Assembly: GCA_000827325.1 (NCBI GenBank)
Contig: KN832873.1
Location: 758,245 to 822,244 of the forward strand
Length of the DNA stretch: 64,000 nt
Direction: 5' to 3'
From: Oidiodendron maius Zn
Lineage: Eukaryota; Ascomycota; Leotiomycetes; Myxotrichaceae
This document shows, in pieces, positions 1 through 64,000 of the stretch (positions are counted from its first letter, which is position 1; each line of letters starts with the position of its first letter). Below the pieces are notes generated by a model that saw only the letters and a list, made by a program, of their open reading frames with translations, searched no databases and had not been told where the DNA came from. The position numbers and the translations under genes are program-made.

Positions 1-332
1 GAGCTTATGACCTATGAGCAAGACCATTCTCTTATAGGCTCTAACAAGACTAATTCTTGGAGCCTGTGACTGGCTTTCAAAAAAAAATCTTTAAGCAAGC
101 ATCTCTACATCACCTCGGAGGCTCTTTATCTGTCCACAATATCAACGTCTGCTGAGGCGGAGCATCATAATATACCAAGCAACCTAGCTGAACCAAAAAA
201 TTTATATGTACTTTTGTAGCCTCTTTATTCTATCTAACCTAAGTTGAACTGCCCTGACCTAGCTATGCATATATGCAGATCAATTCTCTCGTCGTTCCTG
301 CCGTCAAATTTCCATCGTCACCGAACATAAAT
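1..332. other. left-edge intergenic stretch
   Basis: No supported gene. It is the 3' flank of the aldolase gene and is moderately AT-rich. I see no repeat, RNA gene or coding segment here. Confidence 0.5.
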
Positions 333-1430
333 TTACAAACTCTGCTCAATAGGGTCTAAACCAGATACTTGGTTTAACACCCATATTTTCTTCTCGTCGG
401 CCTCAAACTTTGGATATGGTCTGCGACAATTCGCACTACTCTCGGGATAGCCCAGCTTCTTGGCCACGACCCATTTGGTACCGTTGATTCCTGACTTGCC
501 AAATCCCCACTCCGCAACGGCCACCTGTTTCTGCAGTGCCTGAGCTTCGTCTCTCTTACCCAATCGATAGAGATTGTATAATTCAATGCATGTCTATAAG
601 TGAAGTGTTAAACAGCATGAAAGAGAAGGGAGGGCATGTCATCTTACCTTTGGGAATAAGTTTGCAACCCCGGTGATGCATCCGGTTCCCCCAGCGGCAA
701 GTGCTGGAACCAACCAGTCACTCTGTCCAGCAAGCGCACAGAATTCAGAAGTATCGAAGACGGCCGCAACGCGGGATACTTTGGCGATGCCACCGCATGT
801 GAGTTTCACACCAACAATATTCTTGTGCCGGCCCAAGATTTCTAGCATTTCTGAATTCACGTCAAGGCCCGCAACAACACCAGGGAAGTTGTAAATTATA
901 ATGGGAATCGGGCTGGAATCAGCAACTTCTTCAAAGAAGGCGGTAATAGCGGCCGAGTCCATGGCAAAGTGGAAATAACTAGGTACTAAGACCAGTGCCG
1001 CATCAGCTCCCGCAACCTTTGCCTCCACCGTCTGGTCGATCACATCTCGTGTGCAGCCTGCACTACATCCTAGAACGATTGGTAACTTTGCGCGATCAAG
1101 TCGACGAGCGACATTCCGCGCAGTTTGTACGAGCTGCGTCTTTTCATGAGAAGTCAGGGTTGCGGCCTCTCCATTTGTCCCTGCAATCACGACTGGGTAC
1201 AAGAAGGGTTGGTTAGCAAGATGAAACCAGTCGTAGAAATATTATGTCTAAGGCTCACCTCCGTGGAGGCCGGAAGAGATCAGGAACTCAAAGTGCTTCT
1301 CCTGAAGCTCCCAGTCAATCTCCTGCCGTGTGTCGTTGCGGAAGAAAGTGAGCGACGGTACATGGACCCCATCAGGGAACGCCATAGCGGCGGGAGAATG
1401 GCCATTTACTGCATCTGAAGGGATTTTCAT
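333..1430 (-). CDS. DHDPS/NAL-family aldolase (2-keto-3-deoxy sugar acid aldolase-like)
   Basis: Three exons (1430-1259, 1192-648, 593-333) join in frame to 325 residues, the normal size of this TIM-barrel class I aldolase family. Introns are 66 and 54 nt with GT-AG ends, and the first junction restores the sequence GLHGVVIAGTNGE. Family marks are the GTNGE substrate loop, the YNFPG segment with the catalytic Tyr, and the Schiff-base Lys in GVKLTCGG. Members cleave or form 2-oxo acids, for example dihydrodipicolinate synthase, 4-hydroxy-2-oxoglutarate aldolase and the fungal 2-keto-3-deoxy-L-galactonate aldolase (GaaC type). Fungi make lysine through alpha-aminoadipate, so a catabolic aldolase is more likely than lysine synthesis. 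The divergent sugar transporter next door fits sugar-acid use, but the exact substrate is inference. Confidence 0.85.
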
Positions 1431-1998
1431 GATTGGTTTGCGAATGGCTTGATAAGGATGAGGAGGTTATTTCACGGACTTTCACTTCTTATTATGCAGT
1501 ACATAATCTAGGACTCGCCACGACGTCCAGTCCTCGTAATTGGCCACACTTTACTTACGGCTAGTTGCTTGACGAGAGCTGAACTGCCAGAATCCAGACT
1601 CGGCCCTTGGGAGGCGCGTGTCGGCTTCCCCTGGACAAAAAGGGGGCCAAAGTGGTCCATATTCAGCATAACGCTTCCGATCGGGTACGCTAGCCTCGAC
1701 TGGCCGTAGCGTAGCCGACAGCCGACAGCCGACCCGACAAAGTCTCTTCCCCGCCACCGTCCTCCAGTGTTCCTGGAGAATCCCCAGATCACCACGCATC
1801 ATGACAGTCCCCGCCCCCGCACTCCCATACGCAGCATGAAAAGCCACCCGAGATCGCGTTCTCCGCCTGTCAGGCGGCCTGACGCGTGAGATGTTTTAAA
1901 AGAGGTCCCCGGCCTCTCGGACATCCAGACGATTGTTTACTTGTTGTCGGATTATCTGAACTTTCTATCAACGCTGCTTTCCATACTCCAACTCCAAT
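1431..1998. promoter_or_regulatory. divergent intergenic promoter region (aldolase / sugar transporter)
   Basis: This 568-bp gap lies between two start codons pointing away from each other, so it must hold both promoters. I see no clear TATA box or palindromic operator; open frames inside it are out-of-context noise. Confidence 0.5.
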
Positions 1999-3974
1999 AT
2001 GACGGCTTTCGGTCGGGCAAAGGAGGACAGGCCGACTCCTCCAGAAGTGGTATGCCAGCGTCCCAAGTCCCCAGGATATCAGTCTGTTTGCTAACCCCAT
2101 CAGTACAACTGGAGAGTCTATGCCGCCTCGCTGGTCATTTCCATGGGCCTGTTGACCTATGGCTACGACTCGGCGTTTATTGGCACGACTATCACACAGA
2201 AGAGCTTTCTGCGTGACTTTGGTCTGGACCATATGACGAAATCTCAGCAGAATGCGGTGTCGAGTAATTTAACGAGTATCTGTATGCTGAGAATCCTCTC
2301 TCCTCCTACCTCCCTAGCATGGTCGAGCTGGTTCTAACGTGGCGGGATAGACTCTGCGGGAGGCTTCTTCGGCGCCTTCTTCATGTTCTTTTCCATGGAA
2401 CTTCTTGGGCGAAAGACGACCGTCATTATATCTGATGCGATATTTCTCCTTGGAGCGTAAGAATTCCATTCCATCTCAAGGGACGCACGCTCATATTTCC
2501 TAGCATCCTTTGCACCGTCCCCACTCATCAGCTCGGCTTGATCTATGCCGGGCGTCTCTTGACGGGTCTCGGTGTCGGTGGAATTGCTGCAGCCTCGCCC
2601 ATTTACACGTCGGAAATTGCACCGCCTGCAATCCGAGGCCGGCTGACCGGATTGTATGTTGGTGATTCCTTTGAGAAAGTCTTTGTCGGACTAATGAGAT
2701 ACTAGTTTTGAGTCGTCTTATCAGATTGGCGCCGTGATCGGATTGTAAATAGCTCCTCTTCCTCGTCACAGTCCCAGTCACTGACTATTGCAGCTGGATT
2801 AATTATGGCATTACCCACAATATCAATACAAATGATTCTAATGCATGGAGAATCCCAAGTAAGCATCGTAGCACCCTATTTTCCCAAAGCAAATACTAAT
2901 CTATACGACTGAAAGTGGCCGTCCAAATCATCCCAGCTGGTCTTCTCGCTTTGCTTCTACCCCTCGTCAAAGAGTCTCCCCTCTGGCTGCTGAAGAGAGG
3001 TCGAGAGGACGAAGCCTATCGAGTCTACAGTTACCTCCGCAACCTCCCGGCCGACCATCCATACATCGAAGAGGATGTCGCTTTTGTCAAAGGGCAGATT
3101 CACAGCGAGCGCGCCATTAGCACCGGAGGCAAGACCAGCTTTAAGGCATTCCTCAAGGGTGCACTCAAAGAGTCCTTGATGAAAGGAATGAGAAACCGTT
3201 TCCTCTTGGTTTTCTTGATGTTCATGTGGCAGGCATGGTCCGGTGCTGCAGCTATTAACTATTGTAAGAACCCTCTCCGAAGATTACTTCTGGCTCGGGT
3301 CCGTTTGACTTATACTTGTGCCTTTAGATTCGCCGACTATCTTCACCTCGATCGGGCTTACTGACGTTACGCTATGGACTGGAATCTACGGCATAATCAA
3401 AGCTGGTGGCTCTATCATTTTCTTCACCTTTTTCGTCGACAAATTTGGTCGCAAGTGGCCCTGGATTATATCCTCTGTCTCATGCGCTCTCTGCCAGTAC
3501 TACTTAGCCGGCTACATAGCCGTCGGCAAACCTAGTTTGACGAGCCCGCAGTCGTCCTCTACTATTGCTGGCGGCAAGGCAGCAACTGCCTTCATTATGA
3601 TCTTCGGGGCAATGTGGAGCTTTGGTGCCAATGGACTTCCCTGGATTATATCGTCGGAAATCTTTCCCAGTTCACTTCGATCCATCTCTGGTCCCTTTGC
3701 TGCAATGTCAGTATGGCTGTGGACATACGTGGTTACGAAAGCCTTGCCCAGCATGTACACGAGCATGGGATACGGAGTTTACATCTTCTTCGCGAGTTGC
3801 CTGATATGCGCCAGCATATATGCCTACTTTTTCATACCTGAGACCAAGGGATTGCGTATCGACCAGATGGATCATCTTTTCGGATTCACAAAGCTGGAAA
3901 ATGCTTCTTTGGCTGCAAAGGAAGACGGCTACACAGAGGCCAAGGAAAAAGTCGTTCTAGAAGAGAATGTATAG
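1999..3974 (+). CDS. MFS sugar-porter family transporter
   Basis: Eight exons (1999-2049, 2104-2281, 2351-2456, 2504-2653, 2706-2744, 2794-2858, 2916-3263, 3328-3974) join with consistent phase to 527 residues, typical for 12-helix sugar porters. Diagnostic motifs are LLGRKTT after helix 2, AGRLLTGLGVGG, PPAIRGRLTGL before helix 5, ESPLWLLKRG in the central loop, the DKFGRK repeat of the GRK motif, and PETKG after helix 12. The family moves hexoses, pentoses, quinate or uronic acids with protons across the plasma membrane. The closest functional guess is a quinate or galacturonate-type permease, because the aldolase gene is divergent from it; substrate cannot be read from sequence alone. All introns are short and canonical. 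Confidence 0.9.
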
Positions 3975-4082
3975 CGTAGTACTTCTTGTATTCTTAGTAT
4001 TCTTAGTACATAACTGGTCTACACACCGTAATGACCTATACCAACCGCAAGATGAGTGCCTTTATGCTGACCTAGCTGCAGA

Positions 4083-4733
4083 TCAAGTTCCCTTTATCTT
4101 GGTCTCCTTTTCTCTACTCCTGATTATAAGGTCGCGGGTGTTCAGTACAAGATATGCTGTCAATATTCCTCCAGCTATCCAGTTTGAGGTTACATCGCTC
4201 CCGTTGATGACTGGCTTTCTCTTGATCATCCACAACTCTACCAGGATCCCAGCAACTAACTGTACTGTTCCCGTCCACGGCAGTACTGGCCGCACAATTC
4301 CTATACCACCAAAATATGCATACATGAGAAAATGGTGAAATGCGTTCAAGGCAGCAAATACTCGCCATCCTTCGTTGTGATGCAAGACTCGGAAGAAAGT
4401 CAAGTAGGGGGTCGTCAGATGATGAAACCCGAAGTGTAAATCAATAGAGCCGCCTGATGCTCGGACATTGAGTATATCAATATACTCGTAAAACTTTGAG
4501 AAGTGATAGATACGGCGAGCGATAATGTCGTGAGATGGGGAGAGTATCAGGATAAGGAGCAGAAGGGAGGCGGCAGAGTAAAAGAAGCTATTGAACTTTG
4601 TCATCGTCGAAGCACCGCGTATTGGGCCATGGTAAGAGACGTATATATGAAGTGACATCCAGAAGAATATGAACACAGCACTCTGTACGATCATGAAATT
4701 CATCGGACTGGGATCGGTGAGGAGGTTAAGCAT
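4083..4733 (-). CDS. ELO-family (GNS1/SUR4-like) membrane protein, fatty-acid elongase-like
   Basis: One uninterrupted frame of 216 residues. It has the elongase signature KFYEYIDIL (family KxxExxD), a histidine box LHFGFHHLTT, a second HH in VLHHNEGW, and the NAFHHFLMYAYFG segment that matches the family N-x-x-x-H-x-x-M-Y-x-Y stretch. Several hydrophobic helices precede and follow. Elongases condense malonyl-CoA with acyl-CoA in the endoplasmic reticulum. At 216 residues it is shorter than classical yeast Elo proteins (about 310-350) and its His box is HxxxHH rather than HxxHH, so its activity is uncertain. It begins near a Met followed by hydrophobic sequence; no upstream exon was found. 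Confidence 0.8.
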   Translation of the reverse strand: MLNLLTDPSPMNFMIVQSAVFIFFWMSLHIYVSYHGPIRGASTMTKFNSFFYSAASLLLLILILSPSHDIIARRIYHFSKFYEYIDILNVRASGGSIDLHFGFHHLTTPYLTFFRVLHHNEGWRVFAALNAFHHFLMYAYFGGIGIVRPVLPWTGTVQLVAGILVELWMIKRKPVINGSDVTSNWIAGGILTAYLVLNTRDLIIRSREKETKIKGT

Positions 4734-5533
4734 CTTCGACGCAAATTCTAAATGAGATTGCGAGGGATGTCGAAAGTGAGACTTATAAATCAGAAGCCTT
4801 TTCTAAGCGGACGTTTATTCGGGTAGGGCTGTATCAAGATAAGAGAAGAAAACAAGCGATAGAGGGGATAAATCATTGTGGATGATGTTTCCAGATAAAA
4901 GAGCCCCGGAATGAGTCACTCGTATATCGCCGATCCGACCTTGGGCCCTTTTCATTTAATTGTGTTGTTCAGCCAAGAATTTCTGCCTGAACCTCAAACT
5001 CCCCGCTTAACCTTTAAAATTGAGCATTGATACAGCTCCAAAGCGCACTATATTGTGTTCGCGATAAAAGTTGTTGCACATAAATAGCCGTAGAAATATT
5101 ACATAGCTTTAATGTGACCGTCAAGGTTCATTACTATCTAAGGAATAGCATCCGTCGATAATGGTTAAACTCTCAATAGAGGATTGAGATTCCCCTCGCG
5201 GATACAACACTATTTACTTGTGAACCCACTTGCTTCGCCATTCACTTGCACAAATTCTCCGATTTAGCTTTATAGTAGGATCGGACCAATGCACTATGGC
5301 TATATTCATAATCAGCGCCCTTAATTCTTCAGACAACTAGCTAAGGAAAGGAAATAAATATATTCCTGGCATGATAATGTGGCAAAGATTGGGAGTACTC
5401 GACCTTAATTTCCGAAGGCCTTCATTACAAGCGCAAGCCATAGTGTAGTAAGTAAATTAGTTAATGACTCAAGTACGATATAATTATACCACTAATTAAT
5501 CAAGAAAATTAAAAATAAAGGTCTATACGACAC
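4734..5533. other. intergenic, no gene seen
   Basis: This 800-bp AT-rich stretch lies between the 5' end of the ELO-like gene and the 3' end of the SDR pseudogene. No convincing coding frame, RNA gene or repeat was recognised. Confidence 0.4.
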
Positions 5534-6382
5534 TTACTCCTGGATGTCAACACTCTGGGAGATTCCATCGAAGACTTCGACTGCATGTACCAGATCCTTG
5601 CTACGCTGCTTTATCCCGTTAGCAACTCTTGCTCCCAATGGAATCCTCACATAGTCTTCTCCAATAAGCTTCTGTAGCTCTCCAGTCATATCGACCACCT
5701 CCACAATTGTGGTTGCTGCCTTCGCTGGATCAATAGCACCTATAGTGCTCCGTAGCAACTTGGCAACGAAATCAGCAGCCGTTCCTTTATATTCATCCTT
5801 GATCTCTGTGGCGTTTGACCTGCTGATGAAAGACGTCCTCATATCTCCAGGGTGCGCGAGAAGGACACGGATTTTGAATCCTGCTAGTTCTTTCTTCAGA
5901 GCCTCCGTGAAACCCTCAATGGCATTTTTACTCGCACCGTACACCGCTATCATGGGAAGAGGATTCACCGTCGCTCCACTTGAGATATTTACTATCGTCC
6001 CGCCACCTTGTGACCGCATGAGGGGTATGACAAGCTGGGTCAGCCTCATTACGCCAAAGAAATTCGTCTCGAATACCAATCGAGCAACTTCCATCTCTGT
6101 CTGTTCAACTGTAGCGCCGATGGCGATACCAGCATTATTGATTAAGACGTCTATCTGTCCATATACCTTATAAAGCTCATGGAATTGAGAATCCAAGTCT
6201 GATGATGTTACATCCAGGGTGCCTCAGTATCCACCGAGGCTTTGAATCTCGGCAACGATATCCGGAGATTTGCTTGGGTCTCGAGAGGTTGCAATCAATT
6301 TGTGCCCCGCCAATAGGATAGCCTTGGACAGTTCGTAGCCCAAGCCAGCCGAACAGCCCGTAACTAGATATACTTTGGACAT
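5534..6382 (-). pseudogene. short-chain dehydrogenase/reductase, interrupted by in-frame stop
   Basis: Reading from the ATG at 6382 gives a standard SDR N-terminus with the Rossmann motif TGCSAGLG, then a TGA at 6226-6224 exactly where the family has the end of strand beta3 (GGY-stop-GTLDVTS). The frame then continues without another break: NNAG, the SSGA catalytic Ser region, YGASK with Tyr and Lys, and a C-terminus at 5534, about 283 codons in all. No intron with plausible splice sites removes the stop. A Trp codon is common at this place in relatives, so TGG to TGA is the simplest change. Translation from the internal Met at 6196 would lack the NADP-binding loop. Either a recent pseudogene or a sequence error. 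Confidence 0.75.
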
Positions 6383-6815
6383 GGTGTGCCAGTATCCCAG
6401 GATACAAATCTATGTGAGTGGGATAGCAGAGGAGCTCTTGTGTTTGAATTTAAGTTATGTCTCCAAATAATAAGAGTTGAAACAGAAGCGGTAGGGTCGC
6501 AGAGTCTTAGGAACAAATGTATAGAATAGGCAACTTTTATGGAGAGTGTTAAAAGTCATGAAGTTTGACAGTCGGCTGAACGTATTCTCCGAGCCCACCA
6601 GCTGCGCCCCCCGTATTACAGGTAACCCCCTTAAATCCGACGCTCCACTGCAGGCTAGAGGGCATACAGCTCGGAAATAATTCTTATCCGAATGTATCTT
6701 TGACAATCTGGCATAGTGAAATTCTATACCTAATTAATGAGATGCAATGAAGGTGGTGGTTCTTGATAGACCATTATATTCGTAGCTACTCATATTACAC
6801 TGTTATGGAGGGCCA

Positions 6816-8221
6816 TTATGCATGTACGACTTCAATTACGACCTTTCCAATTCGGCCCCCTTTTCCGCTGCCAATCCTCTTGCACTCTTCTCTTAAACCA
6901 TCCAAATCATCAAGCATTACAATACCGCCAACAACCGCTTTTAATTTGCCCTTCTCAGCCCATTGACTTATCCTCTCAAGATCTCTTTTGCTAGGTTTCT
7001 GAATCATGTCATCATATTTCACTCCTCTAGCTGCTGCACGCCGACGTCGGAAGAACGCAAGTAGATTGAGAAGAAGGAAAATAGGATACGAGATATTAGG
7101 GATAACGGCTTTAATATTATGACCAGATGCCCCCTTAATACTAATTATTCTGCCGGTACCTTTTCGAAGAAGTGGGAGCTGTGCGTTGTCAATAATATAG
7201 TATTGGGGGGATATGAATAAGGCATACCATGGACATGAATTCGCTTGTTGTGTTAAGCAAAATGTCTACTGAGCCACGAGGAATTGCTTGAAAGGGATTG
7301 GCGGCGGTATAGTCGATTACTAGATTTGGTTATTGTTGTCCATTTGCTTGAACCTGAGACTATTGTAAACAACGCATACGAACCTTGATCCACAATACCT
7401 CTTCCGAGAACCTCATCTACTTTGTCAATTTTAGATGTAGAGACAGTCGTTATCACTTTTTCCGCGCCGAAAATAGTTTTTGCCATTTGGCAAGCGACTA
7501 CCCCTACTCCGCTCACTTTGCAACGTCGCACATATTAGGAGGCTTTTTCTCATTTGTAATAAACGGCAGCATATATAAATCTGCAACGGAGAGGTGCTTA
7601 CGCCCAGCAGGTATCAAGACAGTTTTACCTGCAAATTCCTCGCCTGTACTCAACGCGGAGATTTTCTCAAAGCTTTGTAGGGAAGTGAGAGAGACGAGAG
7701 GTAAAGAGGCGGCAGCGACATGTGATAGATTCGAAGGTTTGGAAACGATGAAACTTGTGGTTGTTAAGGCATACTCAGAAATGCCGCCTATAATTTCGTT
7801 GTCAACTTGTTAACCTAAGAAGAGTTGTCGTTGGTAAAGACCTCGATCTTCCCAAGGAAGGCAACAGAAAACTTCATCGCCAACTTTAAAAGCCGTCACA
7901 GAATCTCCAATTGCTTCAATCGTACCAGACACATCGTAACCTAATTTTATTGGAAATCTTTGGACTACATCAGATGTATGTTTAAATACGTTAGACATGA
8001 GAAGAGGGTCTTTACGGAGTTTTCACGGCAAGCTTGAATGCCCCACTTGCGAGAGCTATATCTGTAGGGTTTATACTAGCTGCATGGACTTTGATAAGAA
8101 TGTGATCTGGACGTGATATCCGAGGTGCTGGCAGGTCTAGGACTGTGAAGTCGGCAGGGCCTCTGAAAGACGGAACAGCCAGCGATTTCATACGAGATTG
8201 GATAAGAGGCGGCGATGCCAT
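6816..8221 (-). CDS. MDR-superfamily oxidoreductase (quinone oxidoreductase / enoyl reductase-like)
   Basis: Six exons (8221-8016, 7957-7842, 7787-7602, 7515-7384, 7319-7228, 7178-6816) keep phase and give 364 residues. The N-terminal GroES-like domain shows PADFTVLDLPAP, HAASINPTDIALASG and GYDVSGTIEAIGDSV with VGDEVF. The nucleotide-binding domain has KTVLIPAGLSGVGVVACQMAK followed by AEKVITTVSTSK. The Cys and Glu ligands of zinc alcohol dehydrogenases are absent at the usual places, so this is the zinc-free quinone-reductase or trans-enoyl-reductase branch that reduces C=C bonds or quinones with NADPH. The C-terminus GKVVIEVV is typical. It lies head-to-tail with the SDR pseudogene on the same strand, 433 bp upstream of it, suggesting a former redox pair. 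It looks fragmented only because of its introns. Confidence 0.85.
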
Positions 8222-9195
8222 GTCGGCAAGTTTCTTTCCTTTCCTTCCGTAAGGACAAAGGTAAAAGAGGCAGAATATTTAATGCTCTTTCGGGATATCA
8301 TTCGTCCGCCGCGGATAGATTTTGCTCCGCTATGTGTCCGAATGCTGCACCAATCAACCTGAATTTTTAGGGACCAGCTAACTAGATCGCAGCCGCCTTT
8401 CCACTTCATGATAAATGAATCAGCACACCTGAGATAAGTTACCAGTGTACTTTTGCTTTGCGATCGTACAGTAGAAGGCGAATTGGGCGTCGCTGGTTTT
8501 TAGTTACTTATTTTTAGCAAGGCCCATTTCCGGACACTTATGGCTGTGCCTCCCTGCCCACAGGTTCCAGCCGATGTTACTCTTCGACGCCATATATCTG
8601 ATGTCATTTATAAAGCGATTAAGGGATAGGAGGAGTCGTTGGGAGTGCGCCGAAGTGCCCCAGGGGAGACATGAGGGAACCAAAGAGGTGGTGTAGTCTT
8701 GGCCCGTTTTGCCTGTGACGACACCGCCAGGTATTGTACCAGAGAATTTACTGACGGCGCAGAGGTTCCCAGTTATGGCAACTACGAAACTCTACTAACA
8801 AGTGCTAACCATCGATCTTTGACGCAAGGCGTTGATTGAAACCCAATGTTAGATAGATTTATGTAAATCTAATAGTACCTTATTTTTCGCAACATTGCAT
8901 ATTCGAAGCGTATACGCTCTAGTGTTCACACACACTCTCTAGAGAATATTAGATAGAACAAATAAAGCACTCCTCTGTGGCATAGGCTCATCTGTGGTGG
9001 GATTTATGGTATAAAAATAGGAATTCTCTAAGTGCACGTGGAAGGGAAGCTACCTGCCATAGATAACTTGATACCATAGGCCAGCCTATACCTCTCGGGT
9101 TTGAGCACGATGCGCCCCATTTACACACTAGTGACACCACTCCAAAGTTGTGCGGTGTCAGCAGGATGATTGGTGAAACAAGATGACCGATCTCG
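8222..9195. other. intergenic, no gene seen
   Basis: About 970 bp between the MDR gene start and the transcription factor's 3' end. Open frames in 8988-9563 on the minus strand are partly the regulator's own downstream sequence in another frame. Nothing else is supported. Confidence 0.4.
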
Positions 9196-11579
9196 TCACA
9201 ACATACTTGACTGATCATCATCGTCCAGCCAGCCATTGATGACCGCATTCCAATCCGGTAAAAATGGAATCTCTGACATTGACAAATCCAGAGATGAAAA
9301 GATGCTTTGATTGGAATCAGCAACAAACTCTTGACCCAATTCAGGGATGGTGAATATTCCATGCGCTGTTGCTGTCGTGCGAGTGGGCGGCGGGATTTCA
9401 ACATCTTGAAGAAGCTGGGAAGTACAATGGTCACTACTACTAGGCAACTGGATCTCGACATCGGCGGTGGTCGCAGATAGCTGGGCATGTTGTCTCGACG
9501 ATAAAGCTTGACATCGGAGCAGATTGAGACATCTCCAAATGCTACCATTCCCAGGTTCATCATCGAACCCCGCCGAATGACTATAGAGACTCATTGCGCG
9601 AGGGAAGAGCTCTTCGACCAAAGCCCAGGCACGTTCTGTCTCGAATCCACAGGGGCTGCTACAGAGACAGCGTAGAACGTAGGCGAGGGCGTACCATTGC
9701 GTGTACATGTTGAAGAACCATTTGAATCTGGAAGCAAGACCCTCTTTCAAAGACACATAATTACTTTCCAGCCCATCACAGGCTAACTTGAAAGATGGCT
9801 TGAGCACGCCAGGAGTAGCATCGTCTTGTGCCCCTTTCTGCTTTTGCATGATAATCTCCTCTCGTAATTGCAGCACGAACTCCATTTTCTTACAGGCAGT
9901 GTTGATATGCTGCTCTGCGATGCGCGACAGATCAGTGGGTGTTCCAGACCCGGATGGAATGCCATATTTAGCTGACAAATATCGGCCTCGCTCCTGCATA
10001 ATCTTTCGCTTTGCTGTGATATCAGAAATAGCATCTGCAGAATGTTGCTCTTGAGTATCAAGAACCGGATGTAGTAACCGGCACGACTCGGTTTGAATCA
10101 GAAAGAAGGACATTTCCGTCCAACCATCAGACTCCATTGGCAAGCATGTCATGTCTGGATAGATTTGATTGTCATTCACATTCAAAGGAAGTCGTAGTTT
10201 CCGGTTCATGATATCAACCGTGGGTTCAAATCCGTGATCCTCTGGGGCACGAGAGTCAAGCACACATAAATGCCACCAGAGACGAAGACGCATTTCCGTC
10301 TCAAAGGGGCTGAGATGGAGGCGGGCACCATCTCGGTGGATGCCAATTGATTGGGCGAGCCGGATCGCCAGCCCATTGAGGACCCATATACTCCGGCCAA
10401 TTTCATGTGCCCGTAAACAGGTCTAAGCAGACGTGGTCAGTTAGATAGACCAACCGAGCAAGGGTACATAGTTGATTCCAGGGAGAGTCTCGGTACTCAC
10501 CACATAAATTGCGAGAGCCTGTAATGCGGTCATTTCAGGTTTATTCATGAGATCGGCTACCAGGAGAAGTCGATCCAAGGACACCTTATAGCGTTTCAAG
10601 AGCACCGACTTCTCGCAAGGTAGCTCGATGGGTTCGCTCTGATCATCATGATCAAGAGCCGTGACGGCGGCAAAATAGATGGCAAATGTCAATGCCACTG
10701 TTGAAGATCCTGCAGATTTGGGGTCCAGAATGGTTGCAACAACGGCAGACTGGGCGGTTGGTATATGCAAAATTTTGAGAACCGGATCGACCGACTTGAC
10801 GTACACAGTCCATAACCGAAGGGCTAGTTGGGGATCAGGATAGAATTCCAGCACATCAGAACCCATGTCTGAAGGAGCACAAGCACCTGGTTGCGCGAGA
10901 AGTGTAGGGTGAGCATTTTTACTCTTCTGAAGATGCGAAGGTGAAGTTTCCGACCCAGTAGGTTGGGTAATTTTGCTTCTTTCTCCCTGGTTGATGCGTC
11001 ATATTAGCTTGGTCGGAGCAAGGTAGGTATGTATGACACCTTTATAGACGGGAGTAAAACTTGGATACAGTCCAAGAAGAAATCCAGACTCACATCATTC
11101 AATAATAGCTCCCAGGTTGACTTGGAGGAGTGTTGGTCGGATGGATGTTGATTTGCAGTTGTATTGATATTTGCACCAGATTGAAGCTGAAGCTGAGTCT
11201 GAGACTCGCCACCACCACCACCCTCTGCTGCAGATTCCGTAGTGACTCGACTACCCTCAGCAAACCGTGACAGCAAAATTTCCAGTCGTTCCAGGCGGTT
11301 GGAGATGTGTTGGAGAGTGGGGCTTTTCCGTGCCCCTTCGCTGTTCTTCGTGCGATACACGCAGGTCAAACCAGATCTCGAACAGTTGGCGCAAGGCACT
11401 CCATGGTCACAGCGGACCTTGCGCCGATGACAGCCCAGACAGGACCGTGCCCCGAGTTTGTAACTTTGTGGGGACGATTCCCGGAATGGGTGTGCCAGAT
11501 CATTTTTATCGGAAGATGTAGAGGACCTCTTTTGTACTCTCGCCATAATCGTTGATGCCAGGCCGTTCAATGCTATCAA
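9196..11579 (-). CDS. Zn2Cys6 transcription factor with fungal-specific domain
   Basis: Three exons (11579-11094, 10986-10501, 10422-9196) give 732 residues. Residues about 45-75 hold the binuclear zinc cluster: SCLGCHRRKVRCDHGVPCANC followed by Ser-Arg-Ser-Gly-Leu-Thr-Cys, with six spaced Cys and the Arg-Arg-Lys DNA-contact helix. A short heptad-like stretch (ISNRLERLEILLSRF) follows as a likely dimerisation coil. The middle region is the PF04082-type domain, recognisable by LAIRLAQSIGIHRDGARL and FETEMRLRLWWHLCVLDSRAPEDHG. The tail is acidic (DDDDQSS). An alternative start is the second Met, 11 codons in. It is divergent from the MFS transporter at 12101, so it may control that gene; this is inference from position. 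Confidence 0.9.
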
Positions 11580-12100
11580 CTAGGGGGAAACGGCTTGGGA
11601 GAAAAACAAAACTATAATTGATTGCAGCAAGCAGCTCGAAGTTGGAAAGAGAAAATAAAGATCAGAAATTATCACTTGCGAGGGGAACTTTGTCTCGTCG
11701 GCGCTCTCGGGACCGAGATGTCCGCCATACGAGTTTCCATCCACCGGCATTCTCGGCGCCGCTGGAGCCGTAATCTCTAAGCGAAGATATGGACCAGTCA
11801 CAGTTCAGTCCGACAAGCCATCATCATCCCAGGCACTGGTACAAGCATCCTTCAATACAACAGAGAGAAAGAAAAAGGAGGGCCACAAGCCGACGATTAT
11901 GCGATACTCTTACTCTGACAACTGAATCGCCATGGAAGATCCTACCAGCAGAAATATATATATATCATCACTCCACCCCGTTGATTCAAGCAGTAATAAT
12001 AATACGCACTCTTCTCCAGAGACTCACACCTCCATTGCAGAACGCCTCCTATTTGATTTGATTGCGCATCACTGGTACCCAATCCTCAGACTTTTTTATC
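11580..12100. promoter_or_regulatory. divergent promoter region, regulator / MFS transporter
   Basis: 521 bp separate the two start codons. A run of alternating AT (around 11950-11962) lies about 140 bp upstream of the transporter ATG and could serve as a TATA-like element. CGG triplets occur (for example around 11700-11770), which is the half-site type bound by Zn2Cys6 factors, but no clear paired site stands out. Confidence 0.45.
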
Positions 12101-13792
12101 ATGTCAGATACGGAAATCGAGAAAGGTCTCGGCGAAAGTACCAGTAGCCCCCCGTCAACTTCGGGTCAGATCGACGAGTGCCATGAGCCCCGTAAGGCCG
12201 CAAATGCCACAAGCTGGAGTCTGGGCTTGAAAATCTATCATACTGCTATCCCTTGCTTCCTGGCCTTTTTAATGTAGGTTTTGGACTACCCAGGAAGCAT
12301 GCCGTGTGCTCCTGCTAACCGCATAACCAACCGAAGCACATTTTCCGGGCCCGTCTCAGCTCCTGCCACCTCTACGCTCATGGTTGTGTTCAACATCAGT
12401 CGTACCGAAGCCATCCTCGAGCAGACCCTATACATGTTGGGGTTGTCGTTTGGCCCTCTCATCCTGGCGCCCTTGTCAGAGTTTATTGGTCGTCGTTGGC
12501 TGTACCTGGTAACCTCATCAAGCATAATCGCATTCGCAGGAGGTTCCGGAGCCGCACGAAATTTTGCCACACTTTTGATCTGCCGTTTTCTCTGTGGATT
12601 CTTGGGGTCAGCCGGAATTGCTATCGGTGCAGGAACAATCATCGATGTTTGGGGATTGGCGAAAGCTGGAGGATTGGCAAGGCTTCTCTTCGCCTGCGGC
12701 CCATTCTTGGGACCAGCTATGGGCCCGTTGGTAGGGGCATACGTTATGAACGAATACAATGGTGATTGGAGATGGACTCAGTGGACGATAGTCTTGATTG
12801 GAGCACCCATCTGGATTCTGGCCCTTTTCATGAAAGAGACTACTGACTTTCGGGCCGAACACGGTGCAAAATACTCTGGCCGTTTTGGCTTTGTGCAATT
12901 CGCATTGTCAACACTCAAGGCTGCAGTGCTCCGTTCGATGGCCATACTCACCTCTGAGCCTATCGCTCTATCCCTGACTCTGTATACAGGATACGCATAC
13001 GCAATGGTCTTCAGCTTTTTCGCAAGCGCCACTTACGTCTATTCCCTAGACTATGCTTTCAACCCTCGACAGATAGGCCTTTCTTCTATCGGTGTGATCA
13101 TTGGCTATTGTCTGGCTGCTGTCATGTATATGATCTTCGACATGACACTTTACGCTCGAGCCGTGCGGCAAGCACCTGATGGCCGTCCGGCCCCAGAGCA
13201 CAAACTGTACACTGCGATGGTTGGAAGCATTTTCTTGCCCATTGGACTATTCTGGTTCGTTCCATATCTTCCTTTAGAGCGCTAACTTAAGATTTCAATG
13301 TCAAGCTAATCTTCACGCTTGCCATTGCAGGTACGCATGGGAGGCCCACGCAGGCGGCCACTGGGCAACAGTCATGGCTAGTGGTATCCCATTTGGCCTT
13401 GGTGCATTTGTTCTCTTTGTGAGTATTCTATTGTCCCTTGTGAAAACGGATGTTTCTTACTGAGTCCCCTTTCTTCACAGTTGTCCTCAATGGTATACCT
13501 TCTTGAGACATACGGGGCTGGTGCTGCTGCCTCTGGTAAGTTTCCTTCTTTTGGTTTAAGCACATAGTTCGGGACTCACACGGCAACAGCTCTTGCTGCA
13601 AATGGGTCTGTTCGATACCTCCTGGGAGCGGTATTCCCTTTGTTTACCATTCAGATGTATGAGAAACTTGGGATCCATTGGGCTGGAAGCGTGTTTGGCT
13701 TTCTGTCCTTGGCGCTCCTTCCTATCCCTTGGATACTCTTCAAATTCGGCCATTCGCTCCGGAAGAAGAGTCGTTTCGCAGCATCTGTATAA
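12101..13792 (+). CDS. MFS multidrug transporter, DHA1-like
   Basis: Five exons (12101-12273, 12337-13254, 13331-13418, 13481-13535, 13590-13792) with matching phases give 478 residues. The N-terminus is polar and cytoplasmic. The transport domain shows LMVVFNISRTEAILEQTLYMLGLSFGPLILAPLSEFIGRRW, the DHA1 helix 2-3 pattern, then LICRFLCGFLGSAGIAIGAGTIIDVW and the helix 5 motif GPFLGPAMGPLVGAYV. These match fungal polyamine, fluconazole and toxin exporters (Tpo/Flr type) in the plasma membrane. It may export a metabolite controlled by the divergent Zn2Cys6 factor. The substrate is unknown. The last exon ends KKSRFAASV, a plausible cytoplasmic tail. Confidence 0.9.
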
Positions 13793-14373
13793 ATAGAGTA
13801 GTGGGTTCCTTCGAGGGCAACGGTGGCTAAGTAGGCTAGGTAGAATATGTAAGATAGGTGGATAGGTAGAAGCAACTTGGAATAGCCTCATTTTTCTTAT
13901 TTTATTTGAAAGCGATAACGGGGTGGTGGTTGATAGAGTGCACTAGAGGTACTTCCAGGTAGATAGAAAGGAACGCGAGATTACTCACGAAGAGGCTTAA
14001 ACGCTTAGAAATAATCTTGACGACATGATCCCTCAAAAGTTCTTTTGGTTGAATCTTTGTCATAGATGTAATATATATGACAAAATAAAACATATTGTGA
14101 AGGTGATCTTAGTATTAGTGTCTAATCTAAAAGGCAAGCGTCGATCGACAATGCTTGCCAGATCTAATTTGATTCGATTGAACTTAAATTTTCGCTAGGC
14201 GATGCTGAAGGAACCCCAGCTTCTTGATTGAACTTGATTTGAACAAAAGAAATCCGGTTTCAAGCTAAGTCGTAGACAACTGGTTTCTTTCTCACTTGAT
14301 TTTTCTGTGCCATTCCTACGACTATCTCTATCTCGGTCACCGAGGTAGAAACTTAAGCCAGTCAAGCCATAAT
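13793..14373. other. convergent intergenic region
   Basis: 3' flanks of the MFS gene and of the mutase gene. No coding sequence is supported; short frames here have no recognisable features. Confidence 0.4.
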
Positions 14374-16677
<2,304 letters not shown>

Positions 16678-18236
16678 GGCGCAATGACAAGGACGAATTG
16701 GTTTGAATGGTGTGCAACCCTCGACGACTGGGGAAGAAGAATGTTGTTATTTTGACGATGTTTGCGATTGTTCAAAGGGACGAAATATGGCGTCAGAAGT
16801 GCTGAGACTCGCTTAACGAAAGGGATGAATCCCTCCTAAAATTAAAATTAGATGAGCGATATAATTGGTCAAAAATTAAATCTGTACTCTCTGACTTGCT
16901 CGGTTAGATGATTTTTGTTGCCGTATTCAAACTTATTGCACCGCACTGTAGCTAGCCAATGTGTAAGCTCACTGTAAAATTGGTGATCTACAGGCTTGCT
17001 TCCTTATGGTTAAGTTTCTTTCTAAAGAGATGTTAACGTACTCGGCGTTAACATGTTGATCGGCGTAAGGTTTTGCCACCTTGGCAAGGCCAGAACTTGA
17101 TCTTGGAAATAGGCTGTGCACTTTGGCAGGTAAACTTTGGGTCTCTTCATTCGGTGGGTTGTCCCTTTTTCGACTACCCATTATTATCCAGTGGGCGTCC
17201 TCTTCGTAAGAACTTAGGTTATTGATTTACACTTTAGCTGTCCTCACCCCCACCCCCCACCCCCCCAGCACTTTATTAGCACTGGCTTCTTTCAAATCGC
17301 GTTATCTTCACGCCCCGAGGATATCCTCATAGCTGCATTTGGATCTGGAGTCCTCTCATCACACAGACACCTATTAGTTAAAGTCTTAAGCAATTGAATT
17401 CTTATCCCCTCCATTTGGCTGCGCAGAGACATCTTGTGATCCCTCCTGCTGCATTTATATTACAAATACCAACTCTATATTTGGCGATATTCTACGACTT
17501 CCAGATCTCACTCTTAAAATTTAACACGCCTTGAAACTAAAATCTATTAAGTCATTATAATTCTATACTAAATTGATTATTGCGAATACAGCCAAAATTC
17601 TGTAGCATATAAGTATTATTAAGAAATAGAAAATATAGAATTTAGATACGTAATATTTTTGGGCTGCGCAATTGGTACCCAAGTGCGCAGTAAATGACTG
17701 TGCATGGTCTCTGAGCAAAAGTTCCTCCATATTCAACGGCCATTCGAGCACCCATACCATTGGCATATTATCATGAGACACCACCTAACCACAACGCCAC
17801 GGAGGCCACAGAAGATCAACCTTAAGGCCGTGCCGGTGTTAGAAGTTCCAAAGGACAATACATTGAAGAACCCAGCCAAGCATCGCTAATCAAATTAATG
17901 GCCATTATTTCTATCCGGCTCCATCTGCACAATGTGGGAGAAATGCACTAGGGATTGCGATTTAGCTGGTCACTATTTCATTTACTTATTTTTGATTCCT
18001 TTACTTCACTGGTACTTGAGAGATTGTAATCTATTTTGCCTCAGGGTACATTGGATGCGATTGTATAATGAAGTCAATTCTGAGTTTTGAAAATAGGCGC
18101 CAAGCTGTCGGTATGTATGTCTACAACCCCTATATATACACAACGCCTGTATATGAAACAGACAGTTCACTCAATATTATGTATATCATTCCACATAAAT
18201 GATATGATTCCCCTCTAAAAGTCGAGGGAATGTTCT
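16678..18236. other. intergenic with C-rich tract
   Basis: About 1.56 kb without a supported gene. A C-rich run with only a few A interruptions lies at about 17240-17268. The stretch 17500-17680 is strongly AT-rich. Short frames at 16969-17181 and 17563-17784 show no family features. Confidence 0.45.
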
Positions 18237-19320
18237 CTAAGGCCCAATAATGTCTTGTGCATCATCTGCCCTCCGAGCCTCAATCCAAGCAATAGCCTCC
18301 TCCCGATTTCGGCAAACATGTGGTTGACCCTTATCTTTGTCGTCTGGAGTTGACATCGATCCTTCCAGAGTCATATCAAGGTTACAAAGTATGTTGTTTC
18401 GTAAATACTCGAAACAGTGAGCTGCGTGATAGGGGTTATCATTGTCGCTGGGACCATTCAGGACGAGTTGGTGATAGCTATCAACGGTGTAATATAACTA
18501 ATTTGAAAAGCAATTAGATAAAGGTTTGTAACGAGGGATTATGACAGGAACTGAGAAATTCACGTACGCAATGCAGCGCATGCGTCCACGACGCTTCAAA
18601 CAACGGACCGGAACGAATGGGATCGTCGATGATTGGATCACCAAGAAGGGGATGATCACGGTAATCTGGGATTAGGACACTTCCGCTGCCGACTATGTAA
18701 ACTGTGAGCATGTTCTCTTTACGTGTGATGATTTATAGTGGAAATCGTACGAGGCATGAGTAAATCCCAGTTTTTCCTCACTTCCATTCGATTATCATTG
18801 GTCGTCATATTTGGGATGTATTTCTCTTCCTCAGGTTTCAAGAAAGTGTATGTGTGAGACACTATTGCGAAGTCAGAAAGTTCAAGCAAACGCCATAATT
18901 CGTACGCAGAGGACAATTGTACTTACATGTCTTGTACAAACCATTTATATCGCCACCAGTCTCTACTGTTTGTGCCGCTTTGGCTGTCTCTTCAAGAGTG
19001 CCATCCCAGTTCTTATTTTCTTTCTGATTTACTGAAAGAAGAAATATCAGAATTATCTGTAATCCAACAATGACGCCGAATCGCAACCATGTCCAAAAAT
19101 TATTTAATTTATTCGAACGTTTCGCAGCACGTCTTTGCGCCAAGGGCGATGTCGATGGGCTCAAGTTCTCTCGTAAAGGAAGGAAGTGCATCTTATCATA
19201 GATCTCGACGGTAGATGAGAATTTCGTAGTGTCTGATTCGTTCCCTTCCAGATCTTCTTCGTCGCCCTTGTGAGAGGCGGCATTTTCGGGGAGTTTTGAG
19301 TATGTCCTGGCAAAGGCCAT
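18237..19320 (-). CDS. UstYa-family (DUF3328) oxidase, copy 1
   Basis: Four exons (19320-18927, 18861-18751, 18692-18568, 18497-18237) join to 296 residues. A basic N-terminal arm is followed by one membrane helix (FWTWLRFGVIVGLQIILIFLL), giving a type II membrane protein with a lumenal catalytic domain. The two family motifs are HALHC at the exon 3/4 junction and HAAHCFEYLRNNILC further on, both of HxxHC form, and the C-terminus carries the usual HVCRNREEAIAW block. Known members (ustiloxin UstYa/UstYb, phomopsin, cyclochlorotine) oxidise or cyclise peptide side chains and are thought to use a metal held by these His/Cys residues. It lies in tandem with a second UstYa gene and near a Kex2-repeat protein, the hallmark arrangement of dikaritin RiPP loci. 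Confidence 0.9.
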
Positions 19321-19934
19321 TTTCTAGAACACGATATCTTTTCGAATGAAATTATAGGCCTAGCGGGAATCAAGATTTACTCCACTCTCTGCCAGCAGGA
19401 GAATAGAAAGTCGACTGCGACCTCTTCATACAATGAGAAAAAGATAGAGAAGAAGATGAAAATTCTGTTTCGCATGAAGTGAAGACGACGCTCAAGTAAT
19501 CCCCACTACAACACGACTGTCAACTGCGGAACTTGAATTGTCTGATCGACAGAATGCCAGAGACCGGAGTTTTGTATTTTCAGGCACTCTAGTAGTCCCC
19601 TCGGGTGGAATATCCCTCATTGCGAAACCGTGGGGATTCATGCGACCTTTGCTACGTAAGCGGCATCTGATCTAAGGCTTGGTCGAGCAGTATATCACAG
19701 GGTTCCGGCTCCAGGTTTCAGAAGAATTCCATTGATGGAGTTTGGTTCGCGTACAGATGCTCCACCTCACATGGTGAAACGTGCCATTTATCTGCTTTCG
19801 GAAGTGGTATTTGCGATCTAAACCATCTTGTGCCTCATTCATACCCCTTGCCGCATAAACTAAAAGGATTGTAGAGCCGCACGCCTATATTTACGCCAGT
19901 TTGAATTACACACCTCATGAATTGTACAATTATT
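19321..19934. other. intergenic between the two UstYa-like genes
   Basis: 614 bp holding the promoter of UstYa copy 1 and the 3' flank of copy 2, which are in the same orientation. No additional coding sequence is recognised. Confidence 0.45.
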
Positions 19935-20946
19935 CTAGTCTTCAACGATCTCCATATTTCCAACCGAATGCTCAAGCGCCCACTCGCGTACCTCATCAAA
20001 ATTTCGACACACATGTTTCGAGTTGAGCTCTGGCCAAGCCAATGGATCGTCAGGGATCATGTAAAACGTGAACAGACCAATGTCGGCGTTGCATTGAATG
20101 TTTTGCCGCAACACCTCGATGCAGTGGTCTGTGCAACCCATCAGTCCCCGCATTTTCCCATGCCCAAGCTCAGGATACGAGTTGAGAGTAGAGTACGTAC
20201 CAGTGTGCCCCTTGAGTGCTTCTGGGCCCTTACCAAATTCCCCGCCCAGAGGCTCATAGTATTCCTTGTAGGTCACCCGCCGTAAAAGATTCAGACAGTG
20301 CAGGTGGTGGAATACTTCCATGCCGACTCTATACCCCTCCTCTCCTGTGTCGGGATGGTCGACTTTGAGGGAAGTCTCTGGCATATCTAGCTTCGAGAGA
20401 TCCGATTTCGAAATCCACTGGTCTCCCACTTTCAAGTTGTTAAAACTTGCACATTCCAAACTAAGGTGTACTTACTGTCATATGAGATTTCCCGCCATGC
20501 CTTATCGACCTCTGGGCCAGCGCCAACAAAACGGTTCTCCTTTGTTGTAATATTATATCTGATGTGATCATATCGCACCGAGTTATCAGCAGGTGCTGCG
20601 CACGTAGTTAGCGATACTTTTCGGCTTCTTGGACCCATCAGGGCGACTCACACCATGCCGAAAACTGACGGACGTGATCGAGGGTCGAGGTTCGCACAGC
20701 TAGCGACAATGCAAGAATTCCACAAGATGTAAAGAGTAGAGCGGCGTGGACCGCCCACAGCCATTTTGACCTCAGCCAAATATAAGCTGGCTGGCTAGCG
20801 AAATCTTTATAGAGGCCCGACTCCGGTTGATTTGACAAGAAGTCGAGGTCGTCAAGAGCATGAAGGGTTTCCGACGAGTCGGAAGAGAGGCGGCTGTCTT
20901 TCTCATCGGAAATGGATGGTCGGAGCGACCGGTACTCGAATGCCAT
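19935..20946 (-). CDS. UstYa-family (DUF3328) oxidase, copy 2
   Basis: Four exons (20946-20652, 20595-20476, 20428-20201, 20128-19935) give 278 residues. I chose the Met at 20946, which starts MAFEYRSLRP; an upstream in-frame Met (20970) would add eight residues. A single membrane helix (LWAVHAALLFTSCGILALSL) lies near residues 70-90. The catalytic motifs are FHHLHCLNLLRR and HTDHCIEVLRQNIQCNAD, the second formed across an intron, followed by KHVCRNFDEVREWA. The pattern HxxHC plus HxDHC is closer to the classical ustiloxin oxidases than copy 1 is. It should act in the Golgi or secretory lumen on the processed peptide. It is divergent from the repeat-protein gene with 797 bp between starts, so the two may be co-regulated. 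Confidence 0.92.
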
Positions 20947-21743
20947 GGTGATGCCGCTATAAAATAACAAATTGCTGAATAAATGCGTCTACAAGACGGT
21001 GTTTGGTAAGTTTAAACTAAGATGACGGTGGTTAATTTTTGAAGACAATTTTCGTCGATTGAAAGCTGGGCACAAAGAACTAACCGGCCTGTCAAACTCC
21101 AAAGGTAAGTTTTAAGCGAGTAGGAGTATTTGATCCGATAGTTGAACACAGTTCAGATGTTACAAAAAGAAGATCCATCAATTTCGAACCCTCCCGTTAC
21201 AGGGTCAGTGACATTCGGGTTAGGCGTGAATGGCTGGCCGTTTCACCACCCCAAGTGAAGCAGACTTGCTACTAGCGAGGGTCTGCGCGAAACCCGCAGA
21301 CCCGCACACCCCGGACCCGAGACTACGGCTATACTTGACCATCGACAGTGCGGCGACTAGAATTGGATCAGACATATTCGAGCCGAAGTCGATGACCTTT
21401 TCGTAACCGCTTGCTCACGATGTTACGTCAACCAGTTTGAAGAAGCTCATACTGTCAATGCGCTCTTGGCGCCATTCATGAGACGAGCAGTCGTCGAACG
21501 GTATCATGCTAATCGCTAGCTCAGAGTCCTTCAAAGACGACCGTGAAATGCTCGAGGTATTCTATAAAAGTCTGTAGCTTTCGCTCCCTTCTTCTATTTT
21601 TTTTTAGCTGCATCCCTTCTTTTGTCGTTCATCTCTTCCTTCATTATTCATTTGCTTTATTCGGTCGACTGCTGGTCAGTCCTTGTTTTTGCCTTTTAAA
21701 ACTTCTTTGTATATCTCAAATTTTCCTCCGCACTACATAAAAC
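20947..21743. promoter_or_regulatory. divergent promoter, UstYa copy 2 / RiPP precursor
   Basis: This 797-bp gap holds both promoters. The precursor side has a good core promoter: TATAAAAG at 21563-21570, about 174 bp before the ATG, followed by a strong pyrimidine-rich tract (about 21575-21730), typical of highly expressed fungal genes. No clear operator palindrome was found. Confidence 0.6.
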
Positions 21744-22718
21744 ATGCATCCAATCTCTGTTACTCAGGCCTTTGTTCTTGGCCTTCTTGCTTCCGCTCCC
21801 ATTGTTGCCAGCATCTCTGGTCCTAGCGATGAGGCCCTGCAGCGGCGGTATATTGTAAGTATCCCGTACCCTTCATCACGTTCGATTTCTAACTATAAAT
21901 TACAGGGTTCTGGTTCGTCTCTAGCTACCAAGATTGCCCGTTCCATAATCCCAGGCGTGGAGGCTCGCCACCACACGGAGGCTCAGATTGCTGCAAAGGA
22001 GGCTGCCGCGAAGAAGAAGAAGACCCAAGCTCGTGAAGCAGAGGCTCAGGCTCCTGATGAGTTTGGTCCTTGGGATGCCGAGGAGGACGAGTTTGGCTCC
22101 TGGGTCGACAAGCGTGAGCCGCACCACACGGAGGCTCAGATTGCCGCCAAGGAAGCTGCTGCTAAAAAGAGGGGCATGCCAAGCGTGAGGCTCATCATAC
22201 CGAGGCCCAGATTGCTGCAAAGGAGGCTGCCGCGAAGAAGAAGACTCACGCTCGTGAAGCAGAGGCTCAGGCTCCAGACGAATTTGGCCCGTGGGATGCT
22301 GAGGAGGACGAGTTTGGCTCCTGGGTCGACAAGCGTGAGCCTCATCACACCGAAGCCCAAATTGCCGCCAAGGAAGCTGCTGCTAAAAAGAAGGGGCATG
22401 CCAAGCGTGAGGCTCATCACACAGAGGCCCAGATTGCTGCAAAGGAGGCTGCCGCGAAGAAGAAGACTCACGCTCGCGAAGCAGAGGCTCAGGCTCCTGA
22501 TGAGTTTGGCCCGTGGGATGCCGAGGAGGACGAGTTTGGCTCCTGGGTCGACAAGCGAGAGCCGCACCACACTGAAGCTCAGATTGCCGCCAAGGAAGCT
22601 GCCGCCAAAAAGAAGGGGCATGCCAAGCGTGAGGCTCATCACACAGAGGCTCAGATTGCTGCCAAGGAAAAGGCTAAGGCCGCAAAGAACAACTAGGGTG
22701 TTTGAGCAAGAAGGGTGA
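21744..22718 (+). CDS. secreted Kex2-repeat protein, candidate dikaritin RiPP precursor (frameshifted)
   Basis: Exon 1 (21744-21854) encodes a signal peptide (AFVLGLLASAPIVAS); a 51-nt intron (21855-21905) follows. Exon 2 holds three copies of a 222-bp (74-residue) unit. Each unit has DEFGPW and DEFGSW, the latter followed by VDKR; spacers are rich in Ala, Lys and Glu (HHTEAQIAAKEAAAKK), with KR Kex2 sites followed by EA or EP dipeptides of the kind trimmed by dipeptidyl peptidases. This architecture is that of ustiloxin and phomopsin precursors, and two UstYa genes adjoin. Relative to units 2 and 3, unit 1 lacks one A near 22170 (AAAAAGAGGGG against AAAAAGAAGGGG). As given, the frame after that point is Arg/Leu-rich until a stop at 22718, whereas the repeat frame ends at the TAG at 22694-22696. 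It is either a broken allele or a sequence error. The core peptide assignment is inference. Confidence 0.8.
   Translation: MHPISVTQAFVLGLLASAPIVASISGPSDEALQRRYIVSIPYPSSRSISNYKLQGSGSSLATKIARSIIPGVEARHHTEAQIAAKEAAAKKKKTQAREAEAQAPDEFGPWDAEEDEFGSWVDKREPHHTEAQIAAKEAAAKKRGMPSVRLIIPRPRLLQRRLPRRRRLTLVKQRLRLQTNLARGMLRRTSLAPGSTSVSLITPKPKLPPRKLLLKRRGMPSVRLITQRPRLLQRRLPRRRRLTLAKQRLRLLMSLARGMPRRTSLAPGSTSESRTTLKLRLPPRKLPPKRRGMPSVRLITQRLRLLPRKRLRPQRTTRVFEQEG
21970..22680 (+). repeat. tandem 222-bp coding repeats of the precursor
   Basis: The anchor TGGGTCGACAAG begins at 22101, 22322 and 22544, so the spacings are 221 and 222 bp. Units are very similar, implying recent homogenisation, as is usual for dikaritin precursors. 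The 221-bp step reflects the one-base deletion in the first spacer. A further half-unit of the spacer type closes the array. Confidence 0.9.
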
Positions 22719-23578
22719 GGACAAGTGGAGATGGAACGGCAAAGGGATGACAATAATTTAGCTAGCTATTCTATGGAAAGCTTGTTAATAAGACAAGTAG
22801 TCAGGTTTAATTCTACTTTTATTACAATCAAGGTAGTGCACACGTACATCATCCTATCCGCCGTAACTCCCCTAAGCAGGCTCCGAGCCTTCGTGATATA
22901 CTGGTAGACTGAGCCTAGCGGGCCAAATGTGAGTTGTATTCGCTGATCTGACTCGCTTATGACGCCAATTATATACGGCATTCCGTCAAAGTCGGTTATA
23001 TATTCAAGCGCGCTAGTCAAGCTAGTCGAGACATTCATTCCCGTCCGCAGCAGAGTGAAATGCAGAAAGCTGAGAAGCATCATTTCGAGCAGCACGATGA
23101 AGCTTGAAATGCAAAGCTAACAATCTGCGACTATTTCCAGATTAGATGTACGTCCCTCCCACACAACTACTGCTGGTCTCATGATTGACTCACCATCCTC
23201 AGATCTCATCCCATTTTCATCGTCTTCCTCATATCCTTCTGCATGAAATCATGCCCGACTAACTCTTGCAATTTTCTGCTGGTATATCTTGGCCAAAACT
23301 AGTCAACCGACTAAATCTAAAAGCGTGCCTTGCCTGCCTGTAGTAAATGCTACTTAGTCACTCAGCTCGAAGCTAGGTGAAGGAAATCAACTGACTTAAG
23401 TCGACCGAAGTTGCCCCGTAACCAAGCCTATTAAACTTACCAACGCCTCCCTCCAACCTCCCTGCCTGGCACTGTCTTTTTCGTGCCCCGTTGTGTCTGT
23501 TATCGAGACGTCCCATTGCGTGCGACTCCTCTATCGCGACAAGTTCAAGCAGAAAGATAGCAATTCATATCCGGACAA
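22719..23578. other. intergenic, no gene seen
   Basis: About 860 bp between the precursor and the cytochrome b5-HET gene. The region 23420-23480 is pyrimidine-rich and may belong to the promoter of the downstream gene. No coding frame is supported. Confidence 0.4.
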
Positions 23579-25998
23579 ATGTCGAAACAATTTACATACG
23601 CCGAGGTCCAGGCACACTCGGCCAAGAAAGATCTATACGTGGTCATCCACGACAAGATCTACGATGTCACCTCTTTCATTGATGAGCATCCAGGTGGGGA
23701 GGAAGCCCTACTCGACATTGGTGGACAAGACGCAACCGAGGCTTTCGAGGATGTTGGACACAGTGACGAGGCTCGAGAGATACTAGATGGCATCTTGATC
23801 GGAGAGTTGAAACGTGAATACCTTATCACGATGACTGATCCTTCGCCACCTAAAAGTCGTTCGGATTTTGAAATAGCTCACGGTAAGTAATGACTTTAGG
23901 GGAGGTCGCACCACAAGGCATGCTGACTGGTGATCGATGGTTAGGCCGCCCGCATAACCCTTTTCCGTCTGCTGCTGAGGCGCCCTTCAATTCGTACCAG
24001 AGACAACACAAACCTACCTCGGGCGGAAACTGGTTTTGCTATTCTGAGTCGTTGACGGAGTCGGATATTCGCGTTTTTGATTTGATGCCCGGATTAGGAA
24101 CTGATCAAATTCGCATAAAGTTCTACACTTCTTTGATGACCGCAAGTGAAAATAAATATACTGCGCTTTCATACACGTGGAATAATAGTGATGGAACGGA
24201 TGATGATAAAATTATCATGGTACTTATCGTCTCAATATCTCCAAGTCTCTTCGCCTAGGTGTTGAACATGCCAAGTAAATATATGTCCACAAAACTGACA
24301 ATACGGAAGATTGACGTTAACGGAGAATTGAAATCGAAAAAGGTAACCTCGAATCTAGAAGCGGCCTTAAAACAACTGCGACACGAATGGAATCCAAGGA
24401 CTTTCTGGGTCGATGCTCTTTGCATTAATCAATATTCAAGCGTTGAGCCCGCAACACAAATTCCCCAAATGGGGCGCATCTACTCCCAGGCCAAAAAGTT
24501 ATACATTTGGCTAGGATCTGAAGCTGACAGTAGTGCCATAGCCATGAAGTTCATTGAGAAGGTGTCCGAAGTGTCTCAGATCGACCAACTTGTCAAAAAC
24601 CCCAAGTACAAGCCTGAGTGGGCTGCTTTCGCCAAATTGATGAGGAGAAAGTGGTTCAACAGAAGATGGGTGGTCCAAGAACTGCATTTCGGCAGTCGTA
24701 AGGAAGCAATTGTCTATTGTGGTAAGGAATCAGTTAGGTGGGATACCTTTGCGCTGGCGATTGCGCTGTTCGAAGCAAATTCTCATCAAGTACAAAGCAT
24801 GTTCGGCAGTGACGGTTTTGAGCTTGGCGAATTTCAAGGTCTTGGAGCAAGTACTCTCGTAGCAATGACGAACAGAATGTTTGCACACGAGCAAAACAAG
24901 GGACTCGGTGGTAGTGTCGTTTCTTTAGAAGGGCTGCTTTCAAACCTGTCGATGTTCCAGGTGTCCCATCCTTGGGATACGGTCTACGCCTTCTTGTCTC
25001 TTGCCGATAACGGACACGAAATAAAAGTTGACTACGACAAGCCTCTAATTCACGTACTGGCTGAGGCAGTCTGGAAGGCAATTGATAGTTCAAAATCGGT
25101 GGATATATTGTGTCGACCATGGGCTCCTACACGCGAAGAAATAGGGGCATGGAATGCGAATGCAGAGGGAATGCTACAGAATCAAACTCAGCAGGCTCAA
25201 ACTCAGTTGCCGTCATGGATTCGCGACACTACCTTCAGCGAATTCGCACCCAGAAATAGGACGGTTGGTGCGCAATATGACCGGATCAACGCAACTTTAT
25301 TCGTTGGCCAACCAGGTCAACCAATCTACAATGCAAGCAACTCATCAACTTTCACGACGATGAGTAACCAGTACAACCTCAACAAGTCTGTAGATACCGC
25401 TCCGTGGATCTTAAGATTGCGAGGTATCTACATTGACGAGATCAGAATCGATGGAGGAGCGATTTGCGGTTCCTCAATACATGGAATCATTCCGGCGGCG
25501 TGGGTAAAGCTAGCAAAATGGGATCCACGTGGAACAAAAAGTGTGCCTACGGAGTTCTGGCATACTCTTGTTGCCAGTCGAGGGCTAGGTGGTGGCGAGG
25601 CCCCCAACTGGTATGGGAAAGCGTGTGAACATGCCTGGAAAGACACCGCGTCATGGGATTTGAACACCGAACGGGTTCTCAATCATTGCGAATATTCCAT
25701 GACCATTAGTTTCATCAGGAAGGTGCGACAAACAGTCTGGAATCGGCAAATGTTCCGCACACATCGTCTCAAATTGCTCGGATTAGGACCGTCTAATGCC
25801 CCCGGCGAGGAGGCGGTCCAGCATAAAGACATGATATTTATCGTCAAAGGATGCAGTGTGCCCGTAATTTTGAGGAAGACTGCAGACAGAAAGTATAGCT
25901 TCATAGGAGAATGCTATGTCCATGGGCTCATGGGAGGGAATGGACTTAATATGCTCAAGCCGGGACCTCCAGAGTGGGCACCCCTGCAAATTCTTTAA
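23579..25998 (+). CDS. cytochrome b5-HET domain fusion protein
   Basis: Three exons (23579-23882, 23945-24219, 24259-25998) join in phase to 772 residues. Residues about 1-80 are a cytochrome b5 domain with the haem-binding His motif [15 protein letters not shown] and the second His in DVGHSDEA. From about residue 150 a HET domain begins: [12 protein letters not shown], then [30 protein letters not shown] and [14 protein letters not shown], the conserved order of the family. HET proteins act in heterokaryon incompatibility and other self/non-self cell-death responses. A soluble haem domain on a HET protein is unusual and could give redox or ligand sensing. The joining introns are short and canonical, the first directly after the b5 part, so the fusion rests on splicing being as I read it; two adjacent genes is the alternative. 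Confidence 0.8.
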
Positions 25999-27101
25999 AC
26001 TTAGGCAATTTCTCATGGAGTGTTTAACTTTCCTGGCATCGAAATTGATAAAGCAGTGTCGAAGATATTGGAACTAAATAAAGAGGTTGTTGTAACTGAA
26101 AAATACGTGTACAGCACATTACAGGGACAAAATATAATAAAACAAGAATTCAAGGTGTCGTGGTATATTTCGAATAACCATTCTGGGTTGAAGACGAAGA
26201 GGGGAGTAAGCACTATGTGCGACTTCCTAATATGGCAGTTTTCTTAGCTCTATATCGTGCAGCTCCTTCGCCTCCTATTCTATCTCTACAGCCAATTATT
26301 GTGCAGCTTCTCTCGCTTATCTTCTAAGAGGGATCATCTGAACCTTTAGTAATGGAATTCTATGCGCCTGGAAGCCGATTACTGCTCAACGCCAAAGTTA
26401 ATTTACGGTACAGGTCCGGGGTGTCAGAACCTATCGGAACCTAGCAACCTTACTATATGCAGATCCTCACAGGATTAATGATTGTGCCTCTTGAACTAAA
26501 GACTCTGCTCTATTAACTGCAAATCCCCCTCTCTTTCTCGGGATCCTGGTTCCTTGTTCGTCTAATCACCCAGGATATCACGGATTGAAGACATTCGGGC
26601 AAACTCAGAAACCATTCATTCATTATAATAATATCGTTTCGTAACTAGTCTTGGTCTCGGGCACAGAGTTTGTTTAGCCACCGAAAGCTCTTGAAACTTT
26701 ACCATCCTAGCCCCATGGTCAACTAAGTGGCGGCATGCCGCTCCATGTGCATCGATGATGCATTTGTTCAGTAATCTATATTACGCTGACCCCGAACGTA
26801 CATCCGTGAACAATCCAGATCAGCCAAGCCCGCTCCTCATTGCCCAAGATTCCATTTGCCACACAGGCCACTGAAGACGGACTTAGGGATCGATCCTGAT
26901 TTCTCTTCCATTAACTCCATCATTAAAAAATAAGTCCAGATCCTTGATACATCAATCCGACGATATATCTGGCAACCAATTTGGGTATATATAGCAGTCT
27001 ATCCGCAACAGTCTCAATCGTTTATTCCATCAACAAAACCTGATTTCAGCCCAATCCGATCACACTAGTCCTTTACCCCTCCTCACATCATACTAACCAT
27101 C
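25999..27101. promoter_or_regulatory. intergenic with TATA box for the hydrolase gene
   Basis: TATATATAG at 26985-26993 is about 110 bp before the ATG at 27102, a credible core promoter. The remaining kilobase shows no supported gene or repeat. Confidence 0.55.
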
Positions 27102-28129
27102 ATGGATCAATCTTCATACAAGAGTGTCACCACCACCCGATCGTACAATTACAGCTATTATGTATCACCCACCAAGGGGTCGAAGGGCTCAATTGTTCTC
27201 CTTCATGGGTTCCCAGAGTATGCTGATATGTGGGCCGAACAAGTCAAAATCTTCGAAGACCTGGGATATAACTGTATAGCCCCCGATCTTTTAGGATACG
27301 GTGCCACATCTAAACCAACAGATGCGGAAGCATATAACAGTGAGGGCATCAGTCAGGACGTTGCGGACATTATGAACGCAGAAAATATAGAGAAAGCTGT
27401 CTTCATCGGCCATGACTGGGGTTCCTACCTGGCCGGTCGATTTGCAAACTGGCAGCCGGCCAGAATCTCTGGGCTAGTTATTACCAGCGTCTCGTACCGT
27501 GCATCGGGCAAACTCGACCTTGCGACGTCTAATGCGCAGATGAAGGCGGCATTTGGATACGAGCCTTTCGGATACTGGACATGGATTGCGTCTCCTGAAG
27601 CACCAAAGATTTTAGATGATCACCTTGAGTCGCTATTCTCCTTGCTATTTGCAAAGGATGCTGAAATATGGAAGGTGAGCATGAAGAGTGATGCATGACT
27701 TGTACCATGTAGCTGACTCTGTTATAGACTGAATTCACCCCCACAGGGAAACTACAGCAGTGGCTAAATGACGACAAATTCGCCCCGACAGCAGATTACA
27801 TGGACTCGGAAGCAAAAGCAGATTTGCTTAGGAAATGGAAGGCTGATGGGTTCGATGGCAAGCTTGGCTGGTACCGGGCCATGACGGAAAACACGCATTG
27901 GGAGCATGAGCAGAAGATTGCTCCGGAGGCATTCAAATTGTCTATTCCGGTTCTCTTCATCGGTGGTGCTAGAGATGCTCCCGCCCCTGCAGTGCTTGGA
28001 AATCTGGCAACTAAACCGCTGTGTGAGAATTACACTGGGACAATAGTTGACAGCGGCCACTGGATGTTGAGAGAGAAGCCCGCCGAGTGGATGGAGGCTG
28101 TCAAGCCGTGGCTGCTATCAAATTTCTAG
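27102..28129 (+). CDS. alpha/beta hydrolase, soluble epoxide hydrolase-like
   Basis: Two exons (27102-27674, 27728-28129; 53-nt intron) give 324 residues. The oxyanion-hole motif is LLHGFPEYADMW, followed by PDLLGYGATSKP, and the nucleophile elbow is IGHDWGS with Asp as nucleophile, which points to epoxide hydrolases or haloalkane dehalogenases and not to esterases. The C-terminal catalytic His is in VDSGHWMLREKP, and the acid is probably in the IGGARDAPAP loop. Such enzymes open epoxides to diols through an Asp-ester intermediate in the cytosol. The protein has no signal peptide. The next gene is an aldo/keto reductase on the other strand, convergent with it. Confidence 0.9.
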
Positions 28130-28557
28130 ACGGGCCACTAGAGAAATGTCAATGCGCCATGCAATAGTTTCCACGATTTCAAGAATTTACAAATCTCTCA
28201 CACTTTGACAGAGTCACAGGAATATGTTATCGAATCCAATAGTGTAAGATATGATCAGGTGCGACTCCTTTACTTACCATTGCTTTACTTTCTCACCTCC
28301 CATTTCATAGTACAAGCAATTTAGTCTCTCATGATATGCTGCTTAGTGTCTGCTAGATTTACTAGATTCTAGCATGTCTTATCCCTCTTTCTTTGGCTGA
28401 TGGATCTTAATTGGCACAGCATTTCTTGTGCTCATCTGGTTTGATTGCCGCTGCGCAGGCAGCAATCGAAACGTTCAAGTCATGTCCATTGAGCGAGACA
28501 AATTTATTCTTCAAACGGAAAGCACGAAGAATACATTTCTCGTTCTCCAACTGCTAT
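28130..28557. other. convergent intergenic region
   Basis: 428 bp of shared 3' flank between the hydrolase and reductase genes. Nothing coding was recognised; frames on the plus strand continuing into 28959 are antisense to the reductase. Confidence 0.4.
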
Positions 28558-29699
28558 CTAAAAGTGCCCAGCAATCGGTTTTGGTACGTATGGCTCCTCG
28601 AGATACTTCACATCCTCGTCAGTGAGAGACTTCCCGCGAATACCAAGAGCCTCATCAATCCTCTTTACAGAGTTAAATCCTACAATTGGCACAGCGCCTT
28701 TGCTCCCAAGCCACAGCAACGCCACTTGGCTCATTTTCCAGCCTTTCTTCTCTGCCAGCTTCTCTACCCTGTTAATTATCTCTTCGTCTGCCGCTGTTGT
28801 GCCATTGTCGTGCGGAGTGGGACGCTTCGAGCGCATCGACTCATTATACCCCACCGGCCGAGCAAGCCTCCCTGCAAAGAGCGGCGACCATGGGATGATT
28901 CCCACTCCTGTTTCCTTGCAAAATCGGTTCATCTCTCGCTCCTCCTCGCGGTAGCATAAATTATAGTAGTTTTGCATGCTGACGAATTTAGTCCAGCCAT
29001 TCTTTTCGGCAATGAACTGCATCCGCGCGAATTGCGTAGCCCACATTGAACTCGCTCCAATATAGCGTAGTTTTCCGGCCTGTACGAGGTCGTGCAGTGC
29101 CTTCATTGTCTCTTCAGGCGGGGTGCTTAGGTCGTAGCGGTGGATTTGGAATAAATCAATGTAGGTTGTGCCAAGGCGGGACAGGCAGGCATCGACGGCT
29201 TTGAATATGGCGCTGCGAGAGAGACCTGCAATTTGCTCCATTAATATGCTTTTCGGACGGCGTGAGGGGCTATACTCAAGGGTAGTAACTCACCATCTTG
29301 GTTGACGAAGTCCTTGGTCTGGCTCACCTGCGGGTAGAACATGGCAGCGTGAACACCGGGTTCCTTCGCGACAGGGAAACAGCTCTTCGTCATAATCACC
29401 ACTTTTTCACGCGGAATATTGAATTTTCGAATCGCCTTCCCAATAAGTTCCTCGCTGACTCCATTTGAATACATATCCGCTGTATCCCAGGTGTTGACTC
29501 CTCGATCGTACGCAGCTTTGAGGATCTCAAGCGACTCTTCTTCTTCGAGCGCATAGGGAATCCACTTACTGGAGCCGAGGGTCATGGCGCCCAGGATGGG
29601 AACTGAGACGCGTAGACCGGACGAGCCGAGTTTGACATATTCGACTTTCGTAGCATTTATCATCTCCTGAATGGAGGCCGGGATAGGCATGCCAGACAT
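28558..29699 (-). CDS. aldo/keto reductase (aryl-alcohol dehydrogenase-like)
   Basis: Two exons (29699-29294, 29225-28558; 68-nt intron) join to 357 residues, a usual length for this branch. The catalytic tetrad is visible: Asp in [12 protein letters not shown] with Tyr four residues on, Lys in VVIMTKSC and His in FQIHRYD. The cofactor region [27 protein letters not shown] fits NADPH use. The family reduces aldehydes and ketones; fungal relatives include aryl-alcohol dehydrogenases and versiconal hemiacetal acetate reductase-like enzymes. An active-site loop near residue 140 ([21 protein letters not shown]) is as in relatives. A TATAAAA-type element lies upstream on the minus strand near 29835-29842. 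Confidence 0.9.
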
Positions 29700-30162
29700 G
29701 ACGGACTTTGGAAGGGGTAAAGAGACAAGAAGAGCTTTGTTCTGAGAGAAGCTGTTTATATGTGTCTTGTAGAATTTAGAGTTTCTGGGTTGTCGAGGGT
29801 TTGACTTTGCATGTTCTGTGTGGGAGTCTGGCTACTTTTATATCCATTTTCGGGGTTTTTGTTCAAGCTACATGATTTAAATGATATCGCATGCGGGAAG
29901 GAGAAGGTGCACAGAAATCAATGATTTCTCAGCAGTGCCATTGCTAGATGGAAGAATATCACCCTGCCGCAAGACCAAAAGGACATGAGAGGTCCTTAAA
30001 GCCGAGCTGTGACCGTATTTTAAGCATATCTCATTAGGACAGAGCTCAAGAGCTACATCTACTTACATAACTCCCCCAGGAGAATTTCGTGGGTATTGCT
30101 AAGAAGAGAGTAGTGCGAGGCAGAATGATTACCAATGATTCCTGCTGTGGCGTCCGTCAAAC
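29700..30162. other. promoter side of the aldo/keto reductase
   Basis: Contains the minus-strand TATAAAA-like element (29835-29842), about 140 bp before the reductase ATG. No other supported feature before the LTR-like repeat begins. Confidence 0.4.
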
Positions 30163-30632
30163 TGCGCTCGCGGGTATCGCTTGATCGGGTAAAGTGTGAG
30201 CTGTGCCTGAATTGAGCTAGTCTTGAATAGGGGAGAAAGTAGCTTATACTTCTACTAGGTTATGACGCTTTAACTGGCTCCTAGCTTAAAGCTTTATAAG
30301 CCCGCAATCTCCGGACTTGGTTTCCGATCTTCATCAACAAGTGTATTGGCGGGGCTAACCCAGGATCATTGCCGGATCGGTAGCATTTCGACCTTTAATT
30401 GCCTGAGTTTCCTGTGCCTCGAAACTTAGTCTTGAAGCTGATCAAGATAACTTCCTACCTATTTATATTACCATAAATCTTTAGTACGCAGCCTCTTCAT
30501 GCTTAATCTCAGCAAGATGTTCGAGGTAGCAGTCGAGTTCATTTTTCTTTCATTGCTACCATTATAAGAGATGTCCCAACGCCGAAAATTCGACCCGACT
30601 CCCAAGTTCATCCCGCCAAGTTATTCCTTACA
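30163..30632 (-). repeat. LTR-like repeat, copy 1 (not RIP-mutated)
   Basis: This 470-bp sequence matches 49930-50654 along its full length once a later insertion in that copy is set aside. On the minus strand it starts TGTAAGGAATAACTTGG and ends GCGCA, that is TG...CA ends like a solo LTR; the orientation is chosen on that basis. Wherever I compared the two, this copy has C or G where the other has T or A. I could not find a target-site duplication or internal retrotransposon genes beside it. Confidence 0.75.
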
Positions 30633-32463
30633 TGTATATAGCTAGAAAAGAAGTAGTGTAAAGTGTAAAGAAGTAATATTTTATGAAAAGTGTTCAACTC
30701 GCTTACCTGTACAACTCACTATACATGCACGTTACTTGAAAACGAAATAATATATTAAACTACGGCATAATCTTATGTCCTGTGCAGATCCTCAGGCATA
30801 GAGTAATAAACGATATCTTGTTGCCTTAGGCTTAAATGTGAATTCCTTTTTGTCAGAGATTGTTTATATAATTGATACCCAATCCATTTGAGAAGCTGTG
30901 TAAGATACTAGTGTTGTCTTTAAAACTCAATTTTGCAGCCTCTTCAGCAAGCTCGCTATTGACATATTTGGAAAGGTCTTGCATCTTCGAAATGGGATGC
31001 GGCTTGTTCTTGTGCATCAGTAGGTGCGGTTGTTGGAGAGATTGCGACGCAATGAGGATCTGTAGCTGATTTAAGGGAGACAAGGTATCGAACCTATAAT
31101 TGAGATTAGGAATTGGGGAAGGGAAAGCGGTAATTACTCTCCCAAATCTCAACTCCTAGAACCCGAAAATCTAGTCAAGAATTTAAATCAGCACTTTGCA
31201 GCTGCCTGCACTTCTTGCCTATGCCCTCTCGTAGAATGAGGCGTTCCTTTAAGGCCATTTCATATCATTGCTATTTTTATATGCTTGCAACCTTTACTTC
31301 GATGGTAATACCACTTCACATCTTGAGCGTATTTCAGCCTTTTCCCTCATAGTTAAGCTCAGCGGTCTACATTTTGTCTCTTTTCCGAGAAAACTTGTCT
31401 GAACTCTAGTTTAGCATGTAAAGAAGTTATCTCGAGATTTTGTGCCTTCCAGGGGGCTGGAGTCAGAGTTGGGTTCTATCTCTCAGCTCTGTTGGAACTA
31501 AATGTAGGAATTCGAGCGCCACCAACACAACGGATCCGGCGGCCAATGGACCATGAAGGCTAAAATTACACCAACACTGCCTCTACCTGGAGTGCGGCGG
31601 GAGAATGCAGTGTATCCAATGACAAGGTGCCGAAAATACGCCCGGAGCCCTATAGCGGCAGGTGAGACGCCTACGTGCAGCCGAAATCATGAAGGCGCCG
31701 AGACGGCAATTAACGTCCCCAACTCGAATATTCACGAGTTTTCTGAAGAAGAGTCTTGTCTTTCCTTCCTGGCCAAGATCGCCAGCTGCAACTCAAGTTC
31801 ATTCAGCATCGTAATATGAATTACGCGGTAAGATCTTGGTGCAAAATAAAGAAAGTAGCTCTAAGACTGATAGGTTATAACGAATAGGAGAACAATACGT
31901 TGGCGGCGATATAGTAGCAATCAGAGGATGTAGAAGGTCATCCTTAAGGTCTTGGGAGAATAGCAAAGCCTCACTAGCACTAGATGACCCGCCAAATCTA
32001 AGGTATCAATTACCATCTGCATTGTGTCAAGACGTGTTTTAGATCACAAACAACTCTGATTATATTTAGCAGAAGAAAGGCTATAAGAGGAAATTGTTTT
32101 GCACGACAGGATCAACGTATATAGAGTGCCATGTCCAGATCATTGGTTCTGCGGTGCAGGAAAAGTCTCGAGCACTCGTTGGAGTACGAAAACTCTAAAG
32201 AACTGCCCGGACGGGCCGTAGATCTTCTGGAGCTGCTCTGTCGGAAAAGACCAGCGCATTATACAAAGCAGGGTTCGTCGAGTGCAGTTACACAGAGATT
32301 TCAGCTGAGTGTGAGCTCTACAGTAAAGCTATAGTGTCAAATTACACACACAGGATCCTGCTCCGCACAGTCATGTAGTTACTTGGCTAATTCAAGCTGC
32401 AAGCTGCTTTCATTTTCCCTCTCCCTGTGCCTCCCCAATTCCGTCAGCTTGGACATGTCAGAT
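30633..32463. other. long intergenic region, no gene seen
   Basis: About 1.8 kb. A 99-codon minus frame (30853-31152) and an 88-codon plus frame (31553-31819) are the longest; neither shows a domain, signal peptide or convincing context. AT-rich in 30640-30760. Confidence 0.4.
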
Positions 32464-33841
32464 CTACACTTTGCCCGCTTTGTACGTGTTCCAGGCCTCT
32501 GCTGCCACGACATTGGCATCATATCCGAAGAGATATTTCTGGAAGACGGGATCCGCCCACCTGTTTGGATACCCTTCAAACGGCTCGTTGTCAATCATCT
32601 GACGGTCCCTGGCCCTCTGCTCTGTACCATCTGCTAGATGCATGAGTGCTCCGTATTGGCTGCTTTCGCGCACGACTCTACTCGTGCGAGACTTTCGAAC
32701 GGTTTCGTATATCTCTAGAGCGTCCTTCATCTCGTCCTTGTTATGAGCTTCTGCGAAGAGCGCTCCGAGAACCGCCGCATCCTCAACCGCCTGAGCGGCC
32801 CCCTGAGACCTGCTCGCATGTAAACAATGGGAATCCACATAGATTTTGAGTTACTCTGCTCACAGATAGGGGAGCGTAGCATGGCAGGCATCGCCAAGGA
32901 GTGCAAAGGTGCCATTCTCATGCCTCCATGTTTCCATCTCTGTGATGTTTTGCAGCTTCCACATGCTAGCCTCGGTGATCAATTCAAGTAGATGCCTAAA
33001 TGTGGGGCACCAATCTTTAAATTTGTTTTGTATCTCACTGATATCTGCCACAGTTACATGAACATTATTTGGAAGCTCATCGGGGACAACGATGACCATG
33101 TTAAGGAGAGCTCTATCGGCAATCAGGTACCCAACTGCATGGCCGCCAGGACCTGCCCAGTGATTGAAGCTGGGTATTATGGCAAGGTCAACCAACTCCT
33201 TATGCTTCATCATCTCAGATGTGGGGATTACCACGCGATATGCCATATCGCCTGTATTATGCGGTGGGTCATGGTGGCCAAGTAGGGCTTCTCGACATGC
33301 CGACTTCAATCCGTCTGCGCCGAGAATAATGTCGGCGGATACGTCAGCCTTGTCTCGAACTTTGACAGTTGACTTCTCAAAGTCAATCCCAGTAACAGTT
33401 GACCCTAGCTGAAATTTGACCCCTAGTTTAGTGGCTTCGTCGCATAAGACTGAGTGAAACGTCGCTCGATGAACGTGAAGATAAGGGACACCATAAACTT
33501 CATCCATGAGGGTTCCGAGGCTCTGAAAAGAAAGCAGAGAGCCGTCTCGGTAAGAGCGTATAGCAATGAATTCGGGGTGCAGAGCAGCCTTCCTCAGCTT
33601 TGGCAGGATTCCCCATCGTTCAAGGATGCGCGATGAGTTTGGGGGGACTTGTATTCCAGCGCCAACATTTTCGGAGGTTAGCTTTTATTAGTCGTGCTAG
33701 CATAGGTGTACTCACTTCACCTAGCTGAGGAGCGCGCTCAACAACTGTCACTCGATGACCTGCTCGAGTGATGGCGATAGCTGCAGAGAGGCCACCTATG
33801 CCTGCACCCACAATAACCACATGAACATATGTCCTAGACAT
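32464..33841 (-). CDS. FAD-dependent aromatic monooxygenase (salicylate hydroxylase-like), doubtful first intron
   Basis: Group A flavoprotein monooxygenase: the Rossmann motif is VVIVGAGIGGLSAAIAITRAG; the second FAD segment is VGAGIQVPPNSSRILERWG; ADIILGADGLKSACR is the DG motif and FALLGDACHATLPY the GD motif, followed by SQGAAQAVEDAAVLG. The enzyme would hydroxylate an aromatic acid with NAD(P)H and oxygen, for example salicylate to catechol. Exon 2/3 splicing (intron 32863-32810) is normal. The first intron is odd: the donor GTGAGT at 33715 is good and a branch-point-like GCTAACC lies nearby, but no AG stands where the family alignment expects it (the sequence is AAAATG). The only in-frame AG leaves a 34-nt intron and adds about five residues, giving 429 residues. 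Reading through gives a stop after 73 codons. Confidence 0.8.
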
Positions 33842-34380
33842 TGAGATGAGAATGTAAACAGCCGCCGGATTGGGGAGTAAGACTCGTAAAAGAATTCACG
33901 TTGCTGTGGTGCTTGGATTTCAATTTTCTGCGCATTGTTACCTGGCCATTAAGACACAATACGTATTAATGGGCTGCCCCGCTTGCGAGCGACCTGCTGT
34001 ACCGCAGGATAGTCAAGCAATGTGTAATCCTGACATACAGTAGCATAGACTAACGGCGGAGCGAGAGATACCACAATAACGCAAAGTATTTGTCAGTGTG
34101 ATCTACTATGGTCCGCTCCTCCTGCCTCCCAGTTGGATGCGTAAAAGGAAAATTCAGAATCGTTCGTTGCGGACCGCATGCGTGTCAGTTGATGCTGGAA
34201 CACAGAGTTGGACGAGAAGCGACAATTGGTTGGAACCATAAGCTAAACCCCACGGATTCTGTGGGACATATTCTGTGAGGCATTGGCTGCGGGACCGGTT
34301 TGCGGGAACGGCCTGCAACAAGAGCAATGCTGAAGTATCACAGCACTAAGGGCCGCCGCATGCTGCCTGGGCTACCAGCC

Positions 34381-34418
34381 AGCCACCTCCGCTATTGCAT
34401 ATATTAATATTACAGCCC
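34381..34418 (+). repeat. 38-bp repeat element A, copy 1
   Basis: Direct match to 44557-44594 with two transition differences. It lies near an inverted repeat pair (element B), and together they look like remnants of one transposable-element family. Confidence 0.65.
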
Positions 34419-34511
34419 GCTACAGTAACACACCTGTTACATAATGGAAATTTTACCAGTAGCCAAGCCACATCTGGGGCCACAAAGTCCCGCTTGTAGT
34501 GTGCGCGGTTC

Positions 34512-34750
34512 GTAGAATCTGTAGCAATTGTCAGTCCTTGGGCGAGATTTTCGAATTTTCGGCTGACGCCCCACCAATGTGGCAAGACAAACAAAGTAAT
34601 ATCAGAGAGAGACAATCATCTCTATCGTAGCTAATTAAAACCGCTCGTGTTGCTTGAGCATGGCTAATTCGTTCCCGCAATTTAAACCGCTCGCGGGGCC
34701 TGAGTAAATGGCTGATTCGTTCCCGCATGATTTGGCGGGACGAAGACCCC
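34512..34750 (-). repeat. about 240-bp repeat element B, copy 1 (inverted relative to copy 2)
   Basis: On the minus strand it is nearly identical to plus-strand 44622-44856 from GGGGTCTTCGTCCCGCC onwards, with more divergence in the last 30 bp. It contains repeated CGGGAACGAAT boxes. Its outer end sits in a palindrome: GACCCCGG (34745-34752) pairs with CCGGGGTC (34767-34774). Small open frames inside translate similarly in both copies only because the DNA is duplicated. No transposase was found. Confidence 0.8.
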
Positions 34751-34774
34751 GGCATGAAAGACTACACCGGGGTC

Positions 34775-36163
34775 TCTCTTGTTTTAGATGAGCCACAGAA
34801 GAAGCCTTGTGTGGGACACGAAATTACAGAACTACCTGTCGGGTATCCTAGTGTGCCCCAGTACTTTCAATTGCCACGCTTTCTAAAACTAGTAACTACA
34901 CCACAAGACAACCAAAGACATTATTCTATCCAAATACAACTCTTGACTTTTATTATAAGTTAGTCCTTTTACTGTTAACTGTCGTTTCCTTGAAGAGTAA
35001 AATTCTGACCACCAACCCCATTAACTGCGTTCGTCGAGTGATCGACATCCGGTTCAGAAACGGTTCCGGATAACACGTTTCACAAGCTCAAGTATGTCGG
35101 AACTTCCGATTTCCCAGACGAGAATTGTCGGCTCGCCTACCACTGCCTCCTATGTCGCATCCGCTTCCAAGAAGATGCAGAAATTATTTAATGAATATGT
35201 TAGGGTGCTTTAGCATAGATCTAGTCCGTCTGCTCAACGAAAAGTGAAGGATCAAAGTTAGAACCAGGGATACCGAGAATATTATCACACAGAAGACTCT
35301 AGAGGTTGTAGCAAAACGTAAATTATTGAATATAGCCAGAAAGTAAAAGGGCCCAATCTATTAGCACGTAAAAGTCGGTCTTAGTCATACATAATAAGAA
35401 CTAGTTTAGAGATATCTTACAAAGGTCCAGGTCTGTCGAACGAGGTTAACAAGAAGCCCAATATCTATAGAGATACACCTATGGCTGTCCACAACAAAAG
35501 TTATACAAAACTGGCTTCGATGGCCCTTTTTAACCCTTTCGGGAACTTCCGAAACTTCCGGCATTCTTTGCTCTGAACTCGCTCTGCGCTGCGATGAACA
35601 AATGTATTTGAAAAGTAAGACGATTTCTGGTTCAGTTCTGATGTGATGAGCACCTGATAGAAACGCGCGCTAAAATACGCTCTGACGAAATGCTAAATAA
35701 TATTCTGGCTGCGGGGCTTGAGGGACCGTGCGGAGGGCTATCACAACTCTCCAAATGCGTTAATGCCTCGGATGCAATACATAGATGAGTTTAGGAGACT
35801 CAGATTGCTGCAGAAGTGCTGTTCAATGGTCGGTGTGGCAGGTTACGCGTCCTCTCTTTTTCCAGAAGCCCCGCAGGCTATCTCTGCGGGACTTTAGACT
35901 GCGGCCAGTTGTTTGTATGGGTTTGCTGTGGCAAATATTCCACTACGCCGTGACGCAACCCGCTCAACAATCGCAGCATTCACCATGGGAAACCCTAAAG
36001 CCATCCCATATTTAACTCCGAAGCAATTTCGAAACCACTCAACGGGCCGTGCAAATTAAAATTCTAGCTTGCCGATTTTCTGACCGTCAGAAAATCTATT
36101 GCGACTCCAAGTTCTTGCGTCTGCAACCTCTTTTACCTTTCAGGAGACTCGAATAGCTTTAAG
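34775..36163. other. intergenic, repeat-derived in part
   Basis: Contains scattered CCCGC/GCGGG boxes, for example around 35710-35740 and 35864-35920, resembling those at 44965-45035, which suggests degraded copies of the same element. No intact gene. Confidence 0.4.
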
Positions 36164-36990
36164 ATGTCGTTCGGCAAACTCTATGGCTTTCATGTAAGCC
36201 CACCCACAATAATATCTTGTATCTGCTCATAATATTTGACTTTGCGATATAGGGAAATTCTCGTTCCACAGTTCTCCTGGTCATCGCCAAGGAGAACAAC
36301 CTCGACATTGAGTTTGCCGAAGTCAAGCCACCAAACGTAGACGCTGCATACCTCAAACTCAACCCTCTCGCTCGAGTTCCTACTTTTGTTGGCAGCGATG
36401 GCCTGTTACTGACCGAAGTCATGGCTGTAGCAATATATTGTAGGTGTTGCTGATCCTGAGTGCGCGATTACCGTACAAAGACAAAACACGCTGTCAATAT
36501 TAATACAACTTCTGTTTGGAAATAATGTTGACTAGCAATAGTCTCATCGCAGGTTGAGGATACGACACTTTTGGGCAGTAGTAAGGCGGATTTCGCATCC
36601 ATCATCCGATGGATGTCATTTACTAATAGCGAAGTCCTGCCTAAGCTCGGTGGGTGGTTCCGACCTTTGATTGGCATGGACCCCTTCAACAAAGCTCGCG
36701 TCGAGGACTCGAAAAAGGCTGCTCTGAAGGCTCTCAGAGTTCTTGAGCAACATCTACAGCTTCATACCTATCTCGTAATCGGAACCGTTACTCTGGCGGA
36801 CTTCTTCGCTGCTTCGATGTTATCACGGGGTTTTGCGTATGTGCTTGATACTGCCTGGTGTTTTGAGAATCCAAATACAACTCGTTGGTACAAGGAAATT
36901 ACAAGTCTGCCTAGCTGGAAGGCCGTGATACCCTCGGCAAAGATGATTGAAGTCGCTCTCAAATATCCGCCGACAGATGGACAGCCTTAG
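36164..36990 (+). CDS. glutathione S-transferase, eEF1B-gamma/ElfA-like
   Basis: Three exons (36164-36193, 36253-36439, 36542-36990) yield 221 residues. The N-terminal thioredoxin-like domain starts MSFGKLYGFHGNSRSTVLLVIAKENNLDIEF, with the cis-Pro in NPLARVPTFVGSDGLLLTEVMAVAIY (the E-[ST/V] glutathione contact region). The all-helical C-terminal domain has WMSFTNSEVLPKLGGWFRPLIG and LADFFAASMLSRGFAYVLD. These segments match fungal EF1Bgamma-class transferases. It would conjugate glutathione to electrophiles in the cytosol. The acceptor of intron 2 was chosen because it alone yields the SSQVEDTTLLG sequence expected here. It sits between the aromatic monooxygenase and the ring-cleavage dioxygenase, consistent with a detoxification role. 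Confidence 0.88.
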
Positions 36991-37651
36991 CTCCCCATCA
37001 ACGCACACAGAAGCTGGGACAGATGATCTTGATATGGAACATGAATATCAATTTGATAGGATATGTAGATCTATTTTAGAGACTCTGATTCGAGTTTCGT
37101 GTAATCTCAGCACTACCCCATCCGTTAATATAATCAATTTGTTGATAACTAACTGGTGTGCGATTTCTTGAAACTCCTCACTTTACTTCTACCCCCACTC
37201 TTCCTCCCCCTCTCTTCCTTGCAATGCGAAATATGACTTATGCATTAGAATGGTACCAGAATTGTTATTAAAAGTTCCTCACCAACAAGCATCCGTCGCT
37301 GACGATGTGATTTCAGAGAAACTTACAAGGAGTGGACTCTGGAAATCTCGACTGAACGTGAGCTCGTAGAGAGTATCAAAAGTAGAACCTACTTCCATAG
37401 CGTCTATATATCTTAAAATATAGTCACTTACCACGCCTAATAAATTTCTACGATCTCTACTATAACCACTCAAGTAAATGCCCTCCCTGCAATAATTATC
37501 TCTCTCTCTCGACTTTATTTCACATCGCAGGGATGTACAGGATCTGTGTAAGATTGATTTATTGCTATGATGATTACAGTACATATCCCTTTGCCTTGCG
37601 CTGTATGAAACCTTCCATCGTCTCGTCAGGCCTCAGAACATATTCCCAGCA
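36991..37651. other. convergent intergenic region
   Basis: 661 bp of 3' flanks between the transferase and dioxygenase genes. AT-rich; nothing coding recognised. Confidence 0.4.
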
Positions 37652-38851
37652 TCAGTCTATGTCCGGAACAGGGAGGCCATTGATGATCTTGACCTTGTGA
37701 CCCAACAGTTCCAGGGCTTCCTTGCTATTTTTGGCCCGCAGTTCTAAGCTCTCTTGCTCAGATACAAGAACAAAATCATATTTGATAACCTTCGTGCCAA
37801 CCTTTACATCGTATTTCTTAGCAAGACTTTCATCAGCTTGAGACAAGTCAATCAATAGGCTCGATTTGACACCAAAAACAGCGTCAGATGTCTCATATGT
37901 ATCTCCTTTTAAATAGAGAGCACTGCCAGATGTTATCAGAAAAGTAGAAGTAAATAGAGATATCAAGACATACGTGATCAATCGATCATATCCAGGTCGG
38001 CTTAAAATAAAATGCAGATGAGCTGGCCTCCAAGGGTGGCGGCTCAACATCTTAAGCATTTTACCTACTGGGCCATCGTGTGGAATAGGATATGATACAG
38101 GCACAACACCTTTAAACCAAAACGCACCATTATGATCACTTATCATGAAACATCGACCATCAGGGACAGAGTGATCAGTGCGCTGTACATCGTAACTACC
38201 TGTAGAGTCTGTCTCCCAAATCTCGATCCTAACTCCTTTAATAGGCTGTTCATTGACATCCTTTACAGTACAAACCACTAGAACAGGGGTTCCATCTGGA
38301 TCATTATGCATGATCTTATCTCCGTTGGCTTTTTCAGGTAGGTTGTGTGTATGGAAAGGTCCCAGGACGGTGCCTTCAGTACTGCCATCTGGCTTTGGAT
38401 GGTCTATTGAGTCGACAAGGAGAGAGAGACCTAGCGTATCTGATAGAAGGACCATTTCCTACATCTCAAAATCAGCATATGAATTTGGAACTGGGGCTTT
38501 TGCTGCTGGGGGAGGTGACAAGGCGGCGACTTAGATGTGAAGGTGAGCGCAAGCCCAGTCTCAATAGAGGCGGGACAAATAAATGTACGAAGAAAAATTA
38601 GAACATACTTGACGCTCATCGTCACATATCTTGCCTGTCTCGGTAAGGAATTGTATTCCGGCCATCCATTCGTCAGTACTCAGCCTCGTGTCCCGCGCAA
38701 ACTCGTGTAGGTGGTGGACGAGGCGCTCCATTATATATTTAGATCGTACGTCAGGGTTTTTAGAGTTTATGAGATGGACATTCTCTGTTATATTATCTGC
38801 ATTCAGATCCAACAGTTTTGGAAGCTTAGCCAGCACTACTGAGGGCTCCAT
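37652..38851 (-). CDS. intradiol ring-cleavage dioxygenase (catechol / hydroxyquinol 1,2-dioxygenase)
   Basis: Three exons (38851-38609, 38458-37974, 37922-37652) give 332 residues. The helical N-terminal linker domain includes LSDTLGLSLLVDSI, typical of the hydroxyquinol/catechol group. The iron ligands are visible: Tyr in DSTGSYDVQ, Tyr in SYPIPHDGPVGKM, and the two His in HPWRPAHLHF. TVLGPFH precedes the beta-sandwich. The enzyme opens catechol or hydroxyquinol between the two hydroxyls to give cis,cis-muconate or maleylacetate, using Fe(III) and oxygen, in the cytosol. Intron 2 is a multiple of three plus phase-neutral, so the frame reads through it, but removing it restores the family spacing at LITALYLKGD. 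Together with the monooxygenase it forms the core of an aromatic-ring degradation route. Confidence 0.92.
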
Positions 38852-40585
38852 CGCAGGCGGATATGTCTCAACTCGATCAAGGGGTAGGTCAAAGTAAATG
38901 AAGTGATAGGAACACTGACAATGTATTCAAATCGCCTTTGTCTGAGGAATGTGCGACGGTACGGTAGAGACCTCACATCTAAATATAGTAAATACCGTAG
39001 ACTATCGACTAAATTCCTTGTTCCACATCAGACTGGTTATGTAACTAGTGTCCCACCGTGAGGGGCGCTACCTAGAGTCCGACTAACCTGGCTGTGCAAT
39101 TCACAACAGGTGGGAACGAATCACAGCCTAGGTCCGTCCTAGTAATCTACCGCGCGTTGTCACAAAGCAAAGCTCACCCTATCAATGCTTAGTTGTCCCA
39201 TAGTTGATTGGACTATCCACAGAATCCAAAAAATTAAAAATTAAAAATTTCATTACGGGTATCATGACCAAGTATCGGTCTTGGTGCTCGTTTGGACCAG
39301 GGACTCATTTCATAGACCGCAGAAAGCAATGAAATTAGAATCATTCCGACGCCTATGTCACCCGAATGCCCCGCAACCGTTGCTTCTGGAAGTAACCTAC
39401 TACTTCTTCTGCTTAGTAAATTTCGGGTGGGGCATCGGAAAGGCGGAGCTAAATTGGACCTGTGAGGTTAGGGTCACACAGCATACAAGTTCTGGTCCAA
39501 TGCGGGTCACTTGATACAATGTGAACCAACATGATGGAAAGTTGGGGCTTGGTTGCTTTCCCTCGTCAAACGATCAATGGACAGTCGGATTATATCATAG
39601 TAGAATAGTTCTTCAGAGGGCCGTCTTGGCTTAGTTACCCAAACTCTGCGGGGAGTCCAGTGAATCGGAAAGAGCAGGCCTGTATCAAGCCTTCTAAAAC
39701 CCCCCAAAACGTGGCCGGTATTCAGTTAGTTGTGAATTGATGCCTTGCGTTTGAGAATTTGTTGCGGAATTACAGGTGGGAGGAGCCTACATTCAGACTG
39801 GCGACCTATAGCTCGGAGAGCTTAAAAATTTCAATATATGTTGCCTAAAACTTGTCCAACCCCTAGAAAAGGTCATTCGTGAAAATGAAACACAGGGCCG
39901 CATAGGAAGCCTCGTGCCAGCATTATTGGGGGTGGTCTTCACTGATTCACTATGTTTACCCGGAAGTTATGGCATTTGAAAAGAGACGTCCCCGGCATTA
40001 GACGAGTCAACCTTCTCTCTACGCTTCGAAAAGCCAATTTAGCGTCGACCCAGTACGGCAATCCTCCTGGGTCTGTGCTTTATTAACAATATCAATCATC
40101 TTCTCTTTGACAACCCCCATTGAAGACGCAGCGTCTACAGGCTCCCCTCGAACTGCTATTAAGTATCGCATCATAATAGAGCAAATGGAGAAGAAGTTGT
40201 GGCAGAGCGTATACTCCGACGCGGGTGCCGTGGCTAATGGTGCGATACACCTTGGTATAGCAGTTGATGATATTGATAAAGAGAATCTGAGAATGTGACG
40301 AGCCAAGCAAAACAGATATCAGGCGAGAGAAAAGTATACCATGACAGATGCCGAGAGCATAAGGAGTCGATAGTCATCTGCCAAAAATCCAGGTATCGAA
40401 CATACTGGATAGCCCATCGCGTAGGACAAGTCCCGCAAGCCCCGCCAGAATCGAAGCCCCGCAAAAGCTTTCCTACATTAGTAAGGTTATCCTCATGTCT
40501 GACAATATATGAAAGGAATTGCGTGGCAACAGTGACATAAAGTATCTTTCTTCTTTCCTGTGTTAAATCCATCGTCTGGACTGAC
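38852..40585. other. long intergenic region, no gene seen
   Basis: About 1.7 kb. It includes short direct AAAATTAAAA repeats at 39230-39250. Frames at 40019-40310 (minus) and 40107-40298 (plus) overlap each other and match no family that I recognise. Confidence 0.4.
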
Positions 40586-41380
40586 ATGACCATGGCCGAC
40601 CATTTGTATAGTGCAGACACTCCCCAAGAGGTTACCGAGGCAAAAGGCCTAGTTCTCCTTACCAAAAGTACTCCCAACGGCCAGTCTACACAGATAATGT
40701 TAGAGGAGCTTGCCGAAGCTTACGGCACTCAATGGACTACGGTTTTAATTGATATTTCGAGCAATGAGCAGAAAAAGGAATGGTTCCTCAGATTAAACCC
40801 CAACGGTCGTATCCCGGTCCTTTTAGATAAAACCCAATCGCCACCATTTCCAGTCATAGAAACCTCGGCTCAGCTAATCTACTTACTCCAAAATGTGGAC
40901 TCTGGGAATAAAATTGGTTTTGTGGATGAGTTTGAACGCAGTCAAGCGTTGCAATGGATGTTCTTTTGGCATGGGGGCGGAGCGCCATACCAGGGGCAGG
41001 TTAATCATTTCCGTCGGGCGGCGCCTGAGAAGATACCCTGTATGGCTTGAAATAGAATCATATTTGAGCACGTCAGCTGACCCAAAGCATGGATAGACGC
41101 GATTACCAGATATACAAATGAAACACTCCGGGTCTTTGATGTCTTGGAGATTCGGCTTTCTGGCAAGTTTACAGGAGTAGCTCGAGAATACCTAGCAGGG
41201 AATGGCAAGGGCAAATACAGTGTGGCCGACATCAAAACTTGGCCTTGGGTTAAAAACTGGGAGCGCAGTGGTTTTACCGGAGAGGAAATGTCGCAGTTCC
41301 CACACCTGCTCCAATGGATCGACCGAATTTCTGCACGGCCGGCAGTCCAAGTCGCTATCGGAGAGAAATATGACATTTGA
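40586..41380 (+). CDS. glutathione S-transferase, Ure2/YfcG-like
   Basis: Two exons (40586-41039, 41097-41380; 57-nt intron) give 245 residues; the Met two codons in is an alternative start. The N-terminal domain reads VLLTKSTPNGQSTQIMLEELAEAYG and contains the Asn of the Ser/Asn-type active site (TPNGQ), then RLNPNGRIPVLLDK with cis-Pro, and VIETSAQLIYLL, the ES/ET glutathione gamma-glutamyl contact. The C-terminal domain has WMFFWHGGGAPYQGQVNHF and YSVADIKTWPWVKNWE. These are the hallmarks of the Nu/Ure2-like class that reduces disulfides or conjugates glutathione. It is the second transferase in this neighbourhood, consistent with handling of reactive ring-cleavage products; the specific substrate is unknown. 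Confidence 0.9.
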
Positions 41381-43153
41381 TTGTGTTTATTGGAGGGTGG
41401 TAGATGAGATTGTCGAGTAGTGACAGTATGTATGATGGTCCTAGATTATCTCAAGATCAAAATATGTTAGATAAAAGCTTCACTCTCTGCAGATCCACTG
41501 AGGGTTACCACACTCTTCAGTGTTCATAGAATGAAATTCTGTAATAACTATATATTCTGCCCTTGACTAGCTTGAACACTACAGTCCGGTTGTGTATCGA
41601 GATACCACCAGATATTATTAAACAAATTTCCCTAAGCTAACTTACACTTCTCCTAACCGGCATATAATACCCCCTATGTGGCCCGTGCGAGACAAATACT
41701 CTCTCTCTTATAAGCAGCATTTATGCCAGTTTCACAGTATAATTATTAGTAATCACTTATCACTTATCCAATGAAACGCGTCAATTCTAGTAACATGAGT
41801 GCCAGCCTTGGCTCACACGAAGCCTTCGTCAGAGTTAAGGGTTAGGAAATAATAATTCGTAAAGGTCAAACCTCGAGTTGTAATTCTTGAGAGGTCGACG
41901 CAGAGTGTGCGAAAGGTGTGGAAGCATATGGGCTGGAACGATTGTATTGATTGAAGTAAAGTAGGAAGAGGAAGCTGTGTTGCCACACAGCTTCCTTATA
42001 TCCTCGGTCATCCCTAGCTACTGCTGGAATGTGTATTAAAATTAATATAAGGTATCAATTAGCCTGCGTCGCACTCATCATATTGCATTCCTGAGATACG
42101 TCTCTCCCACTAGACAAGTCCGTACGATGCATCCGCTATACGCAGCCATTGTCGAGAGCTGTCAGTATCTACAACTCGCAACAGTAATAGTAATTTATTG
42201 AAGAAAATCTAGCTACGGAGAAAAGAAGGCAAAAGAAAAGAAAGGAAAGAAGAAAAGTACTATATCAGCCGGAAGGGGTTACTCTGAGAATGATGATATT
42301 AACACTTTAAGTAATGTATTTATGATCGTCGCTGTAATTATCGCGGTGTAATCGGGCTGCTAGTAGACCCTAGCGGGGTAGAAACCGATGCTTGTAGCAT
42401 ACGCTGATAACCTTTGCTATAGACAGATCCTTTGATTATATAATACTTATAAGAATATACATAATAAAAATAAAGTCTGGACCAAGGAATCATAAGAATA
42501 TTCTTATCGGGAGGTTATTCTTAATTTGCTAAGAAACTTTTTCGGGACCGGCTCCTGCATTCTTATTAGCCAGGTATTCTTATATAAGGGCATTCTTATA
42601 ACTTAGAGAGGTTGTACTGTACTAGTAATTCGTGGTATTAAGAAATACTGAATCATTTTAGGTTGCCACTTGGACCAGCCTTAAATAGGTCAAAAGCTGG
42701 TTTTAATTAATGAAGAGTTGAGGCTGGTTTTAGTAATTAGTCAATATGTGGGGCTGCATCTAGTAAATAGCCGTTCTTCTTTTCATGCCTGCTGTGATTT
42801 TATACAAGATCGCTGAGCATCATCTTCTCATGATAGAAGTCTCGAGGGTTTATAGACACAAAAGAGATGTCTCTAACAAACGAAATCATATCTGATTTTT
42901 TCCACTTTTAAACGGAATTGATTTTGATCTGATTACGCCTAATAGAAGCCAAAATGCTTTGGATTCTTCCCCGAATCGCTTCGCACGAACGTATTGAATT
43001 CCATCTTGTTGAACCTCACCATATTTACTGCTAAGGCATAATTTCACTAATTTGTCAGACACGCCGTTATCCAGAGTACCAGTATCATTCAACTAAAAAT
43101 GTATCATAACAGAAATAAAGTGTGTTCCAGGAGTCAGCTTGTAATGATTGCCG
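41381..43153. other. long AT-rich intergenic region with palindromes
   Basis: About 1.77 kb without a supported gene. It holds a perfect 10-bp-stem hairpin (41970-41979 with 41986-41995), a 16-bp AT palindrome near 42490-42506, and several ATTCTTAT boxes (42480-42600). Some of this may be degraded transposon sequence. Confidence 0.5.
41970..41995. repeat. 10-bp stem, 6-nt loop hairpin
   Basis: GGAAGCTGTG pairs perfectly with CACAGCTTCC across the loop TTGCCA. It is far from both neighbouring genes, so a transposon or structural origin is more likely than a transcript role. Confidence 0.6.
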
Positions 43154-44158
43154 TCACTTCGCGTCAGCTAAAAGACCACTTCGGACTGTACATTCAATGG
43201 CAAACCCGCAACATCTAGTAAGCCAGCTGCGGCTTTGATGGCTTATTTCAATGCAATGCGGTGCCATAGGTACAACACAACCGTCAACTCGTGGACTCGA
43301 CGTAAAACATGACCTATACCTATCAACCAAATCTTTGCGGGATTTCCAGAGAGCGTCAGACTCGCCGATCCCATACATAACCGGAACCTTGATTTGTTCC
43401 ATATATTCGTGCATATACGTGACCCAAGTGACATTGATGTCATGTACTTCATCCGATGGCAGGGGGTTATTGAGTTGCACAGTATTCAAGCACATTTCAG
43501 GGTCGACTAGGCGCTGGGCTGGGAAGTTGAGCATCACTGCATCTTTCATGGCACAGTCCAAGATAATCGAATCAGGATAGATCTCCATCAAGTCCATCAT
43601 GCCCTGTCGAGGTCCCTCCACAGCTTCAACACCGATCCCAGAAGTGATCAGGCCAACCAAGGGGTATCCTTCCGTTCCCTGATAGGAACCCGCGGTAACT
43701 GTTGCAACCATGGACCCGATTGAATGAGATAACAAGACCATCCCTGTTGCCTCAGATCCAAACTTTTTCCACAACGCTGGCAAGACGACCGAGTTCAAGT
43801 ATTTCCCCTGTGACTGACCGGCAGGGACCGCCTGACCCAACGCTGCCGAAGGTTTTGGTGGCCGCGTACTGCCACCATAGCCAGGCCTGTTGATTGAGAT
43901 GACTGGGATATTAAGAAAATTGGCTACCGTCGCAATCGAATGCTCTTCGTTTGCATCGAAGTATTTGGCATCGTAACTGCCACCGTGGAGGCACACGATG
44001 AGGGGCACGAACTTTCTCGGCTTGTTGGATTCTGTTTTCGGGATAGAAGCTCGACCTTCCACGGTGCCGCTGTCGGGCAATTTTAAGGAGAAAGGCAACA
44101 TTATGGACGACCTGGGTATATGGATGGAGGATATAGAGGAAGGAGGCTGTGTGATCAT
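43154..44158 (-). CDS. alpha/beta hydrolase
   Basis: One 334-codon frame without introns. Features are the oxyanion motif CLHGGSYDAKYFD, NRPGYGGSTRP, the nucleophile elbow LLSHSIGSMVA (GxSxG form SHSIG, with Ser as nucleophile), and an acid candidate in MYGIGESDALW. The catalytic His is likely within VPMAPHCIEISHQS. The best start may be the second Met (about residue 20, MLPFSLKLP). The family hydrolyses esters, lactones or C-C bonds. In this location a dienelactone, enol-lactone or meta-product hydrolase role in aromatic degradation is conceivable but is only inference. There is no signal peptide. Confidence 0.85.
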   Translation of the reverse strand: MITQPPSSISSIHIPRSSIMLPFSLKLPDSGTVEGRASIPKTESNKPRKFVPLIVCLHGGSYDAKYFDANEEHSIATVANFLNIPVISINRPGYGGSTRPPKPSAALGQAVPAGQSQGKYLNSVVLPALWKKFGSEATGMVLLSHSIGSMVATVTAGSYQGTEGYPLVGLITSGIGVEAVEGPRQGMMDLMEIYPDSIILDCAMKDAVMLNFPAQRLVDPEMCLNTVQLNNPLPSDEVHDINVTWVTYMHEYMEQIKVPVMYGIGESDALWKSRKDLVDRYRSCFTSSPRVDGCVVPMAPHCIEISHQSRSWLTRCCGFAIECTVRSGLLADAK

Positions 44159-44556
44159 TTATGCTTGCTCCGAGGCTAAAACACTTGTCCGATCCTTTTC
44201 GTAACGAAGAAGCTTTTGACTGCGTCCTAAGCAACACAGGATTTCACGTATAGGCAGCCAAAGTATCCGAGGAAAACATTGGACTATATCTAAGAGTAGG
44301 ATCATACGCGGCTAAGTTTATAGCCAACCGCCATTTTTGGGTTTGACAAGGCGGATCCTCCCCGCTCCCCGTGGGGAAGCACGATTCGGCGCCGAACCAA
44401 GACTGTTCTACTACAAATATTTATTGGTCAGCCTGGCCGCAAATCCAGCTACCGTACTCTGCCACCCCGGAGGAGCCGAGAATCCTCGCCGGAAACTTTT
44501 GAGGTTAAGATCGTCGTCGGAAAAGATGTAAGTTAACTGACAGCGGAGCAAGAGAT
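44159..44556. other. promoter side of the hydrolase and repeat flank
   Basis: About 400 bp. A palindrome TTCGGCGCCGAA lies near 44385-44396. The short frame at 44337-44531 has no recognisable features. Confidence 0.4.
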
Positions 44557-44594
44557 AGCCACCTCCGCTATTGCATACATTAATATTACGGCCC
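44557..44594 (+). repeat. 38-bp repeat element A, copy 2
   Basis: Direct copy of 34381-34418 with two transition differences; immediately precedes element B copy 2. Confidence 0.65.
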
Positions 44595-44621
44595 TCTTAA
44601 AACACAGGTTACCCGAAATTT

Positions 44622-44856
44622 GGGGTCTTCGTCCCGCCAAATCGTGCGGGAACGAATCAGCCATTTACTCAGGCCCCGCAAGCGGTTTAATTGCGGGAAC
44701 GAATTAGCCATGCTCAAGCAACACGAGCGGTTTTAATTAGCCACGATAGAGATGATTGTCTCTCTCTGATATTACTTTGTTTGTCTTGCCACATTGGTGG
44801 GGCGTCAGCCGAAAATTCGAAAATTTTGCCAAGACTGGAAAAAAGCTACAGATTCA
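44622..44856 (+). repeat. about 235-bp repeat element B, copy 2
   Basis: Inverted partner of 34512-34750, with two CGGGAACGAAT boxes separated by about 50 bp and otherwise near-identical sequence to about 44830. Flanking DNA to 45035 has further CCCGCAGG/CCTGCGGG inverted boxes. Confidence 0.8.
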
Positions 44857-45473
44857 ACCCTTTCACTCCGTGCGGGTGCTGCCTGACAATCACCACTATC
44901 GAAATGCACTACTGCCCCCGGATGCATTCAATAACGGTCAGTGTGCCAGGTGCCGTGTTCCCGTTCTCTCCAGGGCCCCGCAGGTTATCTGATAAGTGGG
45001 CATCCTGCGGGACTGACCTGCAGGATGCAGAATTCCCGCGCTAATGTCCAAAGGATCCTCAAGAGCGTGTGAATTGCCTTTCAAATAGCCTCAATTCATT
45101 CAAGTATAATTAAGATGTATATTTAAAGGATTTAGCTAAGTCTGGCCTGGATTTAGCTGGTCCCTTAATTTATACTTGTACAAAAATGCCAAGTACTAAG
45201 GCCGCTGCATGGAGTAACCTAGAGAGGAATCTTTTGGAATAAAAGGCGAGAATTTAATAGTACTGTAAGCACTAATAAATCAAGTTAATAATTTAATGGT
45301 AAGCGCTGATAAATCAGCATGGTATGCCTTTATATATAGCGTTCTCTCAAATGTCTCTAAAATAGCACTCATCTATTGTATTACTTATTGCTACCATTTT
45401 AATTGAAACTTGACAAGATTAATTTATATGTGAGTTCAATCTGCGGTAATATGTTGAGAGCACGGGGCTAAAT
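44857..45473. promoter_or_regulatory. intergenic with TATA-like element for the YCII gene
   Basis: TTTATATATAG at 45329-45339 lies about 140 bp before the YCII start, a credible core promoter. The left part is repeat-derived (see element B). Confidence 0.5.
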
Positions 45474-45866
45474 ATGATTTGCAGCCTCAGTATGTCTGCG
45501 GAAACTAGCGAGGCCGCTGAGCTCTTTGAACGGACACGGAACACTGGTCAATTTGTAAAAAGAGCCTATATCATCAAAAGTGAACCCGTCAACCCTAGCA
45601 TTTTCGACGACGTTGTTGATGAACATCGCGACTACTTAGAAGAACTAGCCGCAAAAGGCAAGCTTTTAGCTGCTGGGCCCTTCATACCTGGTGGGTCGGA
45701 GCGTAAAGAGAGTGGGGTTGGCATGATTGTTGTGTATGCCGATTCTGAAGACGAAGCTAGGCGCATAGGAGAGGAAGACCCAATGCATCGAAAAGGCGTG
45801 CGCAAGTTCACAATCGATTTCTGGCTTGTCAAACACGTTTCTCACTCTCATAAGGAAATCCTCTAG
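45474..45866 (+). CDS. YCII-related domain protein
   Basis: A single-exon 130-codon frame; the Met at 45492 (MSAETSE) is an equally good start. Residues about 30-120 form a YCII domain: DEHRDYLEELAAKGKLLAAGPF, then VVYADSEDEARRIGEEDPMHRKGV and FTIDFWLV, with the conserved His and Asp-Pro pair. The fold is a dimeric alpha+beta barrel like that of muconolactone isomerase. Members are small enzymes, often of unknown reaction; some act in chlorinated aromatic degradation (TftG-like). Location near a dioxygenase and an aromatic monooxygenase makes a role in the lower ring-cleavage pathway plausible. Confidence 0.85.
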   Translation: MICSLSMSAETSEAAELFERTRNTGQFVKRAYIIKSEPVNPSIFDDVVDEHRDYLEELAAKGKLLAAGPFIPGGSERKESGVGMIVVYADSEDEARRIGEEDPMHRKGVRKFTIDFWLVKHVSHSHKEIL

Positions 45867-46889
45867 CATAGAGGAAGTGTGCTTAATTTGATCATGTGCT
45901 GCTTGGCATTTTCTGGTATAATCCTGAATTGACAGCTCGGGTAGTTGATGATGTGAACTTATCAAATTCCTTAGTAAGGTCGGTATTATGTATCTGTGAT
46001 AATTAGAAAAATTGGTGGACAGAAGTTATTGTGCATGCCCCACTTATTCGTGTACGCGCTTAAAATCAAGACAAAACGCCACACTTTTTCAACACCACAC
46101 AATGGCTACTGTTACTAATATAAGGCAGCAGAGGGCTTTAAGTCTATATATTAGGGAGTACGCATCTCTGTAACCCTTTAGTTATTTCGTTGATTTAGTT
46201 CTCTTAATTCATTATATATTGCTGCCTGACCTCTGCAATAGCTACTCCACGCAAGCGACTTGTTAAAAAAAAACACAATCCTGCAAGACCACTATAAAAG
46301 CAAAATCCTCTTCAGGTCAAGGTTAAAGAACCTTCAAGGCATCACGTCATTCTCGGAATAGACCAATTCTGAGGTGATGATACCACCGGGGGTCACCCTC
46401 TGGCCCCACAACCAACGGCAGGATAAATCCATCTGACTAGCTCTCGCAACTTATTGCAGCATAACCAGTTTTCCTGCTTATTAAGCAAAATCCTTTTATG
46501 GATGAATTGATCGACTCTCAAGAAACCTTAGTATCACTCCTTTAACAATATATAACTCTGGGTGAGGCCCAGAGTTACTAGAATCAGAGTAAACTTTACT
46601 GAGGCAATGGATACAGCGGCACACCAAAAGGGGGCGCCAACCTTATTAATCGTCCACGTGCTGCCAATCTTACTAATACGTGCTATTTGTGCCGCTGTAT
46701 CCAGGCTGTTTTCAGGGCAGTGGCTGGAGTGACTGGATCATGGTACACGCGAAGGAAGCCCTTTGATCTCAAAGCCATGGACTTAAAGTGCGGGGTAGAC
46801 GCTTTAACCCACGACCTGCATTGCAGTCGCGATATTTGCCGCAAATATAAATACAACTACTCCAAGCTCTTGAGGTTCTGGCACCAGCC
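45867..46889. other. intergenic, no gene seen
   Basis: About 1 kb. A plus frame at 46687-47190 overlaps the regulator's first exon in another frame and is not supported. No repeat recognised. Confidence 0.4.
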
Positions 46890-49588
46890 ATGGATCAAAA
46901 GGCCTGTCCCTACTGTGGCCGACACTTTACAAAAACCAACCATCTCGAGCGGCACTTACGATCGCACACAAAGGAAAAGCCCTTCGGGTGTGGTGAGTGC
47001 GGCAGACAGTATAGTCGTCAGTACGGACACCTCTATCCCGCCCCTGCTCCGCGAGAAGCGCGAGAAGCTGGCGTATGGTGAGTGTTCTGACAGCATCCCA
47101 CAGAGACTCCTTGCTTCGGCACCAACGAATCCATCCTCGAGGTCCCAGAGCTGCCCCGAGTCCACAGCCTTATGCAGGGAATTCGTCTGACCGCTCAAGC
47201 GCCTTGGACAACAGCAACGGTCGCCTTGTGTCTAGGCCAACGCCCCGGGACTCTATTCTGTCCTGCACGGCAGCGCTATCATCCTCGGACTTGCACCTCG
47301 ATAATCCCCTTGAGGTAGTGGACTCCGGGTTCTCGATCGACTTAAGCTATCCCCCCGAGATCCTGCCGCTAGATATGGATGTTTCTCCGTCACAGTATGT
47401 GTTGCTAAATGATTCTCATGTCGATGGGATTGCTGAAATGCCTGAGTCGGAGGCGTGGTTCGACTTCCGTAAGTGCATCCACATCCCCTCGAGCCTCACC
47501 TCCTGCAATCTAACACCCGTTGTTCAGTCGCGGAACCCACCGAAAATTTCCCGCCGGCCGCAATTGCGAAGCGCTGGTTCTCGCAGCTTGATTTCGAACG
47601 CACCGATGAGGGCTCTTTGAGAATGGACACCGGATATATGACTAGAAGTGCAACAGAGCCAAACGAGCTCTTCGAAACGAATGGGACGTATCAGCCGAAT
47701 CCCAGTTGTTGCTTAGGCTCGCAGTATTCGCAGGAACCACTACCATCTACAGAGTTTCTGGTAAGTCTACTACGCAAGTTCCGCTGATTTTCTTCTCAAA
47801 TAAGAGCCCGTCCTTAGAATTGTTGCCTTTCATTAGCTTTGAAAGATTCCTTTTGACTTACCTCATAGAATCTATGCATCCAAAGGTATTTCGCTTACTT
47901 CAACCCGGCATTCCCGGTTCTTCATGCACCGACATTTCAGCCGTCATTGGAGAACAGCATGCTTCTCCTGTCGGTCTGTGCCGTCGGCAGTATGTTCATT
48001 GGCACTGCCGAGGCCGCCCAGCGGGGGGCTAGGGTCTTTGAAAGGCTGAATCGGGCGATTCATGGGTCGGTGAGTAGTAAGACAGTTGCCCCTGTTCCGT
48101 GCTCCGTGCTCCGTGACGGCTTACTTGTTCTGCTATCCTTAGTGGCATCATGTCATAAATTCAAGCGCCGGGCAGATTATTTCAATGGTCCAGGCCGTGC
48201 TCATTGGACAGGCATTTGGCATGCTTTCTGGGGCAAGTCGAACCCTAAAGGCGATTTACTGTTGCGGCTCTGACACGACACTCTGTCTTTCAGGACCCCC
48301 GCCACTTGGCTACAGTATCCGCCTTCCATGGCACGGGTATCGCGGTACATCCTCACTGAACTGGCTCCTACTTGATTCCCATACTGTGGCCTGAAGCTAA
48401 TCGCCCGTCTAGATGGCTCGGAGAGCGAAGATTTTTGGCATGGAGAACAAACCCATTTCCCTGGAAGGCTTAGAAGGACCGACGCTCGAGGCGGCGTGGC
48501 ATGCATGGGCACGACAAGAAGAGATTAAAAGGTCAAGAAATTCGAAGTGGACTGCAGAATGCGGTGGCCCGAATACCTACCTAAACGTGAAGGTCACTAG
48601 CTGACTTGGCTGTAGGACGGCGTTGGGCCTTTTTGTACATGACGCCGAGATGTCCACGTTGCTTCACGACGAACCCATGTTACGGCACCGGGTGAAGACT
48701 ATCCCGCTGGCATCATGTACCGACCCATTCTCTGCCCGCGCTGTCAATAAGTGGGCTTATCTCATCAAACGAGATCCCAACATGGCTTCCACACCCCCCC
48801 GATGTTCGCACATGGGCGGTGTTACAGTGACCGCAGATGCCATATGGATGTTGGAAGAGCGCTGTTCGCATAGCATGTTTACTGCCTACATGCTTCTCGA
48901 GGGCATCAGCGCTTCCATCTGCGAAGACCGTATCATGGACCAACTCGATCACGCGGCCAGTCAGCGATATGAGCGGGATCTAATGTCCTGGTATTCCCGC
49001 TACCGACGGGCTATGATGGAGCGATCTGATCCTCTCTGCCTTCTTGTCCTATGGCATGCCATCTGGATGTCGTTGCTGACCGACTTCCGCAGCTTGGAAT
49101 TGGCGATCGGCGACGAAGGATCGACCGCGGCATCATCGGCCGTGGCATCTCTGATGCCTCGTTGGTCTCTCATTACGGACGCCAGGCGTTGTTTACTTCA
49201 TGCTCTCCTCCTGCAGAAGCGCCTTGAGTCGGTACCCATGGGACGCGCCAAAGCCATCCACGTCCCGCGGTGTCTCTTTTTGGCCGCCGTTACCTGGGCG
49301 GGCTACCTGGCCTATACCAACCAGGACGGTCACGATACGGACGACGCCATGCGGGGGCCATTATGGCCCTCAGCCGAGAGTCTTATTTCCTGGCCGGAGA
49401 TGCAACTTCTGACCAGCGATGTGGCGGATTGTTTTGAATCTTTTGGATCGCAGACTGGAAATCTCGCCTTCGTTAAGGCCAACACCCTCTGCATCTTAGT
49501 TGATCTGTTACGACAACTAGGTCACTGTGGAATTGCGCAGAAGTTTATACATGTTTTAACGCCTCTGCTCCACCAAGCTGGTGGGTAA
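46890..49588 (+). CDS. C2H2 zinc-finger transcription factor with fungal-specific domain
   Basis: Eight exons (46890-47020, 47104-47468, 47528-47760, 47869-48069, 48143-48232, 48294-48344, 48413-48531, 48616-49588) give 720 residues. Two C2H2 fingers open the protein: CPYCGRHFTKTNHLERHLRSH, and CGECGRQYSRQDSLLRHQRIH whose second half comes from exon 2. The PF04082-type domain follows: YFNPAFPVLHAPTF, LLSVCAVGSMFIGTAEAAQRG, DPRHLATVSAFHGTGIA and TALGLFVHDAEMSTLLHDEPMLRH. This fusion of C2H2 fingers with the fungal regulatory domain is common in filamentous fungi, often as pathway regulators. The fifth intron uses a GC donor (GGG|GCAAGT, 48233) with a normal AG; the frame requires it. It may regulate the P450 or the degradation genes, but nothing in the sequence proves it. 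Confidence 0.9.
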
Positions 49589-49929
49589 CGGTACAACCAC
49601 AGTGAAGACAACTGTATATGACATTCTAGGGCAATAAGAGTTTCATGACCGTGATCCTGGTGTCTCCAACTTCTGGTATATAGCGATGGGGTTGGGTAGG
49701 AAAGGCAATTTTGCTTCTACAGTCATATGCCCGCTGGGCGCTGGTGGGCAATGTTTCCGATCCATACAGAGCAATAATTTACACTATCCGGAGGGCGATG
49801 GACTGGACACCTGTACATGGTGCCCTCTACGAACCTATAGCTCTTTGGAGTCTATAGGTTATATCAAGCCACTGACACAATTTGAATGCACAGTTATTGA
49901 TTCGCACTCGACAAGGCAGCAACTTAAAC
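49589..49929. other. 3' flank of the regulator, no gene seen
   Basis: About 340 bp. An 84-codon frame (49686-49940) has no recognisable features and runs into the repeat. Confidence 0.4.
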
Positions 49930-50654
49930 TATACTTATAAGTATTATTTAATTAAGTAAAGTATAAACTATATCTAAATTAAGCTAGTTTTAAATAGAGA
50001 AGAAAGTAGCTTATACTTCTATTAGATTATAATACTTTAACTAGCTTTTAGCTTAAAGCTTTATAAGCTTATAATTTCTAGACTTAGTTTCTAATCTTTA
50101 TTAATAAGTATATTAGTAGAACTAACTTAAGATTATTACTAGACTAGTAGTATTTTATTGACTTGAGGTTTAAGGATGCACAGGTCGTAGTCGGATATCA
50201 AGGTGAAACTCAGTTATATTGACTATTGAGTGATGCAGAGACAACTGAGGGGACTAGACTACAGAACATAATACTCATTATATACCTGCTCAGGTGGTAG
50301 CATGCGTAAGCCCTTACGACTATACAGTCGTAATGCCATTGCGTATGTTGCCACTAACCTGAGACATCGTGATATATATGCCTGAAGCCCTGACACAGTC
50401 AACATATTTTAATCTTTAACTATTTAAGTTTTCTATATCTTAAAACTTAGTCTTAAAGCTAATTAAGATAACTTCTTATCTATTTATATTACTATATATC
50501 TTTAGTATATAGCCTCTTTATACTTAATCTCAAGTAAGATATTCAAGGTAGTAGTTAAGTTTATTTTTCTTTTATTACTACTATTATAAGAGATATCCTA
50601 ATACTGAAAATTTGATCCGACTCCCAAGTTTATCCCGCCAAGTTATTCCTTACA
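49930..50654 (-). repeat. LTR-like repeat, copy 2 (RIP-mutated, with nested insertion)
   Basis: Aligned with 30163-30632, it differs almost only by C-to-T and G-to-A changes (for example CGCGGGTATCGC became TATAAGTATTAT), which is the RIP signature. Without the 247-bp insertion and its 7-bp duplication it is 471 bp against 470 bp in copy 1. On the minus strand it starts TGTAAGGAATAA. Its start overlaps the last codons of the P450 gene. Confidence 0.85.
50158..50404. mobile_element. nested MITE-like insertion in the RIP-mutated repeat
   Basis: 247 bp absent from copy 1, flanked by a 7-bp target duplication TATTTTA (50151-50157 and 50405-50411). Ends are imperfect inverted repeats (TTGACT at the left; TGTTGACT on the complement at the right). 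The centre is a long palindrome: CTCAGGT/ACCTGAG at 50289-50363 with an inner stem TTACGACT/AGTCGTAA around the loop ATAC. No coding capacity. A 7-8 bp duplication would suit a hAT-type or similar transposase. Confidence 0.75.
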
Positions 50655-52426
50655 TTTAAAATATTTCTCCTGTCTTTCCTTATTCGGCTTGAACAGTGCA
50701 ACCTTAACTCCTCTTCCAGGCGTTCCCACAATCTCAACCTTGTGGAACTGTGCTCTCCAGTCGTCCCTGTGTTCCAAGCTCTCATATTTTTGCAGCAGTC
50801 TTACGATCACATATGCCATCTCCGTTAGGGCGAAATTCTGCCCGACGCAGATTCTTGGTCCTCCGTTAAACGGAACGTACTGCCATGGACGCGGCTGCCA
50901 CTGGTCCCAGCGGTCCGGGCTGAACTCTGAGGGGTCGGAAAAGGTACGGCTGGTTGGAGGATAGAGGTCCGGCCGCCGCTGCATCGCAATTGTGGAGTAG
51001 AATACCGCGTCCCCTTTAACGACACTTATGTCTGGGTGCTCAGGATTCACGGATGGCAGTGTGGTATCTGTGAGCGCGAAGCGGACGTTGAAGGGGACGG
51101 CAGGGTAGAGTCGGAGCGTCTCGTTGAGGGTGTGGGATAGGTACTTCATACTCTTCAAGTCATCATAACTAGGGGTCCGATCAGTCCCTACAATAGAAAG
51201 GATTTCTTGACGCAATTTGGAGTAAACTCCAGGGTGGTGAGCCAGCTCATGGAAGGTCCATGAGAGAGTGGCCGCGGTGGTGTCACGACCGGCAAGGAGG
51301 ACGGCAATGATCTGATCGCGAATCACCTTCGGGTCGCGTGTGTATGCGGCCAGCGCGTGAAGGAAAGTGAATGATCTCTCCGATTTGGATATCTTCTCGA
51401 GTTCGGCGGGGTCGAGCGACAGGGCCTTGTGGATGAAGGGGACGATAAATTCCTCGAGAACTTTAATCCCTCGGTTGTATTTACGACGAGGAACGAGCGG
51501 TTCAATGGGACTATTGTATGTTAGGTATATGACTTCACAGCCCAATAATTGTATAGGCGTCAGGCTATAAATTTGGGCCACACTTACAGCAGTGCCGTGA
51601 GCATGATCTGCATGCGCTGCACATCGGCAAATGCTTGCACAAACTCAGATCTTGGGTTTGAAATGCTGTTGACACTCTCTCCAAGAAGGAATTCCGTAGT
51701 GACATCGATTGTCAAGCGGTAGAAGAAATCTTGGATGTCAAGGGTCTCTCCAGATGCAGGAAACTGATTTATCATAGCGCTTGTCCACCGCTCGAAGATT
51801 TCCAAGTCGCTGACACGATTCTTCACGAACATGGGCCGAATGAGGTTTCGGCTTTCGTGCCATTGCTGATGGTCGGTCGTGAAGATGGAGTCACCCAAAA
51901 ATGGAGACTACTTTAGTCAGTTAAAGCCTATGCGACAATAGACCTGAGCCCGGGAATGGCATCCGCAACTCACCCAGACTCGGTGGAATTCAGGTCCCTT
52001 GCCATAGTCCGCAAATTTGCTTGTCAAAACCGTCTTGACATGTTCCGGCTCACGAGTAAAGAAGTAGCGAGACCCGCCCGTCACATTTATCTCCACGAGA
52101 TTCGGGCAGTCTGGCGTGGCATGGCTATACAACTCGTTGAATAGCGCGAGCATTCGGTTTTGCACATGAGCTCGTCCAATTGTCCAGAGCCAGGTAAGTG
52201 CTACATTCTCCCGTTAGCCTACGAACAGTCGAGCGATACAAAAATAGTTAATATTATCCCCACCTGTGAATGGATCTCTTGCAAGCGCGGGAGCATGCAC
52301 GCCGCCAGCCTCCCTCACCTTGAGGGCATACCGAACACGGATCCACACCTGCACTCCAAGGAGCAGAACTACCGTGCCCACGGCGATGTAAGCAGGCGAT
52401 ACCGAAGCAAAGGTCTCGCCAATCAT
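50643..52426 (-). CDS. cytochrome P450 (CYP52-like monooxygenase)
   Basis: Four exons; the N-terminus MIGETFASVSPAYIAVGTVVLLLGVQVWI is an ER membrane anchor. Further segments are FLGDSIFTTDHQQWHESRNLIRPMF (helix C, with the W and R haem contacts), the oxygen-binding I-helix AGRDTTAATLSWTFHELA, the ExxR of ETLRLYPAVPFNVR, and the Cys-loop FNGGPRICVGQNFA. These agree best with the CYP52-like fatty-acid or alkane omega-hydroxylase group, with its long conserved IxxPxF region. It would need a cytochrome P450 reductase. The final codons Cys-Lys-Glu and the stop (TGTAAGGAATAA, 50654-50643) are the first 12 bases of the adjoining LTR-like repeat, so the repeat has set the C-terminus; the original end is unknown. 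It is intact otherwise. Confidence 0.9.
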
Positions 52427-53450
52427 GTTTGTTCTGGTGTCAATACCGTTGTCTAGCCAGGAAAATACGCTTTCGCAGTGCTATTCACATCCGGTGGCAA
52501 GTGGAGGCAGTTGGATAAGCGTTGCGGGGTGGCGTTTCTGGCCATCAAAGTTCTTTTATTACCAGCCCCCCGGCATTGCATATGAAGCCGCGGCAGTACC
52601 GAACCAGGCGGGTTTCAGCTCGTGCGGCAAGGCGCGTGCACGGGACTGTTTTATCAAAAGGAATAATCAATAACTACCAGAAACGACTGCCCATGGAGAA
52701 GTACGCTTGCGAAGGGGTTATTCTCACTAATATATTCCATTTCTTTTGGACGAAAAGTATCTCCAATTATTTCTGTCACTGATTTCCTCTTCCCCGCCAG
52801 CGAAAGAGTGAGTTTCACAGGTCCTTTTGTTCCTTACTAAGACGACCCCTGATCTCCAAATTCAGGGTTGAGCGGGGTATAAAACACTAATCTAAAAGTA
52901 GTTAGCCCTCTCAGGTTGAAGCACTGCATAGTCACGCAGTTGATACTGAAAACTTCCTCATACTAGACATTAATACAAGAGGCACTTAATAGAGGCAATA
53001 TTTCATACTCTTTAATATTTAAAATATATCTGTGGAATTGCATGACTGTTATTAGCCCTTTGTCAATTAATTTCGCCTATCACTAAGCTTGCCGAATCGA
53101 TGGGCCCCCTATTTTCCTAATAAACCCACCTAATTTACGGCAGATTGCTCGCCAGTTCTAACTGCAAACTTATCTTGGCTGTCGATATATCATACCTTCA
53201 GATATTAACGAGAGTGCTCCATATGGCCATGCTTCAAGTTAGTATACGAATGTCGCGCATAATAATACGACTTTTAGTTACAGATATGCTTCTGTTTTAT
53301 CCGAATTAGAAATAAATACACTACCTTATATTTTCCGGACTCAGCGACTCGTCTGTAACTAATGCATTCAATTGATAGTAATACATATTGAGTATCATTC
53401 CGCTGAAAACAAAAGGGTATCTATTAAAAATTTATATGCTTAAACATATT
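52427..53450. other. intergenic, no gene seen
   Basis: About 1 kb between the P450 start and the 3' end of the wall protein gene. The P450 promoter lies at its left; the right half is AT-rich. Nothing else is supported. Confidence 0.4.
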
Positions 53451-56104
53451 TTACATCCATTGCACCGATCCCAGCAGTAAACAGCCTGCCATCCAAACCA
53501 ACGCTTTTGTTATGTCCAAGTGACTGCCGGAATTTCCCGTTATCTGTGCAGGTGGGCCTGTCGTTGCTTGCGTGGACGCTCCCGTTGTCGATTGTGAAGC
53601 TGGAGGCTGGTTTGGAGGCGAAGAGGCTGTCGTGTTTCCAAGGCCACCCACTGTGAAGTCATCAGCGTCAGTTGGCTCTATAATAGACAGATATTTGGAC
53701 ATACTGGAAGCAATAATAGAAGCAATTCCCTTACTTGTACTCGATGTCGTGGCATCTATCGCATACGCGACCGGGCTCGGAGGAACCGTCACCGTGCTCA
53801 CTAAACCACTAGGCATCTGAATGATTAGACCGCTGGGGCCCAGGCTCAAGACGTCGTGGTTCGACAAGGTGATGAGAGATCCTCCGTTGGTGATTGTCTG
53901 GTCTCCAATCACAATCGTCGTGGCCCCAACAGGAACAGTAACGAGCATACCATCGATCTTGAATGTGGACGGGCTCGGTGGCGGGGTCCCGAAAGTCGGA
54001 AGTGCAAATGCGTTTGAAGATTTACCATCCGTACCCACGACGACCACGGCAGTCGGCGCGAGGCTGAAAACTGAACCACCGACTGTCACTGGAGGCCCAC
54101 TTAAGAACGCCGTCTCGGTGCCGATGACAACACTGGTCGCTCCCGGCGCCGCAGAGATGACTGTATTACCTATCGTTGCAATTGGAACAGGTGCAATAGT
54201 TGGATTGGGAATGAAAGTGCTCGAACCAGACACTGAGGAAATTTGAATGCCGGACGTTGCAACTACCACCACAACGGGTTGGCTGTGGGAATCCGTAAGG
54301 GTAGCAGTAGTCCCTGGTTGAGCAGTAGAGCCATTTGGCAGAATAACCCCAGATGATCCAGGAATTGCCTTTATAGTACCGGTACCGACGACAGCAATAG
54401 GGGTAGCGGATGTAGGGCTTGGAATAGATGGCGGAGTGATGACATTCTGAGGTTGCGTGCTCTGTGACGATAAAGTTGTCTGGGAAGGAGTAGTCTGCGT
54501 AGTAGACGGTGGGTCGGAAGGTGGGTCTTGCGAGGACTCTTGCTGTAGAACAGGATCAGACGGCGCCTCTGGGTCGGCATCATTTGAGGTTGATGTAGTA
54601 GTCGTGCTCGTGGTTGAACTTGAAGTTGAGCTTGGCGTAATTACAGGTTGAGGAGGGGAAGTATTTGATGGCTGGCTTGGAGATGGCGTTGGGATTGTAT
54701 TAGCCGGCGTTGTTGTTGGGAGAACAGGTGCAGCAGGAGTTGTCTGTGGCAAAAGGCCAGACACTGGGGGAACTGCTCCTGGCGGGTCGAAGAGGCCAAG
54801 CTCATAATCGTCATTTGAACAATGCATCCAGTACGGGCTGCAGAAAATGTAAGCTTAGGACGCACGAAGGGATGAAGACACGTACTATCCTAAGCGTTTG
54901 AGCTGAACAGGGTATACGAATCTCGGGTGGCACCTATTGTATGGACCATAGACCGGGTGTGTATTGAGGAAGGCGCCATCTGTTGAAAATGTAGCATAAG
55001 TCCCGGGGCAACCATTCTCAATATCGCTCAACGTTAGCTGCTGCGGAGGCCCCATCCGTGTTGTAACGGTGTGGTCTGCAAAAGGCATTAAGGTGAAGAC
55101 GTCAGTCAAGTCCATTGAAATTATTGCACTAGTATATGTGGGGCCTAATGGACCGCAAGAATTGTCTCCCGTAAGTGTGTTTACTACCATATAGAGTGAT
55201 GGCGATGTCCTGTTTCTTGGTTAGTCTTATTTCTCTCATTAGGTAGAACAAATTCATAGGCAATTTTTAACGATCATGAACGGGAATAGATGCAACTCGA
55301 TCTCTAGGGATTGCATGACTGGTAGTCACGGCTTCGAGTCGGACAACTCGTGATCTGAGATGCTAATATTGAAATGGCACCTTGGGGATGAGATGTTGCA
55401 GAGCAGGGGCAATTGGAATGTTTGAGAAGCAAAAATATCCAAGAGATAATGAACATGAGGTGCCTTACAGGGTGAGTGAAAGCGTGGGATCATAGTATGT
55501 TGACGGGTAGGTCACGTTCCCACTATTTTCAGGGAAGTAACTGAGTAAAACCGTCCCAGCGAAGCTACAGAGAAATATTTAGTGAGTTCTCTCATGAATG
55601 TTAACAAGGTACTTCACCACTTACATATTACATGGTGTATACTGAAATGAGCCGTCCGACTCAAGAACCGAGCAGGTGTTGTCCGGGAGAATTTGGGTAC
55701 CCCATGGGAACGTTGGGGCCGATGTGATGGTTGAAGGCGGTTCTGTAGTGGTAGTTGAGGTCGTCACTGTCGTTGATGAAGTCGTCGTTGAAGATGATGC
55801 GGATGAAGATGAGGACAACGACAATGACGACGATGAATGTGATGTGGATGTGGTGTGTGTTGTAGTTGAGTTGACAGAAGGCACGGGTGCGTCTAGATTC
55901 GTCAATACCTTGATCTTTACGTGAAGGCAGAACGCCGGGTCTCTGCAAATGCAGCGTTATAGACTTACTGTCGGCACGAGACAAGTCACATCTTAAAAGA
56001 AACAGAATTAACGAGAGTTTTGAACTTCGCACAGAAAACCACATCTTTGGTACAACTATGGAGCGCAACAACAGAACGAGCCAAACGAGTGTGATGTCAA
56101 TCAA
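53451..56104 (-). CDS. Ser/Thr-rich secreted protein, cell-wall or adhesin-like
   Basis: At least five exons on the minus strand, joined by eye. The N-terminus near 56104-55975 is hydrophobic (MWFSVRSSKLSLILFLL) and fits a signal sequence, but the first intron's exact limits are unclear. Then come a Ser/Thr run (about 55860-55740), a Cys-containing globular part (DNTCSVLESDGSFQYTPCN, LLSYFPENSGNVTYPSTYYDP, TGDNSCGPLGPTYTSA, NGCPGTYATF), and the last exon with a Pro/Thr/Ser linker. Its second half has degenerate repeats of VVVG / SLAP / GGS type (about 54290-53750) ending in a hydrophobic tail (ALVWMAGCLLLGSVQWM) suitable for a GPI anchor. No enzyme motif was recognised. The C-terminal repeats are suited to a wall-spanning, glycosylated stalk. 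Confidence 0.65.
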
Positions 56105-57479
56105 GCAGCTTGAAGTGGATGGTTATAGGGTAGACCCGAGGGACGAGACTCTTAAGGCTCCGCAGCAACATGGAGCGGCTCTAGGCCGACGGACGAACAG
56201 GACGTGCGCAGCACGGCCCCATACATAAACTACAAGCGGAAATAAACTCAGCAAGACGACACGCTGCCAGCCAGTGCTGACAGGGTGGAGATGCAGCTTC
56301 ACGCTGGCTGGCCACGTTTACTGCCCGAGGAGACTTCCAGACTGGCTGTGCCGTATGAAATTAAAATCTTACATGCGACATCTTTGGCTCAGCTCAGATT
56401 GTGAAAACATCACACCCAGCTCATCTTTCTGCAGGTACGGACCAAACGCCAGCCAGAGGTGCAGCCCGATGCCCTAACACGGCACAGGAGCGATAGATGG
56501 AAGACCGATAGCATGTACCTGCTCCTATCGTGAAGGGCTCGAATCTTCGAGGAGCGGGAGACTCTTCCGCAGCCCAGATTGTAGAAGTGGATTAATGATC
56601 TCATGCCATCCTACTATTTAGGCGAGGGGCGCACACCATTGACTTAGTAGGGAGGCTTTTACCCTTTAGGTGCAGAAGTGGTCTGCGCACAGCCCCTCGT
56701 ATCGATAGCGACTGAACCCCGGGCCTTATTGGTGTATGTAGTACTACGTACATCGGATGATTTGTGCACATTACTGGATGGGATACGCCTTGGGATGAGG
56801 TGAGAGGAGACAGTCGACGGCCCTGACTTGAAATTATAGTCTTACCACGAAGACAGGGCTTCAGTCTTGGATTGCCGTTTCCGGCGCTGACAACACCCCC
56901 CTTTTAGCTTAGTAACTGCTCTACTTATAGACACCCAAGATTCCATACCGAATTTTGCGCGGAGATGCACCGTCCGTACAAGTCATGCCGTGTGTCATTT
57001 TCCCAGCCCAGAAAAGCAAGTTTTGCAATATTACAAGCGTCGCATATCGTGGTGTACGACATCGCCGTAGGTGGGGTGATTTACCCAGAACAGAAAAATA
57101 TTTGCACTCAATTCCAGAGATGATATAGAGGCATCGGTATTTGCCGACCCGATCTACCACCTGCTCAGATACTGTACTGCTCGGTTAGGCCATAAGTGTT
57201 TCGGTAATCCCCTTGCACTTGGTTGCACTCGGTAGCAGTTGATTTAGGTTCTTCTCAGCCGCAGCCCGTCCACGAGAACAGCTAGATTAGATCGCCACGT
57301 CCTGCAATCTCTCTTATCCCCGCCCCGCCTGCAATGCAACTAAAGCACATTTCCTAGGGGTCCCCAACCGGCTTGCGGCTTCGATTTCTGCATCTGTACA
57401 ATTCTCCATTGTCCGTCATTACCGCCCTCGAGATCGCTTCCTGTCGATAACTATTCGATGGTTGTGACCAGTCGCCGTG
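56105..57479. other. divergent intergenic region
   Basis: About 1.37 kb containing promoters of the wall protein and of the protease-like gene. GC content is higher than in neighbouring gaps. No gene or repeat was recognised. Confidence 0.4.
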
Positions 57480-59606
57480 ATGCGCATTCATCTTCGCGAT
57501 GTATTGCCACTCGTCGTACTACCGGTATGCGCTGCGCAGATATTAATTCGCGACCAAACCACCGGTAGCGAAGCAAACACTACAGATGTCGCACCATCAC
57601 CGCTCGTTTTCCCTCCTAGCCAGTACTGTAAGTTGATATGATATGATGCCGTGCCATCAATGACCCGTTCTGAAACAATCTCTAGGGGACGGTGTTGATG
57701 GCCTCTGGAGTACGTTTGCGCTCCGAGTAGGAACTCCTGCTCAGGATGTACGGGTTATTGTATCGACCAATTCGCCTGCGACGATGGTAGTTTTGCCAAT
57801 CGGCTGCACAACACAGGTCGCTAATCCTGTGCCAAATGATTGCGCCAACGGCAGGGGAGGGCTTTTCAATTTGAATTCAACTTCGACCTGGCTGGACCAG
57901 GGATCGTGGGGTATCAATAAAGACGGTGTTGGATTTGAAGCAAATCTCGGATATTCGCAACCTGCTGATTATGGATTGGAAACTGTCGGACTCGGATTTG
58001 TAGCAGGAGGTGCAAGCGGGCCGACATTGGCGAATCAGACCGTCGCAGGATTTGAGACGGATTCTCCTTTCTACCTGTAGGCTTCATTATTTACCATGCG
58101 TGTGAAAAGCTGGTAGCTTACTTATCTAGGGGACTATTTGGGTTAGGGACGCAGCCTGTCAATTACTCTATTATCGGCAACTTCTCTGCCCAATCTTACT
58201 TTTCTAACCTCAGGGCGCAAAGTCTCATACCTGGTTTGAGCTGGAGCTACACCGCTGGAGCAAAATATCGTAAGTTACAAGAATTGCGAATCTGGCCATA
58301 ACTGACAAAGCTTCAGGCCTCAAAGATGGCCAATATGGCCAGCTAATATTCGGTGGATACGACTCTTCGAGATTCACCTCAAACACGGCCACTTTCACTC
58401 TAAATCAGGACATCGATCGCGACATTGTAGTCGCGATTCAATCCATTACCTACAGTGGCACTACTCAGGAAACTCTACTATCAACACCTATCTTTGCCTT
58501 CATTGAATCTACAGATCCCAATATTTGGCTACCCGCAGCCGCCTGCACGGCATTCGAAAAGGCTTTTGGCATTTCGATTGATAAGTCTACAGGGCTTTAC
58601 CTGATCAATTCCACTCATTACTCCCAACTCGTCGCAACGAATCCCGAAGTTACCTTCTCAATTGCGAACAGCTTGTCTGGCGGACAGTCTGTGAATATTG
58701 TCTTGCCGTTTAACGCATTCGCGCTATCCGCATCTTACCCTTTTACTCCGGCCGATACGTACTATTTCCCCCTGAAGAAAGCGGCAAACGACACTCAATA
58801 TACTCTTGGGAGAACCTTTCTCCAAGAAGCGTATGTGCTACTTCATTGACCCAGGTTATGCAGGAAGCTAATTGCATGTTAGGTATTTGACTGTTGACTA
58901 CGAGCGGGGAAATTTCTCTGTGAGCCAATGTGTGTGGAATGATGGCGCTACGCCACAAATTAATAGCATTCTCTCGCCATCCTATGTTACCAACTCGACT
59001 GACTCTAACCGCCCGGCCTCAGCGAAAGCTAAGACGGTCAACACCGGTGCCATAGCCGGTGCCGCCATCGCTGGTGTGGCCGTTCTTGGACTTGTTGGAG
59101 GGGCTCTATGGTACTTCCTTCGTAGACGGAAGCAAAACGCGGCGGAGAGCGCCGCACCAGATAATGTTGCACTCACTAATGTCCACCCGGAACTTCCGAC
59201 ATACCCAGGAGAACCATTTCCTAATCCACACGCGTCACCACCGTTACTGTCGGACAGGAAATTGTACACGGAGGACATCGTTCCTCGCAGCATGAATCTC
59301 TACCAGGACAGCAGAGAACTCGGGACGGGAGGAGAAATCTACCAGCTCCCAACGAACGACAATAGAGAAGGGAATTACTTGGCACTGGCGAGTCACATCG
59401 AAGCCGAGAGACGCGCAGCAAACACTCCCCAAATAGACGGGAGGAGCATTGTATACGAATTACAAGGGAGCGATCCCACCCCATCTGAGATGGATGACGA
59501 ATGGAGTCGACAGGGACGGTCACCTCGGGTACCCACGCGGACATGGACGAGTGTGTCGAGGTCGTCGAGGTCGACGAGCCCTTACCCTGGCAATCCGTTT
59601 TTGTAA
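57480..59606 (+). CDS. pepsin-like (peptidase A1 fold) membrane protein without catalytic Asp motifs
   Basis: Five exons with consistent phase. A signal peptide (MRIHLRDVLPLVVLPVCAA) is followed by an A1-fold ectodomain: DGLWSTFALRVGTPAQDVRV, LFGLGTQPVNYS, GQYGQLIFGGYDSSRF and TYYFPLKKAANDTQYTLGRTFLQEAYLTVDYERGNFSVSQC. At the first active-site position, where active enzymes have Asp-Thr-Gly, this reads VSTNSPATM, and at the second it reads FIESTDPNIWLP, so both catalytic Asp motifs look lost. After the ectodomain come a linker, one membrane helix (GAIAGAAIAGVAVLGLVGGALWYFL), the stop-transfer RRRK, and a long polar cytoplasmic tail. The topology suits a cell-surface sensor or binding protein more than a protease. 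Confidence 0.82.
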
Positions 59607-60445
59607 CAACACATTAGAGGTTTTGGACTACGGCGTCCGGTGCTATATTGGGACGGAGCATATGAGAGAGCATAGAGTGTTCGAACATTGGGTCAGGTTG
59701 GGAATGCCCGAAACTGGGTATATCGGATTAGGACATTTGTCGGCCTAATGGGGAATGCATGCATTATGGGACGGCGATATCCCTATCATGATACCAAAAT
59801 TATGTGATTAGATCACGCATCCAATTCTATAGGATACAATTCCTCTGTTCTATGTTTAGTTTTCTGTTGAGTGAGCAATGTGTTTCAAAGTGCGGAATGT
59901 CACAGCCTATGGAAGAGAGGGATACGGGGATGATATCCTGAGACAAGGTCACGTTGTTCGGTGAATATGATTCTACTGCATCGTAGGGTCCGAGCCGTCA
60001 AATTAGATGGCAGGTCCCCAGTAACAATGACATCCAATGCCTGCACATTTCACATTATCAGCTCCATCCATTATGCTTGCTAGTGCTTCATAAGCAGCAG
60101 CATGCCTTTAGGAGTTCCGGAGTAAGGGGCTTTAAGCGAGGATTCCGATATGCGGAGGCACTTGCGGCCCATTCCGATTCTCCTAATGGTAAGGAGGTAT
60201 TTTATTGTTCACAATTTCCAGTCGGCATTAAATTTGTAATCGTTTGAAACTGCAACACGAGGTGACCGAAATTTGAGGATGTTTATTACTAAAGAGGAAA
60301 AGCTATCCGATTCTATCGTAAGTGTGTATCCTTCACACCACGATCTACTTGACCCAAACCCGGTATATTCTGCGAACGCCTCGCAAAAGGACAAAACCAT
60401 CTATCCATATAACCGTACATAATTTCGAATCTTTATTTCTTATAA
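59607..60445. other. convergent intergenic region, no gene seen
   Basis: About 840 bp between the 3' ends of the protease-like gene and the RTA1 gene. Nothing coding was recognised. Confidence 0.4.
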
Positions 60446-61552
60446 TCAATATTGTGGTGGCGTCGCAGGCTGGCGCATGTCCTCCAGAACCATCGGCTTT
60501 GTCTCATTCGCATTCTTCCTTCCTCGCATTGAGAAGTTTGCCGCAGCCCACACGCCTTGGAAGCTGACACCCGGGTGCAGTAAGGTAAGACAGGATGTAG
60601 CTATTATGACCATGACACCTTCAAGAATCATGAACGAGACCTGGTTGTTGGCTAGGGGGCCTCTGAAACCTCCAGAGAGCTCTGCAACACGGAAAACGGA
60701 TCGGATGAAGATGGTGAGGGTGGCAGCGCAGAGACCGCATATGAAAGCAGAGAATCTACTGCTCCGGTAAAGGGAAACGTACTGCTGGGACCAGGATTGT
60801 GGGTTCTTGTAAAGGCGAAACGCGAAATCGGCGCAAAGGAGGGCGAAGAGGCCTAGCGAGGCGACTTGAAAACAAAGACCAGCCAACATTATGTTAATAC
60901 CAGATTGCTCAGTCGAATTTGTGTTAGCGTTAGACGCAATTCCACCCCCTGCAGCTTGTAGAACTAGAGAGAAAAGGTCACAGCCGCAAAATATAAGAGT
61001 GTAAGTGCGTGGCCTAAAGCGCGATAGGTTCTCTGCGTACACGACGATGATACGTCCAAGGCAGAGGTATATGGCGGCGGAGAAGAAGGCCGGCGCAATA
61101 GTGAGACAGACGAGGTAGATGATGAAGTTGTTTCCAGTAGGGTCGAAAGGGTTGTTGTGCAGCAAGATGCGGGCAATGTAGCCGATGACTTCGCCGACAA
61201 GGCCAAGGACCATTGCCACCATGTAGCCCCATGTCTTGTGACGGATGCCGAAATAGAGGTTTATCAGGACATAGATGGCGAAGATAGCGGCGAATAGGGC
61301 ATTGCCAGCCAAGTTTGGGATGTAATTGAAGTGGGCGAGCGACAAATCGCAGACATTGATGTTACAGAGGTTTGGATCGACGAACAGGGTGATGTTGCCA
61401 TACGCGGTGTGATTGTCTCTATTCCAGCCCGTAATGCCGTCCGTGGGGATGAATAAAGTCTGGACGCCATCGGCTATGAAGGAAATGGTGCCATTGGCAT
61501 TCGGCGTAACCGTAGTGTTGTGCGTTCCAGGCATGGCCGCTGGAAAATTCAA
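60446..61552 (-). CDS. RTA1-family seven-helix membrane protein
   Basis: Single exon, 368 residues. An N-terminal extracellular region with Asn glycosylation sites is followed by seven hydrophobic helices. Family stretches include NALFAAIFAIYVLINLYFGIRHKTWGYMVAMVLGLVGEVIGYIAR, FSAAIYLCLGRIIV, FCGCDLFSLVLQAAGGGIA and FRVAELSGGFRGPL. The RTA1 family (yeast Rta1, Rsb1) is linked to lipid translocation and to resistance to azoles, aminocholesterol and sphingoid bases in the plasma membrane. The start could also be the Met seven residues downstream. The C-terminus is cytoplasmic and polar. Confidence 0.92.
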   Translation of the reverse strand: MNFPAAMPGTHNTTVTPNANGTISFIADGVQTLFIPTDGITGWNRDNHTAYGNITLFVDPNLCNINVCDLSLAHFNYIPNLAGNALFAAIFAIYVLINLYFGIRHKTWGYMVAMVLGLVGEVIGYIARILLHNNPFDPTGNNFIIYLVCLTIAPAFFSAAIYLCLGRIIVVYAENLSRFRPRTYTLIFCGCDLFSLVLQAAGGGIASNANTNSTEQSGINIMLAGLCFQVASLGLFALLCADFAFRLYKNPQSWSQQYVSLYRSSRFSAFICGLCAATLTIFIRSVFRVAELSGGFRGPLANNQVSFMILEGVMVIIATSCLTLLHPGVSFQGVWAAANFSMRGRKNANETKPMVLEDMRQPATPPQY

Positions 61553-62697
61553 TTCGTATCAGGAGAGGGTTATAGCGAAAAGAAACAATGATGGAGAGGA
61601 AAATGGAAAAGGTTGGAATTGAATAGCGATATTACAGAGAACTGAACCCAAAAGACATGGGACGAATGCCTGAATACTTATGTTCATTTCAGGTCGAGCC
61701 TCGAGATTATGAGGCCCGGTCAAGCCCAATTTGCTTGCGTACCATCGGGATCTAAGAGGCCGTGATGCGGGTCGTTATTCCGCCGTCTTCACGTCAACTC
61801 GTCAGGAATACGGCTCCGCCACTCTCCAATTGGACATGGGAATGCGACAAGACGGACCCTATTGGCCACTCAAAATAAAGCGCTGATGCTATCACCCTGG
61901 TATGGCGAGGCTCTGCGACCGCCAGTGTAGTTTGTTGTCCTGCCACTTGGTTAAGCATATTGGCCCTGCAAGGAGAAAAGCTGGAGCCTAGCGGTTGAAA
62001 CCTTGTATGATTGAAATTCCCACGGGCTTCAGTGATAAATATAACCTGCCAGCGCGCAAACGATGCCAATGCGTTCGATTGCTGCCGCATTTGGCTCCCG
62101 TGCTTGGTTAGGCAGACATTATCGCCCCAAACCCAATTCTAGCCCCCCGTATTGTGCCGCTTTCTGCTGCAGCATTCGTTCCACCGCCACAACGTCGAAA
62201 TCTCGCGAATTAGATAACTTTGTACGTGAAAGACAGGTAGCATAAAATGAGCCAACCCTGTGAGTTTCGTACAATGTTCATAATAGATAAAATTTAAGGA
62301 TAGTCGTCGACATGGGAAATTGGCAAAGTGTGGCTGCTGCTGAGACCAACCATTCCGGACGCCGCATCGGGCGGCGCCGAAAGTCTACTTGAAAGTTTCC
62401 GCTCTCTTCTTTTCGATGTCTGATGCGTTGCTTATTTCCTATATATCCCATATCAGCCTTGTCACGCACATAGAGCTTTAGAAAGTATGGACGCCGTACC
62501 CCATAAACGCAGCGCTCAATTCTGCTTCTACTTCTTGTCGTCATAATGTCAACAACAGGGCGTCCGCTAGCGCGCGGGCGGCGATCACAGTCTAGATTCT
62601 TCTGAGAGGTTCGACTCAATGAAAAGATATTCAACTTTATATTTCTCTCTGGCTCTGCTCTCCAATTTGTGTCAGACCATATCTCGTTTATCCAATA
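61553..62697. other. divergent intergenic region
   Basis: About 1.1 kb between the RTA1 and MFS start codons, holding both promoters. The frame opens upstream to 62619, but the Met at 62698 is the better start of the transporter. No clear TATA box stands out. Confidence 0.4.
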
Positions 62698-64000
62698 TGG
62701 CTACGGAAATTTTGACTGAGACTCTGGAAATGCAGGCAATTGTCGAAGGCGATGCGGCAGATCGCAGCCCTGAGACAATCCCAAGACGCTCTGCCCTCCA
62801 ATCGGTCACTATAATCCTCGTCGTCAGTGGCGCTACATTTTTGAACTCGATGGTCAATGGCCTTCTCATTGTAGGCTTGCCAACTATAGCAAAGGATCTC
62901 GAGCTAGCTTCAAATCTGATATTCTGGTAAAGTGTCACCACATTAACACCCCGACACATTACTCATTATCTCACTAGGCCGTCGTCAGTCTTCTCGTAAG
63001 TTCAACTTATATTTGGGTCAGTATTCTTTGTGCTGAGATAAACCAAAAAGACTCGCTTGTGGAAGCACTCTCCTCCTTTCCGGGTCCATAGCAGACATAC
63101 TCGGCGCACGCCCGCTCTTTCTTCTAGGCTCGGCAATATATATGCTCCTCACCCTTATCACAGGGTTCTTACAGACCGGCATTGAGCTTATCGTTTTCCG
63201 TGCCCTCCATGGCATCTCACTAGCCCTCTGCCTACCAAGTGCTGTGAGCATACTGGCAAATTCCTTGCAGCAAGGCAAGTGGCGAAACATTGGTTTCGGC
63301 GCACTAGGTGCCGGCCAACCATTAGGATTCGCAGCTGGCCTAGTAGTGAGTGGCGCACTGCTGGATTCACTAGGATGGAGGTGGGCATTTTGGATTGTGG
63401 CTGCTGTAAGTGGATTGATTACCGTCGCGGCTTTCTTCGCCTTGCCAAAGGACACCAGTAGAGCGAGTATAGCGTGGAATCAACTTCGCAAAATTGACTG
63501 GACTGGAGCAATACTATCATCCGCCAGTTTGGGACTCCTGAGTTATGTCATGGCGTATGTGGAGCCTATATCTCTCGTCGCATAGTGAGAAAGCTACTGA
63601 TAGAGAGAGCAGTATTGTTGGTCAGCCTCGATCTGAGTGGACACACTTGTCGCTCATCCTCCCCGCTTGTCTATCTGCTACCCTTGGTGCTACATTCTTC
63701 TATTGGGTCCATCGCCAAGAGAAACTCAGCAAGCCCTGCATGATCCCACTCTCCCTCTTCAAAAACCGAATATTTACCTCCATTTGTGTTGTGATATTCC
63801 TCACCTGGGCGTCTTTTAACTCGGCATCGGTACTCTTGACTCTGGTGTAAGTCTTGCTTCATATTCATTTGCCTGCTTGCCGATTAATAGCTGTCACAGA
63901 TTTCAAGACGTTCAGAATCTTTCTGCTTCTCAGACATCGCTCCGCTTTATTCCTGATGTTGTTACTGGTGTCCTCATGAACCTCGGCGTTGGTTTCTTAA
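62698..64000 (+). CDS. MFS transporter, DHA2-like, cut by the window edge
   Basis: The start chosen is MATEILTETLEMQAI (62698); an upstream Met at 62619 extends the same frame. After exon 1 (ending LELASNLIFW) comes an 18-nt microexon (62978-62995) that restores WPSSVFS, then the long exon from 63050 with LACGSTLLLSGSIADILGARPLFLLGS, FRALHGISLALCLPSAVSILANS, GFGALGAGQPLGFAAGLVVSGALLDSLGWRWAFWIVA and WNQLRKIDWTGA. These are the helix 2-3 loop, helix 4 and motif C of the 14-helix drug:H+ antiporters. Further exons (about 63583-63848 and onward) continue through IPLSLFKNRIFTSICVVIFL; the 3' end lies beyond 64000. Likely an efflux pump; the substrate is unknown. Confidence 0.85.

What the first reader, a model, noticed from the sequence alone, without database searches (positions are those of the whole stretch)
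18237..22718. Compact dikaritin-type RiPP locus with an unfamiliar core
Two UstYa/DUF3328 genes and a signal-peptide-bearing protein of Kex2-cleavable repeats stand side by side within 4.5 kb. This is the defining combination of ustiloxin, phomopsin and asperipin loci. The repeated core candidates DEFGPW and DEFGSW, with an aromatic Phe and Trp three residues apart, do not resemble the cores that I know (YAIG, YVIPFD type), so the product would be new, possibly with a Phe-Trp or Trp-linked ring.
Basis: partly seen in the sequence, partly recalled or inferred. Interest (0 to 1): 0.92.

Follow-up and report, generated by a model that had tools for sequence, protein, structure and literature searches.

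The report
Conserved fungal His-His peptide cassette
This fungal locus pairs a gene for a secreted protein made of repeated short peptides with two copper-oxidase-type genes, like known fungal ring-peptide loci, but its most conserved peptide (starting His-His-Thr-Glu-Ala-Gln) is not the one first proposed and recurs almost unchanged in many other fungi.

Summary
Two complete UstYa/DUF3328 genes and a signal-peptide-bearing, Kex2-type repeat gene do lie side by side (window 18237-22696). The dikaritin-like architecture is right; the proposed core is probably not the main one. Across 50 homologues the near-invariant repeat is HHTEAQIAAK; 11 of 50 have no DEFG motif. Of 204 HHTEAQ-type occurrences, 203 have a basic residue upstream, and in all 203 the gap is exactly 0-5 X-Ala/X-Pro dipeptides, the Ste13 signature of alpha-pheromone precursors: the mature peptide should start at His-His. 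DEFGPW...DEFGSW is a second, optional peptide. Both oxidases have orthologues on the same contig as the precursor in Xylogone, Trichoderma gracile and the lichen fungus Varicellaria. The family very probably equals KEP type G-3 of Umemura 2020, so it is catalogued; my ten paper searches found no product. Neither repeated peptide contains Tyr, so the Tyr-ether link of ustiloxin cannot form inside them. Best reading: binuclear-copper oxidases modify a Kex2/Ste13-released His-His peptide that is conserved like a signal rather than diversified like a toxin.

The parts
18237..19320 (-). U1, UstYa/DUF3328-family oxidase, 4 exons (19320-18927, 18861-18751, 18692-18568, 18497-18237), 296 aa; HALHC and HAAHC motifs; one predicted membrane helix in its orthologue
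   Evidence: PF11807 match E 3.8e-8; gene model; agrees with 31 orthologues; orthologue P0157 scores 56.6 bits to PF11807
19935..20946 (-). U2, UstYa/DUF3328-family oxidase, 4 exons (20946-20652, 20595-20476, 20428-20201, 20128-19935), 278 aa; HHLHC and HTDHC motifs
   Evidence: PF11807 match E 1.2e-35; gene model, 277 of 278 residues identical to P0051; orthologues
21744..21854 (+). exon 1 of the repeat precursor: signal-peptide-like N-terminus MHPISVTQAFVLGLLASAPIVAS... and RRYI
   Evidence: translation; same start in near-identical P0002. No signal-peptide program was available
21855..21905 (+). intron of the precursor, 51 nt, GTAAGT...TTACAG
   Evidence: spliced product (RRYI-GSGS...) matches homologues such as P0006 (RRYVGS...)
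21906..22163 (+). exon 2, first open frame: leader ...LATKIARSIIPGVEAR, two His-His units, one DEFGPW/DEFGSW unit
22166..22696 (+). exon 2 continued in another phase: five His-His units, two DEFGPW/DEFGSW units, stop TAG 22694-22696
   Evidence: homologues
21972..22668 (+). 222-bp tandem repeat array, 3.1 copies
   Evidence: Tandem Repeats Finder; the repeat finder

Best explanation
The locus is a three-gene cassette for a secreted, oxidatively modified peptide. The precursor enters the secretory pathway by its signal peptide; Kex2 cuts after Lys-Arg or Arg, and a Ste13-type dipeptidyl aminopeptidase removes X-Ala/X-Pro dipeptides, exposing a peptide that begins exactly at His-His (HHTEAQIAAK...). 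A second peptide, Q-x-x-DEFGPWDxxEDEFGSW(V/L)D, is released from most but not all members. U1 and U2, membrane-anchored UstYa-type binuclear-copper oxidases, act in the same pathway; I think the main substrate is the His-His peptide, changed by C-H oxidation or a cross-link that cannot involve Tyr. Its near-invariance across several classes of fungi fits a conserved signal, hormone or metal-binding peptide better than a diversifying toxin. Shown: gene anatomy, motifs, dipeptide register, conservation, same-contig linkage in several fungi. Inferred: the cuts themselves, the copper chemistry, which peptide is modified, and the role.
Against: No product is known. No experiment says which peptide, if either, is modified. 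His-His is only slightly commoner in KEPs with DUF3328 neighbours than without (5.7% against 3.9%), whereas Tyr is clearly enriched (65.6% against 38.2%) and these peptides have none (PMC7329392 section 7). The DEFG peptide is equally constrained where present. No Botrytis-named row appears among the 106 U2 rows although Botrytis precursors are His-His only, so U2 might serve DEFG. Same-contig evidence on megabase contigs is not adjacency. The window's own repeat gene is out of frame for most of its units.
Confidence: 0.55

Rival explanations
1. One reading: DEFGPW/DEFGSW is the core and UstYa enzymes join Phe or Trp into a ring; the His-His repeats are spacers or recognition elements.
For: DEFGPWDxxEDEFGSW is highly conserved where present (59 units) and free of non-synonymous change among the window's three units. 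The victorin core is cyclised through a Phe side chain according to PMC9233826 (passage), so a Tyr-free core is possible. Trimming by the X-Ala/X-Pro rule leaves N-terminal Gln in 39 of 59 units, as in pyroglutamate-capped KEP peptides of PMC9769878.
Against: 11 of 50 homologues have no EFG motif but keep His-His repeats, and Botrytis keeps a U1 orthologue (P0190). A spacer would not be expected to hold ten residues nearly fixed with a strict dipeptide register before it. Trp is not enriched in KEPs with DUF3328 neighbours (20.5% against 24.5%).
Confidence: 0.2
2. Division of labour: U1 acts on the His-His peptide and U2 on the DEFG peptide, giving two products from one precursor.
For: Two distinct UstYa subfamilies are kept together; Botrytis has U1 rows and DEFG-less precursors but no row named Botrytis among the U2 rows.
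Against: A U2-like row exists in Lachnellula cervina (P0092, 52% identity), while the one Lachnellula precursor seen (P0049, a partial 126-aa protein) has no DEFG. UstYa-type enzymes also work as pairs on one core in ustiloxin. The U2 list was cut at E 1e-30 and many rows are unnamed.
Confidence: 0.15
3. The precursor yields only linear, unmodified secreted peptides of the alpha-pheromone kind; the UstYa genes serve something else.
For: The Ste13 register and the extreme constancy are pheromone-like; Umemura 2020 finds nearly all pheromone KEPs without DUF3328 neighbours, i.e. linear (abstract).
Against: The same source gives 57 of 64 G-3 members a DUF3328 neighbour; U1 and U2 orthologues accompany the precursor in several fungi.
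Confidence: 0.15

Closest known systems
KEP type G-3 (#6) of Umemura 2020 (PMC7329392)
   Same: Di-histidine repeat motif; DUF3328 neighbours in 57 of 64; genera include 8 of the 13 named genera of my precursor homologues (Fonsecaea, Cladophialophora, Exophiala, Scytalidium, Trichoderma, Botrytis, Botryotinia, Lachnellula) and others with U1/U2 rows (Talaromyces, Verruconis, Capronia, Rhynchosporium, Rutstroemia, Hyaloscypha)
   Different: The logo figure and tables are not held, so identity of the motif is inferred; the paper text I saw does not describe the Ste13 register, the optional DEFG peptide or the two oxidase subfamilies. Fonsecaea and Cladophialophora also occur in its type P-3 (Trp with Pro), which could hold some DEFGPW members
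Dikaritins (ustiloxin, phomopsin, asperipin-2a)
   Same: Signal peptide, Kex2-type multicore precursor, UstYa-family oxidases with two HxxHC motifs
   Different: No Tyr in the repeated peptides; no tyrosinase or S41 peptidase in the window; core nearly invariant across classes; Ste13 register
Ascomycete alpha-pheromone precursors
   Same: Kex2 sites followed by X-Ala/X-Pro dipeptides before each peptide; peptide strongly constrained
   Different: Different peptide; alpha-pheromone KEPs almost never have DUF3328 neighbours (PMC7329392)
N. crassa POI2 / G-10
   Same: UstYa-linked KEP that, per PMC7329392 section 9, is needed for sexual development: precedent for a developmental rather than toxic role
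   Different: POI2 belongs to the YxIx (Tyr-Ile) type

Membership tests
Kex2-processed repeat protein (KEP) | signal peptide plus repeated peptides flanked by Kex2 sites | tested here: met
   the signal peptide by eye only. Three Lys-Arg sites per array unit pair; some units end in a single Arg. In this assembly the frame changes once inside the array
KEP with Ste13 signature | X-Ala/X-Pro dipeptides between Kex2 site and peptide | tested here: met
   203 of 203 spacers with a basic residue upstream, 204 occurrences in all, 50 homologues; for the DEFG unit the rule leaves Gln in 39 of 59
UstYa/DUF3328 (PF11807) | PF11807 match and HxxHC(x)nHxxHC | tested here: met
   U1 HALHC/HAAHC, U2 HHLHC/HTDHC
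UstYa/DUF3328 | motifs on paired helices; membrane helix | tested here: met
   Models of moderate confidence: P0051 (277/278 identical to U2) pLDDT 75.0, motifs in helices 176-191 and 207-228; U1 orthologue P0157 pLDDT 68.0, helices 201-222 and 230-246. Three-dimensional distances were not measured
Dikaritin (broad sense: KEP + UstYa class enzyme) | precursor and DUF3328 genes clustered | tested here: met
   Window 18237-22696;
Dikaritin (Ding-type set) | tyrosinase, methyltransferase and peptidase in the cluster | tested here: not met
   No PF00264 or PF03572 match in the window; no PF13649 match among the 50 of 118 candidates scored (other methyltransferase families not searched). Asperipin-type loci also lack some of these
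Dikaritin (ustiloxin chemistry) | Tyr in the core | tested here: not met
   No Tyr in HHTEAQIAAKEAAA... or QAPDEFGPWDAEEDEFGSWVD units of the window
Dikaritin / RiPP | modified cyclic product | not testable with these tools
   needs mass spectrometry
KEP type G-3 | same repeat profile as Fig. 5b | tested here: inconclusive
   genera, di-His motif and DUF3328 linkage agree; figure and supplements not readable

The most novel reading that the evidence does not exclude
HHTEAQIAAK is a widely conserved fungal peptide signal (or extracellular copper-binding peptide with an N-terminal His-His) that is matured like a pheromone by Kex2 and Ste13 and then oxidised by two dedicated binuclear-copper UstYa enzymes, with a His-centred modification (for example an imidazole linked to the beta-carbon of Ile7, the Tyr-free counterpart of the Tyr-Ile link of ustiloxin). 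That would make it the first UstYa-modified signal peptide kept across fungal classes and the first His-based UstYa product.
Probability: 0.2. Interest if true: 0.85.

Novelty: new variant of a known kind. Interest (0 to 1): 0.55.

Why it matters
UstYa-linked repeat precursors are known mainly as sources of Tyr-based toxins. A large, Tyr-free branch whose peptide is almost invariant from Trichoderma to black yeasts, Botrytis and lichen fungi points to a shared biological job rather than an arms race. The dipeptide register fixes the N-terminus of the mature peptide, so exact masses can be sought directly in cultures of harmless laboratory fungi, and the two oxidases become testable for chemistry on His, Phe or Trp.

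Tried and rejected
Rejected: (1) that U2 has a defective second motif (CTDHC), as my first model (note 1) said: orthologues showed an unspliced 72-nt in-frame intron; the motif is HTDHC. (2) That the precursor is an alpha-pheromone: the peptide differs and it has UstYa neighbours. (3) A known Pfam name: the 8 precursor sequences tested, two of them window pieces, have no Pfam match above cut-off; one homologue (P0023) carries a precomputed PF28547.1, which is not in the Pfam copy here.

Led nowhere: scans of genome contigs and viral contigs for precursor relatives with DNA context (none); PDB sequence searches for both oxidase alignments (none at E 0.1); Foldseek of the U2 model (none at E 0.001; the U1 model was not searched); ten paper searches for a described product or for the peptide letters. 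PMC12143957 is not held. The species of the window was not identified.

Limits: the precursor search scored only the 8000 best candidates; several homologues are partial or come from short metagenome contigs; row names are those of cluster representatives; several of the 15 U1/U2 pairs used join different strains or, for Rhynchosporium, species, and a correlation of U1 with U2 distances (Spearman 0.851, 0 of 5000 permutations) is expected from shared ancestry alone.
Full report
What is there. The window is G000:C4:758245-822244 of an unnamed 45.9-Mb, 58-contig fungal genome. PF11807 (UstYa) matches two minus-strand genes in it: 19968-20438 (E 1.2e-35) and 18276-18503 (E 3.8e-8), out of 70 exon-level matches genome-wide. 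Gene models: U1, 18237-19320, four exons, 296 aa, HALHC and HAAHC; U2, 19935-20946, four exons, 278 aa, HHLHC and HTDHC. My first U2 model left a 72-nt in-frame intron in place and wrongly gave CTDHC; orthologues corrected it. U2 is identical at 277 of 278 positions to P0051, a protein from an unnamed source.

The precursor. On the plus strand an exon (21744-21854) encodes a signal-peptide-like start; after a 51-nt intron the array begins at 21906. It is a 222-bp repeat of 3.1 copies with seven His-His units (HHTEAQIAAKE...) and three units DEFGPWDAEEDEFGSWVDKR. In the Lys-rich linker after the first unit the phase changes once: copy spacing is 221 then 222. Summed over the 21 pairs of His-His units there are 112 synonymous and 6 non-synonymous differences (159 and 597 sites); over the 3 pairs of DEFG units 14 and 0 (47.3 and 195.7 sites). 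So the peptides were under selection in both frame pieces; the break is recent or an assembly error. A close relative, P0002 (96% identical to the searched piece), has an intact array.

Homologues. The piece 22166-22693 finds 50 proteins at E <= 1e-3 (only the 8000 best candidates were scored): Fonsecaea, Cladophialophora, Exophiala, Xylogone, Scytalidium, Trichoderma, Varicellaria, Bogoriella, Botrytis, Botryotinia, Ciborinia, Lachnellula, Acephala and unnamed sources. Seeding on Q..AK (204 sites) the residues before it are His 200, His 201, Thr 203, Glu 201, Ala 198; seeding on HHT/HYT (208 sites) the residues after it are Glu 207, Ala 203, Gln 206, Ile 201, Ala 197, Ala 202, Lys 204, and then conservation falls. 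No EFG motif is found in 11 of 50: six Botrytis/Botryotinia, one each of Ciborinia, Lachnellula (partial) and Acephala, two unnamed. The EFG part is also reduced in Trichoderma (P0018, P0030, P0033 have DEFGSW but not DEFGPW).

Where the mature peptide starts. For 204 HHTEAQ-type occurrences I took the residues between the nearest upstream Lys/Arg and the motif. One has no basic residue within 16. In the other 203 the segment is empty (59) or made wholly of X-Ala/X-Pro dipeptides: one (126), two (5), three (6), four (5) or five (2). This is the STE13 motif of alpha-pheromone precursors (PMC6339444 section 9; PMC9769878 passages, where XP/XA removal from a fungal KEP in Pichia was detected). 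The peptide should therefore begin at His-His. The same rule applied to 59 DEFGPW units leaves N-terminal Gln in 39, Ala 10, Asp 8, His 1, Val 1; KEP peptides with N-terminal Gln were found as pyroglutamate in PMC9769878. The C-termini cannot be fixed from sequence. The genome has one proprotein-convertase P-domain match and one DPPIV_N match.

Mechanism. In CctR the HxxHC(x)nHxxHC motif forms a binuclear copper centre on paired helices of a membrane-anchored homodimer (PMC12435403, passages); PMC12186524 (passages) names UstY enzymes as dicopper oxidases. Models of P0051 (pLDDT 75.0, pTM 0.63) and of the U1 orthologue P0157 (68.0, 0.53) place each motif in one of two consecutive helices after a long N-terminal helix; distances were not measured, and Foldseek found no PDB match at E <= 0.001 for the U2 model. 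No solved relative by sequence. Neither repeated peptide has Tyr, so the Tyr-ether link described for ustiloxins and phomopsins (PMC9233826, passages) is impossible in them; the same passages describe victorin as closed through a Phe, so DEFG is not excluded. I favour the His-His peptide as main substrate because it is the constant element, also where DEFG is missing, and Botrytis keeps U1 (P0190). Against: no Botrytis-named U2 row was seen, DEFG is equally constrained where present, and no experiment exists.

Known or new. Umemura 2020 (PMC7329392; outline, sections 6, 7 and 9 read) lists KEP type G-3: 64 proteins, 59 strains, 20 genera, 57 with a DUF3328 gene within 15 genes, di-histidine motif. 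Eight of the 13 named genera of my precursor homologues are in that list. The figure with the motif and the supplements were not readable, so the identity is a strong inference; Fonsecaea and Cladophialophora also occur in type P-3. The text I saw does not describe the dipeptide register, the second peptide or the two oxidase subfamilies. Its section 9 recalls N. crassa POI2, a UstYa-linked KEP needed for sexual development: a precedent for a non-toxin role. Ten paper searches (listed in Tried and rejected) gave no product for this type; the library leaves out most subscription journals.

Surroundings. No tyrosinase or S41 peptidase match lies in the window (nearest tyrosinase on the contig at C4:140785-141466), and no Methyltransf_25 among the 50 of 118 candidates scored. 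Of 18 window ORFs given to Pfam, neighbours include a cytochrome b5 and a HET ORF (23561-25995), an alpha/beta hydrolase, an aldo/keto reductase, transporters and a P450; nothing ties these to the cassette.

Verdict. A real, conserved dikaritin-like cassette of an already catalogued precursor type, with a different main peptide than proposed, a pheromone-like maturation register and a broken frame in this copy. New variant of a known kind.

Noticed in passing
G000 C15:922704-933397, C17:37632-46430, C1:6595733-6597445, C14:605235-605927, C11:548224-551655: Clusters of further UstYa (PF11807) matches in the same genome (70 exon-level matches in all): other candidate UstYa loci.
   Followed up: no
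window 14594-16746 (-): Exons of a flavoprotein with GAGPTGLGAAKRL; recalled as UDP-galactopyranose mutase-like. The two exons tested gave no Pfam match at 1e-3.
   Followed up: partly
window 23561-25995 (+): Cytochrome b5 ORF directly followed by HET-domain ORFs in the same direction, perhaps one fused gene.
   Followed up: no
P0027 and P0022: Two homologues also look phase-shifted: P0027 reads another frame before its Lys-rich linker, and P0022 has one DEFG segment in another frame while its His-His units stay in frame. Frame slips in these arrays may be common, or gene-calling artefacts.
   Followed up: partly
window 21906-21968 and P0002, P0005, P0006, P0018 and others: The leader between signal peptide and first His-His unit (…ATKxxRSIIPGxEAR) is also conserved and might be a recognition element or a further peptide.
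   Followed up: no
U1 and U2 trees: Xylogone groups with Trichoderma and the window rather than with Lachnellula and Rhynchosporium in both trees, below the starred support level; possible lateral transfer of the cassette.
   Followed up: partly
P0023: A precomputed Pfam accession PF28547.1 suggests that a newer Pfam has a family for these repeats; it is not in the copy here.
   Followed up: partly
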